A DNA stretch of 64,000 nucleotides from Bifidobacterium aquikefiri. Lineage in GTDB: Bacteria; Actinomycetota; Actinomycetes; Actinomycetales; Bifidobacteriaceae. The stretch's first letter is position 1. Each line of letters starts with the position of its first letter. Positions 1 to 64,000 of the stretch are shown here, piece by piece. The stretch lies in assembly GCF_002259795.1 (NCBI RefSeq), contig NZ_MWXA01000007.1, forward strand, positions 1 to 64,000, written 5' to 3'. The translations under genes and the position numbers were made by a program. The notes beneath the pieces were generated by a model. That model saw only the letters and a list, made by a program, of their open reading frames with translations, did no database searches and was not told where the DNA came from.

Positions 1-506
1 CACGAACGCTTGTGCCACACGCCGTCCATGAACACATACGGGTAGGGCTGGGATAGCGGGCGTTCGCGCCAGGCGTCGATGTCCCCGTAGACCTTCCTGA
101 GCTTGTCCGACAGGGTCTGCGACGGCATCCGCGCTCCCCACAGCGCCTGGGAGATGTCGTCGACGCGGCGGGTGGACACGCCCGCCAGGTACATGTCGAT
201 CAAGGCCTCCTCCACGCTCTCCTCCCGGCGTCGGTACCGTTCGATGACCGCCGACTCGAACAGGGCGCCCTTCAGCTTCGGCACCCTCACACTCAATTTG
301 CCGGCCTTGACCGTCAGATCGCGTTCGTAATGGCCGGCACGATACGCCTTCCTGCCGCAGGAACGCTCGTAGCGGGCCGCGCCGGTGATCTCGTCGGCCT
401 CGGCGTCCAGCATCCGGTTGAGGATCTCGGTGACCTTCTCGCTCACCATCCGGTCCAGTTGGGTCTCGAACATGGGTTGATTCACCTGTAAAATGTGCTT
501 GGGCAT
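1..506 (-). CDS. IS256-family (mutator-type) transposase, N-terminal part, runs off left edge
   Basis: Reading the minus strand from the ATG at 506 gives an open frame to the window edge, starting MPKHILQVNQPMFETQLDRM. It continues through a region with a Cys-Gly-Arg-Lys-Ala motif, then PKLKGALFESAVIERYRRR, and later YMAGVSTR-like and MDGVWHK-like segments. These are typical of the N-terminal part of IS256/mutator transposases, where the last segment contains the first catalytic Asp. The C-terminal half with the remaining catalytic residues lies outside the window, so intactness cannot be judged. GC content is higher than in the maltose genes next door, which fits an acquired insertion sequence. 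The insertion sequence end should lie between about 507 and 600; I could not identify the terminal inverted repeat because the other end is not visible. Confidence 0.85.
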   Translation of the reverse strand, partial: MPKHILQVNQPMFETQLDRMVSEKVTEILNRMLDAEADEITGAARYERSCGRKAYRAGHYERDLTVKAGKLSVRVPKLKGALFESAVIERYRRREESVEEALIDMYLAGVSTRRVDDISQALWGARMPSQTLSDKLRKVYGDIDAWRERPLSQPYPYVFMDGVWHKRS

Positions 507-867
507 GGCCCGTACCTGCTTTCCAATCGGTTTTCTCTTTCAGCGATTGAAAATCGTACACACAGGACGGGCTATGCTCCCACCACCTCAAAACTGCGCA
601 AGAATCCGGACGTTATCTTGGCATAATTATCTCGCTTGTTAAAAATAGAAATCGTCAGGAAGACGACGCTGTCTTCCACCCATAACCGAGACTTTCAACG
701 AAGTCAGTTATCGCTCATCTCCTTTCTGATACTGCGCAATGCCGTATTCCGCATGAAATGATGACTTTTCTGACGCGGGCTTCATGGCACGGCATTTCCC
801 TATAGACCGCAGGCATCTTCAACTCAGTTCAACACCGTGAAGAATAACTGCCTATCTGAGCATCTGA
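507..867. other. Intergenic region: IS end and a weak hairpin
   Basis: No convincing gene. The first part is the upstream end of the transposase element. A 7-bp hairpin (GGAAGAC at 658-664 with GTCTTCC at 671-677) lies downstream of the permease gene at 868. Read on the minus strand it is followed 10 to 20 bases later by a T-rich stretch, so it might be a weak terminator for the maltose operon. Confidence 0.4.
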
Positions 868-1818
868 CTATTTAACAGAGCCGGCAGTCAATCCAGACAC
901 AATGTATCTTTGCAGGAAGAGGAAAAATATGACTACAGGAACCGCCGCCAATACTGCTCCTGCTGAGAAAAGTCCCCAATTCTGCGAGAACTGCTGGGAG
1001 ACAAATGCATAAAGTCCCACAGCCAAGGTTTGTTTCTGTGGAGCGACGAGAACGGTACTTGCCACGGCATATTCGCTCACCGTCCCTATGAATGAGAGCA
1101 AGGCGATCACTGCCAGAATTGGTGTCACCAGGGGAAGAATGATCGTGAAGAAAATCCGGGCGTGACCAGCTCCATCAATCTTTGCAGCCTCATCAATTTC
1201 TTTAGGAACCGTGTTGAAGAAACCATACATAAGGTAGGTATTCGTTCCCAACGCTCCTCCTAGATATACGCAGATAAGGGCTAGCTGGCTATCGATGCCA
1301 AGGGCAGGAACAATGTAACCGATGTTGGTGAGAAGCAAATAAATCGCAACAATCGAGAGAATCTGAGGGAACATCTGCAACAGGATTAAAGCCAACAGTC
1401 CCACCCGTCGACCTGCGAATCTTAATCGCGAAAAAGCATATGCTGCGAGAGCTCCCACAACAACCGAAGAGATTGCAGTGGACAGACCAATCACGATTGT
1501 ATTGATATACCAATCGCCATAAGGCTGCTCGGGCAGGTGAAACAGCTGAATGTAATTGTCAATGGCGACATGCGAGAAAAGATTGTTGGCCGACATCAAA
1601 GTGCCCTGCTGATTCAACGATGCTGACAGGATATAGAGAATGGGGAATCCGGCAAAGCAACAGGCCACCACTGCAACGCAGTGCCTCCACCCAGTTCTTC
1701 TGAACCAACGTGCGAACTGGAAGAACCTTGGACTGGACTTTTGCGTCTTTGACTCGGCTGAGTTGCTACCAGACTCTGTGATTCTTTGAGCAGATCTTTC
1801 AACAATTGTATTTCTCAT
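868..1818 (-). CDS. Maltodextrin ABC transporter permease, MalG-like
   Basis: A 316-residue inner-membrane permease with six likely membrane helices. It carries the cytoplasmic EAA signature of binding-protein-dependent permeases around residue 210 (EIDEAAKIDGAGHARIFF), the loop that docks onto the ATPase. Length and layout fit the MalG family of carbohydrate ABC importers (CUT1). The N-terminus has about 40 extra hydrophilic residues. Its ATG overlaps the stop of the upstream permease in an ATGA arrangement at 1816-1820, so the two are probably translationally coupled. No ATP-binding gene is present in the cluster, so a shared MsiK-type ATPase encoded elsewhere is inferred. The maltodextrin substrate is inferred from the neighbouring GH13 enzyme and LacI regulator. 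Confidence 0.88.
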   Translation of the reverse strand: MRNTIVERSAQRITESGSNSAESKTQKSSPRFFQFARWFRRTGWRHCVAVVACCFAGFPILYILSASLNQQGTLMSANNLFSHVAIDNYIQLFHLPEQPYGDWYINTIVIGLSTAISSVVVGALAAYAFSRLRFAGRRVGLLALILLQMFPQILSIVAIYLLLTNIGYIVPALGIDSQLALICVYLGGALGTNTYLMYGFFNTVPKEIDEAAKIDGAGHARIFFTIILPLVTPILAVIALLSFIGTVSEYAVASTVLVAPQKQTLAVGLYAFVSQQFSQNWGLFSAGAVLAAVPVVIFFLFLQRYIVSGLTAGSVK

Positions 1819-3428
1819 CAGTTCAACTCCTCCAAGGATCGTGAAGCTCTAAAGCCTATTGCCGAGACAACAGCCACCACGATAAAGATAATGATTGAGA
1901 AGGCAGACGCCAGTCCATAGTTGCGGTCGGCACCAACAAAAGCGATCTTATAAACCATTGAGATCAAGATGTCAGTGCTTCCAACGTTCATGTTCGTATT
2001 GGCATTGATCGGCCCACCGTTGGTCAGCATATAGATGAGGTTGAAATTATTGAAGTTCATGGCAAACGACGAAATCAATAATGGTGCGATTGATACCAGG
2101 AGCAGCGGGAACTTGATTAATCTGAAGATCTGCCATGCATTTGCCCCATCAAGTTCGGCAGCTTCTGAAAGATCTTTCGGAATCGATTGCAGGGCACCCA
2201 TGGAAACCAGGAACATGTATGGGAAACCGAGCCAAAGATTAACTATCAAAACAGCAATCTTTGCAAGCGCAGGTGATTCCAGCCAAGGAATATCGACACC
2301 GTGCAGCAGGACTTGGTTGATATAACCGAATTTCTCATTCAATAATCCTTGCCACACAAGAGCTGATAGAAATGCTGGGAAGGCGTATGGCAAAATCAAG
2401 ATTGACCTATAGACAGCGCGTCCTTTCATGCGCGAATTGTTAAACACAAGGGCCAGAAGAAGGCCCAGAACGAATGTTGAGGCAACTGATATCACTGAAA
2501 ATTCAATAGTCCACACTAAGACTTGGAGGAAAGGCCCACGCATCTCTTGGGAAGTGAAAACTTGACGAAAGTTTGATATCCCGACATTAATCTGCCATCC
2601 CGGCGATAACCGACTCCCGCCCTTGGATGTAAAGGCTCCTACTCCAGTATCGTAATATCTTACCCGTGTTTGCGTGTTGATCATGATGTCTTTCGCAGCA
2701 TCATATTTCAGTAAGGATTTGTATACCAGCGCCGTTTGTCCATCTGCTGTTTTCAAAGTGCCATCCTGAGAATCAGCACTCATCGGAACACGCATTGAGG
2801 TCACTTCGTCCTGCCGGCTCAAGAGGTCGTTAAAGCTCAGCGTGGAGCATCCAGGCGTTGAGACAGCCTGACCTGCATCATCCTTGGTGGCACTGGCAAC
2901 TTCATGGAGTGGAGTCTTTTCGCTGCCTATTTGGGCTTCACCGTGTGGCATGGTGACGAGAAAGTTAAGCGTCTTTCCACATTCAACTATGGAAATTTTG
3001 TATGATGCCGATCCCTGCACCCTTCTCTGTGAAGATTGGATGAGCGAACTTATCGCTTGTTCCTTTGTACTGTTGTGCCCTGTGCCATAATCGGTAAAAG
3101 CGATATAGGTTGAATAGCAAATTGCAAAAAGTTGAAAAATCAGCAGAAAGATCAAACCCGGAGTGAGATATTTAGCCACCAGTCCATCACGACGGAAATA
3201 GATCCAGTTAACCACGATGGTGGTTGCCACGACGATTGAAAGAATGATCCAATTTCCCTGTTCGGCTAACATGAAGGCAGAATAAGCGCTTAAGGCATCC
3301 ACGAGACCAAGTAGAACGATTTTAATCAGCATCGTACCAATCCGAGTGCTTGCCTGGCTCGCGACCCGATTCGCCTGCTTCTTCTTCCTGATATCTTTTC
3401 GACTCGGCGAAGAATCATGCTGTATCAT
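1818..3428 (-). CDS. Maltodextrin ABC transporter permease, MalF-like
   Basis: About 536 residues from the ATG at 3428, which I prefer because an AAGGAG sequence lies 12 bases upstream; an alternative GTG lies at 3464. The protein starts with several membrane helices, then has a large extracytoplasmic loop of roughly 150 residues, then a second block of helices with the EAA loop (SEAAELDGANAWQIFRLI). A large loop between the early helices is characteristic of MalF, where it contacts the binding protein. It partners the MalG-like permease encoded next in the operon. The gene overlaps that gene by four bases. Confidence 0.88.
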   Translation of the reverse strand: MIQHDSSPSRKDIRKKKQANRVASQASTRIGTMLIKIVLLGLVDALSAYSAFMLAEQGNWIILSIVVATTIVVNWIYFRRDGLVAKYLTPGLIFLLIFQLFAICYSTYIAFTDYGTGHNSTKEQAISSLIQSSQRRVQGSASYKISIVECGKTLNFLVTMPHGEAQIGSEKTPLHEVASATKDDAGQAVSTPGCSTLSFNDLLSRQDEVTSMRVPMSADSQDGTLKTADGQTALVYKSLLKYDAAKDIMINTQTRVRYYDTGVGAFTSKGGSRLSPGWQINVGISNFRQVFTSQEMRGPFLQVLVWTIEFSVISVASTFVLGLLLALVFNNSRMKGRAVYRSILILPYAFPAFLSALVWQGLLNEKFGYINQVLLHGVDIPWLESPALAKIAVLIVNLWLGFPYMFLVSMGALQSIPKDLSEAAELDGANAWQIFRLIKFPLLLVSIAPLLISSFAMNFNNFNLIYMLTNGGPINANTNMNVGSTDILISMVYKIAFVGADRNYGLASAFSIIIFIVVAVVSAIGFRASRSLEELN

Positions 3429-3580
3429 GATTGTCACTCTCTCCTTGTTTGACAATCTGCCCACTGACTACTGTGGATGAATAGAGTGCAACTCCAAAAT
3501 CGCAACGGCTATTCTCCCGTCAACGGGCAGGTTGTGCTTTGCTCTCCGCTTGATTGCTTTCTTCAGGAGGCACTTACCAG

Positions 3581-4831
3581 CTATGACTGTTTTGCAATCG
3601 AAGATTTGATGGAATCAGCCATATTGTTCCACAGAGTTGACGAATCACCTTGATTGTTGATGATCGAGACTTCAGCGGCATTCAGATACTGCCAAACAGA
3701 CGACATCTGCGTAATGTTTGGCATTGGCACGCCGTTTTCACCAGCCTTTTTGAATCCTTGTATCACAGAATCCGATTGAGCCTCAGCATTGTATGCCTTA
3801 GTCAACGCAGATGGCACTCCACCAGACTTGAATAGGGCTTGCTGAACCTTTTCACTTCCAATGTATGTTGTCAGAAAGTTGGTTGCAGCCAGCTTGTTCT
3901 TGCTCTTGGCGCTCAGGAAGAAACCATTGACACCGACAAATGGTTTAGCAGCCTGGCCACCGGCGGAAGGAATCGGATCAACCGCAATCTTGATACCAGC
4001 CTTCTGAATGGCACTGATATTCCATGGACCGGTAATGATATAGGGTGACTGACCTTGTTCGAACTTTGACAGTGCAATATCAGCCGTCATCGATGTGCTC
4101 AGATTTCCTGCTTTGGCCTGAGTCTGCACCCATTTAGCGAAGGCAAGACCATTCGCATCGCCAACGGTGAGCTTCTTCGCATTGTATGAGCCATCGCTGT
4201 TCTGTCCAAAAACGAATGATCCGAAAGACGTTTGAACAGGATACATCGTGTAGGAATCGCCCTGCGAGCCGACCTGCAGCAAATATGGATACTTCGTTTT
4301 CGCGGCGGTCGCCGTGGTGGCCATATCATCCCACGAGCTTGGAGCGTTCGGAGCGAGTTGGGTGTTACGGATCAAAGCCACATTTTCAACCGAATACGGC
4401 AACCCATAAATATTGCCGTTGTAATTGAAAGCGTCAATGGCAACCTTTTGATATGCCGACTTCATATTACCCAGCTCGATTGGCTGAATCACGCCGTCAG
4501 TGGCCAATAAGCCAGTCCAATCATTTGGGCCAATCGCAACATCAGGTCCCTTGCCAGCCGGTATCTGTGTGATCATATCTTGCTCGATCGAACCCATATC
4601 CTTCTGCACAAGCTTGACTTTGACACCAGTTTTCTTGGTGAATTCTGCCGCCACACTTTTCAATGTGGCCGTATGATCAGCATCAGCCCAGACCGTTATT
4701 GTGCTGGAGCCTGCTGAAACCGATGCGTTGGTATTCGAAGCACCTGTGGAACCGCATCCCGTCAAAGCCACCAACATTGCGCTGGTCATCGCAGCCGCAG
4801 CCACGATGCTACGTTTTGAAAAGACTGCCAT
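3581..4831 (-). CDS. Maltose/maltodextrin-binding lipoprotein, MalE-like
   Basis: A 416-residue extracellular solute-binding protein. It begins with a lipoprotein signal peptide whose lipobox LTGC puts the lipid-carrying cysteine at residue 26. The mature part starts TITVWADADHTATLKSVAAE and includes GKGPDVAIGPNDW and an FVGVNGFFLSAKSKNK segment, all typical of the family 1 carbohydrate-binding proteins of the maltose type. A strong ribosome binding site, AAGGGGG, precedes the ATG. It is first in the three-gene transport operon, and two candidate LacI-type sites lie upstream at 4918-4951. Substrate is inferred from context. Confidence 0.9.
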   Translation of the reverse strand: MAVFSKRSIVAAAAMTSAMLVALTGCGSTGASNTNASVSAGSSTITVWADADHTATLKSVAAEFTKKTGVKVKLVQKDMGSIEQDMITQIPAGKGPDVAIGPNDWTGLLATDGVIQPIELGNMKSAYQKVAIDAFNYNGNIYGLPYSVENVALIRNTQLAPNAPSSWDDMATTATAAKTKYPYLLQVGSQGDSYTMYPVQTSFGSFVFGQNSDGSYNAKKLTVGDANGLAFAKWVQTQAKAGNLSTSMTADIALSKFEQGQSPYIITGPWNISAIQKAGIKIAVDPIPSAGGQAAKPFVGVNGFFLSAKSKNKLAATNFLTTYIGSEKVQQALFKSGGVPSALTKAYNAEAQSDSVIQGFKKAGENGVPMPNITQMSSVWQYLNAAEVSIINNQGDSSTLWNNMADSIKSSIAKQS

Positions 4832-4917
4832 AGTGTCCCCCTTCTTTTTTCAGGATCATCCCGCAATACGTGATGAAGTCCTTAATCGAAGAGTATAGAA
4901 GCTCTGAAGCATTCTAT

Positions 4918-4951
4918 AAAAATATTTCTACTTTCTGTAAAGATATTTCTT
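4918..4951. promoter_or_regulatory. Candidate paired operator of the maltose LacI regulator
   Basis: Two A+T-rich elements sharing the core ATATTTCT lie 21 bp apart (AATATTTCT at 4921-4929, GATATTTCT at 4942-4950), about two helical turns. The second, AAGATATTTCTT at 4940-4951, differs by one base from the perfect 12-bp palindrome AAGAAATTTCTT at 6015-6026 next to the regulator gene. Position upstream of the binding-protein gene and the shared sequence suggest regulator binding; this is inference. Confidence 0.45.
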
Positions 4952-4991
4952 ATATCTGATGTATTTTTTCATAGCTTTCATTGCACAATCG

Positions 4992-5996
4992 TTACTGATG
5001 CGCTGCCGTGGAACCGCGAATAACCAACTCCGGCGGAAATAGGGACTCTCCCGATGGCATTTCGCTACCGTTAATGCAATCAACAAGAGTATGCGCAGTG
5101 AAGGTACCCATCGCCAACATAGGTTGGCGCACCGTTGTCAGGGGCGTGGCCATATATGTCATCATCTTTGAATCACCATATCCGACCACTGATATATCCT
5201 GGGGAACCTGTTTCCCATGCTGCTGCAAAGCATGAATCGCCCCGATGGCCAACAAATCCGAATCACAGACGATACCTGTCATACCTTTTTCCAGCAGACG
5301 AATGGCACCGGCATAGCCCCCTTCTTCACCGGTGAAACTGACATCAATCCAATCTTCATGTGTCTCACCAAACGCACGCTTCATGGCATCACAATAGCCT
5401 TCAGCGAGCCGTATGTCAGAAACATTGGTCGCGGATGACAGCAAGAGTCCGATACGACGATGACCAAGAGTGAACAGATGACGAACAGCCAACTTCCCAG
5501 CAGCCTGATCATCGCAAGAAACAAAAGGCGCGGAAATCCCTTTCATGAACCCATTGACAAATACCATGGGAAGGTGCTGAGCCTCTAGATTTTCGTAATG
5601 GGCATTGTCAAACTTGGTGTCTGAATGACGGCCTGCAACAAAGATAATGCCGGAAACACCACGATCCAATAATATCCCAACATATTCATCTTCTTTGGTG
5701 CTACCTGAGTCTTGAATGCACAGCACCGGAGTGTATCCAAGATTGCCTAGATTTGTCTGAACGACCTGGGCAAAAATCGGATATATCGGATCTTCCAGAC
5801 TCGGTATGATGAGACCAACCAGGCCTGAACTGCGGGGCCGTAAACCATTGGGGCGTTCCAGACCAAGAACATCAATCGCCGTGAGCACAGCCTTCTGCAA
5901 TCGTGTGCTCACTCCTGGTCGCTCATTAAGAACCCGGGACACCGTTGCTTTGCTGACCGCTGCCTGCTTAGCTATCTGATCTATTCGAGAAGTCAT
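4992..5996 (-). CDS. LacI-family transcriptional regulator of the maltodextrin genes
   Basis: About 334 residues from the ATG at 5996; a GTG at 6014 in the same frame is an alternative start. The N-terminal helix-turn-helix reads IDQIAKQAAVSKATVSRVLN followed by the hinge region, and the rest is the periplasmic-binding-like sensor domain starting at GLVGLIIPSLEDPIY. It lies between the transport genes and the divergent glucosidase gene, the usual place of a local sugar-responsive repressor in bifidobacteria. The perfect palindrome at 6015-6026 just ahead of the gene could allow autoregulation. The inducer, probably a maltooligosaccharide, is inferred from neighbours. Confidence 0.9.
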   Translation of the reverse strand: MTSRIDQIAKQAAVSKATVSRVLNERPGVSTRLQKAVLTAIDVLGLERPNGLRPRSSGLVGLIIPSLEDPIYPIFAQVVQTNLGNLGYTPVLCIQDSGSTKEDEYVGILLDRGVSGIIFVAGRHSDTKFDNAHYENLEAQHLPMVFVNGFMKGISAPFVSCDDQAAGKLAVRHLFTLGHRRIGLLLSSATNVSDIRLAEGYCDAMKRAFGETHEDWIDVSFTGEEGGYAGAIRLLEKGMTGIVCDSDLLAIGAIHALQQHGKQVPQDISVVGYGDSKMMTYMATPLTTVRQPMLAMGTFTAHTLVDCINGSEMPSGESLFPPELVIRGSTAAHQ

Positions 5997-6014
5997 AGGC
6001 TCATTATGCAGCAC

Positions 6015-6026
6015 AAGAAATTTCTT
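6015..6026. promoter_or_regulatory. Perfect 12-bp palindrome between LacI gene and GH13 gene, candidate operator
   Basis: AAGAAATTTCTT is a perfect palindrome 18 bases ahead of the chosen regulator start and about 110 bases ahead of the divergent glucosidase. A near copy lies upstream of the binding-protein gene at 4940-4951. The match between the two intergenic regions is the reason for calling it an operator. Confidence 0.45.
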
Positions 6027-6134
6027 TGCAAATCTTTGAAATTTAAATCATTCAACTGAAAAATCAATCTTGATTTGTAATTGGGCATTAACGTAAAGGA
6101 AGAATTGAACATTTCAAGAATATTAGGGAATACC

Positions 6135-7940
6135 ATGAATGACGAAGACGTTGATCTATTGCAGGCTCCTCTGGCTCATCACGATGGTTCAGGCTGTTAT
6201 GTGAGCAACTCCCGTCCTGAACTCGGCACGGTTGTCGAAGTATCCGCCCGTTTCGCTGATTCTTTGCACGTCAAGAGTGTCTATGTGCGAGTTGTCGTCG
6301 ATGGTGAACCCCAATATAGAAAAGCCAAAGTTTCGAGGCACCACGCAGAAACCGCTGAAACATGGTGGACCGTTTCCATCGACATCATCAATACTCTGAC
6401 GAGCTATCGGTTCATGGCGCAAACGGATCGCACAACCCTTTGGCTCAATGGAGCGGGACTGCACGAACACAATATCCCCGATGCGCAAGATTTCAAATTG
6501 TCTGTTCATCATGCTCCCCATTGGGCCAAAAGCGCCGTCATCTATCAAATATTCCCCGATCGCTTCGCACGATCGAGAAGTCACCCCCTACCCCCATACC
6601 CACAGTGGGCAATTCCTGCCGAATGGGAAACCCCTGTAGCTGCCAATACACCGGATGGGGTGCACCAAGTCTATGGTGGCTCACTCTGGGGCATTACCGA
6701 AAAACTAGACTACATTCAGGGACTCGGAGCCAATACCATCTATGTGACGCCATTCTTCCCCGGACAATCGAACCATCGCTATGATGCCTCGACCTTTGAA
6801 TGTGTAGACCCATTGCTTGGTGGCAATGAAGCATTGAAAACCCTGACGGCAGCAATACATCAGCGTGGCATGCATCTGATCGGTGATTTAACGTTGAACC
6901 ATACCGGCATCAGCCATGAATGGTTCACCACCGGATTATCCCAGCCAGAAAGCCCGGAAGCGGGCTTCTATTATATTGATCGAAACCCTCCATATTCCTA
7001 TGCCTGTTTCAACGGTGCAAGCAGCCTGCCCAAACTCGATCATCGCTCCCCTCAGCTGCGTCGACGACTGTATTCGGGTTCAAATTCAGTGGTGGCCCGC
7101 TACATTCGCGATTTCGGACTTGATGGATGGCGCATTGATGTGGCTCAAGCAGCGGGAAAATACCATGATATTGACCTGGGACATCTTGTTGCCAGCGAAA
7201 CGCGGAAGACAATGGACCAGACGCGTCCAGACCTGCTCTTGATCGCAGAGCACCAATTTGATGCATCAGCCGCACTCCAAGGGGATGGATGGCAGGGCAT
7301 CATGGCCTACAGCTGGTTCACAAAACCTATCTGGGCATGGATTGGGCCATATCAAGATGGCAACAGCTGGGGCGCACCGGGAGAAGCCGAATCAATTGGC
7401 GGAAACGAGCTTGCCCAGATGATGCAGGAATATGCCTCACTGATCCCCTGGCAGTCATACATCACCAGCATGAACCTACTAGATTCGCATGATACTGCAC
7501 GTTTCCGCACGATATCCAAGGAATTTCAACCCCTTGGCATTGCTCTTCTCATGACGTTACCGGGCATTCCGTCAATCTTCTCAGGCGACGAAGTGGGCGT
7601 CGAAGGCAATAGCCTTGAAGCGGGCCGTCAACCTTTTCCCTGGGACAAACACCAATGGGATGTAAACACATATTCGCTTTACCAACAATTAATGACTCTG
7701 AGGGCCAATCATCCAGCACTGCAAGATGGAGGCATCCGTTGGTTCAACTCCGATACGAATTCGATCATCTTTGAGCGGGCTGACAACACCGAGACACTGC
7801 TCATTGAGGTCAGTCGAGCGCCTCACAAGCCCCTTATATCAACAGTCAACGGCACCGATGTATATGGAGGTACAGATCTCATCGCAGGTCGGCGAATGCC
7901 GTCCGAAGGGCCTTCCTTCCATATTTGGCAAGTGTCATAG
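6135..7940 (+). CDS. GH13 alpha-glucosidase / neopullulanase-like maltodextrin hydrolase
   Basis: About 601 residues from the ATG at 6135, which has an AGGGA sequence a few bases upstream; an in-frame TTG at 6081 would add 18 residues. An N-terminal beta-rich domain of about 120 residues resembles those of the cyclomaltodextrinase/neopullulanase/MalZ group. The GH13 barrel then starts at VIYQIFPDRFA. Catalytic residues are visible: nucleophile Asp335 in DGWRIDVAQ, acid/base Glu372 in IAEHQF, and the stabilising Asp453 in LLDSHDTARF. There is no signal peptide, so it acts in the cytoplasm on imported maltodextrins. It is transcribed away from the LacI gene and transport operon. Whether it is a glucosidase, neopullulanase or cyclomaltodextrinase cannot be told from sequence. 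Confidence 0.9.
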   Translation: MNDEDVDLLQAPLAHHDGSGCYVSNSRPELGTVVEVSARFADSLHVKSVYVRVVVDGEPQYRKAKVSRHHAETAETWWTVSIDIINTLTSYRFMAQTDRTTLWLNGAGLHEHNIPDAQDFKLSVHHAPHWAKSAVIYQIFPDRFARSRSHPLPPYPQWAIPAEWETPVAANTPDGVHQVYGGSLWGITEKLDYIQGLGANTIYVTPFFPGQSNHRYDASTFECVDPLLGGNEALKTLTAAIHQRGMHLIGDLTLNHTGISHEWFTTGLSQPESPEAGFYYIDRNPPYSYACFNGASSLPKLDHRSPQLRRRLYSGSNSVVARYIRDFGLDGWRIDVAQAAGKYHDIDLGHLVASETRKTMDQTRPDLLLIAEHQFDASAALQGDGWQGIMAYSWFTKPIWAWIGPYQDGNSWGAPGEAESIGGNELAQMMQEYASLIPWQSYITSMNLLDSHDTARFRTISKEFQPLGIALLMTLPGIPSIFSGDEVGVEGNSLEAGRQPFPWDKHQWDVNTYSLYQQLMTLRANHPALQDGGIRWFNSDTNSIIFERADNTETLLIEVSRAPHKPLISTVNGTDVYGGTDLIAGRRMPSEGPSFHIWQVS

Positions 7941-7971
7941 TACGGAACTGCCATGATACATAAGCAGTGGA

Positions 7972-8979
7972 TCATTGCTTGATGGTGTTGCCAATCTTTT
8001 CGGAGAACTCGACGAGTCTGTTGGAGAATGCCCATTCGTTGTCATACCAGCCGAACACCTTGACCTGGCTGCCGCGGGCCTGGGTCAGTGGGGCATCAAA
8101 GATCGTGGAATGCGGGTTGCCGGTAATGTCACGTGAAACGATCGGCGCCTCGTTATATGCGAGATAGCGTGCAAGTTCACCGTTGGCTGCCTCGCGGAAC
8201 GCTGCGTTGACCGACTCGACATCGGTGTGCTGTCTGGTGACCACAGTGAGATCGGTGATCGAACCCACTGGCACCGGAACGCGCAGAGCCAGACCGGTGA
8301 GCTTGCCGTCAAGTTCGGGAATGATCTTGCCGATCGTGCGTGCAGCCCCCGACGTGGTCGGGATGGTCGAGAGGGCGGCCGCACGGGCACGGCGCAGATC
8401 ATGGTGCGGCGCGTCATGAATGCGCTGATCGCTGGTGTATGCGTGCACGGTGGTCATAAGACCACTTTCGATGCCGAAGGCATCGTTGAGCACCTTGGCC
8501 AGAGGTGCCAGGCTGTTCGTGGTGCACGATCCGTTGGAGAACACGTCATAGCGCGACACGTCAAGCGTGTTGTCATTCACACCAAGAATGATGGCCTGTG
8601 CATCGCCCTTGGCCGGCGCAGAAATCAAGACCTTCTTCGCGCCGCCCTGCAGATGCGCCCGCGCATCCTGCGCATCGGTGAACCTGCCAGTCGACTCAAC
8701 CACCACGTCGGCACCGACCTGCGCCCAGGGAATCAGCGACGGGTCACGTTGTGAGAACACCCGAATCCTTGAAGACCCCACGCGGATGCTGTCCCCGTCG
8801 ACGCTCACCCCATCGAGATGACCATTGATGGAATCCCACTCCAACAGGTCGGCGAGCGTTGCCACATCGGTGATGTCGTTGACCGCCACAACATTGACAT
8901 CTGCGTGGCTGCTCAGCGCCGCACGGACATACGTGCGGCCGATACGACCAAAACCATTGATACCTATATTGATACTCAT
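7972..8979 (-). CDS. gap: Glyceraldehyde-3-phosphate dehydrogenase, probable second copy
   Basis: About 335 residues starting MSINIGINGFGRIGRTYVRA, the NAD-binding Rossmann start. The catalytic cysteine is Cys152 in SNGSCTTNSLAPL. The later motifs GLALRVPVPVGS and FGWYDNEWAFSNR confirm a complete type I GAPDH, which oxidises glyceraldehyde-3-phosphate in glycolysis and the fructose-6-phosphate shunt. I start at 8979, where similarity begins; an upstream in-frame start would add only unconserved residues. It lies directly downstream of a TetR regulator with 112 bases between them, which is unusual for a housekeeping gap and suggests a regulated extra copy. Only the whole genome would show whether another gap exists. 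Confidence 0.92.
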   Translation of the reverse strand: MSINIGINGFGRIGRTYVRAALSSHADVNVVAVNDITDVATLADLLEWDSINGHLDGVSVDGDSIRVGSSRIRVFSQRDPSLIPWAQVGADVVVESTGRFTDAQDARAHLQGGAKKVLISAPAKGDAQAIILGVNDNTLDVSRYDVFSNGSCTTNSLAPLAKVLNDAFGIESGLMTTVHAYTSDQRIHDAPHHDLRRARAAALSTIPTTSGAARTIGKIIPELDGKLTGLALRVPVPVGSITDLTVVTRQHTDVESVNAAFREAANGELARYLAYNEAPIVSRDITGNPHSTIFDAPLTQARGSQVKVFGWYDNEWAFSNRLVEFSEKIGNTIKQ

Positions 8980-9091
8980 CTCACATTCACTTTCTCTTAG
9001 AGGGACAAGATGACATGAACACAATCATGAACGCACCATCGAGATGCAGCGCGGCCGGACGGCGAACCCGCCTCGGACAACCCTGCCGCAT

Positions 9092-9691
9092 TCATGTGCT
9101 GGCATTCGCCCCATGCTCTGCGCTCAGGGCGTGCAGGACACCGATAATTCCATTCACCGCCTGGTCCATCGGCAGCTGAGCATGGTTCGCTCGCGCAAGC
9201 ACGTATCCGCCCTGAATCACTGCGACCATCGTGCGAGCCAGATCCTCTGCATTCACGGTCGCAGGCAGCTCGCCGACATCGACGGCCTCCTGCAACACTC
9301 CAGTCCACAGGGTTAGCTGGCGCTGAAATGCTTCAGCGATCAGCGCGATCATCTCAGGGTCGTCAAACACCTGCGGGTCTTGAGTCATGCGCCCGATACG
9401 ACAGCCCCGAGTTCCAGCACGGGGAACGCGCAGATAGCGTTCAATGCGGTCCAGCGGAGAGCCCGATTCCTCAAGAATCTCACGCCCGCCGAAAGACTGC
9501 GCAACGTTATGGCGTAACGCCTCCAACGCAAGATCATGCTTGCCCGCAAAAAAGTGGTACATGCTCCCCTGCCCGACCCCTGCGGCATGCAGTACTTCAT
9601 GCGGACTCGTGTCCGCGTAGCCGCGCTCCCACAGCAGCCGGCTCATAGCCATAACAAGACGATTCCGGGACGATATTGAAGAACTTGTCAT
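9092..9691 (-). CDS. TetR-family transcriptional regulator
   Basis: About 199 residues. The N-terminal helix-turn-helix includes LWERGYADTSPHEVLHAAGVGQGSMYHFFAGK, broken here as ERGYADTSPHEVLHAAGVG then GSMYHFF, the classic TetR recognition helix. The C-terminal ligand domain resembles the TetR_C_16/AcrR-like group. I start at the ATG at 9691; the frame is open further upstream, but that stretch is hydrophobic and unrelated to the family. A 22-bp inverted repeat sits 9 bases upstream, so autorepression is likely. It is probably cotranscribed with the GAPDH gene. The ligand is unknown. Confidence 0.85.
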   Translation of the reverse strand: MTSSSISSRNRLVMAMSRLLWERGYADTSPHEVLHAAGVGQGSMYHFFAGKHDLALEALRHNVAQSFGGREILEESGSPLDRIERYLRVPRAGTRGCRIGRMTQDPQVFDDPEMIALIAEAFQRQLTLWTGVLQEAVDVGELPATVNAEDLARTMVAVIQGGYVLARANHAQLPMDQAVNGIIGVLHALSAEHGANAST

Positions 9692-9699
9692 ACCCAAAA

Positions 9700-9721
9700 G
9701 TGTAACTACTAGTATGTACAC
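9700..9721. promoter_or_regulatory. TetR operator, 22-bp inverted repeat
   Basis: GTGTA AC TACTAGTA TG TACAC is an inverted repeat with 18 of 22 bases symmetric and a perfect 8-bp centre (TACTAGTA). Size, symmetry and location 9 bases before the regulator start fit a TetR autoregulatory operator. Confidence 0.65.
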
Positions 9722-10074
9722 TGTCAAGTAGGCCCGCAGCCAACCTATGCTCCTTCCCAGGAACACCTGCATCGGCAGCCCAATGAACAGGAAGCATTGC
9801 AACCATACCAACGTCGACAATTACTCATGCACAGAAAATCACCACTGGACGGTCTACAGCGGGAATGCATGCGATCCGCAATCGACTGCGATCAACCAAC
9901 ACGGCAGCAAACCCGAAATCCATAACGTTCTCATGACTGCCGCCTGACAGATGGAGGCCTTGATGGCAGGAACCGGTAGATGAGACGTAGGTTGCCCTTC
10001 TGATGCATGATTCATGACGGAGTTTTTCATATTGGCATATTGTCTGCATGCAACGATTGTTCAGACAGAAGAAA
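9722..10074. other. Intergenic region, no gene seen
   Basis: Between the TetR operator and the terminator of the surface protein gene. Short open frames exist on both strands, but none has a plausible ribosome binding site or recognisable protein. The TetR promoter is expected in the first 60 bases. Confidence 0.5.
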
Positions 10075-10110
10075 GGGTGTCCGAAGCAGAGATACATGCT
10101 TCGAACACCC
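10075..10110 (-). terminator. Rho-independent terminator of the surface phosphatase gene
   Basis: A 14-bp stem with one mismatch: GGGTGTCCGAAGCA at 10075-10088 pairs with TGCTTCGAACACCC at 10097-10110. Read on the minus strand it is followed by TTTCTTC. It begins 28 bases after the stop of the gene at 10138. Confidence 0.8.
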
Positions 10111-10137
10111 AGACTGTTTCAATGACTATTTATTGAT

Positions 10138-13100
10138 TCACTTCTGAATTCGCCGAATCTTGAGGATGGTAAGTCCAAGAGCCAACGTCACCATCAACGC
10201 CACTGCAATCTGGCTGACATCGCTTCCAGTCTTTGAAAGCTCGGATTGCGCCGTCTTGCTCACCGGCTTGGCCACAGACTTGGCGGCACGTTGCGAAGTG
10301 GCTGTGCCTTTCTCATTGACGATCGGGTGAGTCTTTGAGTTTTCAGCCTCATTGTCAGGTACTCCTTCCGCAGGGTTGCCGGGCTTGGTGGTGGAACCGG
10401 ATGAATGGCCGGAATCGTTGCTGGGTGCAGCGGTAACGACCAGGTCGGAGGATGCCGTGATGCCGCCAGTCGTAATGCTGATGGACACCGTTCCGGCCTT
10501 GTGTGCGGTTACCAGTCCGCTCTTTGCATCAACGGATGCAATGGTTGGATTGCTGCTTGCCCACACATGTGAGACCGGGTCGGCAATATGCAACGAGATT
10601 GCCGGGTTACCATTGTCTCCTTGCTGGGCGATGCCGGTTGCACTGTATTGCTTGGTCTGCCCTGTTTCCAGAGTGTCGCTCTTCGTGGAATCCACAACTT
10701 TCACAGTCGACGACTGGCCGTCTGCCGCTGTGGCCGCAGCTGTCCCTTGATCAATGGCAAGCGAGGATAAGAGTGGTTCCACTGAGAATTCGACAGAACC
10801 ATCATCGTTTACATGGACCAACCCGAAATGATAGAAGCCACCTTGGTCTGGGGTTGAATAGGCAGGCATGCCGAGGTCGGCGAATGTGAATTGCGGTATT
10901 CCCGATGGCCAGGTGACGCTCTGCCCTTCAGGGTTGAGAAGCTGTTCTGAGAAACCGCGGGCATGTCCATAGACAATCATGACATGCTTGTCAGGATGAG
11001 CGTTCTGATAGTTTTGGACCAGCTGCAGGAACTGCTGCGCTTCCCAGCGGTCTGAGAATTCGCTGTTCTGTGCAGGGAACGGATCGTAGGCAGGCATATG
11101 AATGCCAACGATGACGACAGGCGTGGACGAGGATTCAAGCTGCTGCTGCAACCAGGGGTATTGACCGTTTGCCAGGCTTGGAGATTGATATTTGTCGGAA
11201 CTCGTGACTCCACCGTGCGAATTGTCGACCGCGATGAAGGTGGATTTCCCGGTCCGATACATGTAATGGGTGTCGCCAAATACCTGGGCAAAGTTGTCTG
11301 CTTCGGAGAGCGTTCCCTGGGTATCTTCATGGTTGCCGACAAGGTCATGGTAGGGCAGTCCAATGTTAGCCACCAACGACTGTGCATACTGCAAGTCCTT
11401 GAGTTCGCCGTCGTCTGGCATGTCTCCGAGCATTTGTACCTGCGTCGGCGTGGCAGTCGATGAGAGTGGCTCAACGGTCTGGCCACTGTCGGTCGTATAT
11501 GACTTGCCTGCCACGCGTTCAGCGATATGCTCCAGATTCACTGCGCTGGCGCTTTTGGTGTCTGACGCGAGAAGATGAGCGTCATCTCCCATGAGATAGG
11601 TGGTTCCACCTGATTTGAAGTCCGAGGAGTCTTCATCGAACTTCAACCATTCCGGGTTGCTTGCTATGCCTGAATACGCATACGCGCTGGCAGGCCTGGG
11701 CGAGTAATCGCCGGTGACATAGCCGAGGTGAATGGTCCCCTTGGATTCGGCGCTTGGTCGAATGCTGAGAAGATCGACAAAGTTGAACGTCACTGGCAGG
11801 GAACTTCCAGATGGGATCTGCACCGTGATGGGAGCCCATTTCCCGTAGGTCAGATTTGAAACGTACTCATTCGTTTTTTGTCCGTTTGCCTGTATGAAGG
11901 AAATGCACACCTCAAAGGCGCTGTGGACGGGATCGTCGATTTTTGCCCATACGGTTATGGATGTCGGCGTCACGCCTTCACCGTTCTTGTCGATGGTGAC
12001 CGTGTTCTTGGGCCACATGACGAGCTGGTGCACACCGGAGCTGCTGGGCATGTCGTAGGACAGCCGTATCGACTGCTTCTGGGAGCTTGGAGTGTCGGTC
12101 GCATCGGCTGTGTATGCAGCATCCCCTGTGGCTCCTCCATAGTATGAGAGTGACCACGCGCTCGGGTCATCGGCTGTCGCGGCGGTTTCGTGCGCAGTTC
12201 CGACGGCGACCTGTGTCGTTGCGGTCTGCGTGCCGACAGTCGCTGTGACCGTTGCAAGACCACTGCCATCGGCTGCACCGGTGAACACACCTGTCTGAGA
12301 GATGGATCCCAAGGTTGGATCCGCCACCTTCCATGTAGCCGACTTTGCATCGAGCGTGGTGGTCGTCGTCCCATTCTTCCCGATCACTGAGAGGGTACCG
12401 GACCCGCCGTTGACAACATCCAGATCATCGGGGTTGATGGTGAGTGCATCATACTTGCTGGTCACAGTGAGGGACACGCTCGCCACGGCATCTCCGATGC
12501 GAGCGGTGATCGTTCCGGTTCCAACGCCTTTGGCCGTGAATTCATTGTTCGACCAGGTTCCCAGGCTCGCTGGAGAGACGGTGACTCGAGGCTGATCCTT
12601 GGTCGTTGCATTTCCTGCGGAGTCGCTTGCATACACGTCGACTGGAACCGTTGCTCCAAGGGCGGTCGATACCGCCTTGTCTGAATTGATGTGGGCCGCC
12701 TGGCTTCTGCCGTTTGCGGGTGCTGTGCTGTACAGGAAGATGCCATTAGTCACGGGTCGTTCCTGACCGTCCGAGGGAGTATTCATCACGGAAACCGTAG
12801 TGTTGCCCGTCTTTCGAGCGACCATTTCGGTCGATCCACCGCCGTCAAGTTGAACGGCATTGGTGACTCCCTTGCTGAGCATGTAGGAAGTCACCTGTGC
12901 CATGGTTACACCCAGAGCATTGCTGTTGGTCTGATGTCCATCAAAGGTAGCCATGATCAGATGACCATCTTCGGTCGTCCCTATCGCAGTTCTCGGAACG
13001 ATATCCGTGTTGCCAGTGGAGACGCCGGCGGAATCGGTGTTGGCCTTCCCGTTGGCGATGATTCTGTATGAAGCCTCAACGAGTTGCTGGATACCAGCAT

Positions 13101-13974
13101 TGGGAGTGATGCTTGACGTAAGGCTGACATCGTCACCCTGATGTATGTTCGTTCGAATCCACTTGCCTCCGGCGCTCGGCGAATCAGACGCAAGCAGCCC
13201 GTACGTGTCTGAAGGAAGCTTGTCGACGTGATCTGCGGTTGTTATGGAAGTGACGTGAATCGTCTTGCCGTTGTCGCTTGAAGTCCCCAAGACAATGAGG
13301 CGGGTACCTCCAAGATACTGCGATGAGATTGCTCCGGTATGCGGCGTAATCTCGGTTATGCCATCTCCCTGGGCATCTGACTCCCATCCAATTGAGGTCA
13401 ATGCGTGGGTCGCACTACCGTCAGCGATCGTTCCCGAGAACCGTTGAGTGTCGAAAGTCACTTTCCCATCACTGGTCACGCCAAAACTGGCATCATAGGA
13501 GTTTTTGGGGCTTTTGTAGATTTCTCCATTGATAATCTCGCCATCGGTAGGTTCGCCAGAGGCATTGATGCTGAAGTATCCGCCGTTGATGCCCGCTACT
13601 GCGCCGGAGCGGTTTGCCATTGATGAAATCGTCTCATCGCTGGAATTCACCACCTCGTCGCCCGCTCCGACGACTCCAAGCTTGACGTTGGAGCTCGAAA
13701 GGTCGCTGTCCAGCTCTTCAACGGGCTGCTTTCCCTGCACGGAGTTAACATCCTCAGACGAATAATGCACGCCTGAGGTCACGTCATACGACGATGTGCT
13801 TTGTCTGCTTGCTATCTGTGGCCAGCCGTCGATCTGCGCAACGCCGCTGCTGGAATCTGCAGCCTGAGCATACGAGGGAATAAAGAGAAGAGGAAGAAGG
13901 AAACAGGACGTGGTTACTATCGCAATGTGTCTCATGGCATGCATGCGATGATTTTTTTGCTGTAATATTCGCAC
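10138..13974 (-). CDS. Wall-anchored phosphodiester glycosidase / metallophosphoesterase fusion
   Basis: A 1278-residue surface protein. Domains in order: signal peptide (about 1-38, ending SYAQA); a phosphodiester glycosidase domain (NAGPA family, about 80-420) with NGGYFSIN and the signature VQLDGGGSTEMVA; a bacterial Ig-like (Big_2) segment at about 430-600; a beta-sandwich region; a calcineurin-type metallophosphoesterase at about 830-1060 with GDMPDDGE, GNHED, GIHMPAYDP and YGHARG; another Big_2 repeat at about 1085-1175; a Pro/Ser/Thr linker; and a C-terminal sortase signal LSKTG, a membrane helix and KIRRIQK. Known family members cleave sugar-phosphate phosphodiesters. Joined to a phosphatase, it could strip and then dephosphorylate phosphoglycans at the cell surface; that is inference. 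The start is uncertain: GTG at 13974, or ATG at 13944 or 13935. Confidence 0.85.
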   Translation of the reverse strand: MRILQQKNHRMHAMRHIAIVTTSCFLLPLLFIPSYAQAADSSSGVAQIDGWPQIASRQSTSSYDVTSGVHYSSEDVNSVQGKQPVEELDSDLSSSNVKLGVVGAGDEVVNSSDETISSMANRSGAVAGINGGYFSINASGEPTDGEIINGEIYKSPKNSYDASFGVTSDGKVTFDTQRFSGTIADGSATHALTSIGWESDAQGDGITEITPHTGAISSQYLGGTRLIVLGTSSDNGKTIHVTSITTADHVDKLPSDTYGLLASDSPSAGGKWIRTNIHQGDDVSLTSSITPNAGIQQLVEASYRIIANGKANTDSAGVSTGNTDIVPRTAIGTTEDGHLIMATFDGHQTNSNALGVTMAQVTSYMLSKGVTNAVQLDGGGSTEMVARKTGNTTVSVMNTPSDGQERPVTNGIFLYSTAPANGRSQAAHINSDKAVSTALGATVPVDVYASDSAGNATTKDQPRVTVSPASLGTWSNNEFTAKGVGTGTITARIGDAVASVSLTVTSKYDALTINPDDLDVVNGGSGTLSVIGKNGTTTTTLDAKSATWKVADPTLGSISQTGVFTGAADGSGLATVTATVGTQTATTQVAVGTAHETAATADDPSAWSLSYYGGATGDAAYTADATDTPSSQKQSIRLSYDMPSSSGVHQLVMWPKNTVTIDKNGEGVTPTSITVWAKIDDPVHSAFEVCISFIQANGQKTNEYVSNLTYGKWAPITVQIPSGSSLPVTFNFVDLLSIRPSAESKGTIHLGYVTGDYSPRPASAYAYSGIASNPEWLKFDEDSSDFKSGGTTYLMGDDAHLLASDTKSASAVNLEHIAERVAGKSYTTDSGQTVEPLSSTATPTQVQMLGDMPDDGELKDLQYAQSLVANIGLPYHDLVGNHEDTQGTLSEADNFAQVFGDTHYMYRTGKSTFIAVDNSHGGVTSSDKYQSPSLANGQYPWLQQQLESSSTPVVIVGIHMPAYDPFPAQNSEFSDRWEAQQFLQLVQNYQNAHPDKHVMIVYGHARGFSEQLLNPEGQSVTWPSGIPQFTFADLGMPAYSTPDQGGFYHFGLVHVNDDGSVEFSVEPLLSSLAIDQGTAAATAADGQSSTVKVVDSTKSDTLETGQTKQYSATGIAQQGDNGNPAISLHIADPVSHVWASSNPTIASVDAKSGLVTAHKAGTVSISITTGGITASSDLVVTAAPSNDSGHSSGSTTKPGNPAEGVPDNEAENSKTHPIVNEKGTATSQRAAKSVAKPVSKTAQSELSKTGSDVSQIAVALMVTLALGLTILKIRRIQK

Positions 13975-14785
13975 ACGTTCACTCTAAAGCCGTGAGAACT
14001 GTGCAAGAGTCTTCGAAAATGAAATTCAGACCAACAATGAAGAAACATCTTCACTTCGCTCTCACATCAATATGAAAGCTTGTACCAGTGCCGGTAGATC
14101 AGGCAAAGAGAAAGAAGAGCAGTCAGAGAACAGCGAAAACAGATAAGGCTGGATGTATATCTGTTGCTGTTTTCGTTATTATCGTGGTGGTTGTGGTTCA
14201 GCTCGAGCAATGGATGAGCCACCTATCAATCAGGGCAGTATCCATAGATGTACAGTTCTATTTCACACTCTGAAAACAACGCGAGGTGGGTTTGCCGGTA
14301 ATGCCTGTTCAGCAAATCATTTGGATATCAAGTTTGTCTGCGCTGAATTTGCTCCAGCGTATATGCAAGCGGACAGTCCGAAAGCGTGCATGCACCGATC
14401 TTCAACGACTGCTATGCACGATTCAAACGCAACTGGCTAAAGACCACACAGACATATCATCTGAAGGCTCCCCATAAAAGATGTTCCCCTTGCAGGCATG
14501 CAAAGCTGCCACTCAAGGGTAATCACCATTGCTCTTAAACGATTCACCAAGTTAGCAGTGTGTAGAAACAGTTGTTTTGCTGTGTGCGGCAACATAAACG
14601 CATCGGATCAATCTGTCCGCCCCGTTTCCCTGATAATTGTTTCTTCTTCAGCAGATGCCGTTGATGATAACGCGCTTATTTATCGTACGCTCTTCGAGCA
14701 TGCCGTCTTGGAGCAGTATTTCAAGGATTGAGTATTCGGATTCCATCATTGTCACATTCTCTTTGTGCACGGTGGCAGAAATATC
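13975..14785. other. Long intergenic region (about 0.8 kb), no gene identified
   Basis: Promoter space for the leftward surface protein and the rightward regulator. The short open frames have atypical composition and no recognisable domain. One of them, a 33-codon minus-strand frame near 14651-14751, has a possible ribosome binding site but no other support. Confidence 0.5.
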
Positions 14786-14822
14786 AGCAATTATAATTGT
14801 GCAATAATAGTTGTACAAATTG
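14786..14822. promoter_or_regulatory. Candidate operator region of the ArsR-type regulator
   Basis: Two related elements, TTGTGCAA and the perfect 8-bp palindrome TTGTACAA, lie about one and a half turns apart, 25 to 50 bases ahead of the regulator start at 14847. Closely spaced inverted elements of this kind are typical of autoregulated operons. No binding motif for this regulator is known to me. Confidence 0.3.
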
Positions 14823-14846
14823 AGTTGTGGAGATATCGTTGCTCCT

Positions 14847-15449
14847 ATGAGTTCCGAAGAATTGAGCAAAGATACACGGGCGGATGGTGCCCTGGCGACT
14901 ATCAGACAGGATTCGATTCTGCTGGCGGTGGCCAATCCGCTGCGCATGAGGATATTGGGATTGTTGCGTACCGAAGGCGAAAAAACGGTAGGACAAATCA
15001 GCGAGCTCACCGGGGTGGCACCTGGGAGTGTGAGCTTCCACTTGCGCAAGCTCTCTGATGCGGGGATGGTATGTCAGGATGTCAAACCGCAGGGTGATGC
15101 GCGTAGAAGTTGGTGGAAGGCCACATATCAGGCAATGCGTCCCCCAACACGGGATGACGCAGATAGGACCAGCGATGCCGACTATGCATACCGTCGGGCC
15201 GTTGCGGTCACTTATGAATCGATCTATGAGCGCTATCTTGATGCACTGCCCGATCTGCCCCAGGATTGGCATGGTGTAGGCCTGAGCGAGGACAGAATCA
15301 TGGAACTGACACCGGAGGAAACCGAGGAAATGAGCCATGAGTTCGATGAGCTGGCACGCAAGTGGCAGGGGCGCGCACAGCATCATGCGGATCATGATGA
15401 CAGGCGCAAGGTGGCTCTGATCTTGCAGGCGTTCCCATGGATCCCATGA
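14847..15449 (+). CDS. ArsR-type winged-helix regulator
   Basis: A 200-residue protein from the ATG at 14847. Residues about 20-90 form a winged helix-turn-helix: ANPLRMRILGLLRTEGEKTV, then QISELTGVAPGSVSFHLRKL and the wing. There is no metal-binding CxC pair, so it is not a metal sensor of the classic kind; the C-terminal 110 residues are a helical domain of unknown ligand. This type is often found directly ahead of MFS exporter genes in actinobacteria. Its stop codon overlaps the next gene (ATGA at 15446-15449), so the two are translationally coupled and probably form a repressor-exporter pair. Confidence 0.85.
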   Translation: MSSEELSKDTRADGALATIRQDSILLAVANPLRMRILGLLRTEGEKTVGQISELTGVAPGSVSFHLRKLSDAGMVCQDVKPQGDARRSWWKATYQAMRPPTRDDADRTSDADYAYRRAVAVTYESIYERYLDALPDLPQDWHGVGLSEDRIMELTPEETEEMSHEFDELARKWQGRAQHHADHDDRRKVALILQAFPWIP

Positions 15450-16747
15450 TCGTGGACAAGCGCAATACCAATTCATCATGCAAAGCGGAAGAACACAGGA
15501 CCAAGGGAATTTCGGCTCCGCTTTGGCGTCAACCTCGATATATGTCGTGGTTCACGGCCGACACTGCGTCAGCCGCTGGCACTGCCATGCAAGGATTCGC
15601 AATTTCCCTCGTTGCGTTTAAGCTGTCAGGATCGGTGGTGAGTGCCGGATGGCTCACCACACTCATGCGTGTGGTGCAACAGTTCGCGAACCTTTTCGGT
15701 GGCACCTTTGTTGACAGACACGGGCGAAAACAACTGATCATCATCAACTGTGCTGCCGAGGCTGCATTGTGGGGCACGGTATTCATCCTGCTCTTCCAAG
15801 GCAATCTCACATTCTGGGTTTTCGCAATGCTCGCCGTGTGCTCATCGCTCTGCAACGGCTTTCTGGGGGGTGCCACGGATGCAGTGCTCCGTTCGATCAT
15901 CGATATCCGGGATTATCCGAAGGCACGAAGTGTCAGTGAGGGAAGGGATGCGACAATCAATCTTGTTGGCAGTCCGCTGGGCGGTGCTCTTTACGGCTTC
16001 ACACCCTGGCTTCCCTTTCTTATGGCAGTCATTCTCTATGCATTAGCTGGAGTGTCAGCCAATCGGATCAACTTCAAGATTCATGACCAACAAATCGCAG
16101 GCAAGCGTCCAGCCAGAACGCCTTTCTTCGATGATTTCAAGACTGGCTGGCGTTACGTATTCTCCAGCGGTCTGATCGTGGTTCTGTTGATCATGACAGC
16201 GCTTCTCAATCTTGGTATCAACGGAGTGCAGTATGCGATACAGCTGTATCTGGTGAGCATACATACCAATGCCTTCTTCATCGGACTCATCGACTCCAGC
16301 ACCTGCATCGGAGTACTCGTTGGTGCCTTCATGGCCGGCAAACTGAGCGATAGTGCGCCGGTCGGCACCAGCATCCTGGCATCATCCGTTATTACTCTCG
16401 CTGTCTGCATTCCTATGATGCTCAATGGTTCGTATGTGCTTGTACTCGTCTGCTCCGCGCTCATCGGTCTGCCCTTCCCACTGTATAATGCAATGTGTCT
16501 CGGCTTCATATTCGCCAAAACCCCCAACAGGCTTCAAGGCCGTGTAAAATCCGCAATGTCGGTAAGTGTGCAGACGCTATCCATATTTAGCAGTGCCATA
16601 GCAGGTATGCTGCTGGGACACTTTGGATTCACCGCTGCGATCATGGCGTTCGGCGTGCCCCTCACAGCAGCAACCATTGTTGCCTTTGCCTCGCAACGAA
16701 TCCGCAAAATCCCGGCAGCCGACGAGTGGGAGCGGACGGGCTTATAG
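15446..16747 (+). CDS. MFS transporter (drug exporter type)
   Basis: About 433 residues with about 12 membrane helices. Near the start it has GTFVDRHGRKQLIIINC, matching the major facilitator loop 2-3 motif G-x-x-x-D-R-x-G-R-K. The overall form matches the macrolide-efflux-like/enterobactin-exporter-type MFS proteins. I favour the ATG at 15446 because of the ATGA overlap with the regulator; the ATG at 15437 is also possible. The substrate is unknown. Coupling to an ArsR-type regulator suggests induced export of a toxic compound or metabolite. Confidence 0.85.
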   Translation: MIVDKRNTNSSCKAEEHRTKGISAPLWRQPRYMSWFTADTASAAGTAMQGFAISLVAFKLSGSVVSAGWLTTLMRVVQQFANLFGGTFVDRHGRKQLIIINCAAEAALWGTVFILLFQGNLTFWVFAMLAVCSSLCNGFLGGATDAVLRSIIDIRDYPKARSVSEGRDATINLVGSPLGGALYGFTPWLPFLMAVILYALAGVSANRINFKIHDQQIAGKRPARTPFFDDFKTGWRYVFSSGLIVVLLIMTALLNLGINGVQYAIQLYLVSIHTNAFFIGLIDSSTCIGVLVGAFMAGKLSDSAPVGTSILASSVITLAVCIPMMLNGSYVLVLVCSALIGLPFPLYNAMCLGFIFAKTPNRLQGRVKSAMSVSVQTLSIFSSAIAGMLLGHFGFTAAIMAFGVPLTAATIVAFASQRIRKIPAADEWERTGL

Positions 16748-16769
16748 GGCGCTTACCCGTGGTGGGCGG

Positions 16770-16806
16770 ACCAGTGGCAGCTTAACCGTTGGCAGCTTAA
16801 CCGTTG
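16770..16806. repeat. Short tandem duplication
   Basis: The unit TTGGCAGCTTAACCG occurs twice in a row (first copy with one change) in the gap between the MFS and dehydrogenase genes. No function is apparent. Confidence 0.6.
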
Positions 16807-16935
16807 AGGTCAAGAATAGTATGGCTGTAATGGTGTGCGGAGACAGTCTTGTCCACCACAAGGAGTGGTCTGAATATAGACGATTTCATCATTCGGCGCA
16901 ATGCCGATTCCTATCGATAAGCAAGGGAGAAACAC

Positions 16936-17697
16936 ATGAATACAACAGTGGTAATCACTGGGGCAGTGTCGGGCATCGGGTTGAGCGCATCAAAGCAGTT
17001 CTTGGCAAAGGGATGGAATGTGATGATGGCCGACTTCAATAACGACCTGGGCCAGAAGGTATATAAGGAGCTATCAGAACAGTACTCCCCCGAACAAGTC
17101 GCCTTTGCACCATGTGATGTGTCAAATGCACAGTCCGTTGATGACCTGGCAAAGGCTGCGTACCAAACATTCGGACATGTTGACAGTGTGATCAACAATG
17201 CCGGAATCTTTGCCAAGGGCGCGGTTCACGAGATCGACGAGAAGGTTTGGGATCGCGTGATGGCAACCGATGTAAAGTCGATATATCTGACAACGAAGGC
17301 ATTCGTGCCCAAAATGATCGAACGGAAGTCAGGGACAATCGTCAACACCTCCTCAATTTCCGGACTTCAGGGTGATTACAACATGGCAGTATATAACGCG
17401 GCAAAGGGAGCAGTCGTCAATCTGGTACGAGCCATGGCGCTGGATTATGGCAAGTATGGCATCCGTGTCAACAACGTCAACCCCGGACCAACCATGACTC
17501 CGATGTTCAAGAGCAACCCTCAGTCAGTGATTGACGAGTTTGCCAAGGCAAGTCCGCTCGGCAGACTCGTGAAGCCCGAAGACATCGCTCGAACCATGTA
17601 TTTCTTAGCATCAGACGAGTCAGATCCGATTACCGGCGAAAACATACCAGTCTCTGCCGGCTTCGAAATCTACAGCGGTCAGCCCGTACAAGAGTAA
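16936..17697 (+). CDS. Short-chain dehydrogenase/reductase (SDR)
   Basis: A 253-residue classical SDR. The cofactor motif is TGAVSGIG at residues 8-15, NNAG is at 87-90, and the catalytic triad is Ser140, Tyr153 and Lys157 (YNAAK). Asp33 at the end of the second strand (MMADFN) favours NAD(H) over NADP(H). AAGGGAG before the ATG is a good ribosome binding site. Close relatives are annotated as 3-oxoacyl-ACP reductase-like or sugar-alcohol dehydrogenases; the substrate cannot be given. It sits 188 bases after the MFS gene on the same strand and may be a separate unit. Confidence 0.88.
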   Translation: MNTTVVITGAVSGIGLSASKQFLAKGWNVMMADFNNDLGQKVYKELSEQYSPEQVAFAPCDVSNAQSVDDLAKAAYQTFGHVDSVINNAGIFAKGAVHEIDEKVWDRVMATDVKSIYLTTKAFVPKMIERKSGTIVNTSSISGLQGDYNMAVYNAAKGAVVNLVRAMALDYGKYGIRVNNVNPGPTMTPMFKSNPQSVIDEFAKASPLGRLVKPEDIARTMYFLASDESDPITGENIPVSAGFEIYSGQPVQE

Positions 17698-17739
17698 GAA
17701 CCGCACACATGAGTTCAAGGATTCAGAAAATATCCTGGT

Positions 17740-17776
17740 AGAAGGGACTCCTAACGGATGCCGAAAAGTCCCTTCT
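17740..17776 (+). terminator. Hairpin after the SDR gene, possible terminator
   Basis: A perfect 10-bp stem (AGAAGGGACT at 17740-17749, AGTCCCTTCT at 17767-17776) 43 bases after the SDR stop. No T-run follows, so termination is uncertain. Confidence 0.5.
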
Positions 17777-18284
17777 ATACAAATACATGAAAAGCCCAGG
17801 CAGCAGTCCTTGAAAGCTCGAACACATTACGAGCGGCACATGCCGTTGTGGGCTTCTTTCCATACATTTACGCAGAGCAACGATAGTCCCACCAATGCTG
17901 CGGGAGCGATTCACAGACTTGCTATCAGTTCTCCTTGGGAACACAGACAAGGCTGCATGCAACAGACGCTGTCAGCCCGGCATATGCTCAATTATCATGG
18001 ACTTATATTGTTGACACCCTTATACAACCACCAAGCTGCAGCTTGCTGAACTCTTTTGCGACTCGGGTCAAGTCTGTAAATATCCTAGGCAACTCAAACA
18101 GGATAACAATCTCAAGCGGTGCTTTGCCAAAGCGAGAGACTACTCGATCAAACTTGAATCAGCTCCGCTTTTTCACACATAGTGGCATATGACCTCAAGC
18201 ACTTGAAAAAGGAGCAAGCCGCTATACACGTAACACTATGTTTACTGACGAAGCTATATTCAGAAACTTTTGATGATTTATATC
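17777..18284. other. Intergenic region, no gene seen
   Basis: About 500 bases with only short frames of no recognisable content. It ends in the regulatory region of the importer operon. Confidence 0.5.
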
Positions 18285-18319
18285 ATTCATATGAATAGAT
18301 TATGAATTATCTCATTCAT
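18285..18319. promoter_or_regulatory. RpiR-type operator upstream of the amino-acid-type importer
   Basis: ATTCATATGAAT at 18285-18296 is followed by ATGAAT-TATCTC-ATTCAT at 18302-18319, a perfect 6-6-6 inverted repeat. The same ATGAAT-N6-ATTCAT pattern occurs twice ahead of the amidohydrolase operon at 24648-24694. The RpiR gene lies between the two sites, so it is the likely binder. Confidence 0.65.
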
Positions 18320-18357
18320 GCACGATATCCATTGAAGAGCGAACTTGGGAGATATAG

Positions 18358-19116
18358 ATGAAGAATAAGTTTGTCGCAATAGTTGCAGCTTCGCTGGCAG
18401 CCATCACAATGCTTGGTGGCTGCGGTGCCGGGTCGGCAGATTCGACAGCCGCCGGGAACAGCACATTGACAGTGGGGACCGATGCCACATTTCAACCCTT
18501 CGAGTATCAAGAGGGCGGAAATTACAAGGGGTTCGACATAGACCTGGTACAGGCCCTTGCCAAGAAGCTCGGATATAGCAAAGTTCAATTCGTAAACACT
18601 GAATTCAAAGGATTGATTCCTGGGTTGCTTTCGAAGAAATTCGACATGGTGGCATCAGCTGTATACATTACCGACGAAAGAAAGCAGCAAATCGATTTCA
18701 GCGACCCCTATTATCCTGGTGGCCTTTCAATCATGATTCCCAGCGACGACACAACCATTTCCAAGGGCAGTGACCTTGCCGGCAAAACCGTTGTGGTTCA
18801 GACAGGGACCAAATCCGTTGAATGGCTCAAGGCCAATGTCCCCACTGCAAAAATAGTGGAAGTTGAGAGCAACAACGAAATGTTTCTCCAAGTGTCAAGC
18901 GGCAAGGCAGATGCTGCCGTCACAGGTAAACCAGCAGCGGAATCTTATGCAAAAACTGACCCCAAGGTCAAAGTAGTAGAACAAACATTGACAACGGAAG
19001 AATATGGTTTCGGATTCCGGAAAAATGATTCTGCTTTGAAAAATAAGATCAACGGTGCTTTGAAAGAGCTGAAGAGCAATGGCACATATGACAAGATCAA
19101 AAGTGAATACTTCTAG
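18358..19116 (+). CDS. Amino-acid-type ABC transporter binding lipoprotein
   Basis: A 252-residue family 3 solute-binding protein. The signal peptide ends in lipobox LGGC, with the lipidated cysteine at residue 22. The mature start TLTVGTDATFQPFEYQEGG and the GFDIDLVQALAKKLGY segment are hallmarks of polar amino acid/glutamine-type binding proteins. GGGAG before the ATG is a ribosome binding site. It is the first gene of a three-gene importer operon. Because the regulator and two amidohydrolases follow, the ligand is more likely an N-modified glutamate than a plain amino acid; this is inference. Confidence 0.9.
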   Translation: MKNKFVAIVAASLAAITMLGGCGAGSADSTAAGNSTLTVGTDATFQPFEYQEGGNYKGFDIDLVQALAKKLGYSKVQFVNTEFKGLIPGLLSKKFDMVASAVYITDERKQQIDFSDPYYPGGLSIMIPSDDTTISKGSDLAGKTVVVQTGTKSVEWLKANVPTAKIVEVESNNEMFLQVSSGKADAAVTGKPAAESYAKTDPKVKVVEQTLTTEEYGFGFRKNDSALKNKINGALKELKSNGTYDKIKSEYF

Positions 19117-19210
19117 GAGAAGATTTGCAACTTTCAAGTTCATCACTGCCGACTTGAAAGTTGCAAACGGAATTTCACACTTTCGAACACACAGAGGCGA
19201 AAGGTAAGAG

Positions 19211-19882
19211 ATGCTCGATTTCAATGCTTTGTTCAATGGCACTACATGGTTTATGCTCCTTGGCGGCTTAAAATACACGATATTGTATACTCTGGCAGGC
19301 TTTGTCATATCCTTGTTAATCGGTTTCGTGATTGCCCAATGCCAGTTATCGAAGAATCTTATCCTGAACAAACTGGCATGGCTCTATCTTCTTTGGTTCA
19401 GAAGCACTCCGCTGCTCATTCAACTCGTCCTCATGTTCTACGGTTTGCCCATACTCTTCAATATTGAGACTGATGCTTGGGTCGTCGGAGTCATATCTAT
19501 GGGATTGTATTCGGGATCATATGTATCTCAAATCATGCGTGGTGCCATTATTTCCATCGATCGTGGACAGATGGAAGCTGGCCGATCTCTTGGATACAGC
19601 AATCTGCAGGTAATGCTCAAGATCATCTTGCCTCAGGCCGTTCGGCGAGCGATTGCACCCCTCACCAATGAATTCATCTCCCTGACCAAGAATTCTTCGT
19701 TGTTGTCGGTTATCACCGTTGTTGAGTTATTTAGAGAGGCAGATGTTGTGATTTCAACAAACTATAAGACTTTGGAAGTCTATCTCATCGCCGCAGTAAT
19801 GTACTTCGTTTTGAACAATCTCATTGGCTGGCTCGGAATAAGGCTAGAGAAGCTTACGAAGACTGGGGAGGAACTGGCATGA
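19211..19882 (+). CDS. Amino-acid-type ABC transporter permease
   Basis: A 223-residue His/Glu/Gln/Arg-family permease with about five membrane helices and the EAA-type loop GQMEAGRSLGYSNLQVMLKI near residue 120. It ends with the usual IILPQAVRRAIAPLTNEFI region. A single permease gene suggests a homodimeric channel. Its stop overlaps the next gene's ATG by four bases (19879-19882). Confidence 0.92.
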   Translation: MLDFNALFNGTTWFMLLGGLKYTILYTLAGFVISLLIGFVIAQCQLSKNLILNKLAWLYLLWFRSTPLLIQLVLMFYGLPILFNIETDAWVVGVISMGLYSGSYVSQIMRGAIISIDRGQMEAGRSLGYSNLQVMLKIILPQAVRRAIAPLTNEFISLTKNSSLLSVITVVELFREADVVISTNYKTLEVYLIAAVMYFVLNNLIGWLGIRLEKLTKTGEELA

Positions 19883-20637
19883 TTAGTATTTCTGCGTTGC
19901 ATAAATATTTTGGTTCAAACCATGTGCTCAATAACATCAACTTGGAAATTCAAGATGGTGAGGTGGTGGTAATCATAGGACCATCCGGATCTGGAAAATC
20001 AACCTTGTTGCGTTGTATAAACTATCTTGAGACCTTTACACAGGGATCCATCAGAATACATGGTGAAGAGGTAGGACCGCAATCTCAAGATGGCAAGATG
20101 ACCCGTCTTGATGAAAAGAGACTGAATGCATTACGCCAGGGGTTGGGAATGGTGTTTCAAGGCTTTAACCTTTTTCCACACAAAAGTGTCCTCGATAACA
20201 TCATGATGGCACCGATTGACCTCCAACATCTATCTCGCACGGAGGCAAAGACCCGTGCAATGAAGCTATTGCAGCAGGTTGATCTTCAAGATAAGGCGGA
20301 AGCAATGCCTGCAAGCCTTTCAGGAGGCCAGAAGCAACGCATTGCCATTGCCCGGGCACTGGCAATGGAGCCTCAAGTGATGTTGTTCGATGAGCCGACA
20401 TCGGCTCTCGATCCGGAAATGGTCGGGGAAGTCCTGAAAGTCATGGAGAAGCTCGCCAAAACAGGCATGACCATGATTGTTGTCACCCACGAAATGAACT
20501 TTGCCAGACATATTGCAGATAAGGTCTGCTTTATGGAGCATGGCCAAATAATTGACAGTGGCGCTCCTGAAGATATATTTAGTCGTAGCAATGATTCAAG
20601 AGTAGGAAAATTCGTAAATAAGCTGGAACAGCAATAG
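19879..20637 (+). CDS. Amino-acid-type ABC transporter ATP-binding protein
   Basis: A 252-residue ATPase of the GlnQ type. Walker A is GPSGSGKST, the Q-loop lies in MVFQGFNLFPH, the signature is LSGGQKQRIAIARAL, Walker B is VMLFDEPTSALDP and the switch histidine is in VVTHEM. It energises the importer encoded by the two preceding genes and is translationally coupled to the permease. Confidence 0.95.
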   Translation: MISISALHKYFGSNHVLNNINLEIQDGEVVVIIGPSGSGKSTLLRCINYLETFTQGSIRIHGEEVGPQSQDGKMTRLDEKRLNALRQGLGMVFQGFNLFPHKSVLDNIMMAPIDLQHLSRTEAKTRAMKLLQQVDLQDKAEAMPASLSGGQKQRIAIARALAMEPQVMLFDEPTSALDPEMVGEVLKVMEKLAKTGMTMIVVTHEMNFARHIADKVCFMEHGQIIDSGAPEDIFSRSNDSRVGKFVNKLEQQ

Positions 20638-20710
20638 CGAATTGACTCATAACTTCGCGGTAATGCTCAGGTACTACTGCCATGTAGATTGAGCATCAAG
20701 AAAGGCTTTT

Positions 20711-21682
20711 ATGACACAAAAAGTTGAAGAGCTTGCCTTAACGCCCTCACAACCCATGCAGCTTTCTTCTCTCGACGACCTTTTCGCTTGCCTCGTCAAA
20801 GCAGCCGAGAGCTCTCCAACCGCCCGAAAAGTCGCGACATGCATTGAAAAGAATTATTCAGAAATTGTGTTTATGACCGCGGCTGAAGTGGCATCGCGAG
20901 CTGGTGTCTCACAGGGAAGCGTGTCTAGGTTCTGTATGCTATTGGGTTTCGCTGGCTACAACAACTTTCAGCGAAACCTTCAGCATATACACGGTATCGG
21001 TCTCACCGCACCAGAAAGACTGGAACGCATTTCGCAACAGAATGAAAACAATCCAGCTTCAGCAACCCAACCGCGAGATTCGGGCCACCAGCAGAACGCC
21101 GCAAGTTCGGTCAAAGCAATAAGACACAGATCGTTACTCCAAGAAGATATCAATGCGATCAATCAACTGCAGCCTATCTTTGCACAAAAGCAATACAACA
21201 AGCTTGTCGAGTCTCTCGCAGCATACCCACATATAATTTTGACATCAGCAAGAATTTCGGCAACCTTGCTTCCCTATTTTGCTTACACACTCAATAAAAT
21301 CCGTACTGGTATCCAGATGACCCTGCCCGGCGCCCAGGAATGGGAGCTTATGGACTTGAACAATCCGAAAGACACCCTTGTCGTCACTACTGTATTCCCC
21401 AGATATTCAGAAACTCTCATGAGAAAATTAGAGCAGCTCCATCAACGCGGTTTTACCATTATCGCATTGACTGATTCAAGGCTATCCCCCATTGTAAAGC
21501 TAAGCGATGAGTCAATAATTCTCCCGGTGAATATGACCTCAGCGTTTGACGATTATGCGGCACTTGCAGCATTCTTCAGCATCGTTTTGGAAGATTGCGC
21601 AGCAAAAATCACAAATCTCTCCCAACGCATAGAACTCATCAATGAATTGGAAGCAGAAAACAAGACATATCGAAACAGATGA
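20711..21682 (+). CDS. RpiR/MurR-family transcriptional regulator
   Basis: A 323-residue protein. Residues about 25-100 form the HTH_6 domain, with AAEVASRAGVSQGSVSRFCM as the recognition region. Residues about 150-310 are a SIS domain, which in this family binds phosphosugars or other small ligands. The linker contains a Gln/Asn/Ser-rich stretch. It lies 73 bases after the importer ATPase on the same strand and converges with the amidohydrolase operon. Matching inverted repeats upstream of both operons make it the presumed local regulator. An amino acid derivative as ligand would be unusual but not unprecedented in the family. Confidence 0.9.
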   Translation: MTQKVEELALTPSQPMQLSSLDDLFACLVKAAESSPTARKVATCIEKNYSEIVFMTAAEVASRAGVSQGSVSRFCMLLGFAGYNNFQRNLQHIHGIGLTAPERLERISQQNENNPASATQPRDSGHQQNAASSVKAIRHRSLLQEDINAINQLQPIFAQKQYNKLVESLAAYPHIILTSARISATLLPYFAYTLNKIRTGIQMTLPGAQEWELMDLNNPKDTLVVTTVFPRYSETLMRKLEQLHQRGFTIIALTDSRLSPIVKLSDESIILPVNMTSAFDDYAALAAFFSIVLEDCAAKITNLSQRIELINELEAENKTYRNR

Positions 21683-21689
21683 TCCAATC

Positions 21690-23099
21690 TCAGTTTCGTA
21701 TGATTTCAGAAATGTTTGCAATGTCCCTGGCTGCGCTGATTCCACTACTGTGTCGCTTGTTCTGAACGATTTGTCGCCCATTTATGACGACATCGCTGAC
21801 ATCCTCACCCACAGCGGTAATTGGAACGCTCTCAGGGCTAGATCCTGCTGTGCGAAGCGACTCCATATCAATAGCTATAAAATCTGCATTGTATCCTTCA
21901 CGCAGCAATCCGGAACGTTTCCAACCACAGGCTGCCTGGCCAACAGCCGTCAAATTATTCAAAAGCTCTTCGGGACTAAAAGCATCACGGTTCCCAGAAG
22001 CCAGACGCTCATGCGCATCCAACAGCCTTATCTCCTCAAATGGGTCTATACACACACATTCATCCGAACCAACACACAGAGGAATGCCATGTTCCTGAAA
22101 CATTCTTGCAGGGCCAATCCCATCGGCCAGATCTGCCTCAGTGGTTGGGCACATAGCCACACTTGAGCCCGATGCTTCTAAGATGCTTATATCGTTGTGT
22201 TCCATATGCGTCGCATGTACGGCAACGGATTCAGGTCCCCAAAAACCCGCCTGATTCAGTAGCTGCGTTGGGGTCATGCCGGTATATTTTCGGCAGGATT
22301 CGTTCTCTGCAATCTGTTCAGAAAGATGGACATGCAGAGGATGCCCCTTCCCTGATTGAGCCCAGGCTGTCACTGCAGCTATCTCTTCGAGGGTGCATGC
22401 ACGAACGGAATGTACAGCTGCGCCAATTTGTATTGTCGGATAGTCTCGTGAAACAATTTCATCATCAAGAGCTTCTGCCCGCTCTTGCCATTGTGCAACC
22501 GATCCGTCACCGAAGCGCTTCTGGTAACGGCCAAGTGAAGACCCTTCTACATCAGCGTGCAGATAGCATGCATCAAGTAGAGTCAATCGAATACCAGAGT
22601 CAAGTGCCGCCTGAATGAGCGCTTTTCCAAAGATATTTGGATCTTCGTATGGAGACCCATCACTGTGATGGTGAATGTAATGAAATTCTGCCACAGTTGT
22701 ATAGCCATGCATGACCATTTCCGTGTATACCGCCCGCGCAAAGCAATAGTACAACTCTGGGGTGAGCCCATGAGCGACGTGATACATCGTCTCTCTCCAC
22801 TTCCAAAACGTTCCACCCTCCTTTCCTAAGCCGCGCAGAGCACGATGGAAGGTATGAGCATGACAATTCGCAGCACCGGGGATGACCATTCCATGAAGTG
22901 CAATATCTTCGGCTCTTTTGGGGACATTGCACTCAATTTTTGCGATCACCCCTTCCTGAACGATAATTCTGGTCGAACTTCTGACTTTATTGTCTTTCCA
23001 CACACAGGGAGCCCAGTATGCAAGCTGACTAGGTTGCATAGGTACATGGCGATTGAAAGGAAAACGCTGTGAAACGAAAATTTCATTATTCTCTGTCAT
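21690..23099 (-). CDS. Formiminoglutamate deiminase-like amidohydrolase (HutF type)
   Basis: A 469-residue amidohydrolase-superfamily enzyme. Zinc ligands are visible: His-x-His in GAANCHAHTFHRAL, His in HPLHVHLSEQ, His in VAVHATHMEH and Asp in CVGSDECV. The segments EFHYIHH, GAAVHSVRACTLEEI and MCPTTEADLADG match HutF, which converts N-formimino-L-glutamate to N-formyl-L-glutamate and ammonia. Other histidine degradation genes (hutH, hutU, hutI) are absent here, so the substrate would be imported or come from elsewhere. The ATG overlaps the stop of the upstream M20 gene (ATGA at 23096-23099). Related deaminases are a possible alternative, but the HutF match is specific. Confidence 0.8.
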   Translation of the reverse strand: MTENNEIFVSQRFPFNRHVPMQPSQLAYWAPCVWKDNKVRSSTRIIVQEGVIAKIECNVPKRAEDIALHGMVIPGAANCHAHTFHRALRGLGKEGGTFWKWRETMYHVAHGLTPELYYCFARAVYTEMVMHGYTTVAEFHYIHHHSDGSPYEDPNIFGKALIQAALDSGIRLTLLDACYLHADVEGSSLGRYQKRFGDGSVAQWQERAEALDDEIVSRDYPTIQIGAAVHSVRACTLEEIAAVTAWAQSGKGHPLHVHLSEQIAENESCRKYTGMTPTQLLNQAGFWGPESVAVHATHMEHNDISILEASGSSVAMCPTTEADLADGIGPARMFQEHGIPLCVGSDECVCIDPFEEIRLLDAHERLASGNRDAFSPEELLNNLTAVGQAACGWKRSGLLREGYNADFIAIDMESLRTAGSSPESVPITAVGEDVSDVVINGRQIVQNKRHSSGISAARDIANISEIIRN

Positions 23100-24625
23100 C
23101 TGGCTGCTCCCATTCCGTTATCTCCTCGAATGCATCGTTTTGAAAAATCTTTGATTATTCCCATGTAGGCTCGCACTCCATATGCACAATCTTCGGGCGT
23201 CGCAAATTCAATGGGGGTATGCGAAGCACCACTAAAGTTCCGCACAAAAATCATCCCCGCCTGTACGCCTGCTTCTGCCAGAATTGCAGCATCATGCCCG
23301 GCAGCACTGCTGATGGTGGGAGGAATCACATGCCGAACGTTCTTCCGATTGCCAGAACCATATACCGATGCAGCTACCGAATTTACTAATGATTGTCGAA
23401 TCGCATCCGGAAAAGTTGTTGATCGCGTCCATGATTCCTGAGTAATGTCACAGTCATATGGAAGGTCGCCAGCATCTGGCTCCCCATGCACGGCAATTGG
23501 ATACGCATCGAATTCGCCAGACTTCGCAAGATCTCGAACCTCCTGCATCAGCCCCTTCACATCCCGCTCCAATTGGCCTCGGCAATCAATCCATGCAGTA
23601 ATTCTTGAAGGAATCACGTTCACACCATTCGGCTGAACTATGACTTTACCAATGGTCGCTCTCACTTTTCTTCGTTTCGAAATATCTTGGACATCCAATA
23701 CCAGTTTTGCAAAAGCGATCATCGGATTACGACGCTCCATCATAGGCGTGGTTCCAGCATGGTTGGCTTCTCCATGCATCACAATGCACCACCGGCCATG
23801 TGGCCATATTCCTTCTGCCACCGCGATGGGAGCATTCAAGTTTCGCTGATCGCAACCCTGTTCGATATGAAGCTCCGTATGAGAGAAAATCGATTGCTTA
23901 AAGGCAATGAGCCTATCTGCATCATAGTCATCGAGATGGGGCTCAGGAGCAGCCGACTTATTGATAGCATCCGTGATTTCCTGATCGCTGAAAGTTCCCA
24001 AGGCTCTTGAATGCGATGCCATTCTTTTGACGCTCCCCAGTTTCGACTTGAATTTCTGAAGAGCTTGCGCATAATTCAGCCCCTGCCTGTCTCTCATGGA
24101 TATAGCTTGTTCCCATGTCAGTAGTCCCATTTTCATGCGAGAGCCGAAGCAAGCTATGGCAAAGCGCCCACCTTCTTCATCATGAAAGTTCGCAATGCCA
24201 AGTGGACATTCAGGTTTCCATCCTTCCTCGCTTAAGAGATCGAAAGCGACAATGGCGCTCAACACCCCTAAAGGCCCGTCGAATGCTCCTCCATCAGGAA
24301 CTGAGTCCATATGAGAACCAAGAGAGATGCCGCGATTCTGTGGAGTCGGGACACCGCCAATCCATGCCCATTGATTTCCTGCTTCGTCCACTGAAACCTT
24401 GAAACCCCTTCGATTCATCTGTGCTGCAAACCATGTGCGCAGCCATGCTTCCTGATCGGTCCACGCCAATCTGTTATACGGCGTGGGATGATAATGATCT
24501 TTACCAGGAGTATGGCCAATATCATCGATTGACCAGAATAAATCTCCCAGCATTTGTGCAATCCGCAGATTCCTTTCATCATTCATTGACAGGTCTTGCG
24601 TCGTCCAGAAACTAGGCAAATGCAC
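23096..24625 (-). CDS. M20-family amidohydrolase (N-carbamoyl/N-acyl amino acid or allantoate type)
   Basis: About 509 residues from the GTG at 24625, chosen because a perfect AGGAGG lies 7 bases before it. It resembles the AllC/hydantoinase-carbamoylase group. Metal-binding features are SLGSHMDSVPDGGAFDG, FHDEEGGRF, HTELHIEQG, the dimer-bridging GEANHAGTTPM and the late SHTP histidine. At about 100 residues longer than usual relatives (about 410), it carries extra sequence around residues 155-230. In this operon a plausible role is hydrolysing the N-formylglutamate made by the HutF-like enzyme, a job usually done by HutG, to give glutamate. The family is known for ureido and N-carbamoyl substrates, so this is inference. 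Confidence 0.75.
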   Translation of the reverse strand: MHLPSFWTTQDLSMNDERNLRIAQMLGDLFWSIDDIGHTPGKDHYHPTPYNRLAWTDQEAWLRTWFAAQMNRRGFKVSVDEAGNQWAWIGGVPTPQNRGISLGSHMDSVPDGGAFDGPLGVLSAIVAFDLLSEEGWKPECPLGIANFHDEEGGRFAIACFGSRMKMGLLTWEQAISMRDRQGLNYAQALQKFKSKLGSVKRMASHSRALGTFSDQEITDAINKSAAPEPHLDDYDADRLIAFKQSIFSHTELHIEQGCDQRNLNAPIAVAEGIWPHGRWCIVMHGEANHAGTTPMMERRNPMIAFAKLVLDVQDISKRRKVRATIGKVIVQPNGVNVIPSRITAWIDCRGQLERDVKGLMQEVRDLAKSGEFDAYPIAVHGEPDAGDLPYDCDITQESWTRSTTFPDAIRQSLVNSVAASVYGSGNRKNVRHVIPPTISSAAGHDAAILAEAGVQAGMIFVRNFSGASHTPIEFATPEDCAYGVRAYMGIIKDFSKRCIRGDNGMGAAR

Positions 24626-24647
24626 CAGTGAACCTCCTGAAGCCAAA

Positions 24648-24694
24648 ATGAATTGTTATATTCATATTATTATAGTTTGAATTGTTTCATTCAT
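24648..24694. promoter_or_regulatory. Double RpiR-type operator upstream of the amidohydrolase operon
   Basis: Two inverted repeats: ATGAAT-TGTTAT-ATTCAT at 24648-24665 and TTGAAT-TGTTTC-ATTCAT at 24677-24694, with centres 29 bp apart. They match the site at 18302-18319 in arm sequence and spacing. They lie 23 to 70 bases before the GTG start, where a repressor would block transcription. Confidence 0.65.
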
Positions 24695-25251
24695 ATATAT
24701 GCATGTGTCAGTTGGTATCATTGCTATCGATATTTCTTTGAAGCTGGAAACGCCGACACGCAAGGCAACGGCATACTGAACGCTGCCGATGCCTTTAACC
24801 CTGGATTTGGACAAGAGACCTCGCCCAAGAACTCATCGGGCAATACGGCATTGGTTGCGAATGATGGCGGCATGACACATTCGGATGATCCTGCGACGCA
24901 CGGCGAGCATTCGGGAGCATACGACATAAACAGGGTCAAACCCCTTTTGCCCATAACCCAAACATTGGGGCTTAGGGCATGGAAAAGGGCTTTGAGACAA
25001 AGCTCAAAGCTCCTGCGGACGGGGCGAGATTCGACGAGGAAGCCTGAGAGGGCTTGAAAACATTAGCGTTTTATAAAATCATCAAAATCTCACACCACTG
25101 TTCACGCTATTAGGGAAACCATTACATGAGCCTTTATGTGCATGATACAGCGCAATTTACAGCAGGACGCGCATCACAGGGTTTGGGTTGTTTCGCCAAG
25201 TTCTCGATTGCACGCAGCATGTCTATAACATTGCATCTTAATTATGATGAC
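24695..25251. other. Remnant-rich intergenic region at the left edge of the mobile element
   Basis: No intact gene. An open frame here (about 24653-25057) has no start signal and runs into the tRNA-derived repeat at 24978-25034; it may be a decayed gene fragment. The rest up to the relaxase remnant is non-coding. Confidence 0.5.
24978..25034. repeat. Partial copy of the tRNA-Ser 3' end plus terminator, putative att site
   Basis: About 57 bases match the 3' end of tRNA-Ser(UGA) and its terminator at 28910-28967, with one mismatch and one indel, then diverge inside the T-arm. Weaker similarity extends further left (about 24947; TTGCCCATAACCCA versus TTGCCTATAACCCC). This is the expected scar on the far side of an element that integrated into the tRNA gene. 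A decayed tRNA duplicate is the alternative. Confidence 0.65.
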
Positions 25252-25569
25252 TCAATTCCTTCCACAGCTCCTCACTCTCAGATTGGGTGAGTTCCAAAGC
25301 GTTCTCGCATGAACGTCAGCTTCGGGTTTGCCGCGCTGGTCGGCCGGGCAGTCCAATCCCTTACGCTGCATCACACGGTAGCGCCGGTCAAACCGTCTGG
25401 CGATATGTTCCCAGGGCTCGACCGGCTGCCCATCCACGCCGAACGCTTCGAGCATGTCGTCGCTGGCACAAAGCAAATGCTAGTCCGTGTGCTCATTATG
25501 CCGTCCCCTACCGAACAGATATCTGAGCAGCCCCTTGGGGTTCGAGCCTCGCGTGATGTTAGGAATCAT
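25252..25569 (-). pseudogene. Relaxase (mobilization nuclease) remnant with in-frame stop
   Basis: From the ATG at 25569 the minus strand reads MIPNITRGSNPKGLLRYLFG, then GRGRHNEHTD, an in-frame TAG at codon 30, and continues HLLCASDDMLEAF, WEHIARRFDRRYR. This matches the N-terminus of actinobacterial relaxases of mobilizable elements. It ends after about 105 codons, whereas intact relaxases have 400 or more, and the last residues look unrelated. So it is both interrupted and truncated. It sits inside the tRNA-flanked segment together with a MobC-like gene. Confidence 0.7.
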
Positions 25570-25757
25570 ATGACGATTCTTGCGTTTCTTCAAAGTAGCT
25601 CTGGTGTATAGAGAAGACACACTGTCATAAGATCGGTGACGATCAGTCGCAACAGATAACTAGCTGATTATCTTGGTTATTGGCTGACCACATCATTCAA
25701 GTGACAGCAAGGATCACAAATTGTGCAGATCAGCAGAATAAAAGGAGCAAAATAAAT

Positions 25758-27248
25758 ATGGTGAATTCCCAGAACAAGAATAATGAGAAGCCCAAGAACC
25801 GCTATACAGTCAAGGGTTGGGTTTTTTTCATCTGTTTCATAGCATCTATACCAGCTACGATATATATGTTTATTGGAGAATATTATTTCCACTCTGAAGC
25901 ACGAACATTGTGGGATTCCATTGTTCATTGGGAATGGATGAACGGAAAAATTAATTTCGCTTCACTACGAAGTGTGATTCATCCAACTATTGAAAACTCT
26001 TTAGAAGTTGTTCTTGGATTCCAAATATTATTGATTACCGTTGCCATTGCGGTGTGCGCAGAACGATGGGAAACTCGACCGCTCAACCCAAATACAGATA
26101 CTGGCGAAAATGTTTCTTTCGCGGAAATGTCGCGCATATTGTACTGGATGAGCTTCGCGGTAATGATTTTGATGTTTTTCTTCACACCAGGATTGGCTTA
26201 CAAACTTGGAATTATCCCTTGTGCGTTGATTTTTATCCCCTGTTTATGGATGGATATAAAGTTCATTCTGTTCTCGTATCTAGACTCTGACATCAGGCAC
26301 AGATATGCTGCCAATAGATTACTTATCAAACGCCTTGGTGATACTTTACAGGCACAAGAGTTCTCGGGCTTCGCGAAAACCGACGACGCTGCCACATTCA
26401 AACATGAACGACAGCAAGGAAACAACAACTACCGCACAGGAAAGACACTTCCACTATTTACTCGGATTGGGATATTATCCTGCTTTAGTACGATACCGAG
26501 ATTTGCCCTATCTCTTTCGACGCTGTTCTTCTTAGTGGCAACAGCGACGATTGTATTTGCCGGAAACCATTCGTGGGAATATGGTCTGTTTTTTGCAGTA
26601 TGCATTGCCTTATTGTGGTTACCAACGTTCGTGACGATCGGACTTGGCATTGCAAACTTGGAATTTAATCTGGACGAGTCTTATCGGAGACAAAACGCGA
26701 GTCTATGGTTCATGACTTCAGCTTTTTATACACTTCTCTTCCCAGTTTCAATCAGTGTGATGTTGATTCAAACCACATCGTATGGAATATCTTGGTTATC
26801 AATGCTTACTCCGTGCGCAGTCATCACCGTTGTTTGTATTCTTGCATTTTGTTTCAAGGGCAGGATACTCACTCGAAGTAGATTCAACAGACTAGTGAAT
26901 CTTCAGAGAAACTTGGAACATTCAAATGAAAATCTTCAAACATCATATCCTGATCTTCATTTAGGAAACCTTGATAATCGGGAAATTGAACCTGATATAA
27001 CAGTGAATTGTCTTGAAAACAAGCCAGGCTCAGACACTTTGAGTTGCCTAGAAGCTAAAGGGACTAAAGAGATTAAGTCACCAGCCCCCTCAAAAAATGC
27101 AAATTCAACGAACACGCTGAATCAAAAAGAGCCTACCTGCCATTATTACAATCGAGTCTCTCTTCTATTGGTGATTTCATTCACAGTCTCTCTCTTGCCC
27201 ATAATAAAAATCGTTCATAACAAGCTGAAATCAACGAGAATAAGCTAG
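25758..27248 (+). CDS. Multi-pass membrane protein of unknown function, AT-rich
   Basis: About 496 residues from the ATG at 25758, with AAAGGAG 10 bases upstream. I do not recognise the family. It has about seven hydrophobic segments: near residues 20-40, 85-105, 130-150, 155-175, 255-280, 285-310 and 335-390. After a charged stretch there is a hydrophilic, Asn/Glu-rich region at about 400-470 and a last hydrophobic segment near the C-terminus. Base composition is clearly more AT-rich than the flanking core genes. It lies on the opposite strand to the Fic gene, ends 22 bases from it, and is inside the putative mobile element. It is probably acquired cargo; a role cannot be assigned. Confidence 0.65.
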   Translation: MVNSQNKNNEKPKNRYTVKGWVFFICFIASIPATIYMFIGEYYFHSEARTLWDSIVHWEWMNGKINFASLRSVIHPTIENSLEVVLGFQILLITVAIAVCAERWETRPLNPNTDTGENVSFAEMSRILYWMSFAVMILMFFFTPGLAYKLGIIPCALIFIPCLWMDIKFILFSYLDSDIRHRYAANRLLIKRLGDTLQAQEFSGFAKTDDAATFKHERQQGNNNYRTGKTLPLFTRIGILSCFSTIPRFALSLSTLFFLVATATIVFAGNHSWEYGLFFAVCIALLWLPTFVTIGLGIANLEFNLDESYRRQNASLWFMTSAFYTLLFPVSISVMLIQTTSYGISWLSMLTPCAVITVVCILAFCFKGRILTRSRFNRLVNLQRNLEHSNENLQTSYPDLHLGNLDNREIEPDITVNCLENKPGSDTLSCLEAKGTKEIKSPAPSKNANSTNTLNQKEPTCHYYNRVSLLLVISFTVSLLPIIKIVHNKLKSTRIS

Positions 27249-27270
27249 ACGTAAGTAATTTGCGAAACTG

Positions 27271-28167
27271 CTACTTTGCCCAGCCGCTCTCGCTCGGGCT
27301 GTTGATTTCTCCGGATTCATATCCGATATCGAATACGTCAGTGGTCGATTGCGCGTCCGGTTCCGGCACATCTTTGTGTGTGCGCAGCTCAGGAAGAGAT
27401 ATTGACGGGTCGAAGAGCGTGGCCGTTTCGAAGGCTCGCAACGGCTGCATCGTACGCAACTGGCGGCTGCTCGCGTTTGCTAGAGCCAGTGCGTCGCGCA
27501 GATAGGTTGCGTGCTGCTCGAACGGTCGGTTGTCTACGTCGAAGCCAAGAAATCTGAGATATTGGATGGCAAACACGGCGCAGGTGCGTGTGTTGCCTTC
27601 CCTGAACGGATGTATCTGCCATATGCCGCTGATGAACGAGAACACGCCATCGGCTGTCGCTTTGTCGCCCATATCCGCGTAAGCGTCGAGCTGTCTGCGT
27701 TCCTGTGCGAAATCGTAGTCAAGGGTTGCCTCGATGTTCCCATAATCCGAGTACGATACCGATGCGCCATTGAGAACCGGCTCGCTCTTGGTGATGTTCA
27801 CACTGCGCCATACGCCCACCCATTCCGCATTGAATACACCTTCGAACAGGCGCTTATGAATGCCCTGCAACGCTCCCGGTGATAGCGCAAATGTTCGTGT
27901 TTGCAACATCGCGCTGATGCGCTGGGCTACCAGGTCGGCCTCGCGGTGTGGTTCCTGACCGGGATTGTTCTGATGATATTCACGCAGTTGCTGCGATGCC
28001 TGTGCATATGAGATGCGTCCGTCGATGTGCTCCTGCGCCACTTCGACCGCATATCGTGATGGTGTCAAACCATCGGTCTGCTGGAGACCGAAGCCGACTT
28101 TCCAGCCATATTCACGTGATGCCTTATCGCCTTCACCACTGACGACTTGGTATTCATCATCCGTCAT
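27271..28167 (-). CDS. Fic-domain protein (probable AMP transferase toxin)
   Basis: A 298-residue protein. The Fic core motif HPFREGNTR lies at about residues 177-185, matching H-x-F-x-(D/E)-G-N-x-R, although the usual second Gly of GNGR is replaced by Thr. Fic enzymes transfer AMP or other phosphate-linked groups to target proteins. The N-terminal 60 residues form a helical region (GLTPSRYAVEVAQEHIDGRI) of the sort seen ahead of mobile-element Fic domains; I cannot see a clear inhibitory antitoxin motif in it. AGGGAG before the ATG supports the start. It lies between the MobC-like gene and the unknown membrane protein, in the tRNA-Ser-linked element. Confidence 0.88.
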   Translation of the reverse strand: MTDDEYQVVSGEGDKASREYGWKVGFGLQQTDGLTPSRYAVEVAQEHIDGRISYAQASQQLREYHQNNPGQEPHREADLVAQRISAMLQTRTFALSPGALQGIHKRLFEGVFNAEWVGVWRSVNITKSEPVLNGASVSYSDYGNIEATLDYDFAQERRQLDAYADMGDKATADGVFSFISGIWQIHPFREGNTRTCAVFAIQYLRFLGFDVDNRPFEQHATYLRDALALANASSRQLRTMQPLRAFETATLFDPSISLPELRTHKDVPEPDAQSTTDVFDIGYESGEINSPSESGWAK

Positions 28168-28270
28168 CTGCGCTCCCTTCGTATTCTCGAATGTCTTCGT
28201 TAGTCTGCCCGACAGTTCTCGATTCCGCTTATCCTATTGTCTCATTGTTCGGCGTTTTCGATTGGCTGCT

Positions 28271-28564
28271 TTAGCTTACGTGATCCAGTATTTGTTGCTG
28301 GCGGTCGAGGTGTTTTTCAATACGTTTGCCTGCTTGGTAGGCGCTGCTTTCGTCTTCGATGCTGGCGTTCATGTCGCGGTTGACGTTGTGCGCGATCTGG
28401 TTGACGTTGTGTCCTATGCGCCAGATTTCAGTGCGGATGCGTCGCAGTTCCACGACGGTTGGGGACTCATCTTCCACATCTTCTTCGTGAATCATTCCCG
28501 CTTCTCGACTTACCAGTTCGAGTATGAGACGCAACGTCTTGCATAGCGGAATAGGCGAACGCAT
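28271..28564 (-). CDS. MobC-like mobilization protein, probably shortened
   Basis: A 97-residue protein with VVELRRIRTEIWRIGHNVNQ followed by IAHNVN, matching the conserved core of MobC relaxosome accessory proteins. These help the relaxase open DNA at oriT. Intact MobC proteins are usually longer at the N-terminus, and no clear ribosome binding site precedes the ATG at 28564. A palindromic repeat (28602-28666) abuts this end, so the 5' part may be lost. Its usual partner, the relaxase, is found only as a distant remnant at 25252-25569, with the Fic and membrane genes in between. Confidence 0.65.
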   Translation of the reverse strand: MRSPIPLCKTLRLILELVSREAGMIHEEDVEDESPTVVELRRIRTEIWRIGHNVNQIAHNVNRDMNASIEDESSAYQAGKRIEKHLDRQQQILDHVS

Positions 28565-28570
28565 GGTGCT

Positions 28571-28680
28571 CAGGTTGTGCTTTTGCAGTCAGTTTTTCTC
28601 CAGGTTGTGTTGGAAAGTCGCTTCTCACTTGAGTTTGCTCGAAAAGCGACTTTCCAAGCACAACCTGCGCAGTATACGCA
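28571..28680. repeat. Palindromic repeat, copy 1 (near tRNA-Ser UGA)
   Basis: A 22-bp left arm at 28602-28623 (AGGTTGTGTTGGAAAGTCGC...) pairs with 28644-28666 (one extra base). The flanking 30 bases on the left also match those of the copy at 48010-48118, including CAG-TTG, CTTTTG and TCAGTTTT segments. Both copies lie on the 3' side of a tRNA-Ser gene. Confidence 0.6.
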
Positions 28681-28700
28681 ACATGCAGCAGATAACGACC

Positions 28701-28894
28701 GGACACACTTTCTGCCTATAACCCCGGCATCGCTGAGGTGAGATCTCTCGACTCCGCTACGCTCCGCTCGAGATGACGGGGAAAAATGCCGCTCGAGATG
28801 ACGGGGGGGGAATGCCGCTCGAAATGACGGGGACACACTTTTTTGCCTATAACCCCCGGGGTTGAGGGGCGAAGCTCGGATTGCCTATAACCCC
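28701..28894. repeat. Degenerate repeat block with TCGAGATGACGG units and TTGCCTATAACCCC units
   Basis: GGACACACTTTCTGCCTATA at 28701 recurs at 28831, and TTGCCTATAACCCC recurs at 28881. Between them lie one long arm of the family at 56937 (GAGATCTCTCGACTCCGCTA...) and further tandem units of the type CCGCTCGAGATGACGG. No coding sequence. Confidence 0.65.
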
Positions 28895-28909
28895 AAGCCG
28901 TGCCATAGG

Positions 28910-28944
28910 CATGGAAAAAGGGCTTTGAGACAAAGCTCAAAGCC
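28910..28944 (-). terminator. Terminator of tRNA-Ser(UGA)
   Basis: GGGCTTTGAG ... CTCAAAGCCC stem followed by TTTTTCC on the minus strand, directly downstream of the tRNA. It is part of the sequence duplicated at 24978-25034. Confidence 0.8.
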
Positions 28945-28948
28945 CCTG

Positions 28949-29031
28949 CGGACGGGGCGAGATTCGAACTCGCGGAACTTACGTTCAACGGTTTTCAAGA
29001 CCGTCTCTTTCGACCGCTCAGACACCCGTCC
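28949..29031 (-). tRNA. tRNA-Ser(UGA)
   Basis: The minus strand folds as a class II tRNA: acceptor GGACGGG (29025-29031) with CCCGTCC (28950-28956), anticodon stem ACGGT/ACCGT with loop CTTGAAA giving anticodon TGA, a long variable arm, and T-arm GAGTTCGAATCTC. CCA is not encoded. It lies about 130 bases downstream of serS, so the tRNA and its synthetase gene are adjacent on the same strand. Confidence 0.95.
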
Positions 29032-29160
29032 ATGTACTAGAAATAGGGCAACTCATATGCAGCCCTCTTCAAGCACGGGTTTCATGATAAACCTGACCAT
29101 GGATTTCTACAAATTCAAATTCCGATGATTCAGACTTCCCTGAAATCAAATTCCAGACGA

Positions 29161-30447
29161 CTACGCTTCCCATTTGGTCGGTTCGATGATCTCGCGACCA
29201 CCCATGTAGGCACGCATTGCTTCTGGTACAACGATGGAACCGTCCTCCTGCTGATGGTTTTCCATGATGGCAACGAGCCAACGAGTCGTCGCCAAGGTAC
29301 CGTTCAGCGTTGCTACTGCGCGAGTTCCACCGTCTTCAACGCGCTCACGAATGTTCAGACGACGGGCTTGATATTCCGTGCAGTTCGATGTCGAGGTAAG
29401 CTCGCGATAACGATCCTGTGTCGGAACCCAAGCCTCACAATCGAACTTGCGGGCAGCGGAAGAACCCAAATCGCCGGCGGCAGTATCGATGATGCGGTAC
29501 GGAACCTCGACCTTGCCGAGCATTTCCTGCTCCATGCCGAGCAGCTGCTGATGCTGGTCGCGCGAATCCTCCTGCTTGCAATACACAAACATCTCAACCT
29601 TGTTGAACTGGTGCACGCGAATAATGCCGCTCGTATCCTTCCCAGCGGCACCAGCCTCACGGCGATAGCAGCTTGACCAACCGCAGTAGCGTAGAGGCCC
29701 CTGCTCCAGGTCAAGAATTTCATTCTCGTGCATTCCTGCGAGCGCCACCTCGGATGTTCCAACCAAATACTGGTCATCGGGTTCGCGCAGACGATAGATT
29801 TCGTCGGCATGGGAGTTCAGGAATCCGGTTCCTGCCATGACTTCCGGGCGCACCAGCGTTGGCGTGATCGTAGGGATGAATCCGTGCTCTTCTGCCTGAT
29901 CAACCGCCATGGTGAGCATCGCGATTTCCATACGTGCGATTGCCCCACGCAGGAAGTAGAAGCGTGAACCGGAAACCTTGACGCCACGGCGCATATCGAT
30001 GCCAGCCACACCAACGCCCAACTCAAGGTGGTCCTTTGGCTTGAAGCCCTTGGCCTCGAATTCTGGCAGCGTTCCAACCTTTTTCACGACAACATAATCG
30101 TCTTCGCCACCCTCTGGTGCCTCAGGCTCCACGACATTGCTCAGCTTCCACATCGCAGTGGTGTACGTTTCCGTGGCAGCATCGGCCTGAGCCTTGTATG
30201 TGCCTACCGTCGCTGCAAGCTCCTTGGTCTGCGCAATCAGCTGTGCTCGTTCTTCAGGGGCAGCGGAAGCGACTTTTCTACCCATTTCCTTCTGCTCAGC
30301 ACGAGAGGTTTCAAAAGATCGCAGCGCTTCTCTACGCTCGGAATCCGACTTCAGAACTTCATCAACAAGTTCGACAGACTCCCCTCTTTTTCGTTGTGAA
30401 TCTTTGACAATATCGGCATGATCGCGAATAAATTGGATATCAAGCAT
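29161..30447 (-). CDS. serS: Seryl-tRNA synthetase
   Basis: About 428 residues from the start at [10 protein letters not shown] (30447), the conserved beginning of the family. The N-terminal 100 residues form the coiled-coil arm that grips the long variable arm of tRNA-Ser. The class II catalytic core includes motif 2 in [22 protein letters not shown] and motif 3 near [16 protein letters not shown]. It charges tRNA-Ser with serine in the cytoplasm. The next feature downstream is tRNA-Ser(UGA) itself. Confidence 0.97.
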
Positions 30448-30578
30448 AAGGCAAAGCCTAATGCCGGATTGAGACACTCTGTGACCATCGCATCGCCATC
30501 ATTGATACTACGTGCAGGATTCGTTGAGTTATTGCCGCGGCTGGAACATTTTGCACATGAGTATTGCACAATTACGGT

Positions 30579-31673
30579 ATGCCCATTTCAGCGATAATCG
30601 TGCTCTCATCACTTGCGGGGCTCGTGCTCATTCTTGCAGTGACCATTGTTTCCATACGCATGTATCGCAGGCATTCCTTTCTTCATCGTCTCTTCAAACG
30701 TGGCAACGATCACGTTCACTATGCGTTCATCATCAACCCATCGAAGCCAAACGCCAAGCGGCTCAAAGGGCGAATTCGTAAGTACTGTGCAGAAAAAGGG
30801 CTGAAGGACATCACCTTCATCAACACCGAGCTCGATAAGGATGGAAGAGCGTGCGCATTGCAGGCGCTTGACGATGGTGCCGATGTCATCGTTGCCGTTG
30901 GCGGCGATGGAACGGTTCGCACCGTTGCGAGTGCCCTTGCGGGTACCTGCCATGCGATGGGCATCATTCCGATAGGAACAGGCAACCTCTTCGCCAGGAA
31001 TTTGGGCATTCCCATCGATGACATTGATTCCGCTCTCGCAGTCGCAACTTCGCATGGCTCGCGTTTCGTGGATGTCGGTCGGTTGGAAATGCTGGATTCT
31101 GAAGAGGACAACGATGCTCACGCATTTCTTATCATCGCCGGCACCGGCTTCGATGCGCTGATGATTGACAATACCGATCCAACTTTGAAGAAGAACATCA
31201 GCTGGCTTGCATATTTTGTCAGCGGAGCGCAGCATCTCTTTGCAAAGAAATATACCGGCACTGTCACCATTACTGGGGCCGACGGTCAGACGCGCACCCA
31301 GGAGTCAATTGTCTTTCGCACGCTGATGGCTGGTAACTGCGGGCAGATTCCTGGTCTTTCACTGATGCCCGAGGCTTCTTGGAACGATGGTCTGCTTGAC
31401 TTCGAAATCATTGATACATCTGGTGGCATCATTGGATGGGCGAACCTGTTTGGCGATGTGCTTCACCAGACCATAACGCACAAGGCTGAACAAAGTCCTC
31501 TCTCCACGAATTCTAAGGTCGAGCAGTTGCAGGGATTAAGCGCTGAAATCACTCTTGACAAGGCTGCTCCCGTGCAGGTTGATGGCGATGTCCTAGGTGA
31601 GACCAGCCATATTCGCTTCTCCGTTGAACAAGAAGCTCTTTGCGTGCGCGTACCTGACTTCCCTCAGGAATAG
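30579..31673 (+). CDS. Diacylglycerol kinase-family lipid kinase
   Basis: About 364 residues from the ATG at 30579 (an in-frame TTG lies at 30564). A single N-terminal membrane segment (residues about 5-25) is followed by a DAGK catalytic domain: FIINPSKPNAKR, the nucleotide loop AVGGDGTVRTVASALAG and IPIGTGNLFARNLGIP, and a C-terminal beta-sandwich with VQVDGDVLGE. These enzymes phosphorylate lipids or sphingoid-like alcohols at the membrane. The membrane anchor at the N-terminus is an addition to the basic fold but occurs in actinobacteria. Exact substrate unknown. Confidence 0.9.
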   Translation: MPISAIIVLSSLAGLVLILAVTIVSIRMYRRHSFLHRLFKRGNDHVHYAFIINPSKPNAKRLKGRIRKYCAEKGLKDITFINTELDKDGRACALQALDDGADVIVAVGGDGTVRTVASALAGTCHAMGIIPIGTGNLFARNLGIPIDDIDSALAVATSHGSRFVDVGRLEMLDSEEDNDAHAFLIIAGTGFDALMIDNTDPTLKKNISWLAYFVSGAQHLFAKKYTGTVTITGADGQTRTQESIVFRTLMAGNCGQIPGLSLMPEASWNDGLLDFEIIDTSGGIIGWANLFGDVLHQTITHKAEQSPLSTNSKVEQLQGLSAEITLDKAAPVQVDGDVLGETSHIRFSVEQEALCVRVPDFPQE

Positions 31674-31764
31674 GCAGTGAGTCCCCTTTGTCGTTGCGTA
31701 TATGCTGAGACGCTCAACAACACGGTCTTTTCCAGACATCCTCAGAGCGTGGCAGTATGGGTAT

Positions 31765-33441
31765 ATGGTTGCAAAAAATGCGGGCTTACCCGCCACAGAA
31801 AAGGATCTGATTGACGTCGATTACGTCATCGGACAATACTATGATTCCATTCCCGATCCTGATGTAGCCGAACAGCGTGTTATCTTCGGCACTTCCGGGC
31901 ATCGAGGCTCGAGTCTCAAGACCTCGTTCAACGAAGCACACATCGTTGCCATAACACAGGCAATTGCAGAGCATCGCAAGGCCGCCAACATTACCGGTCC
32001 TTTATATATTGGCCGCGATACCCACGCCCTGAGCCACCCAGCCTGGAAAACCGCGATCGAGGTTCTTGTCGCGAACGGTGTACGCGTGCGCATCGATGCG
32101 AATGATGATTTCACTCCAACACCAACCGTTTCGCAGGCCATTCTTACACATAACCGTGCGGCTGATGGCACACAGCGCTTCACAGGCGACGACCTTGCGG
32201 ATGGCATTGTGGTCACACCTTCGCACAACCCTCCAACTGATGGTGGTTTCAAGTATGATCCGCCAACAGGCGGCCCTGCTCCCGCGGAAACCACGAATGC
32301 GATTGCAGCCCGTGCCAACGAGCTGCTGGGATCATTCAAATCCATCAAGCGCGTACCTTTCGAACAAGCGCTGAAGTCAGAGCTGGTTGAGCGCTTCGAT
32401 TACCGCGAGCACTATGTTGCTGATTTGGGCAACGTGATCGACTTTGATGTGATTCGTTCTTCTGGCGTGCGCCTCGGAATAGATCCTTTGGGTGGTGCAA
32501 GCGTTCATTACTGGCCGCTGATCAATGAAAAATATGGTCTTGACATCGGTGTCATCAACCCGGATACCGACCCAACCTGGCGTTTCATGACCATCGATCA
32601 CGATGGCAAGATTCGTATTGATCCAAGCTCCCCATATGCAATGAAGGGCTTGGTCGACCGGCTGAATAACGGTGCATGGGATAAATACGACCTGGTTGGC
32701 GGAACAGATCCAGACGCGGATCGTCACGGTATTGTGTGCCCAGGCTGGGGTGTGATGAATCCTAACCATTACATCGCTGTATGCGTTGAATACCTGTTCT
32801 CGGGCAATCGTCCAGGATGGCCAGATCATGCAGGAATCGGGAAAACGCTCGTGTCGAGTTCGCTGATTGACCGCGTTGCCGAGTCCATCGGTGCCAAGCT
32901 GGTTGAGGTCCCAGTCGGTTTCAAGTGGTTCGTTGACCCGTTGTTCTCCGGCGAGGTTGCTTTCGGTGGCGAGGAAAGCTCTGGCATGAGCTTCCTACGC
33001 CGTGATGGTCGTGTGTGGACGACCGACAAGGACGGTCTGATTCCGGACCTTCTGGCTGCAGAAATCACTGCAAAGACTGGCAAGAATCCTGCGGAATTGC
33101 ACAAGGATCAGGTCTCTCGCTTTGGTGAGAGCTGGTACAGCCGTGTCGATACGCCAACGACTCTTGCGCAGAAGCAAAAGTTTGCTCAGCTGAGTGGTGA
33201 GGATGTTGAGACTTCCAAGCTTGCAGGCGAAGACATCACTGCCAAGCTCACCGAGGCTCCGGGTAACCACGCCAAGATCGGTGGTTTGAAAGTCACGACC
33301 AAGGACAATTGGTTCGCAGCACGACCATCGGGCACGGAGAACATCTATAAGGTCTATGCGGAGTCCTTCGTTTCGCCTTCTGCGCTCGATACCGTGCTTG
33401 ACGAAGCAAAGGAAGTCGTAGATAAGGCACTCGGAGAGTAA
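31765..33441 (+). CDS. pgm: Phosphoglucomutase (alpha-D-glucose phosphate specific)
   Basis: 558 residues from the ATG at 31765, starting [20 protein letters not shown] as in other bifidobacterial enzymes; the frame is open 63 bases further up but without support. The active-site serine lies in [11 protein letters not shown]. Earlier [10 protein letters not shown], the metal-binding loop [10 protein letters not shown], the sugar loop [10 protein letters not shown] and the phosphate loop [10 protein letters not shown] are all intact. It interconverts glucose-1-phosphate and glucose-6-phosphate, linking glycogen and maltodextrin use to central metabolism. A strong terminator follows. Confidence 0.96.
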
Positions 33442-33460
33442 TTTCTTCCATTCGCTGTTC

Positions 33461-33508
33461 AAATCGTCCTCGAATTGACGGAATTCAATCAATTCGAGGA
33501 CGATTTTT
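33461..33508 (+). terminator. Terminator of pgm
   Basis: A perfect 17-bp stem (33461-33477 with 33490-33506) with a 12-base loop, ending in a short T-run, 20 bases after the pgm stop. The symmetric arms could also work on the other strand. Confidence 0.85.
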
Positions 33509-33516
33509 ACGAATCT

Positions 33517-33624
33517 AATTATTTTGTTGCCTATGGTTCTGTACTCTGGTTTGAAAACGTTGAAATGGCGTAGCGAATTTCGCTTGATACTCGGCATATT
33601 CTCAAAATAGGCAACAAAATAATT
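33517..33624. repeat. 108-bp interspersed element with inverted ends, copy 1
   Basis: Ends AATTATTTTGTTGCC and GGCAACAAAATAATT are perfect inverted repeats. Its reverse complement matches copy 5 (51839-51946) through the interior, including CGCTACGCCATTTCAACG. See copies at 41505, 47801, 50812 and 51839. No open reading frame, so if mobile it would need a transposase from elsewhere. Confidence 0.8.
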
Positions 33625-33692
33625 TGTAATGCGAAAAATGGTCAGTTTTTAAAGACTCGGACGCTATCTCGCACTTTCTGTATTCTAGAATC

Positions 33693-34730
33693 ATGACTTA
33701 TTCGATAGAAACCGAACAAACTCTCACAGTCTCCACCGACGGATCGGCATTGGGAAATCCGAAAGCTGAGCCGACAGGTGGAAAACCCAGCGGGCTTTCC
33801 ACAGGCGAAGTGAGCGCCCCTCACAGGGCGCGAAGGGCCCATTCGGAGTCCCCAATGACAGTCTCCACCGACGGATCGGCATTGGGAAATCCGAATGGGC
33901 CTATGGGCTGGGGCTGGGTCGATCATTATGGTTCAGGATGTGATGCTGGAGGCGCCTCGAACGGCACCAATCAGATTGGCGAACTTTGCGCTGTACTCCA
34001 GGCACTACGCGCCCATCCCTCCGACGTGTCGCTGGTCATCGAGAGCGATTCGAAATATGCGATTCAATGCTCAACCGTCTGGCTCAAGGGATGGAAGCGC
34101 AATGGCTGGAAGAACAGCAAGAAGCAACCAGTAAAGAACGTTGAAATAATCAAGGCCATAGATCGTGAGATTGCATCGAGAGAAGCCCCCGTCAAGTTCG
34201 TATGGGTCAAGGGACATGCCGGAAATGAATTCAACGAGAAGGTCGACATTCTTGCTCACGGCTATGCAACAGCAGTCGGAAATGGCAGAAAATCAGGATA
34301 TCTTCCCATCGAAGGTTGGCAGTCCCTTCTCGCATCGCCCTATGCCGCAGGTGTCTCGGTTCCCGCTGATGTCAGAGCACAGCTTTCAGCTTCTTCGCAT
34401 GCGCGAAACGAAACCTCCTTCCTCTCTGATCGATCTTCTGCAGCACGTCCACAATCACTTGTGCACACGCATGAAAAGCCCAAGGAACCCGCACAAGATG
34501 TCTTGGACTTTGCTCTCCCTGAGGAACAGACAAGTCGATCCCAACTCGCTGTTTCCGGCGCTATTCGCATCACTCCTCCACCGTCATCGAGTTCGACACA
34601 CCCAGATCATGTCATGCATGTCACGGGTACCGTTTCCATCGATGTTGCCGTCGATAGCGAGGGCAATGCAATATTGCGCAATGCACCCTTGCAGATCGAT
34701 CGTGTGGAAAGACTCAGCAATAACAACTAA
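33693..34730 (+). CDS. Ribonuclease HI with internal duplication and C-terminal extension
   Basis: 345 residues. The RNase H fold spans about residues 54-195, with the acidic active-site residues in VSTDGSALGNP, GELCAVLQAL, VIESDSKYA and EKVDIL, and HAGN near the end. It removes RNA from RNA-DNA hybrids. Oddly, the first motif occurs twice: TVSTDGSALGNP at residues about 12-23 and again at about 56-67, from a 38-bp perfect direct repeat (33726-33763 and 33858-33895) 132 bp apart, in frame. The 33-residue spacer looks like translated hairpin sequence. The C-terminal 150 residues are a Ser-rich extension of unknown role. The original start may be the ATG at 33855 (MTVSTDGSALG). Confidence 0.85.
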   Translation: MTYSIETEQTLTVSTDGSALGNPKAEPTGGKPSGLSTGEVSAPHRARRAHSESPMTVSTDGSALGNPNGPMGWGWVDHYGSGCDAGGASNGTNQIGELCAVLQALRAHPSDVSLVIESDSKYAIQCSTVWLKGWKRNGWKNSKKQPVKNVEIIKAIDREIASREAPVKFVWVKGHAGNEFNEKVDILAHGYATAVGNGRKSGYLPIEGWQSLLASPYAAGVSVPADVRAQLSASSHARNETSFLSDRSSAARPQSLVHTHEKPKEPAQDVLDFALPEEQTSRSQLAVSGAIRITPPPSSSSTHPDHVMHVTGTVSIDVAVDSEGNAILRNAPLQIDRVERLSNNN

Positions 34731-34831
34731 TCGTATGATTTCGGGCATGCGGGCCACTACTATGGAGAATTGTGCTCTTCATTAAGAATTGAGCCCACAC
34801 GGTATGAAACATGGTATGGAAAGAGGCACCT

Positions 34832-35530
34832 ATGGATAAGTCTGAACAGGACGCGTTGAAGAAGGCAGCCGGCATTGAAGCCGCAAAACTGGTTGACAAC
34901 GATATGATTGCGGGACTGGGTACTGGCTCGACGGTGAAGTTCTTCGTTGATGAGCTGGGCAGACGAGTCCAGGAGGAAGGTCTGCACTTCACCGGAGTCA
35001 CCACGTCCAATCGCACCAAGGCGCAGGCTGAATCATTTGGTATCAAGATCGTCGACATCGATGATGTATCCCATATCGATATCACCGTTGATGGCGCCGA
35101 CGAAGTTGACCAGAACTTCAACGGAATCAAAGGCGGCGGTGCTGCACTGCTGTGGGAGAAGATTGTTGCAACCAACTCAGACAGGATCGTCTGGATCGTT
35201 GATGAATCCAAGGTCGTTGACACGATTGGTCGCTTCCCACTGCCCGTAGAAGTCATCCCATTCGGCGTGCAGCATGTGATCACTCGCTTCAAAAATCGTG
35301 GATATGACCCGACACTCAGGGTTGATGCCGAAGGAACTCCAATTCACACCGATGAGAAGAACTTCATCGTGGACCTTCATATGAACCGCATCGATCATCC
35401 GCAGGATTTGGCCGAAGATCTGATTACCACCGTTGGTGTTGTCGAGCATGGTCTATTTCTCAACATGGTCAACACAGTGATTGTCGGAGATCCTCGCGGT
35501 CCACGCGTCTTGACGAATTCAAATAAGTAG
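34832..35530 (+). CDS. rpiA: Ribose-5-phosphate isomerase A
   Basis: About 232 residues from the ATG at 34832, preceded by AAAGAGG. Family motifs are GLGTGSTVKFF (substrate loop), TTSNRTKAQAESFGI, DITVDGADEVD (with the active-site Asp) and KGGGAALLWEK. It interconverts ribose-5-phosphate and ribulose-5-phosphate in the pentose phosphate pathway. Confidence 0.95.
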   Translation: MDKSEQDALKKAAGIEAAKLVDNDMIAGLGTGSTVKFFVDELGRRVQEEGLHFTGVTTSNRTKAQAESFGIKIVDIDDVSHIDITVDGADEVDQNFNGIKGGGAALLWEKIVATNSDRIVWIVDESKVVDTIGRFPLPVEVIPFGVQHVITRFKNRGYDPTLRVDAEGTPIHTDEKNFIVDLHMNRIDHPQDLAEDLITTVGVVEHGLFLNMVNTVIVGDPRGPRVLTNSNK

Positions 35531-35573
35531 CCATGTTCCGGCAGCCTGCCTCCATCAGAAAGCATTGAGTCCA

Positions 35574-35609
35574 GAATAAAAAAATCCCCGGCTTAACAGT
35601 CGGGGAATA
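35574..35609 (-). terminator. Terminator of the bS22 gene
   Basis: Minus-strand hairpin TCCCCG / CGGGGA with a 10-base loop followed by a run of T residues (35575-35584 region), 10 bases after the bS22 stop. Confidence 0.8.
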
Positions 35610-35618
35610 TTATAAAAG

Positions 35619-35708
35619 CTACTTGCGCTGGTGGCGAGTCTTACGCAGCATTTTACGATGCTTCTTCTTACTCATCCGCTTGCGGCGCTTCTTGATGACA
35701 GAACCCAT
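35619..35708 (-). CDS. 30S ribosomal protein bS22 (AURKAIP1/COX24-like), 29 residues
   Basis: From the ATG at 35708 the minus strand encodes MGSVIKKRRKRMSKKKHRKM then LRKTRHQRK and TAG. This highly basic mini-protein is the actinobacterial small-subunit protein bS22, with the typical KKRRKRM-KKKHRK pattern. GGAGG lies 5 bases before the ATG and a terminator follows. Its position between rpiA and radA is similar to other actinobacteria only in being a lone transcription unit. Confidence 0.92.
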   Translation of the reverse strand: MGSVIKKRRKRMSKKKHRKMLRKTRHQRK

Positions 35709-35985
35709 CCGAGCCTCCGTTCCTTACTTGAAAGATTGCAACTCGCCCTATACTACACTGCTTCAACGACGATTATCGAGGTTTTTCCAAGCCAGACACT
35801 CCCGATCCTCTTCACAACGAATTGATGGCATGTGCAGAGTGTGAGAATTGCAATCATGTAGCCAACCATCGAAGAACACAGGCACCGGTAAGAATCGGTA
35901 AAATCGGGCACATCCGTTGTTATGGCTAACAGTTACGGCTTGCTGTTATAACCCATAATTGAGTTACAGTTGAGTTTCAGCTGAC

Positions 35986-36615
35986 TTATAACGGGAACTT
36001 CTGATAGAAGTTCTTGACGGCTTCCTTCTCGCCATGAGCCTGAATCAGAACCGTGCTGTTCTGCCACAAAGCTGTAGCATCTTTCTCATTCGAGGTATCG
36101 GTTTTGACGACATACGCTCCGGTAGCCGAACCAGAAACCTTCACATTTCCCGATGCAATCTCGCTACCCGTGAGTGTTGCCGCGACAGTATCATATTGCT
36201 GCTTGGCCTCATCTGATGTCGCCCATTGCGCGACGGTGAGGGTGATGTCCTCGGTCGTGTCACCTGTCGAATACACCACCGTATATTCCTCGATTGGCGA
36301 TGATGAGCTCCACGTCGTTGCCGAGGCTGCCTGAGTTCGTGCATAGTTGCGAACCGAATCCGGCATGGTCTTCAACAGGGTCGTTGCATCTGACGGCAAT
36401 GCAGAAGGTGAAATTGTCGGAGCTGTGGGAGTTGCTGAAGCGCTGGTGCTCTGCGATGACGAGGCACTCTGTGTGGCTGTGACATCATTGGTGCTGCGAA
36501 TCGCCCAACGTGGCCAGACAAATGCGCTGACAAGAACGATGACAATTATTGCTGCGATAGCCCACAGAACCGTGAACAGCATGCGACGGGATTTTGCTGA
36601 TTGATATTGCGCCAT
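35986..36615 (-). CDS. Membrane-anchored extracellular protein of unknown function
   Basis: A 209-residue protein with a basic N-terminus, one membrane segment at residues about 13-34 (no cleavage motif), a Ser/Thr/Ala-rich linker at 42-75, and an outer domain of about 130 residues. The outer part has a pattern seen in small bifidobacterial secreted proteins: YTVVYSTGDTTEDITLTVAQ, WATSDEAKQQYD and GAYVVKT. I cannot name a family. It faces away from radA and is preceded by its own promoter space. Confidence 0.7.
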   Translation of the reverse strand: MAQYQSAKSRRMLFTVLWAIAAIIVIVLVSAFVWPRWAIRSTNDVTATQSASSSQSTSASATPTAPTISPSALPSDATTLLKTMPDSVRNYARTQAASATTWSSSSPIEEYTVVYSTGDTTEDITLTVAQWATSDEAKQQYDTVAATLTGSEIASGNVKVSGSATGAYVVKTDTSNEKDATALWQNSTVLIQAHGEKEAVKNFYQKFPL

Positions 36616-36694
36616 GAAGCCGATTCTCTCACAGCCAGACGACTCAGAGCTGAAAATCAGCTGAATTGTCCGTCAAGTTTTATAGCGTTTCGGT

Positions 36695-38098
36695 ATGGCG
36701 AAAAGCACGACCCAATACGTATGCACGGAATGTGGGTGGAGTGGTGTGAAATGGTTCGGTCGCTGCCCTCAGTGCGGCGAATGGGGAACCATCGAGGAAT
36801 TTCATGAGGCAAAGATCAGTGGCATATCGAAAACGGGCGCATCCAATAGACGTGCACCGAGAATCGATGTTTCGCAGGCAGCCACACCCATAACCGAGAT
36901 CGGATCCGATCAGGTACACCGCATTGCCACCGGCTTTGAGGAATTTGACCGCGTGTTAGGCGGTGGGATCGTTCCTGGATCGGTCGTTCTGATTGCCGGC
37001 GAACCAGGAATCGGCAAGTCCACTCTATTGCTCGAGTCTGCAGGACGCATAGCAGCGCGGGAGAATCAGACGGTTCTCTACATTTCCGGCGAGGAATCAC
37101 AGGCTCAGATCCGCATGCGCGCTACACGTGTCGATGCGGTTCAGCCACGACTCCTCCTCGCCTCTACCACCGATTTAGGTACCGTCATCGCTCTGATCGA
37201 GCAGGAAAAGCCTTCTCTGGTCATGGTTGATTCTGCACAGACCATTTCTTCCGCAGACGTCGACGGCATCACCGGAGGGTCGTCGCAGGTGCGAGAAGTC
37301 GCGAGCGCATTGATTGATGCTGCCAAGACTCTTAATATTCCAACGTTTCTGGTTGGTCATGTAACCAAGGACGGGTCGATTGCCGGCCCCCGGACCTTGG
37401 AACATCTGGTGGATGTGGTTTGCCAGTTCGAAGGCGATTCCCAGACCGCACTGCGTATGCTTCGTGCGGTCAAGAACCGTTTCGGGCCGACCGATGAGGT
37501 TGGCTGCTTCGACATGAGTGGCGATGGCATTGAGGAGGTGCGCAATCCTGCCGGATTGTTTCTCTCCCCTGACGAGCATGCGGTGGAAGGAACATGCATT
37601 ACCTTCACGGTCGATGGCCATCGCAGTCTTCCCATCGAACTTCAGGCGCTCGTCACAAACTCGGTGCTTCCTGCGCCTCGACGCGCCACGAACGGGGTTG
37701 ATACGAATCGACTTGCGATGCTGGTTGCTGTGCTGTACCGCCACGGCCGAATCCCATTGCTCAGCAATGATCTCTATGTTTCGACAATGGCCGGAGCAAC
37801 CGCCCGTGAGCCTGCCTGTGATCTGGCTGTCGTTGCCGCGCTTGCGAGCGCTGCAACGCATAGCCCCATTCCAAGAACGATGTGCGCGATTGGCGAGATT
37901 TCATTGACCGGGCAGGTTCGGCCAGTTCCACGATTGCAACAACGCATCGACGAGGCAGCGCGTCTCGGATTTTCCACTGCCGTGATTGCCAGGCAACGCC
38001 GTAGCGCCCGAGAATTGAACCCTCGAAAGATGAAGCTTCTCGAAGTTTCCTCCATAAGGGAGGCCTTGAATGCCCTTGGAATCTCCAGCAGCCACTAG
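36695..38098 (+). CDS. radA: DNA repair protein RadA
   Basis: 467 residues. An N-terminal zinc finger uses Cys10, Cys13, Cys24 and Cys27; Walker A GEPGIGKST lies at 102-110; the RadA-specific KNRFG motif is at about residue 250; and the C-terminal third is the Lon-like domain (EPACDLAVVAALASA, GQVRPVPRLQQRI). It is a RecA-like motor that drives branch migration during recombination repair. Confidence 0.96.
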   Translation: MAKSTTQYVCTECGWSGVKWFGRCPQCGEWGTIEEFHEAKISGISKTGASNRRAPRIDVSQAATPITEIGSDQVHRIATGFEEFDRVLGGGIVPGSVVLIAGEPGIGKSTLLLESAGRIAARENQTVLYISGEESQAQIRMRATRVDAVQPRLLLASTTDLGTVIALIEQEKPSLVMVDSAQTISSADVDGITGGSSQVREVASALIDAAKTLNIPTFLVGHVTKDGSIAGPRTLEHLVDVVCQFEGDSQTALRMLRAVKNRFGPTDEVGCFDMSGDGIEEVRNPAGLFLSPDEHAVEGTCITFTVDGHRSLPIELQALVTNSVLPAPRRATNGVDTNRLAMLVAVLYRHGRIPLLSNDLYVSTMAGATAREPACDLAVVAALASAATHSPIPRTMCAIGEISLTGQVRPVPRLQQRIDEAARLGFSTAVIARQRRSARELNPRKMKLLEVSSIREALNALGISSSH

Positions 38099-38100
38099 AT

Positions 38101-38140
38101 TCTCAGGACTATTCTCAGGACTATTCTCAGGACTATTCTC
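38101..38140. repeat. Tandem 12-bp repeat after radA
   Basis: TCTCAGGACTAT is repeated three times and followed by a partial fourth copy, starting two bases after the radA stop codon. It is likely replication slippage. Confidence 0.85.
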
Positions 38141-38160
38141 CGAAAATTCGCCCTTGCGTT

Positions 38161-38274
38161 GTTCATTGTGAACTTGTCAAAGTACAGTGGCACTTTTTAC
38201 TGGAGTTTCAGGCAGAATCTCGTTCAAATAATGCCATTCCAGTGGTTTTATACTTTCGGAAGTTCACAATGAAC
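38161..38274. repeat. 114-bp element with 15-bp inverted ends
   Basis: GTTCATTGTGAACTT (38161-38175) and AAGTTCACAATGAAC (38260-38274) are perfect inverted repeats at the ends of a non-coding stretch between radA and ribF. Size and design match the 108-bp family, and its reverse complement shares TATAAAACCACTGG with copy 5, but the ends differ. It could also serve as a bidirectional terminator. Confidence 0.6.
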
Positions 38275-38290
38275 GGCGCTTTTCCCATAC

Positions 38291-39517
38291 TTAGCCTTGA
38301 AGTAACGTGAGTGCGCTGTGTTCGTCCTTTTTGAGCTGGGCGACAAGTTCCTCGGACGTGTCATATTTGAATTGGGGACGCAGGAAGTTGGTGAACTCGA
38401 CGCGAACGTCGTGATCATAGAGGTCAAGCCAATGATCGCTCATCGCGTATGCTTCCACGACCCGCTGCTGCAACCCAGTCTCTTCTTCGTAGGTTTCCTT
38501 GGTGCCAATTGAAATTGCTGCCGGCCAGCGCCACGGTGATCCCGGCGAGATGCGCGCATCGACATTGGCCTGCGAAATTGCGGCAGTATCTTCTCCTGCA
38601 AGTTCGCCAAAATCCTTGACATGTTCGCCAAGATCAATCAGCCAACCAGCGTAGACCCCATCGACAGGAATGTAGCCGCCAACAGGATCGCCCAGGTTCG
38701 CGGTGGGGAAACCGAGATCTCTTCCTCGCTGCTCACCGTGTACGACCTTGCCTTCGATGACATGGTTGTGCCCCAGCACCTCGTTGGCTTCCACCATTCG
38801 ACCCTGCGAGAGCAGAAAGCGTACATTCGTTGAACTCCATACACGAACTTTGGCAGCATCGTGGCTTTTACTCCATGCCCGCTGCTCATCCTTATTCAAG
38901 TGTGTGAGCGGATCATCCGGTTCTCCAGCCTCTTTCGGAGCTTGCGGAACAATCGTTCGAGGAACGCGGGTATATCCTGGGCCTACATCTTCGACAACAT
39001 CCAATTGGAAAACGCCGGTAGCCTCAGCAAGGCGCTGAATCGCATCTATATCGCCTGCACGATTGGAGCCCATTTCTGCGTCGCTGCCAAGCACGAGCGT
39101 GCGCATGCCGATTTTGCCAACCAGTTGTCCGAGAAAGAAACGGTACGATTTGGCTGCAAATGCCATGCTATATGACACGATCAGCAAATGGTCGATGCCC
39201 AATTGAGCCATCCTGTGTGCACGCTCATCAACGCTCATCAACGCCTGAGAATCGACGGCGAGATCTTCTGCAGTTGGTTCCAAACCTTGATGTTCCTTCA
39301 CAAAATGGTGAACCACGCCAGGACGCGGGTCGAACATGACTACAACGGAATACGCCCGTTGCTGCTCGGCAAGTGTCTTCACACGCTCGAGAAGCGCCGT
39401 ATGCCCCCGATGCATGCCATCGAATACGCCAACCGTAACCACTGCCTTCTTGGACACGCTCAACGTTGGCCATGGAACAATGCCGCTTTCGTCAGGCGTA
39501 AGTCTGCTGATCCTCAT
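38291..39517 (-). CDS. ribF: Bifunctional riboflavin kinase / FAD synthetase
   Basis: 408 residues. The N-terminal nucleotidyl transferase has TVGVFDGMHRGHTALLERV (the HxGH site); the C-terminal flavokinase has GHNHVIEGKVVHGEQRGRDL GFPTANL, broken here at 20, with the kinase PTAN motif. It turns riboflavin into FMN and FAD. It is longer than typical (about 310) because of extra residues between the domains (around 195-235) and in the kinase part. It follows truB in the minus-strand order infB, rbfA, truB, ribF usual in actinobacteria. Confidence 0.95.
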   Translation of the reverse strand: MRISRLTPDESGIVPWPTLSVSKKAVVTVGVFDGMHRGHTALLERVKTLAEQQRAYSVVVMFDPRPGVVHHFVKEHQGLEPTAEDLAVDSQALMSVDERAHRMAQLGIDHLLIVSYSMAFAAKSYRFFLGQLVGKIGMRTLVLGSDAEMGSNRAGDIDAIQRLAEATGVFQLDVVEDVGPGYTRVPRTIVPQAPKEAGEPDDPLTHLNKDEQRAWSKSHDAAKVRVWSSTNVRFLLSQGRMVEANEVLGHNHVIEGKVVHGEQRGRDLGFPTANLGDPVGGYIPVDGVYAGWLIDLGEHVKDFGELAGEDTAAISQANVDARISPGSPWRWPAAISIGTKETYEEETGLQQRVVEAYAMSDHWLDLYDHDVRVEFTNFLRPQFKYDTSEELVAQLKKDEHSALTLLQG

Positions 39518-39632
39518 TCAACTCCCATCGCTGCATTCGGTCGAGTCCGAATGCACACCGTCATTTCACCGAAACTTCAATCTAACCTCAACACATCTTA
39601 CTCACTTCTGATGTAGTTGCTATTCCTTGAAG

Positions 39633-40883
39633 TTACAAGGGGAAAACGGTTTGAGGCCTAGCCATATCATTGCCATCGGGCACAAGAATGGCGCACAATC
39701 TTGGGGAGTTCAGCTCCTCGGCAATACGCGGCGCATCCGTTTCCACGCTGTCACGAGCCACATAAATGGCCGCAGTCGTTGCATTGATAGGCCTGTCGAT
39801 AGCGCGTCCATGGGCAAGATCCATGGCTTCCTTGGGTGAGATCTCAACAAAGTCCATGATTGTTGAAGCCGCCTCCGCTGGGCTTAGAGCATATTCAAGA
39901 AGCGTTTCGGCGCTGTCCGCCATCACCGCTCGGTTACGGATCTCAACTTCGCCGGTTTTCCTGTCCTTGTGTTCTCGTTGCACGACTTTCACGGTGGCTA
40001 TGTTTTCTGCAGACGTTGTGTCTTCATTGCGTTCTGTGGATTCGTCTCCAAAACTTCCACTCATCTCTGCAGAGCCAGAAGATTCGCTAGAACCAATGCG
40101 AAAGTTGCCGACTTGAGTCCTGCGCAGTGCGATAAGATGACCGCCCGTTCCCAATCGTGAACCCAGGTCTCGTGCCAGAGCGCGAATATAGGTTCCACTC
40201 GAACAGCTTACGCGAACCTTCACATCAACAACCGGCATCGCAATCATGTGCTCTCCCCCAGCTGACGACTCTGTGTCTCCGCCAAGAGAACGTTGGCTCG
40301 TCAATGACTGCTCATCCTCTGACGTCTGTGCAACAGCCGCAACTCCAGGTGCCTCATTGCCAGAAATCTCAACTTCGCTGTGCTGCACATCAAGAATCTG
40401 GAATGAGAAAATAGTGATTGCCCGTGCCTTGAGATTCGGAATTTCACCATTGCGTGCAAGTTCATATGCGTGCTTCCCATGCACGCGGACTGACGAGAAT
40501 GCGCTGGGAACCTGATCAATCATGCCGACAAAGAACTCGTTGACAAGTGTCTGGAGACCTTCTTGCGTAATGGCTTTGAGAACGGATTCAATCTCATTCA
40601 TCGCAGAATTCTCTGGGCGAATCAAGGTTCCATCTGCATCGTCTGAATCGGTAGCAAGACCGAGTCTTATCGTCGCGACGTATTCCTTATGATGACCAAC
40701 CATATATCGCAACAGTCTGGTGGCCTTGCCAAATCCCACTACAAGAAGTCCGGTAGCCATCGGGTCGAGAGTTCCCGCATGGCCTACATGGCGTGTATGC
40801 AAAGTCCCTCTTACCGCTCCCACCACATCGTGGCTTGTGACACCTTGTGGTTTGTCGACAAGCAGGATCCCCGATTCTCCCAT
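39633..40883 (-). CDS. truB: tRNA pseudouridine(55) synthase TruB, long form
   Basis: 416 residues against about 300 to 330 in most bacteria. The catalytic Asp40 lies in GHAGTLDPMATG, and the start MGESGILLVDKPQGVTSHDV is canonical. The insert at about 185-225 (Ser/Glu/Gly-rich) and another at about 265-310 account for the extra length. It converts U55 of the tRNA T-loop to pseudouridine. It starts 41 bases after the rbfA stop and is likely cotranscribed with it. Confidence 0.95.
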   Translation of the reverse strand: MGESGILLVDKPQGVTSHDVVGAVRGTLHTRHVGHAGTLDPMATGLLVVGFGKATRLLRYMVGHHKEYVATIRLGLATDSDDADGTLIRPENSAMNEIESVLKAITQEGLQTLVNEFFVGMIDQVPSAFSSVRVHGKHAYELARNGEIPNLKARAITIFSFQILDVQHSEVEISGNEAPGVAAVAQTSEDEQSLTSQRSLGGDTESSAGGEHMIAMPVVDVKVRVSCSSGTYIRALARDLGSRLGTGGHLIALRRTQVGNFRIGSSESSGSAEMSGSFGDESTERNEDTTSAENIATVKVVQREHKDRKTGEVEIRNRAVMADSAETLLEYALSPAEAASTIMDFVEISPKEAMDLAHGRAIDRPINATTAAIYVARDSVETDAPRIAEELNSPRLCAILVPDGNDMARPQTVFPL

Positions 40884-40923
40884 TTCTTATATCCATTCAG
40901 TTATGCCGTCTCAGCCTTACGAA

Positions 40924-41460
40924 TCAGATATTTGAGGAGCTGCTGTGACTATCTTCGGCAGCGTCTTCACCTTCATCCTCAATCGTCTTTTCGCTCTGAT
41001 CCTGTTCGTCAGTGGCATCATCATCATGGCGGTAAGGATCTTCATCACCAGCATAGCTTGCAGTGCTGCGTAAATCAGCTAATTCTTCATCACGTTTACG
41101 CGCAGCAACAAGAATGTCCTCGATCTCGGTTGCCTCTTGTGGAACCTCATCGAATTGGAATCTCAGCTGTGGCGTCAAACGCAGACCTGCCTTTGTACCC
41201 ACCAGGCTGCGCAGACGACCTTTTGCCTGGTTCAATGCCTGCTGCGCACGCTTTCTCTCGCCCTGTTCGTGGCCTTCCTGGCCAAGCTGCGTCCAGAAAA
41301 CATGTGCAATCTGCAAATCGTTCGTAACACGCACATCAGTGATGGTTACGCCTTGAAGTCGTTGATCATGAAGTTGTGACTCAATCGAGGATGCAATCAC
41401 TCGCTGAATCAACGCTGCAATGCGAACCGCGCGCGGATTCGTTCCTGCCATTTTCCTCAC
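40924..41460 (-). CDS. rbfA: Ribosome-binding factor A
   Basis: 178 residues. The KH-like core covers residues about 8-115 (RIAALIQRVIASSIESQLHD, VTITDVRVTNDLQIAHVF, LRFQFDEVPQEA), and an acidic C-terminal tail rich in Asp, Glu and Ser follows. It helps maturation of the 30S subunit. The 210 bases separating it from infB contain a terminator and a 108-bp element. Confidence 0.94.
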   Translation of the reverse strand: MRKMAGTNPRAVRIAALIQRVIASSIESQLHDQRLQGVTITDVRVTNDLQIAHVFWTQLGQEGHEQGERKRAQQALNQAKGRLRSLVGTKAGLRLTPQLRFQFDEVPQEATEIEDILVAARKRDEELADLRSTASYAGDEDPYRHDDDATDEQDQSEKTIEDEGEDAAEDSHSSSSNI

Positions 41461-41504
41461 CCCTAGTCTTTTTCACTGGAATTTTCCATCAAATGTCCGA
41501 TTGA

Positions 41505-41612
41505 AATTATTTTGCGGCCTGATTTTGCGATATACCGAGTATCGGACTGATTTCTCTACGGTATTAAGCCAAAAATCAAGCCTCGTTTCAAACACAGGCA
41601 ACAAAATAATTT
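41505..41612. repeat. 108-bp interspersed element, copy 2 (between infB and rbfA)
   Basis: Ends AATTATTTTGCGGCC and GGCAACAAAATAATT; the left end carries the GCGGCC variant, the right the GGCAAC variant. Same length as copy 1. It separates infB from rbfA, genes that usually form one operon. Confidence 0.8.
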
Positions 41613-41622
41613 GACTCGAAGA

Positions 41623-41658
41623 AAATTAGCCGCCGTAACGTGCTGCGGCGGCTAATTT
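41623..41658 (-). terminator. Terminator of infB
   Basis: A perfect 13-bp stem (AAATTAGCCGCCG with CGGCGGCTAATTT, 10-base loop) 14 bases after the infB stop, followed on the minus strand by TTTTC. Confidence 0.85.
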
Positions 41659-41671
41659 TGTTCGTTTCTGT

Positions 41672-44600
41672 TTACTTTCGTTCAACTTCTTGCATTTCGA
41701 AGGTCTCGATGACATCCCCGATCTGGATATCGTTGAAGGTGCCAAGGTTGATACCTGCCTCATAGCCTTCCTTGACCTCGTTGACGTCATCCTTGAAGCG
41801 GCGCAGCGTTGATATCTCCAAATCATTGACGGTGACCACGCCTTCGCGCATAATGCGTGCCTTGGTTCCCTTGGTGACTGTACCGTCAAGCACCTTGACA
41901 CCGGCAATGTTGCCCCACTTGGAGGAGCGGAAGATTTCACGAATCTCGGAGTGCGAGGTTGTAACCTCTTCATATTCAGGCTTGAGCATGCCCTTCAAGG
42001 CGGCTTCGATATCTTCAATTGCCTTGTAGATAACGGAGTAGTACTTGATTTCGACACCCTCACGGTCCGCGAGCTCCTGAACCTGACGGTTTGGACGGAC
42101 ATTGAAACCGATGATGACAGCCTTATCAACAGTTGCAAGATTGACATCGTTCTGTGTGATTGCACCAACACCACGATGAATCACCTGAATGCCGACCTCT
42201 TCGGAAACCTCGATCTTCATCAAGGAATCTTCCAAAGCCTCAACCGAACCAGAGGATTCACCCTTGATGACAATATTGAGCATATCAATCTCAGACTTGG
42301 CGAACTGTTCCTTCAAGCTCTCAAGCGATACGATCTTGCGACGCTTGGCAAGCTGTGCAGCGCGCTCGGTCGCCTGACGCTTCTCGGCAATCTGGCGTGC
42401 AGTGCGATCATCGGAAGCGACAAGGAACAAATCCCCTGCGCTTGGAACCGATGTCAGACCAAGCACCGCAACAGGTGTCGAAGGAGTGGCCTCCTGCATC
42501 TGCTGGCTGTTTTCGTCAAGCATGGCACGCACTCGGCCATACGATGTCCCAGCAACGATGGCATCGCCGACATGCAAGGTGCCCTGCTGGACCAGAACCG
42601 TTGCAACTGCACCGCGTCCCTTGTCCAAACGAGCCTCGACCGTTGCACCTCGAGCATCCATATCTGGGTTGGCGCGCAAGTCGAGTGAAGCATCCGCAGT
42701 CAAGAGAACTGCTTCAAGAAGCTTGTCGACATTCGTTCCCAACTTTGCTGAAATATCGACGAACATTGTGTCTCCGCCGTATTCCTCAGGAACCAGGCCG
42801 AACTCGGTGAGCTGACCACGAACTTTCTCAGGATTGGCGCCAGGCACATCGATCTTGTTGACTGCCACCACAATCGGCACATTTGCAGCCTGTGCATGGT
42901 TGATGGCCTCAACGGTCTGCGGCATCACACCATCATCGGCAGCTACGACCAATACGGCGACGTCGGTCAATTCCGCACCGCGGGCACGCATGGCGGTGAA
43001 CGCCTCATGTCCTGGGGTATCAAGGAATGTGATCTTTCGCGCTTCACCCTCAAGATTCACATTCACCTGATAAGCACCAATGCGCTGCGTTATGCCGCCT
43101 GCCTCGTGAGCCGAGGTGTTGGTCTTGCGGATGGTGTCGAGCAGCCGCGTCTTACCATGATCGACATGGCCCATAACTGTGACCACCGGTGGACGAGGCT
43201 TCAAATTCGAGTCGTCTCGGCCCTCTTCTTCTTGCTCAAGATTGATGTCGAACTCCTGCAGAAGCTCTTTGTCCTCTTCTTCTGCGGAAACGATCTTGAT
43301 ATCCCAGCCAATTTCTTCGCCGAGAATCTGGAAGGTTGCCTCATCCAGCGATTGCGTTGCCGTTGCCATCTCACCCAAATGGAAGAGCACGGTCACCAAC
43401 GACGCTGCATTGACATTGATTTTCTCTGCCAGATCCGAAAGTGTTGCGCCCTGACGAAGCTTGATTGTCTTGCCATTGCCAGCAGGAATTCTCACGCCAC
43501 CGATGACAGGTGCTTGAAGTTCGTTGAACTCCTGGCGCTTTGCCATACGGTTCTTGCGAGACCTTGATGACTTTCCGCCCTGACGTCCAAATGCACCTGC
43601 TGCACCGCCACGACCACGTCCGCCGCGACCATTGCTGCTGCTCGATGGCCCATTCGAAGGCGTCGAGAAGTTGTTGCCACCGCCGAAGCGGTTGCCACCC
43701 TGCCCCGAATGCTGGCCACCCTGGCCAATGCCTTGTGTGTGGTTGTTGTGACCCCACTGCCCTTGGCCGCCACCCTGACGCTGACCCGGTCTTCCGTTGT
43801 GGAATCCTCCATTGCGGCCGCCAGGTCTTCCGCCCCTACCGTGGCCTTCATTGACAGTCGGTCGCGCCATTGGATGTGGACGTGGAATGTCGCCAGGCGT
43901 TGGAGCACTCATGCCCTGTCTGCGACTGAATGGATTGTTTCCTGGACGTGGCGTTCCTGTCGTGCGCGGACGCGGAGTCGACCCGCTGGCACCTTGTGGA
44001 CGACCACCGCGGTTGTCGCGCGAATCGTGCCGGTCGCGACCGTCACGCTCATTGCGCCCATCGCGGCCGTCTCTGCCATCGCGGCCGAAGTGCTGTCCAC
44101 GATTTGGACGATTTCCACCATTTGGACGGGGTCCACGGTCGTTGCGGCGCTGATCGCCGTGTTCACCACGCTCTGAGCGTTCGCCGCGCTCATTACGAGC
44201 ATCACGGCGCTGATCGCCAAAGCCACCACGCTCATGTCGCGACTGCCCCGGCATGGGAGCGTGCGATGAACCGCCGGATCTTCCGGAACGACGCGAATCT
44301 CGGTGCTCCTCCTCAGCGGCCATCAACGGCGTTACATGCTGAGATGAGGCTGAATGTACATCTTCCGCCTGCTGCGCTTCAACTGCGCGGTTTGTTGCCT
44401 GTGAAGCACCGGAGTGTGGGGCTCCATTCTGCGATCCTGCTGACACATTATGTGGTCCGGGTCTGTTCATGCTCGAATTGGATGCATGAGAAGATCCATG
44501 TGAGGCACCTTTTGGCGTTGGGTGCTGCGATGACCCATGGGCTGGGGCTGCATGGGAATTCTGCTGGTTCTGATTCGATTGTGGGAATGCGTTTTTCAGT

Positions 44601-44734
44601 CTTCTGACAACTGGCGCTTCCACCGTTGAAGAAGCTGACTTTACGAATTCACCCATGTCCTTGAGCTTCTCAAGGACTGTTTTGCTATCCACGCCTAGCG
44701 CTTTAGCCAATTCATATACGCGTGCTTTGGGCAC
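41672..44734 (-). CDS. infB: Translation initiation factor IF-2, long form
   Basis: About 1020 residues. I start at GTG 44734, which has AGGAG 6 bases upstream; the overlapping TTG at 44737 is the alternative. The first 400 residues are low-complexity, with an Asn/Ser/His/Gln-rich part and an Arg/Gly/Asp-rich part with repeats such as [15 protein letters not shown], typical of actinobacterial IF-2. The GTPase domain then has [22 protein letters not shown] and NKID, followed by domains binding 50S and initiator tRNA. It positions fMet-tRNA on the 30S subunit. Confidence 0.97.
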
Positions 44735-44940
44735 CAATATCTCCTATTCCAGACCGCGCATATGACCGGCGCGGTCACTCATCCATGACGGCGAACATAT
44801 CCTGTCTCATCGTGCGACCATGATCGTGTTACCTCGTCTCTTAAGCCGAATCGGGCGCGACTTGCACCCACTCGGATACCGAGTTAAGCATACTCGACTC
44901 TATGGATGTGCTCTACGTGCGAGCGCGCCTGAAAGCGTGA

Positions 44941-46326
44941 TTAATTCTCAGCGCCTTGAGATGACTCCTGTTGCGCATGTGCCTCGGCTGATTCGATTCC
45001 AATCTTCCAGCCTGTAAGTTTGGCTGAAAGTCGGGCATTCTGCCCTTCCTTGCCAATAGCCAAGGATAGCTGGTCATCGTGGATGAACGCAATCGCTGTC
45101 TTGTTTTTTTCGCTGATGACGTTAACCTGCGTTGCAACTGCGGGAGAGAGCGCTGCAGCAACGAACTTCGCCGGATCAACCGACCAATCGACGATATCGA
45201 TCTTCTCGGGCCCAAGATTCTCCATGACTGCGCGAACACGTGCACCGCCAGGTCCGATCAAAGCGCCCTTGGGATTGACCCCCTGCGTGTTTGCACGAAC
45301 CGCGATCTTGGTACGTGCGCCGGCCTCGCGTGCGATGGCCATGATGGAAACTGCACCGGATACGAGTTCAGGAACTTCGCGCTCGAACAGACGACGCACC
45401 AACTCGGGGTGAGAGCGGGAAACGATGATTTCGGGCCCCTTCAGACCACGCGCTACATTAACGACGTACACACGGATGCGCTCGCCGTGGCGATAGCGCT
45501 CTCCGGGGATCTGCTCGCGTTTTGGCAACAATGCCTCTGTATCGCCGACTGCAACGTGAACATTACTTGGGTCGTTGGCATCCTGCTGGACGATTCCGGT
45601 GACCAACTTGCCTTTTTGACCAGAGAATGCTCCGAAAATCTTGTTGTCTTCAGCATCTCTGAAAAGCTGCGTAATGACCTGACGGGCAGTTGCGGCAGCA
45701 AGACGTCCAAAGTTATGTGGCGTATCGTCGTATTCTTCGCCGAGATGAATGACCGGGCGATTCTCGCGTGCATAGGCTCCGAATGCTGCGTGGTTGCGCT
45801 CGTGAGAGCTTGCCACCGTAGGGGCCGCCGCGCGGGCTGACGTAGCAGGGGTTGGTGTAGCGGGGGCCTGCACAGGTGCCTGCTCTGATTCGTCGGACTG
45901 AGCCGTCTGAACCGCGTTGGGACTTTCTGGGTTCGTTGCGATTTCGGGGGTTACTGCGCTATTGGAAGTTTGTGGCATGGCACCCTCGGGTGTCGTCACG
46001 TCAGTCTTTTCGGCCGTATCAGGAGTGGCTTCTGCGGAAGTGTTGCTCTCAGCGCTTTCAGCGCTTGTAGCACTCTCCGTGCTTTTGGCGGTATCCGCGG
46101 GCTTATCGGATGTACCATCTGCCAACTCGGATTCACTGATCTCATCCTGAGCCCAGACGGTGAATGTTCCAGCACGATCATCAAGTTCAACGCGGGCATG
46201 TTTTGCTGCATGAGGTGTCTTCAAGTATGCCTGTCGCAAGGCCTCAGCCAATGCTTCATCAAGAGTTTCCGTGTCTATGCCCTGTTCAGCTGCCAACTGA
46301 TGGATTCCAGTTAGGTCAAGTTCCAT
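44941..46326 (-). CDS. nusA: Transcription factor NusA with a large low-complexity insert
   Basis: 461 residues. The N-terminal RNA-polymerase-binding region begins MELDLTGIHQLAAEQGIDTE. It is interrupted after FTVWAQDE (about residue 62) by about 130 residues rich in Ala, Thr, Ser, Glu and Pro, then resumes near EEYDDTPHNFGRLAAATARQ. S1 and KH domains follow (KREQIPGERYRHGERIRVYV, GARTKIAVRANT, VKVIGPGG-type GPGGARVRAVM). The bifidobacterial proteins I know go directly from the first part to the second. AGGAGG before the ATG confirms the start. It controls pausing, termination and antitermination. Confidence 0.95.
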   Translation of the reverse strand: MELDLTGIHQLAAEQGIDTETLDEALAEALRQAYLKTPHAAKHARVELDDRAGTFTVWAQDEISESELADGTSDKPADTAKSTESATSAESAESNTSAEATPDTAEKTDVTTPEGAMPQTSNSAVTPEIATNPESPNAVQTAQSDESEQAPVQAPATPTPATSARAAAPTVASSHERNHAAFGAYARENRPVIHLGEEYDDTPHNFGRLAAATARQVITQLFRDAEDNKIFGAFSGQKGKLVTGIVQQDANDPSNVHVAVGDTEALLPKREQIPGERYRHGERIRVYVVNVARGLKGPEIIVSRSHPELVRRLFEREVPELVSGAVSIMAIAREAGARTKIAVRANTQGVNPKGALIGPGGARVRAVMENLGPEKIDIVDWSVDPAKFVAAALSPAVATQVNVISEKNKTAIAFIHDDQLSLAIGKEGQNARLSAKLTGWKIGIESAEAHAQQESSQGAEN

Positions 46327-46401
46327 TGCTAGACCTCCTATGAAGTTATAAAACGGACTCCCTGCCCGTATGGTCTGCGTTCCAGACTACTCTAACGATT
46401 C

Positions 46402-47466
46402 ATGCAGACACATCGGCGAACAATCATGAGTGGTAGTCGCAATCATGGAAGCGCCGTGTTTGCTCAGCATTCCAGATTTCGGCGGCTTTCAGCATCTTTC
46501 GCATCTTTTTTGACTGTCTTGGCTGTATTCACTTGCTCTGGCTGTGCTGGAGCCCCTGGCCTGAGCATGCGTCTGGCAGGCCGCGACGAAGGGCAGGACA
46601 CGCTGAGTTCCTGCGAGTCGGCTTTGAAATCCGCAACTGAAAACGATGCCGATTCTGCCCCCGGACTTCCTCTGATGCTGCGACGATATGCCGCACAGCA
46701 TGCGCAGGATGAATGGCTCGATGTTGCCGAATATTGCAGTGGCCGCTTCGCAGAGGGTTCACTTTCCAGCGCTTTGGCAGCATATCGCTATTATCAGCTT
46801 TCCCAACAGCGGGAAGATTCGACCGCTCCACACTCTGCACTAGCGCAGGACGGTTTGAATGAATCTGAGCTGTCATCTCTGGGCTTCGACTCATCAACTA
46901 TCACGGAGACGCAATCCTCTGCAATCGCACTGGCGGAGGATCGATCCGCATTTGCGTTAGAAATTCTTGCGGCTAAGAACGACAACGATTCGACCTTGCT
47001 CGCATTGAGCGATAACCAGAAAGCTGTGGCGCAAACTTTTGTTTCGGTGAATCCCAAGGCGGATGACCCGCGCGAAAAGGTATATTCAATCACTAATCTC
47101 CTCACCCACACGCAGACCATCGACGATGCGTCGACAGGATTGCTTGCGCCGACCGCCTCCGCCGTATTGATGAACTGCGCACGTGCCGAAATTGCGGCGC
47201 TCACTGCGAAAACTGCGCAGGATGAATCTTCGGGAGATGCGTCTTCGGATGATGGTTCTGCCTCGGATGCAGACACAGAGTCCGGCACAACAACTGCCAC
47301 AACGTCTGACGCAGCATCTGACACTGATTCAACTACCACCGATACAGCCAGCGCAACGCAACAAATGACCCGATTGGTTGCAGAACTCGTTGTGTTAAGG
47401 GCTTATCAGGCATTCAAGCTCGGATACCCCGCCTTCGAAGCCGCGATTTTTGCACCCACGAAATAA
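46402..47466 (+). CDS. Probable lipoprotein of unknown function
   Basis: 354 residues or fewer; a later start such as the ATG at 46426 is plausible. A signal peptide with a cysteine at 48 (CSGCAG) suggests a lipoprotein. The mature protein is mainly alpha-helical, with Ala/Ser-rich stretches and an acidic Ser/Asp/Thr-rich segment at about 270-315, then a final helix. No family recognised. It is divergent from nusA, with 75 bases between. Confidence 0.7.
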   Translation: MQTHRRTIMSGSRNHGSAVFAQHSRFRRLSASFASFLTVLAVFTCSGCAGAPGLSMRLAGRDEGQDTLSSCESALKSATENDADSAPGLPLMLRRYAAQHAQDEWLDVAEYCSGRFAEGSLSSALAAYRYYQLSQQREDSTAPHSALAQDGLNESELSSLGFDSSTITETQSSAIALAEDRSAFALEILAAKNDNDSTLLALSDNQKAVAQTFVSVNPKADDPREKVYSITNLLTHTQTIDDASTGLLAPTASAVLMNCARAEIAALTAKTAQDESSGDASSDDGSASDADTESGTTTATTSDAASDTDSTTTDTASATQQMTRLVAELVVLRAYQAFKLGYPAFEAAIFAPTK

Positions 47467-47800
47467 TCACCGGCGTCTCCCCCGATTCAGGGTCAATGTT
47501 GCCCCGGCCAGCCTAACTGTGATAACACGTTCTCACACAATCTCGAGAGTTAGCTGGCTCTTCACATTTTGGTGTGCATGATTCCGAGGATTCTTGAATG
47601 CCGTCGGCTGGCAATCCTGTATACCAGTCGCAGTCGCCTTCGATGTGCAATTCACGATACGAAAGCAACTGCCCTGCAGCCTATGATCTCGGTGGCGAGT
47701 TGTGAGCGTCTGCACGTCGTAGCATTGTGCCAAGTAAAGATTGACGGGGTGCAATGCTTGCCGTCCTAGCGCTGATAATCCGTCATCCTCGACTGGTCTG

Positions 47801-47912
47801 GTTATTTTGCGGCCGAATTTTGGAATTTGCCAAGTATTGCTGATTTCCACCGTTGGTATGAAGCCATTCTTGAAGGGTCGGAAGGCATATTTTCCGAAGG
47901 CAGGCAACAATT
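47801..47912. repeat. 108-bp interspersed element, copy 3, decayed right end
   Basis: The left end GTTATTTTGCGGCC and right end GGCAACAATTTAG correspond to the family but the right end has lost part of its AAAATAATT. The interior is recognisable (CCAAGTATTGCTGATTTCC). Confidence 0.65.
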
Positions 47913-48009
47913 TAGCCAAGGCGACCCCAGAGTGGTGGGACGGTCGCCGGCCGTCCCACATCTAGAGACAAGTCGTCTCAAATAATGGAATCTATGAAGG
48001 GATGCTGCT

Positions 48010-48118
48010 CAGCTTGCACTTTTGAGATCAGTTTTGCTACACGTTGCGTTTCGAGAGTTGCTTTTCAAGCAGATTCGAGAGAAAAGCGACTCATGAAGCG
48101 CAACGCGCGCTACATGCG
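48010..48118. repeat. Palindromic repeat, copy 2 (near tRNA-Ser CGA)
   Basis: Arms at 48042-48066 and 48081-48105 pair at 21 of 25 positions. The stretch before them resembles 28571-28600. It lies 3' of the second tRNA-Ser, as does copy 1 for the first. Confidence 0.6.
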
Positions 48119-48139
48119 CGGGGTTGGGGATAATAAAAC

Positions 48140-48175
48140 AGAAAGGGCCTTGAGCCGAAACTCAAAACCCTTGGC
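48140..48175 (-). terminator. Terminator of tRNA-Ser(CGA)
   Basis: Minus-strand stem AAGGGTTTTGAG / CTCAAGGCCCTT followed by TCTGTTTTATT. Confidence 0.7.
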
Positions 48176-48177
48176 GG

Positions 48178-48262
48178 CGGTTGAGGAGAGATTCGAACTC
48201 TCGGAGGTTTTCACCTCACACGCTTTCGAGGCGTGCTCCTTAGACCGCTCGGACACTCAACC
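48178..48262 (-). tRNA. tRNA-Ser(CGA)
   Basis: Acceptor GGTTGAG (48256-48262) pairs with CTCAACC (48179-48185). Anticodon arm CACGC-CTCGAAA-GCGTG gives anticodon CGA. It has a long variable arm and T-arm GAGTTCGAATCTC. CCA is not encoded. Confidence 0.95.
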
Positions 48263-48703
48263 AGTCACTTCTTTTCAGTCACTTCACTGCAAGCGCATCC
48301 ATCTTTCCAACAGATGCGGATTCGCAAAAGCAACTTTGCTATTATGCCACAGAGAGCCGACCACACGCCCGGTGACATATTGATTGCTCTCGACTGCACC
48401 GTTTTTCCGCTCTGCGTTTTCGGCTTACGCGTTCATCATGCATTTTGCTGCACGGGTATAACCTCAAACGAGCGTGGAATCTTTTCTCGTTTCGAAAAGC
48501 GATACGACGATTCGTGTCAATGCTCATTTGTCATTGTTCGATTATCATTGAGAAGAACTGATTTCCTCATGAGATCGAATCAGCCGGCGGTAGCCGCTAC
48601 CGGCATACCCCTGACTAGGACTTTAGCTGTTCCCCAGCTAGCATCGTGTGCCAAATCAGCTCCAACCCAGCAATGACTGAGACGTATGTGCGCTTATCGC
48701 CGC
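48263..48703. other. Intergenic region, no gene seen
   Basis: Promoter of tRNA-Ser(CGA) and space after truA. Short frames lack support. GCTAGCTGGGGAACAGCT near 48628-48645 is a weak hairpin that might end truA. Confidence 0.45.
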
Positions 48704-49642
48704 TCAATCATCCAGGCTGCGTTTCGCCTTGATGGCCGCTGCTCTGATTGCGAGTTCATCGTCAGGCGGATATTGCACGTGCTCCAGTGTCAGCCCGCAG
48801 GGTTCAATCGGTCCTGTTGACCCTTCACGCAGAGGGGTATTGATCTTTCTGCCAAACCATTCCTTGGTCCTCTTGCCAAGGCCGATACTCACGCAAGCAT
48901 TCGTGAGAGATCTGACCATATTGTGGGCGAATGCATCGGCAACGATGGTGAACATGATCATGCCAGGGAGTGAGAGGATGTTACTTTTGGTTCGGGCTAC
49001 TTCCTTGGTGCTGGTCGATGCTCGGAATTCGTCATTCTCAGGGATCGTGCGAATCCAGTGCGCTGACTTTACTTTTCGGATGGTTGTTCCGCCGGGATTG
49101 GCAGTTGCGAATGATCCGAAATCATGCAAGCCGATTATTAGTTGCACTGCATTGTCCATTGCCTCTACGTTAAGCGAGCCGCGGACGGTGAGTACGCAGT
49201 TTCGGAGCCTAGGATCGGCTTTGCAATTGCCATCAAAGATGCGATAGATGTAGGTGCGCTCGAGGGCGGAGAATCGTGCGTCGAAACCTTCGGGTGCCTG
49301 CGAAAGGCTCAGAATTGCAATGTCACTGGGAAGAATGTGTCGGAGCCGATGTTCGAGCGCGGAGATGCCGTCAAGGTTCAAGTATCCTACACAGTGCTGA
49401 AGCAGATTCTCATCAACGTCAAAATGTGTGACTTGATGAGCGGCGTGGACACCCGTGTCGGTTCGGCCGGCGACGGTAACGTGCAGTTTCTCGAAAGCAC
49501 CCATCTGATTCTCTCTGCGATGAATCAACAGGGTATTCAGGGCCTTTTCCAACTCCCCCTGCACGGTTCGTAGCCCAGGTTGCTTCGCCCACCCATGAAA
49601 TCCCGTCCCGTCATAGGCAATATCCATCCGAATTCGCATCAC
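48704..49642 (-). CDS. truA: tRNA pseudouridine(38-40) synthase TruA
   Basis: 312 residues with catalytic Asp62 in VAGRTDTGVHAAHQVTHF, DIAYDGTGFHGWAKQPG at the start and AFAHNMVRSLTNACVSIGLG near the end. It modifies uridines 38-40 in tRNA anticodon stems. In related genomes truA usually follows rplQ directly; here about 2.4 kb with two rightward genes and repeats has been placed in between. Confidence 0.95.
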   Translation of the reverse strand: MMRIRMDIAYDGTGFHGWAKQPGLRTVQGELEKALNTLLIHRRENQMGAFEKLHVTVAGRTDTGVHAAHQVTHFDVDENLLQHCVGYLNLDGISALEHRLRHILPSDIAILSLSQAPEGFDARFSALERTYIYRIFDGNCKADPRLRNCVLTVRGSLNVEAMDNAVQLIIGLHDFGSFATANPGGTTIRKVKSAHWIRTIPENDEFRASTSTKEVARTKSNILSLPGMIMFTIVADAFAHNMVRSLTNACVSIGLGKRTKEWFGRKINTPLREGSTGPIEPCGLTLEHVQYPPDDELAIRAAAIKAKRSLDD

Positions 49643-49775
49643 GCTCCATATTTTCTCATAACTACCGCTTTGCGCAAACGAGATTCTAGGTTTTGCGAAC
49701 TCTATCAGATATAAAAGTCACAAACTGGGTTGTACACTTGATGAAGCTCACTTGATGAAGCTCCAAAAACTTGTT

Positions 49776-49785
49776 GAAACGTTTC
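49776..49785. promoter_or_regulatory. GAAACGTTTC palindrome upstream of the acetyltransferase
   Basis: A perfect 10-bp palindrome (with TT on the left and GA on the right) of the CpG-centred type bound by many LacI-family regulators, 85 bases before the next gene. Sequence match only. Confidence 0.25.
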
Positions 49786-49869
49786 GATGCTGGCACAGCA
49801 GCGTGACGTTGCGTGCCACCGACAATCATCTTAAGATAAGCGCGACGACGGAATTGGAGGCGCACGACA

Positions 49870-50373
49870 TTGACCGTGACATTTGACTACGCAACGCGTG
49901 CCGATCTGCCTGCCATCGTCCATATTTACAACGAAATCATTCCCAGCCGCCTAGCGACCGCAGACCTGGAACCCATTTCAGTTGCCTCACGAGAAAACTG
50001 GTTTCAGTCCTTCGATTCCGCAACCCGGCCGCTTTGGGTGATAAAGGATGGGAACAGGATTGCCGGCTGGGTCGGTCTCGAATCGTTTTATGGCAGGCCG
50101 GCCTATCATCAAACGGCGGAAATCAGCCTTTACATCGATGCAGATTTCCGTCATCAAGGGCTTGGTCAGCAATCACTGGACCATGTGTTCGCCCAAATGC
50201 CACGATTGGGACTGCAAAGCATCGTTGCGTTTATCTTTAGCCACAATGCACCCAGCCAGGGCCTGTTCAGAAAGAACAGCTTCGAAACCTGGGGACACCT
50301 ACCGAAAATCGCTGAAATGGACGGCAAGCTGCGGAGTCTGGATATTCTCGGCTGGCAGTCGAAGACCGAGTGA
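49870..50373 (+). CDS. GNAT acetyltransferase, phosphinothricin acetyltransferase-like
   Basis: 167 residues from the TTG at 49870, supported by GGAGG 9 bases upstream. Motifs: DYATRADLPAIVHIYNEII at the start, GWVGLESFYGRPAYHQTAEI, SLYIDADFRHQGLGQQSLDH (acetyl-CoA loop R-x-x-G-x-G) and FSHNAPSQGLFRKNSFETWG. It would acetylate an amino group of a small molecule such as an amino acid analogue. The true substrate is not known. Confidence 0.88.
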   Translation: MTVTFDYATRADLPAIVHIYNEIIPSRLATADLEPISVASRENWFQSFDSATRPLWVIKDGNRIAGWVGLESFYGRPAYHQTAEISLYIDADFRHQGLGQQSLDHVFAQMPRLGLQSIVAFIFSHNAPSQGLFRKNSFETWGHLPKIAEMDGKLRSLDILGWQSKTE

Positions 50374-51007
50374 GCAAATGCAAGCAGTTCGTTATGGTCT
50401 GTCTCTATTGCCCGTTCTATTAATTGGCTCATGTCACAACTTCCGCTTCAGTATGCGTCCTCGGCGCCGCAAGTGAGCAGGCTGCAACACCGGCTATCCT
50501 ACCTCTCAGCGACTTAGTCAATGCTGTATTTGCCGCTGCAAAATTTCCACCGTGCAGCAGATCCACTACGCTCCCTATCGTAGCGAGGCTGATCCGTCCT
50601 TTTTATGCTTAAATGCAGCCCATTATTATGCTCCTGGCTCTCACGAGGTGCCTCATTTAAGGATGAGCGGGAAATTGTCTATGAGATACGTGCGATTCCC
50701 TGATAAGATTCGGAATTCTGGACTTCAATGGAACATTATTCCTCTCATGATGCTAATTCTTTCTCTCTGTACACGAGAACGGCCAGCAAACTGCCTCTCC
50801 TCCACTGTTTGAATTTATTTTGCGGCCTGTTTCTGAAAGAAGTTGAGTATTGACGGTTTTCCGTGTTGGTATTTCAACGTTTTTACTCGGTGATTTTAAA
50901 ACCAGGCCGCAAAATAATTATCCCGGGTTGAATAAACCGAAATTCGACATTCGACCACACGAGTGGGCTGCTTTGCGACTGGAAAAATGTGCAGTTAGCC
51001 TTTTGCG
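50374..51007. other. Intergenic region (about 630 bases) with copy 4 of the 108-bp element
   Basis: Apart from the element at 50812-50919 no feature is supported. Confidence 0.5.
50812..50919. repeat. 108-bp interspersed element, copy 4
   Basis: Ends AATTTATTTTGCGGCC and GGCCGCAAAATAATT, with the GCGGCC variant at both ends. The interior shares TATTTCAACG with copies 1 and 5. Confidence 0.8.
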
Positions 51008-51856
51008 ATGATAAATTTTCGTGACTTCACTGCAGATCAGAAACATAACTTCAATGTGGAAGCCGAGCGCTGCGCGGATATTGCGCGGCGGTCACGTAAC
51101 GACGTGACTTTTTGTGGTCTGAGTGCAGTGCGTCTTTTGGGCATTACCGAACCGAAATACAAAAGGAAGATGGATACAGCAGTTCAGGTTTGCGTGCATA
51201 AACCAGGTCAGAGAACCCGTCTCACGGGTGTGCACTTCATAATGTGGACCTTGCCTTTCAACACTGAAAGCATTCAATTCGGCGAAGACGTGATCGAAGT
51301 CGTTGATCCGGTGACAGCGGCGGCACAGCTTCTCCGATATGTTGAAAAAGAAGAAGCGGTTGTCCTATTTGACGCTTTGCTCTGTCGAAATGCCCGAAAC
51401 CGCGAGCAAACCTTGAATGACCTCCATGAGCTGCTTCATGTCGCGCAAAGATTCCCCGGAAAATTGAAGGGCCAGTGGGCATTGCAATATACGCGTGAAG
51501 GTACTGACTCGGCGATGGAATCAAGATTGCGACTCAAACTGGTTACCAATGGGTTCCAATGCCCCGTTGTCAATCATCAGATTGTTCATCCTCAGACAAG
51601 AGAAATCTGGTTTGCTGATCTTGCTTATCCGGAGCTCAGAATTGCAATTGAATATCAGGGTTTCGATTTTCATTCGTCGCGGGCAAGTCTTGCGCATGAC
51701 AGTCGGAAAGTAACCGCCTTGCAAGGCACAGACTGGAACGTTCTTCCCATAACCTACGAGGAAATCAGCAGCGAAATGGCTTGGAATCGCTTTGTGGACA
51801 CTCTCACGACGCTGATGAGGGCTCGAAATGCCTCGGAAAATTATTTTGTTGCCTGA
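51008..51856 (+). CDS. DUF559-like (PD-(D/E)xK fold) protein, unknown role
   Basis: 282 residues. The N-terminal 200 residues are similar in style to AbiEi-like proteins of actinobacteria (YTREGTDSAMESRLRLKL follows them). The C-terminal 90 residues resemble DUF559/Vsr-type nuclease folds: ADLAYPELRIAIEYQG, then DSRKVTALQGTDWNVLPITY. The catalytic pattern would be Asp in ADLAYP and Glu in IAIEYQG. The last residues ENYFVA and the stop come from copy 5 of the 108-bp element, so the 3' end was altered by its insertion. It is a possible defence-related gene, though no partner antitoxin or system is nearby. Confidence 0.7.
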   Translation: MINFRDFTADQKHNFNVEAERCADIARRSRNDVTFCGLSAVRLLGITEPKYKRKMDTAVQVCVHKPGQRTRLTGVHFIMWTLPFNTESIQFGEDVIEVVDPVTAAAQLLRYVEKEEAVVLFDALLCRNARNREQTLNDLHELLHVAQRFPGKLKGQWALQYTREGTDSAMESRLRLKLVTNGFQCPVVNHQIVHPQTREIWFADLAYPELRIAIEYQGFDFHSSRASLAHDSRKVTALQGTDWNVLPITYEEISSEMAWNRFVDTLTTLMRARNASENYFVA

Positions 51857-51946
51857 TTTGAGGAAATAGCGAGTATAAGCCCGATTCCGCTACGCCATTT
51901 CAACGCTTTTCGAGGGAGATATAAAACCACTGGCAACAAAATAATG
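51839..51946. repeat. 108-bp interspersed element, copy 5, overlapping a gene end
   Basis: Ends AATTATTTTGTTGCC and GGCAACAAAATAAT. The first 18 bases include the stop codon of the DUF559-like gene (51854-51856). Confidence 0.8.
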
Positions 51947-52022
51947 GCTGACACCATTTTTTGGTGTCAGCCATTATTTTGTTGTTGTGTTTCACTCAAT
52001 TTTGAGTGAAACACAACAGTTT
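51944..52022. terminator. Two consecutive perfect hairpins between rplQ and the DUF559-like gene
   Basis: ATGGCTGACACCA / TGGTGTCAGCCAT (51944-51974) and TTGTGTTTCACTCAA / TTGAGTGAAACACAA (51986-52017), the latter followed by CAGTTTTT on the plus strand. They can end the rightward gene and, on the other strand, the ribosomal cluster. Confidence 0.75.
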
Positions 52023-52036
52023 TTAGAGATCAGAGA

Positions 52037-52693
52037 TTACTTCTCGGCCTTTGTGTCAGCTGATTCGGCATCCTCTGCCTCATCGGCGTCTTCCTCGGCC
52101 TGGTCAGCTGCCTCATCGGCAGACTTCGCATCCTTTTCAAGGTCGACGGCAGCCTTGTCGGCATCGGCAACATCGGTGTCGGTTTCGTTAGCATCGACAG
52201 CCTCGTTCACCGCATCATCAGCCGCACCCTCGACGATCGCTGCCTCTGTTGCGTCTGCAACCTCAGCGGCTTCATCCTTGGCTGCAACCTTTGTCGCTGC
52301 TTCAGCTTCCTTTACAGTCGCCTGCTTGGCCGACACTGGCTCGGTAACAAGTTCAATGACGGCCTGAGGCGCATTGTCTCCGTGACGTGCAGGAATGCGC
52401 ACAATGCGGGTATAACCACCCTCGCGCTGCTCCATTTGCTCAGCAATCTGAGTGAACAGAAGGTGGACAATGGACTTGTTGCGAATGACGCGCATAACAC
52501 GACGACGTGAGTGAAGATCTCCGCGCTTTGCGAAGGTGATCAGGCGTTCCGCCACTGGGCGAAGGCACTTTGCCTTCTGCAATGTGGTGGTAATGCGACC
52601 GTGCATGAATAGGCTCGTCGACATATTGGCGAGCATCAGGCGCTCATGTGCTGGGCTTGAAGCCAGACGTGGCCCTTGCTTTGGTCTTGGCAT
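52037..52693 (-). CDS. rplQ: 50S ribosomal protein L17 with acidic tail
   Basis: 218 residues. The first 120 are normal L17 ([56 protein letters not shown]). The last 95 residues are almost only Ala, Asp, Glu, Lys and Val, with little structure expected. Shorter Ala-rich tails occur in related organisms. It lies near the peptide exit tunnel. A hairpin with a TTCG loop separates it from rpoA. Confidence 0.97.
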
Positions 52694-52803
52694 GTGAATT
52701 CTCCTTATGTGTCCCGCATTCAGGTGGGCATCAGCCCGAACGTCCGAAAACAGAACGATTAAACAAAAACGGTTACGATCCCACCGTCGAAAACAGCAGC
52801 ATC

Positions 52804-52825
52804 GGTCGGGAGCGAACTCCCGACC
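52804..52825 (-). promoter_or_regulatory. Stable 9-bp hairpin with UUCG loop between rpoA and rplQ
   Basis: Minus strand: GGTCGGGAG-TTCG-CTCCCGACC, directly after the rpoA stop. No T-run follows, so it is more likely a processing or stability element than a terminator. Confidence 0.55.
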
Positions 52826-52831
52826 AAAAAA

Positions 52832-53827
52832 CTACTCGTCTTCAGGCGAGAAGAAAGTGCCGCCTTCGAGGTTACTGGTATCGAAACCAAGCGGCGATGC
52901 CTTGAGAGACAGACCCATGGTCTGCAACTTCTCTTTAACCTCGTCAATTGACTTCATACCAAAATTGCGAATATCGAGCAGATCCTGCTCTGTGTGCGAT
53001 ACAAGCTCGCCTATGGTGTGAATGCCTTCACGCTTCAGGCAGTTGTATGAGCGTTGCGTCAGATTGAGGTCTTCAATCGGAACAGCCATCTCTGGGTTGG
53101 TTTCCTCAACCACAGGAGCTGGGCCTACTTCGACACCTTCAGCCTGAGTATTCAACTCACGGCAGAGTCCGAAGAGCTCAACCAGCGTCGATCCTGCAGA
53201 AGCTACGGCATCGCGCGGCGAAATCGCCGGCTTCGTCTCAACATCAAGAATCAAACGGTCGAAATCGGTGCGCTGCTCGACACGAGTTGCCTCAACCTTG
53301 TAGGTGACCTTAAGAACAGGAGAATAGATCGAATCGACCGGAATGCGGCCAATCTCGTCATTATCCTGCTTGTTCATCTGCGCTGGAACATATCCACGGC
53401 CGCGCTCAACGGTGAACTCAATCTCGAGTTCGCCATCATCAGCAAGGTTTGCGATATGCAGATCAGGATTTGCAATCACAACGCCAGCTGGTGGTGTGAT
53501 GTCTCCTGCCTTTGCCTCGCCCTTGCCGCTCTTTCGCAGATACATAACGACTGGCTCGTCATACTCACTGGTAAGAACGATGCCCTTGATGTTCAGCATG
53601 ATCTCGGTAACATCCTCTTCCACGCCTGGCAGAGTGGTGAACTCATGCAGGGCACCAGAGATCCTTACCGATGTAACCGCGGCACCAGGGATTGAGCTCA
53701 GGAGGGTACGGCGCAGGGAATTACCCAGCGTGTAGCCGAATCCTGGCTCAAGTGGCTCGATGGTGAAGCGTGAACGCTGAGCATTGACTACTTCTTCATT
53801 CAGTGTCGGACGCTGTGCAATAAGCAC
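52832..53827 (-). CDS. rpoA: RNA polymerase alpha subunit
   Basis: 331 residues. N-terminal dimerisation domain ([20 protein letters not shown]), flexible linker near 235-250, and C-terminal domain ([34 protein letters not shown]) that contacts promoters and activators. In the usual place downstream of rpsK. Confidence 0.98.
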
Positions 53828-53902
53828 TGTGTTATCCTTTCAGCTCCAACCGATGGTGCACTCACCGGTTTTCGCGGGTGGATTGATGGTTTCCTAAGTG
53901 CT

Positions 53903-54301
53903 TCAGACGCGACGACGCTTTGGAGGACGGACGCCGTTATGCGCTTGTGGGGTGACGTCAGAGATGGAACCGACTTCGAGGCCGGCTGACTGGAGAGAAC
54001 GAATTGCCGTCTCGCGACCTGAACCTGGTCCCTTGACGAACACATCCACCTTCTTCACGCCGTGCTCCTGTGCCTTGCGGGCAGCGGATTCCGCAGCCAT
54101 TCCAGCTGCGTATGGCGTTGACTTTCGTGAACCCTTGAAACCGACATCGCCACCCGATGCCCAAGCGACGACAGCGCCGGATGGATCTGTGATGGAGATG
54201 ATGGTGTTGTTAAATGTTGACTTGATGTGCGCCTGCCCCACCGGAACGGATTTGCGATCCCGACGGCGAGGTTTGCGTACGGCTTGCTTGGCAGCTGCCA
54301 T
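53903..54301 (-). CDS. rpsK: 30S ribosomal protein S11
   Basis: 132 residues; [34 protein letters not shown] and the C-terminal PKRRRV are diagnostic. It sits on the 30S platform. A 75-base gap separates it from rpoA. Confidence 0.98.
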
Positions 54302-54404
54302 GAACCCTCGTTTCCTAAATACGAATGACTTTAATTGTCCGTGATTATTGATTGCGAACGATGGAGTCTGTGTTGACGCTCCGTGGCTCGAATCAAGGCG
54401 TCAA

Positions 54405-54782
54405 TTACTTAACAGCCTTTTTCTTCCCGGCTACAGTACGCTTCGGACCCTTGCGTGTACGCGCATTGGTCTTCGTACGCTGACCACGTACTGGGAGTCC
54501 TCTACGGTGACGCTGACCCTGATAGCTGTTGATCTGGATCTTTCGACGGATATCTGCATCAATTTCACGACGCAGATCGCCTTCGATCTTGTAGTTTTCT
54601 TCGAGATAATCACGCAGCGTAATGAGCTGCTCATCCGTGAGATCTTTAACGCGGGTATCCGGATTGATTCCGGTTGCTGCCAGTGTTTCATCTGCGCGTG
54701 TGCGTCCTACACCGAAAATATAGGTGAGGGCAATTTCAATGCGCTTCTCATTGGGGATGTCGACTCCGGCAAGTCTTGCCAT
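54405..54782 (-). CDS. rpsM: 30S ribosomal protein S13
   Basis: 125 residues; [34 protein letters not shown] and the basic tail [14 protein letters not shown]. It lies in the 30S head and contacts the 50S subunit. Confidence 0.98.
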
Positions 54783-54971
54783 TGCGATTCCTTCTTATTC
54801 TCCGTAGGTTGTGCACCAAGTCCTCCGGTTTCCCGGCCCGAGCCTACGTACCCGGGGTTCAGCTGTGTGACTAGTCCTTGTGAAATCTGATTCGTTTCTC
54901 ACGAATCAGCTCATTTGACTGCCCGCTCGCTGTGGCTTAGCGCCTTTTCTGTTATGCCGCTGGAAATCTAC

Positions 54972-55085
54972 TCAGCCTTGGCGCTGTTTATGGCGCGGAT
55001 TGGAGCAGATCACCATGACGCGGCCGTGACGACGAATCACGCGGCAATTCTCGCAGATTCTCTTCACACTAGGGCTGACCTTCAT
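54972..55085 (-). CDS. rpmJ: 50S ribosomal protein L36
   Basis: 37 residues: [20 protein letters not shown] then [17 protein letters not shown]. It has the zinc-binding pattern Cys-x2-Cys...Cys...His of the zinc form. It lies 20 bases after infA and 190 before rpsM. Confidence 0.97.
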
Positions 55086-55105
55086 GGTTTTCCTTTGCTT
55101 GTACC

Positions 55106-55324
55106 TTACTTGTAACGGTACGTAATACGTCCACGGTTCAAATCGTATGGACTCATTTCAAGCACTACACGATCCTGCGGAAGGATACGGATATAGTTTT
55201 TCCGCACTTTCCCTGAAATCGTGGCGAGTACAATGTGTTTGTTCTCAAGCTCGACCCTGAACATCGCGTTAGGCAATGCCTCAACAACCCGACCTTCGAC
55301 TTCAATCACACCGTCTTTTGCCAT
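55106..55324 (-). CDS. infA: Translation initiation factor IF-1
   Basis: 72 residues with an S1-like OB fold: [57 protein letters not shown]. It blocks the A site during initiation. It is the first visible gene of the cluster; upstream of it is repeat DNA, so it probably has its own promoter at about 55325-55400. Confidence 0.98.
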
Positions 55325-55429
55325 GAGCCCCTATCCGTTCTATGGATGAATTACTACGTCATGTCCGAAGACACACCAAATTGCTAATATACCAGATTAG
55401 GTGTATTTTTCCACCTCGGCGTGTCAGAC

Positions 55430-55880
55430 CATGACAGCGGGTGCCCGGCAACCACCCCTTCCCGTCATCCCAAGCGGAGCATCCCACACCGTCATCACGG
55501 CGAAGCACCACCCTATCCCATCACGTTAAGCACAGCGCCCCACGCCGTCATCGCCAAGCGAAGCACCCCCTTCCCTCCCTGTCATCCCGAGCGGAGCACC
55601 CCACACCGCCACCCCCGTCATCCCGAGCGAAGCACCCCCTTCCCTCCCCGTCATCCCGAGCGAAGCGTAGCGAAGTCGAGGGATCTCACCCCACTGGATG
55701 TCAACAGCGGAGATCCCTCGACTACGGCTACGCCTCCGCTCGGGATGACAGAAAAAAGAAAACGCTCGGGATGACAGAAAAAAGAAAACGCTCGGGATGA
55801 TGGAAAAAGAACGTGCTCGGGATGACGAAAAAAAGAGCACGCACGAGACGACAGAAAAAATGCACACGTTAGATGACGGG
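55430..55880. repeat. Array of GTCATCCCGAGCG-type repeat units with a long inverted pair
   Basis: Several units GTCATCCCGAGCGAAGCACC face one way (about 55470-55650), then mirror-image units CGCTCGGGATGACAG (about 55735-55830). The central long arms (about 55650-55688 and 55711-55750) enclose GGATGTCAACAGC. The same centre occurs at 56937-57031. Open frames crossing this block are artefacts of the repeats. Confidence 0.8.
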
Positions 55881-55922
55881 GAAAGTGCACTATCAGGATG
55901 ACGGGGTGCGGAGCGAGTGGGG

Positions 55923-55998
55923 TAAAAAAATAACTGCACTGCTTGCTGGGATTTATCTGGATTTGTTGACCAGATTATCCTAGTTTGCAGTACAGTTA
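55923..55998 (-). terminator. Terminator of hsp20
   Basis: Minus strand: AACTGTACTGC (55987-55997) pairs with GCAGTGCAGTT (55932-55942), with an inner stem ATCTGG / CCAGAT, then TATTTTTTT. Confidence 0.75.
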
Positions 55999-56020
55999 TC
56001 AATGCTGAAGGATGAAATAC

Positions 56021-56485
56021 TCAGCCTTCGATGGCGATGTTGTGACGAGCCTCCACCTTTGGCATCTCAGCCTTCGGAACCTCGAGATGTAAGGTGCCGT
56101 CTTCGAACTTTGCGTGAATGTCGGAATCCTTCACTCCGTCACCAACGTAGAAGTTGCGTGAGCAAGAACCCGCATAGCGCTCACGACGCAGCCACTTGCC
56201 ATCCTTGTCCTTGTCTTCCTTGGTGTCCTGACGCTTTGCGGATACCGTCAGATAACCATCTTCAAGCTGGATGCTGATGTCGTCCTTCTTGAATCCTGGC
56301 AGATCGATGTCGACAAGATAGTTATCACCCTTGTCTTGCACATCAGTGCTCATCATGTTCGTACTGGCACTGCCCTCTGGGAGTGCCGCGCTCGAACCAC
56401 GGCCGCCGTTCCAACCCGAGAAGATCGGATCATCAAACAAATCACTGAAGATAGAATCATTCATCAATGCCGGAAACATAGCCAT
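56021..56485 (-). CDS. Small heat-shock protein, Hsp20 family
   Basis: 154 residues. The alpha-crystallin domain spans about 45-140 (YLVDIDLPGFKKDDISIQLE, GYLTVSAKR, RRERYAGSCSRNFYVGDGV, ATFEDG-like AKFEDGTLHLEVPKAE). It ends with a short IEG tail. It holds unfolding proteins during heat or acid stress. A candidate HAIR operator lies 195 bases upstream of the start. Confidence 0.94.
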   Translation of the reverse strand: MAMFPALMNDSIFSDLFDDPIFSGWNGGRGSSAALPEGSASTNMMSTDVQDKGDNYLVDIDLPGFKKDDISIQLEDGYLTVSAKRQDTKEDKDKDGKWLRRERYAGSCSRNFYVGDGVKDSDIHAKFEDGTLHLEVPKAEMPKVEARHNIAIEG

Positions 56486-56679
56486 AATCTATACTCCTTC
56501 ATTACTCAACCAAAACTTGAGGCGAAATGGTCTGGCAGCGAGCACCTCACGGTTTCATCAACCGCTTGGCATCGTGCCTCATAACCGTTCCCAGAACCTC
56601 TCGGTTCCTTTCTTGCCTTTCACTACTATCAAAAGGCGCATGGCTCAGTTTGTTCCAGAATTTTGCCTAGGGATAAAAA

Positions 56680-56700
56680 CATGAGTCGAGAAGACTCAAG
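56680..56700. promoter_or_regulatory. HAIR-like operator (HspR site) upstream of hsp20
   Basis: CATGAGT-CGAGAAG-ACTCAAG fits the known HAIR consensus CTTGAGT-N7-ACTCAAG with 13 of 14 arm bases. It lies on the promoter side of hsp20. HspR control of chaperone genes through HAIR is established in actinobacteria. Confidence 0.65.
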
Positions 56701-56936
56701 TTTTCATTCCGCACTATGACCCCACACTATGTGTCACACGGTGATAGACGGTGTTTTGACTGTGATTGGAAGGCAACCGTCCCATCACCACTGAGAAATA
56801 TCGGCTCATCGTATTTTGGTGTGTAGGGTTGCCGAAGATTCTTGAATGTCATCTGCCCTGTTGCTCCGCGCATACCCTCCTTCCGCTGCCCTGAGCGCAC
56901 CTTCTCTGCCGTCACCCTGAGCATTCCTTTCTTCTG
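56701..56936. other. Intergenic stretch, no gene seen
   Basis: Between the HAIR site and the repeat array. Only repeats and short frames. Confidence 0.4.
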
Positions 56937-57320
56937 TCATCTCGAGCGAGCGCAGCGGAGTCGAGAGATCTCACCTCACGGATGTCAACAGCGGAGATCT
57001 CTCGACTCGCTGCGCTCGCTCGAGATGACAGGGTATGAAAAACCACCCGTGACGACAGGGTGTGAAAAACAAGCCACCCGGGACGACAGGGTGTGGGGAA
57101 CCAACCGTGACGCTAGGGCGTGGGGAACCAACCGTGACGACAGGGTGTGGAAACAACCCGAGATAACAGGGTGTGGAAACCGCTCGAGATGACAAGATAA
57201 GAGACGTAGCGCGAGATGACAAGATAAGAGACATAGCGCGAGATGACAAGGGGAAAAGCGGCACATCTCCACTGTCATCCCGAGCGAGCGGAGCGAGTCG
57301 AGGGATCTCCGCTGTTTCTG
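56937..57320. repeat. Second array of TCATC(T/C)CGAGCG-type units and tandem repeats
   Basis: Long inverted arms at about 56937-56976 and 56994-57031 enclose CGGATGTCAACAGC, as in the first array. Tandem units follow: GTGTGGGGAACCAACCGTGA about twice (57090-57150), and CGCGAGATGACAAGATAAGA about twice (57210-57250). A reversed arm is at about 57275-57310. Confidence 0.75.
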
Positions 57321-57380
57321 AGTTCAGATTCTCCTGCAGTGACGCACCAACAGCGAAAATCAGCCACAGCTCGGATCAGT

Positions 57381-57412
57381 TTTCAAGTTTTGGCAAGTGC
57401 CAAAACTTGAAA
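57381..57412. other. Perfect 15-bp inverted repeat
   Basis: TTTCAAGTTTTGGCA (57381-57395) and TGCCAAAACTTGAAA (57398-57412) with a 2-base centre, about 230 bases beyond the end of the adhesin gene. It could be a cruciform or terminator-like element; no T-run is seen. Confidence 0.5.
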
Positions 57413-57641
57413 GCTGAGGGCGAAACGACCATAACAGCCCGGAAAGGAGTGGGGCAGAGTGAAGGGGCACCACGATACGCGCGCACCACAACCATCACAG
57501 CGGGTGTTCGCGTACTCGGACTCAACAAAGGCCCGAAATGCGCACGGTGAGAATCATGTGAGCAGGATCTTCGCAACGAGTTGCTATCTGAGCGAGACAC
57601 AGCACTCAAATAGCAATCGCCGCGCAGTCACTTTCTGTCAC

Positions 57642-60600
57642 TCACCGCGAAGACCCAATATGCCTACCAAATGCAAGGCGCTTTCCGAAAGAACGACGCT
57701 GCCCCGGAAGAGTAATGCCACTGACATGACGGTACATATTGCTCGGATACCGCAAACCCATATACGTTCCAACCAGCGTCACTCCCACACCGATTGACAA
57801 GCACCAGACGAGAATCGCAAATCCACCGGTATACGGCAAGTTCCTCACGTGGAATGAAGCATTGCTGATGCTCAAGCGAGTTCCACCGCTGATCACAGTC
57901 ACCAGAGGAGAACCACTCGGAACATATCGGACTGCCACAAAACTTCCGTCCGTCTCACTCCAAATCGGCCCGAAATGGAGGTTGAAGCTGCCTAGCAAGA
58001 AGTAACCGTCGGGGGCGATCGTTTCGGTGATGACCAGATTCCCGGCCTCCATGCCAACCAAGCGCAATACTCCAGCATTGCCGCTCACCACCTCTTCGAC
58101 GGCGGCATCTCCATCGTCCGTCACGGCCAGACGATAAGTACCCTGACCATCGAGACTCACGAATTTCAATGGTTCAGCCTGCGTTTGTCCATCGGCATCC
58201 ATTCTGGTCACGGTGAAGGTAGCACCGGCAAGCAGTGCAGTGAGGTTGTCCTTATCTGTCTTTACTGCGTCCACACCATAGGTATGCACAGTGGCGGTGT
58301 CTTGTGCAGTATCGGGAGTGTCTGGATTTGTCACAGAACTTGCAGTCATTGTGGCGGTGTTGTCTATCGAGAGATGCGCGGATTCAGCACCCTCGGCCAG
58401 ACTGGTGAGAATAGTACTAAGGAAGCGCACGCGGATATAGGAGCCGGCAAGAACGCTGCCGTCATTTTCGATATGGCTCGTTGCATCATTCTCAACCGCG
58501 AACAGTTCCTTGATGCCATCAACGGTGATGGTGCGATCATCAACGTCGATGTCAAGCTGATCGCTGACATCGACATCACTATCGCCCACAAATACGCTGA
58601 TACCGTCATCGTCAGGCACCGACAAGTTGCCATTGAGCACATCGCTCAATGCAAAGTCGTAATCGTCATATGCTTGCGTTGACCCGAAGAGATCGGGCAC
58701 ACGAGCGGACAATTCAAATTCGACTTCCGAGCCCAGATCGAACCCGTCCCCTCCATCATCGTTCACAATCTGCTTGGTGACGGGACTCGTACTGTCGTCA
58801 TACACGTAGGCGGTGATCTCTGCGGTCTCGCTGTCTTCAGGGTCAGCGTCGAGTATGGACAGCCCGAGTGGGTATGATCCACTTGCGTCGGCACTCACCA
58901 AAGCAGCAAGCGCATCCGAATCGACCGTGACCTCACTCAGGGGGATGTCCTGCGTGTTCTCATCCTTCGCAACCACTTGAGCGCGTTGCAAGACTTCCAA
59001 GGCGTTGAGACCGCTCACCTTGCTCAGTGGAATGCCGAAATCGTGACCGACGAGCGAGGCGACGCCCCTGTGCAGTGCAGTGCTGCGAACTTCGGGAATG
59101 TAATAGTACCCACTCTTCGTAACGGTGACATCCACCGGATCGCCTTCGTCCCACATTCCTTGAATGGAAACGGTGTAGACCCAGGTATCGTCCAAATCTT
59201 CATCGGTGCCGTCATACACTGCGGCCTCGCTCACGCCAGTAACCGTCACTTCGAGCGAGTCGGAAGCATCCTCTCCAGGCTCCACAACAATATCGTCAAC
59301 GTCAAAGACGGCAAGCATCTCCGCATCGTCAACCCGCATGAACAAATGCAGCTCGCTCGTCCTCACGGCATTGGCCTCGCCGTTCGCCGCCACGCGCACG
59401 TATTCGTTGATTTTCCGTATTTCCGTGGAATGGAGCGCGGCTATCTGATATACCGGTGCAATCACATATCCAACCTTTTCAACCGACACCTTAACCTCGT
59501 CACCGTCGAACCAGGTGCCGCTCACTTGCAGCGAGTAGTTGTATACCGGATTATTCTCACCATCGAGTGACGAGGCAAGCTCTTCGACGCCGGTGGCAGT
59601 TATGGTGGAATCGTCATATTCACCCAGGAGTTCAAGAGAGAAATCGCTGGCATACAAGTTCGATATTTCCGTATCGAATGACAATGTCAGAGCGGTGGTC
59701 GTAGTGACTCTCGATGAACCATTTGCCACTGCGTCAAGATACTCGACGCGTATGCGGTCATCGTGATGCAGCTCGGCATTGCGCGACGATGGGTCAAACA
59801 GTATGCCGTTCTTGGCGACGGTGACCTTCGCCACATCGCCTTCAGCCCATCGGTGAGTGTCGTCGTCAAGACGGTCAATCGTGACCTGGTACGACCAGGT
59901 GTCGTCGGTGATGTCGTCAACGTCGCCTTCGTCATAGATTGGACCGGAAACAGAGAGCACCTTGATGGTCTTGGTATCGTCCGTCGAGAGTGCAATCTGC
60001 ACCATGCTCGTGGTGAGTGATTGCGGGCTCACATTGGAGAAGGTAAGTGTCAGAACGTCGCTGTCTTCCATATGGGCAACGCCATCAGCCACGGCGCTTT
60101 GATAGACCACATCGAGGGCACTCAATATATAGGTGTTATCGCCACTCTTGGCACTGACGCTGAAATCCTCGATCTTCCATCGGAAATACCTGGCTTCAGC
60201 CTTGCTCACATCACTTCCATCGTTCTTTTGGGCTATGACGGTATCTTGTCCGTAACCGGTCTTTCCCACGATATCGATGCGTGATCCGACAGACAAATCA
60301 CCAATGACACTGATAATGTCATCGTCGCCCATGACCAAACCTGCATTGGCGTGTGAAGCCTCGATTCGAGGGGTTCCCCACATTCTGAGCTCACCATCGT
60401 CAAAGATGACGCCATAGCTTAAGTTTGCACGAATCACCCCTCCGTAAAGGTCAACTCGGGCATCATTGGTGAAATCGATCGCGGCCTGGCCCTCAGAGAT
60501 TGCATTTCCACTGATTTCACCACCTCCCAACGAGAACACACCATCGGAGACGTACACGACGGACTGCCCCACATCGGTACTCTCGTTCACTCGATGCCCA

Positions 60601-63600
60601 TTGGCCGTGATTTCGCCGCCGAGCATGGAGAAGGAGCCCGTAGCTCCAGATACAACCACGGCCGATCCACCATATTGGGCCTCGCCAGAACCGCCCAAGG
60701 CACCTGTCAGGCGTCCAGAAATCATCGAAGCCGAGCCGCCATCGACATGAATCAACGTATCGGTCGCCGCGATGTTATTACCATCGAGAATGAGATCGTC
60801 GAGAAGTAGGTACCCACCCTGCTCAACGGTGATGAAAGCATCGGTGAAACTCGTGGCGCGCGAGACTGTCACCACATCGGCAGCATCAGCGTCGGGCTTC
60901 ACCGTCACATCAAGACCATCAGGCACCACCGCGTTTTCCGACATGGTGATGCTATCCATAACGAACACAGTCGCCTGAACGTCCGCACCACCGCCGAGAG
61001 AGAGCGCCTGCGTAAATGCCTTGTTCAACGATGCATAGGGATAGGTTCTGGTTCCCAGACCGGTGATGTCGTTCCCCATGGATGCAACGTACAGCTCACT
61101 GACGGAGGCCAGGGAGTAATAATTGAGTCCATCGACCACCAGGCGCTGACCTTCCCCTTGCCCGTGGAAGAATTCGGATTCTTCGCGCGTGGCTTGTGCG
61201 GAGCTGCTTTTACTCACAATGATGGTGTAATTCACCGCATCCAGCTTGCCTTCGATATTGACACGCGAACCGGGATGCAGATCGCCTTCGTCAAGCACAA
61301 TAACGCTTTTGAAGAAACTGCCCGAGCCGCTCTTTTGCTTTGGATAACCGATGTATACCCCGTTGTCGGCATCATTGGTGCCGATGCGCGGATATTGAGA
61401 GACGTGGAATTCGCCTCCATTGACATATACGGCATCACCGTTGCCTGTTGCGGTATTGTCGGTGATCACGCCGCCTGAGACCGTGACCTTTCCTGCGAGC
61501 ACCGCGATTGCGCCGCCATTGCCAGAAACAGCATTATTGCTGATGGTGCCGCCACTCACCTTGACCACCGCGGCAGCGCCGTTGACGTTGATGGCACCTC
61601 CATTGACGCCACTGCCATCGACACTGCTGTTGTTACGGAGTTCACCCGAAGCCAGCTCAAAGCTTCCACCGGTCAGGGCAATCAAGGCCGCGGCATCACT
61701 CACCTCGTCCGCGTTGCCGTCCAGAATCGGTCCGTCCCAAACCAGTGCGCCCGAACTGATGGCGGCCATGGAACCGGAGAATGTTTCGGCCCGGCTCAAC
61801 GTCACGCTTGTCTCCGATTCCGGATCGGCAAGAATCTTCACATTCTTCCCGTTAAAGTTCAAGGTGGTCGAGAACTCCAGGTCGTCCATCACATACCACG
61901 AGCGCTGCTCTCCTGAAACGCTGATTTCGTAAGCTTTCTGCAGCGTTGCGAACGGTCGTTCACGCGTGCCGTCACCCGTGGCATCACTGCCCGAGCTTGC
62001 GGAAACATAGAAGTCCGATGCAGCTCGAAGCACATATTCCGTGGTGTTAATCGGGTTTTGTATGATCCGGTAGCCCTTGTGTGCCTGGTAATAATAGTGC
62101 TGGGCCTCAGCGGGCGTGGTCTCTGCTCCGCTTTTCAAGACGATCCGGGAATAGCTCTCGGTGGTGGCATTCGTCTTGAATTCGACATTGATGCGTGCGA
62201 TGGCATCGAGGTCACCGGATTGACTGATATACCCATTCTGGTTATACAAATACACTCCGTTGTCGCTCACGCTGGTACCAATGCGTGCGGACTGTTTGAC
62301 TGTCAATGCAGAGCTGGTAGATGCCGAGTAGATGCCGTTGCCGGTGGTGGCCGTGTTGCCCGAAATCTGCGAGCTTCCGCCTATGCTTAGGGTTCCCGCT
62401 GTTCCCCTGTATATGCCTCCGCCCTGCGCTGTGGCGGAGTTCCCGGTCACCCGAGCGTCCCCTGACAACGTTACGGTCCCACTCGATAAGTTGATGCCTC
62501 CACCATATTGCGCCGTGTTTGATTCGATAGTGCCGGCAGTCATGGTAAATGTGCCGCCATTCACCAGCACGCCACCACTTGCAGTCGTAGTGCTGGCTGT
62601 ACTGTGATTGTCGGTGATGGTCCCACCGCTCATGGTGGTGGTCCCTGCTTTGGCCACGAGTGGAGCAGTAGTACCAGATGAACTTTGGAATCCACTCAAA
62701 CGAGAACCCGGCATCAGCGCGACCTTGGCCGTTGTCGCTTCGCTCACGATGAATGGAGCGGTTTGGGAATCAACCATGCGGGCTTGATTCCCCAGCGTGA
62801 AACTGCCTGAAACGCTCGCCATGGGCGCGTTGTAAGCCGGGGATAGCTGGCTTTTGTTGCCATTCAGCTCAATGTCTTGAACCGTGAGTGCTGCTGGTGA
62901 TTGGACTGTGATGCCAGTGGCCGTCAACTGGCGGGTGACCGTCACGGACTCGTCGTTGTCAGGAGCACGCGAGTCGCTGTCATCACGCCACGCCTGGACT
63001 GAGATGTTCTTGTTCGCATTGAGCGTTACCGGCAGTGTCCATGAGAGATCATCCATGACGAACACATTCGACTTGTGCAAGGTCAACTCCGTCTCACCGA
63101 CCGCGGCGACCGAAACCGCCTTCGCGATGCTTGCGTAAGGATGTTCCTTCGTGCCGTCACCGGTCGCATCGCTTCCCGCAGGGATGCCATTGTCTTTGAA
63201 ATCGCTGTCATCGGCAACATAGAAGTCGCTGACGGCATCGAGGATATACTCGCTGTTATCAACATCCGACTCGACGAAATACACCGGCACATTGAGCTGA
63301 TACAGCGCCGCCTCGTCGGCATTGACCGCCGTGCCCCCCGTCTTCTCGGCGAGCACCTTGCCTACGAAGTATTCAGAGGAGGATTCCAAGACAATGGCGG
63401 CATCGCCATCCAAGTCATCTGGCAATTCGAAATCGGCGGCCTTGGCAAGCCACACGCCCGCATCGCCACTGGTCCCAATGATTGGCTTATCTTCGAGGGT
63501 GATGCGGTCTTGCGAATAGATATCGTCTCCGGTAGAGCTCCCCGCTGTGTTGTTCTGCACAACCGTGTTGCCGCTGAACACCAGCTCGTGCTCAGAAGCG

Positions 63601-64000
63601 TTCGTTGGGTAATAGATGCCCCCACCAATACCTGTGGAGTTGGTTGTGGTGTTCTCTGAAATCTCGACGTCATCGAGCGTGACGGTCGAGGCTCCGCTGC
63701 CAACGCTCAGGCCACCGCCATGCAATCTTGCGCTGTTTTCACTGATGCTAAGTTCGGTTAGGGTAAGGTCCACATCGCCATCGACATATACACCCCCGCC
63801 TGACCCTGCGGTGGTATTTGGCAAGGAGTTCTCGGAAATATCAACGTCCTCGAGCGTGTAAGTCCCGGAGCCCATGAAGGCCAAGCCGCCCCCGCGAGTT
63901 GTATTGCTTCCATACGAATTGGACTTGAGATTATCATTTGATGAAACGCTGCCACCTGTCATGTTGAAGGTGCCCGTTACACCTGTCGAGATGTATATGC
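57642..64000 (-). CDS. Giant LPXTG-anchored beta-helix surface adhesin, N-terminus beyond right edge
   Basis: At least 2118 residues; the frame is open to the window edge. The visible part starts with right-handed parallel beta-helix repeats of the type GTFTMTAGTIESNTAQYGGG. Three sections of these each begin with a DFYV or ELYV segment followed by GDGTxxxPYASLxKA and VMDDL (around residues 245, 660 and 1005 of the visible part). Then come three similar domains of about 100 residues (around 1290-1630), a fimbrial D2-like isopeptide domain (about 1720-1890), a SpaA-like collagen-adhesin B domain (about 1890-2030), and sortase motif LPYTG (57825-57839), a membrane helix and an unusually long basic tail of about 37 residues. 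Probably an adhesin for host or community surfaces. Confidence 0.85.
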   Translation of the reverse strand, partial: IYISTGVTGTFNMTGGSVSSNDNLKSNSYGSNTTRGGGLAFMGSGTYTLEDVDISENSLPNTTAGSGGGVYVDGDVDLTLTELSISENSARLHGGGLSVGSGASTVTLDDVEISENTTTNSTGIGGGIYYPTNASEHELVFSGNTVVQNNTAGSSTGDDIYSQDRITLEDKPIIGTSGDAGVWLAKAADFELPDDLDGDAAIVLESSSEYFVGKVLAEKTGGTAVNADEAALYQLNVPVYFVESDVDNSEYILDAVSDFYVADDSDFKDNGIPAGSDATGDGTKEHPYASIAKAVSVAAVGETELTLHKSNVFVMDDLSWTLPVTLNANKNISVQAWRDDSDSRAPDNDESVTVTRQLTATGITVQSPAALTVQDIELNGNKSQLSPAYNAPMASVSGSFTLGNQARMVDSQTAPFIVSEATTAKVALMPGSRLSGFQSSSGTTAPLVAKAGTTTMSGGTITDNHSTASTTTASGGVLVNGGTFTMTAGTIESNTAQYGGGINLSSGTVTLSGDARVTGNSATAQGGGIYRGTAGTLSIGGSSQISGNTATTGNGIYSASTSSALTVKQSARIGTSVSDNGVYLYNQNGYISQSGDLDAIARINVEFKTNATTESYSRIVLKSGAETTPAEAQHYYYQAHKGYRIIQNPINTTEYVLRAASDFYVSASSGSDATGDGTRERPFATLQKAYEISVSGEQRSWYVMDDLEFSTTLNFNGKNVKILADPESETSVTLSRAETFSGSMAAISSGALVWDGPILDGNADEVSDAAALIALTGGSFELASGELRNNSSVDGSGVNGGAINVNGAAAVVKVSGGTISNNAVSGNGGAIAVLAGKVTVSGGVITDNTATGNGDAVYVNGGEFHVSQYPRIGTNDADNGVYIGYPKQKSGSGSFFKSVIVLDEGDLHPGSRVNIEGKLDAVNYTIIVSKSSSAQATREESEFFHGQGEGQRLVVDGLNYYSLASVSELYVASMGNDITGLGTRTYPYASLNKAFTQALSLGGGADVQATVFVMDSITMSENAVVPDGLDVTVKPDADAADVVTVSRATSFTDAFITVEQGGYLLLDDLILDGNNIAATDTLIHVDGGSASMISGRLTGALGGSGEAQYGGSAVVVSGATGSFSMLGGEITANGHRVNESTDVGQSVVYVSDGVFSLGGGEISGNAISEGQAAIDFTNDARVDLYGGVIRANLSYGVIFDDGELRMWGTPRIEASHANAGLVMGDDDIISVIGDLSVGSRIDIVGKTGYGQDTVIAQKNDGSDVSKAEARYFRWKIEDFSVSAKSGDNTYILSALDVVYQSAVADGVAHMEDSDVLTLTFSNVSPQSLTTSMVQIALSTDDTKTIKVLSVSGPIYDEGDVDDITDDTWSYQVTIDRLDDDTHRWAEGDVAKVTVAKNGILFDPSSRNAELHHDDRIRVEYLDAVANGSSRVTTTTALTLSFDTEISNLYASDFSLELLGEYDDSTITATGVEELASSLDGENNPVYNYSLQVSGTWFDGDEVKVSVEKVGYVIAPVYQIAALHSTEIRKINEYVRVAANGEANAVRTSELHLFMRVDDAEMLAVFDVDDIVVEPGEDASDSLEVTVTGVSEAAVYDGTDEDLDDTWVYTVSIQGMWDEGDPVDVTVTKSGYYYIPEVRSTALHRGVASLVGHDFGIPLSKVSGLNALEVLQRAQVVAKDENTQDIPLSEVTVDSDALAALVSADASGSYPLGLSILDADPEDSETAEITAYVYDDSTSPVTKQIVNDDGGDGFDLGSEVEFELSARVPDLFGSTQAYDDYDFALSDVLNGNLSVPDDDGISVFVGDSDVDVSDQLDIDVDDRTITVDGIKELFAVENDATSHIENDGSVLAGSYIRVRFLSTILTSLAEGAESAHLSIDNTATMTASSVTNPDTPDTAQDTATVHTYGVDAVKTDKDNLTALLAGATFTVTRMDADGQTQAEPLKFVSLDGQGTYRLAVTDDGDAAVEEVVSGNAGVLRLVGMEAGNLVITETIAPDGYFLLGSFNLHFGPIWSETDGSFVAVRYVPSGSPLVTVISGGTRLSISNASFHVRNLPYTGGFAILVWCLSIGVGVTLVGTYMGLRYPSNMYRHVSGITLPGQRRSFGKRLAFGRHIGSSR

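Follow-up and report, generated by a model that had tools for sequence, protein, structure and literature searches.

What would a bacterium without urocanase do with a formimidoylglutamate deiminase, encoded side by side with an amino-acid-type importer? An island of six genes raises this question in the window, by which we mean the whole stretch of 64,000 nucleotides of DNA that was analyzed. N-Formiminoglutamate (FIGLU) is a product of histidine breakdown and is excreted by mammals short of folate. An earlier note on this DNA, made from the sequence alone, had proposed that the island serves to scavenge FIGLU or a similar N-substituted glutamate from other organisms, with an M20 amidohydrolase in place of HutG.

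Gene content and layout of the island

The open reading frames of the window show six intact genes in two convergent units spanning positions 18274-24693. The unit on the plus strand encodes a binding lipoprotein, a permease, an ATPase and an RpiR-type regulator, in this order, and the unit on the minus strand encodes an M20 amidohydrolase and HutF; the ends of the RpiR and HutF genes are separated by 7 bases. The features are as follows.

18274..18318, no strand: predicted operator pair preceding the importer unit, TGATTTATATCATTCA and TGAATTATCTCATTCA
18358..19116, plus strand: solute-binding lipoprotein (SBP) of family 3; R108 is kept, Y103 and G190 replace the usual Thr/Ser and Asp
19211..19882, plus strand: polar amino acid ABC permease (BPD_transp_1)
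19879..20637, plus strand: ABC transporter ATPase (ABC_tran), overlapping the permease gene by 4 bases
20711..21682, plus strand: RpiR-type regulator (HTH_6 and SIS), member of the importer unit
21690..23099, minus strand: HutF, formimidoylglutamate deiminase family, convergent to the RpiR gene
23096..24625 (longest frame to 24646), minus strand: M20 amidohydrolase of the hut-linked actinobacterial type, overlapping the HutF gene by 4 bases
24649..24693, no strand: predicted operator pair upstream of M20-HutF, TGAATTGTTATATTCA and TGAATTGTTTCATTCA

In a Pfam scan of the island proteins, SBP_bac_3, BPD_transp_1, ABC_tran and HTH_6 with SIS all exceeded their cut-offs, RpiR scoring 41 bits with PF01418 and 44 bits with PF01380. 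Taken together, the Pfam and curated-model scans confirmed the importer, RpiR, HutF-like and M20 families read by eye in the earlier note. Its description of the island as one compact unit has to be modified: the six frames are intact, but they form two convergent units instead of one operon. The G+C content of the island is 46.9%, compared with 51.8% for the window and 50.9% and 49.1% for the flanks.

Absence of the upstream histidine pathway

The genome from which the window was taken (G000; 2.41 Mb in 18 contigs, 99.7% complete) gave no match to urocanase (HutU, PF01175), to the ammonia-lyase family of HutH (PF00221) or to classical HutG (PF05013) in searches of the whole genome, and no HutI was seen beside the island among the open reading frames of the window. 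The absence of hutH, hutU and HutG that had been noted earlier thus holds genome-wide, and a hut system in the sense of HutH plus HutU is not present in G000. Full hut genes elsewhere in the genome under the same regulator had been named as evidence that would refute the scavenging proposal; the HutH, HutU and HutG families gave no match. The bearer of the island seems unable to degrade histidine itself.

Possession of HutF without urocanase is rare within the class. Among 394 class genomes, with HutF counted at E <= 1e-80, HutF was found in 186, urocanase in 256 and both in 181, so that five of the 186 HutF-bearing genomes have no urocanase: G000, three genomes that are 75-80% complete (G248, G296 and G441) and one that is 100% complete (G419). 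The G419 HutF lies at 860-2227 on the minus strand of a 5.3-kb contig (L112), where its neighbor resembles, by eye, a NADH dehydrogenase gene. There is no M20 match on this contig and no urocanase match in the G419 genome. Since this complete genome has HutF without M20 on the contig, HutF can stand without an M20 partner.

A second island in the family and the history of the locus

Our sample of the family comprised 189 genomes in 16 genera. HutF above the cut-off was found in three of them (G000, G138 with two copies, and G142), and M20 above the cut-off in the same three, always adjoining HutF; none of the 26 other genomes of the genus to which the window belongs had a HutF match at E <= 1e-30. 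A contig search with HutF yielded two remote matches only, with 25-26% identity, and no named relative of the island. Urocanase is present in two of the 189 genomes, and the hut clusters of two family genomes are located at L046 7312-17948, with a HutH-like gene nearby, and at L047 4851-12189.

G138, which belongs to another genus of the family, possesses an island with the same gene order and strands (L045 7010-13219) and carries a hut cluster besides. The importer proteins of the two islands are 71% (SBP), 80% (permease) and 69% (ATPase) identical, and the regulator and enzymes 44% (RpiR), 51% (HutF) and 47% (M20). In G142 and in one of the G138 copies, the order is M20-HutF-HutI-HutU. The G138 hut cluster contains HutU above the cut-off, HutI marginally under it (297.5 vs 298.15) and, on the opposite strand, a HutH-like gene scoring 188 against a cut-off of 524, and HutH gave no match in the hut stretch of G142.

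A 64-nt direct repeat with 98% identity flanks the G138 island (L045 6646-6709 and 13394-13457). The repeats at 6646-6709 and 13394-13503 are built of shorter CCTAAGTCA-type units and possibly represent a recombination site. In the window, the left neighbor of the island is an SDR gene. Its counterpart in G005 is 89% identical and is separated from the same tRNA-Ser by about 8 kb containing other genes. The 13-16 kb past tRNA-Ser in five other compared genomes share nothing with the left part of the window, except for weak ATPase matches in three. The region beyond tRNA-Ser is a variable site, and the island was likely acquired by transfer.

To the right of the island lies a 52-nt direct repeat (24983-25034 and 28916-28967, 98% identity), the right copy of which spans the last 20 nt of tRNA-Ser (28948-29031, minus strand) and bases beyond. 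The two copies look like att-type ends of a 3.9-kb insert that carries a membrane protein and a Fic-domain protein (27271-28167, minus strand, motif HPFREGNTR); by eye, no integrase was seen among its frames of at least 100 amino acids. We considered integrase-borne transfer of the island via the tRNA-Ser repeats and set it aside, because these repeats bound the neighboring 3.9 kb and not the island. The stretch 28559-28833 beside tRNA-Ser, with three 18-nt tandem copies, has similar places on contigs C1, C13, C14 and C15 of G000 and is a member of an interspersed repeat family.

HutF is predicted to deiminate FIGLU

HutF scored 518 bits with NF006681 (cut-off 362) and 396.6 bits with TIGR02022, slightly below the cut-off of 413.05. 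As a reference for the active site we used the Pseudomonas aeruginosa enzyme (PaHutF), whose zinc ligands we take to be H56, H58, H232 and D320 in the numbering of the structure. E235 and H269 are presumably catalytic, and R82, Y121, H206 and R209 presumably contact the substrate. The letters found in the alignment at these position numbers fit. The protein of the window retains 10 of the 11 active-site positions of PaHutF (H56, H58, R82, Y121, H206, R209, H232, E235, H269 and D320). The remaining one, Q61, is replaced by His, both in the window and throughout the 47 class rows that could be read, those from hut clusters included (47 of 50 rows were used and three dropped). Conservation of these residues argues for the same substrate, and HutF is very probably a FIGLU deiminase.

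The HutFs of the two islands are 51.0% identical to each other, and the HutF of the window is 51.6% identical to the one in the G138 hut cluster. That the island enzymes are no closer mutually than to a hut-cluster enzyme speaks against a FIGLU scavenging module. In the HutF tree, island and hut-cluster copies are not resolved from each other: the four family copies group together at a fork that is not strong (81/87), and the rows of the window and of the G138 island are compositionally odd.

The M20 amidohydrolase probably takes the place of HutG

The M20 protein (PF01546) scored 390 bits with the hut-linked model NF006770 (cut-off 372), retains the metal-site motifs in our alignment (from which L066 was left out at a contig edge, and in which L073 is covered in part) and adjoins HutF; by score, motifs and position, it is a hut-linked M20. 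With the model of the N-carbamyl-L-glutamate hydrolase ErtE, it reached 222 bits, below the cut-off of 520. A second M20-type hydrolase of G000 (L054, contig C11 96402-97571) scored 250 bits, below the hut-linked cut-off of 372 bits. The longest M20 frame of the island opens with TTG at 24646, two bases short of the operator at 24649. A GTG at 24625 follows AGGAGG by 7 nt and is within 1-2 residues of where the G138 relative begins; because the TTG almost touches the operator, this GTG is probably the start.

The pairing of HutF with M20 turned out not to be a specific feature of the island. We carried out the comparison of HutF neighborhoods across actinobacteria that had been proposed with the original reading, and M20 adjoined HutF in 50 of the 51 class loci examined, G419 being the exception. 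Twenty of the loci (L060-L079) are not a random sample: they were hand-picked among the matches listed so as to cover a spread of families. In this set M20 was beside HutF in 20/20 loci, HutI was present in 16 and HutU in 14 of the stretches, and the genomes of the four loci without HutI (G391, G335, G242 and G293) each have urocanase elsewhere. The other 30 loci (L015-L044) were the best-scoring ones and all come from one large genus; M20 was beside HutF in every one, and HutI was found in 29. Among actinobacteria it is thus normal to find an M20 in the position of HutG. Matches of at least 60 bits to the island SBP or permease were found in 0/20 of the spread loci within the stretches examined; one of these loci had a short RpiR match (62 bits), and several had ATPase matches. 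What is new here is not the pair itself, but that it stands apart from the hut pathway and is coupled to an importer and operator of its own.

We assume that the island M20 belongs to COG0624, a COG covered in a study by Gerdes and co-workers. In the table of this study, COG0624 appears in the SEED histidine degradation subsystem with the prediction of an alternative N-formylglutamate deformylase; the same table marks this prediction as invalidated, since a COG0624 protein from Streptomyces avermitilis had no deformylase activity, in a line that names neither the protein nor the metal nor the conditions (PMC3223725). The earlier proposal that M20 replaces HutG is borne out in its genomic part, with no HutG in the genome and M20 beside HutF; the idea of a deformylase already existed in SEED and is listed in that table as invalidated. 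Of the evidence against the second enzymatic step, this negative test weighs most; on the strength of gene position and motifs, deformylation of N-formyl-L-glutamate is nevertheless the likely reaction of M20.

The binding protein has lost the residue that holds the free amine

In family-3 amino acid binding proteins, such as the glutamine-binding protein, an Arg holds the alpha-carboxylate and an Asp holds the alpha-amine of the ligand. The SBP of the window retains the Arg (R108 in SAVYITDER; SAIYITPER in the SBP of the G138 island). At the position of the amine-binding Asp both island SBPs read VTGKP, with Gly190 in the window. This position is Asp in all 28 non-island family SBPs that we fetched and read out of 46 non-island matches listed, as well as in the solved relatives GlnH, AncQR, AncCDT-1 and domain 2 of GlnPQ; it is Glu in domain 1 of GlnPQ. 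In addition, Tyr103 replaces the usual Thr/Ser two residues past a conserved Gly/Ala. The SBP is thus a member of the SBP_bac_3 fold family that does not have the Arg-plus-Asp clamp for free alpha-amino acids. With a formimino-substituted amine, the Asp would not be needed in the pocket, and FIGLU is probably the ligand of the importer.

Predicted operator pairs precede both units

The importer unit is preceded by TGATTTATATCATTCA at 18274-18289, with one mismatch, and TGAATTATCTCATTCA at 18303-18318, which is exact; the M20-HutF unit is preceded by TGAATTGTTATATTCA at 24649-24664 and TGAATTGTTTCATTCA at 24678-24693, both exact copies of TGAATN6ATTCA. In either pair the starts are 29 bp apart. 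The window contains three exact copies of TGAATN6ATTCA (0.15 expected), all of them within the two upstream regions, and nine if one mismatch is allowed (3.9 expected; this number was attained in 4 of 100 shuffles). Of the extended 18-bp form, ATGAATN6ATTCAT, the 2.41 Mb of G000 contain two exact sites, one preceding each unit, and of its reversed control pattern none. With one mismatch there are 21 sites in G000: the two partners in the island and 19 elsewhere. Of the other genomes, G138 has one exact 18-bp site, located before the island importer, G016 has two, and G142 and G005 have none.

On L045, which carries the G138 island, TGAATN6ATTCA is found once exactly (8/200 shuffles reach 1) and four times with at most one mismatch (0/200 shuffles). 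Operator-like pairs with starts 29 bp apart lie upstream of all four units of both islands; those on L045 start at 6940/6969 and 13285/13314, the site at 6940 carrying two mismatches, in a scan that allowed three mismatches and listed three weaker sites as well. The operator-like pairs place both units under a common regulator, presumably RpiR. Regulators of the RpiR/SIS type mostly sense phosphosugars. This habit is a point against the proposed FIGLU module, as are the 19 one-mismatch sites elsewhere in G000, the nine shorter sites of the window where 3.9 would be expected, and the two mismatches in one paired site of the G138 island.

Proposed function and alternatives

To summarize, we propose, with rather more confidence than doubt for the pathway as a whole, that the island is a module for scavenging extracellular N-formimino-L-glutamate. 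The lipoprotein would capture FIGLU, with the Arg gripping the alpha-carboxylate and no demand for a free alpha-amine, and the permease and ATPase would import it. HutF would convert FIGLU to N-formyl-L-glutamate and ammonia, and M20 would cleave N-formyl-L-glutamate to glutamate and formate, both units being controlled, via paired operators of the ATGAATN6ATTCAT type, by RpiR, whose gene belongs to the importer unit. We infer the ligand, the M20 activity, the binding of RpiR to the operators and the nutritional role, and our estimates for HutF, M20 and the ligand depend on one another. FIGLU as the likely substrate, suggested in the earlier note, gains support from the HutF residues, the altered SBP pocket and the shared predicted operator, and uptake from outside from the importer with the changed pocket and the island copy in G138. 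The scavenging pathway proposed there hence keeps its protein families, the missing hut genes, FIGLU and uptake; it is corrected in that HutF plus M20 is the usual pair of actinobacteria, and its deformylase step has a negative precedent.

The substrate could instead be another N-substituted glutamate (N-formyl-, N-carbamoyl- or N-acetylglutamate), with the importer and M20 as the core and HutF broadening the range of substrates. Loss of the amine-binding Asp would suit any N-acyl glutamate, M20 does reach 222 bits with the ErtE model, albeit under the cut-off of 520, and in P. aeruginosa growth on N-acetylglutamate was affected by a transporter whose gene adjoins one for a homologue of formiminoglutamate hydrolase (PMC2542419). 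However, an importer of acyl-glutamates would have no need of HutF, which retains the presumed formiminoglutamate-binding residues, and the HutF-M20 pair belongs to hut clusters; we consider this explanation unlikely. Slightly less probable still is a role of M20 other than deformylation, such as hydrolyzing FIGLU directly or cleaving a ureido by-product, with another enzyme handling N-formylglutamate. The negative result with the S. avermitilis protein of the same COG in the table cited above and the complete genome G419, with HutF but no M20 on a short contig, favor such a role, whereas the presence of M20 beside HutF in nearly all class loci, the retained metal-site motifs and the lack of classical HutG in G000 argue against it, and the published line is silent on protein and metal.

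It is also conceivable that the island is the remnant of a decayed histidine pathway, i.e. a hut cluster that lost hutHUI and came to lie next to an unrelated importer by chance, as M20-HutF-HutI-HutU clusters do exist in the family members G138 and G142. Against this, none of the six frames is broken, G000 has no exact copy of the 18-bp operator outside the island, and G138, which itself has a hut cluster, repeats the arrangement with similarly spaced operator pairs. Decay is therefore highly improbable.

Returning to FIGLU scavenging, there is about an even chance that the island represents a transferable module, in which HutF and M20 are joined to a dedicated importer with an altered pocket and to a private RpiR regulon, that it feeds on FIGLU released by hosts or microbes, and that its transporter is the first genetically defined FIGLU importer. 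No published description of such a module was found among titles and the portions of open-access PMC literature on formiminoglutamate, hut genes and bifidobacteria that were covered. If true, a microbe that lives on FIGLU while unable to catabolize histidine itself would be a cross-feeding link, and its uptake of FIGLU a cross-feeding step in histidine catabolism. Moreover, the island makes it testable which enzyme deformylates in actinobacterial histidine degradation, where M20 beside HutF at 50 of 51 loci examined stands against a negative test of one member of its COG.

Comparison with known systems

The subunits of the importer belong to the same families as those of GlnHPQ-type importers for glutamine and polar amino acids, but in the island SBP the amine-binding Asp is replaced by Gly and the usual Thr/Ser by Tyr. 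The hutFCHUIG genes of P. aeruginosa (PMC12772324) share the logic of FIGLU conversion to formylglutamate and glutamate; in contrast to them, the island has M20 for HutG, no upstream enzymes and a different regulator family. Corynebacterial hut clusters end with formimidoylglutamase (EC 3.5.3.8) instead (PMC3350403). A partial precedent for a transporter adjoining an enzyme for N-substituted glutamate is the PA3175/PA3176 operon of P. aeruginosa, which encodes a putative regulator, a formiminoglutamate hydrolase homologue and a transporter whose loss affected the use of N-acetylglutamate (PMC2542419). There the transporter is a predicted glutamate transporter and the reported phenotype concerns N-acetylglutamate, whereas the island has an ABC importer. 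The closest systems are the actinobacterial hut clusters (HutH, HutU, M20, HutF, HutI), with the same adjacent HutF and M20 families and the same residues at the compared sites; in a genome with no HutU or PF00221 match and no HutI adjacent, the island adds to this pair an importer and an RpiR regulator.
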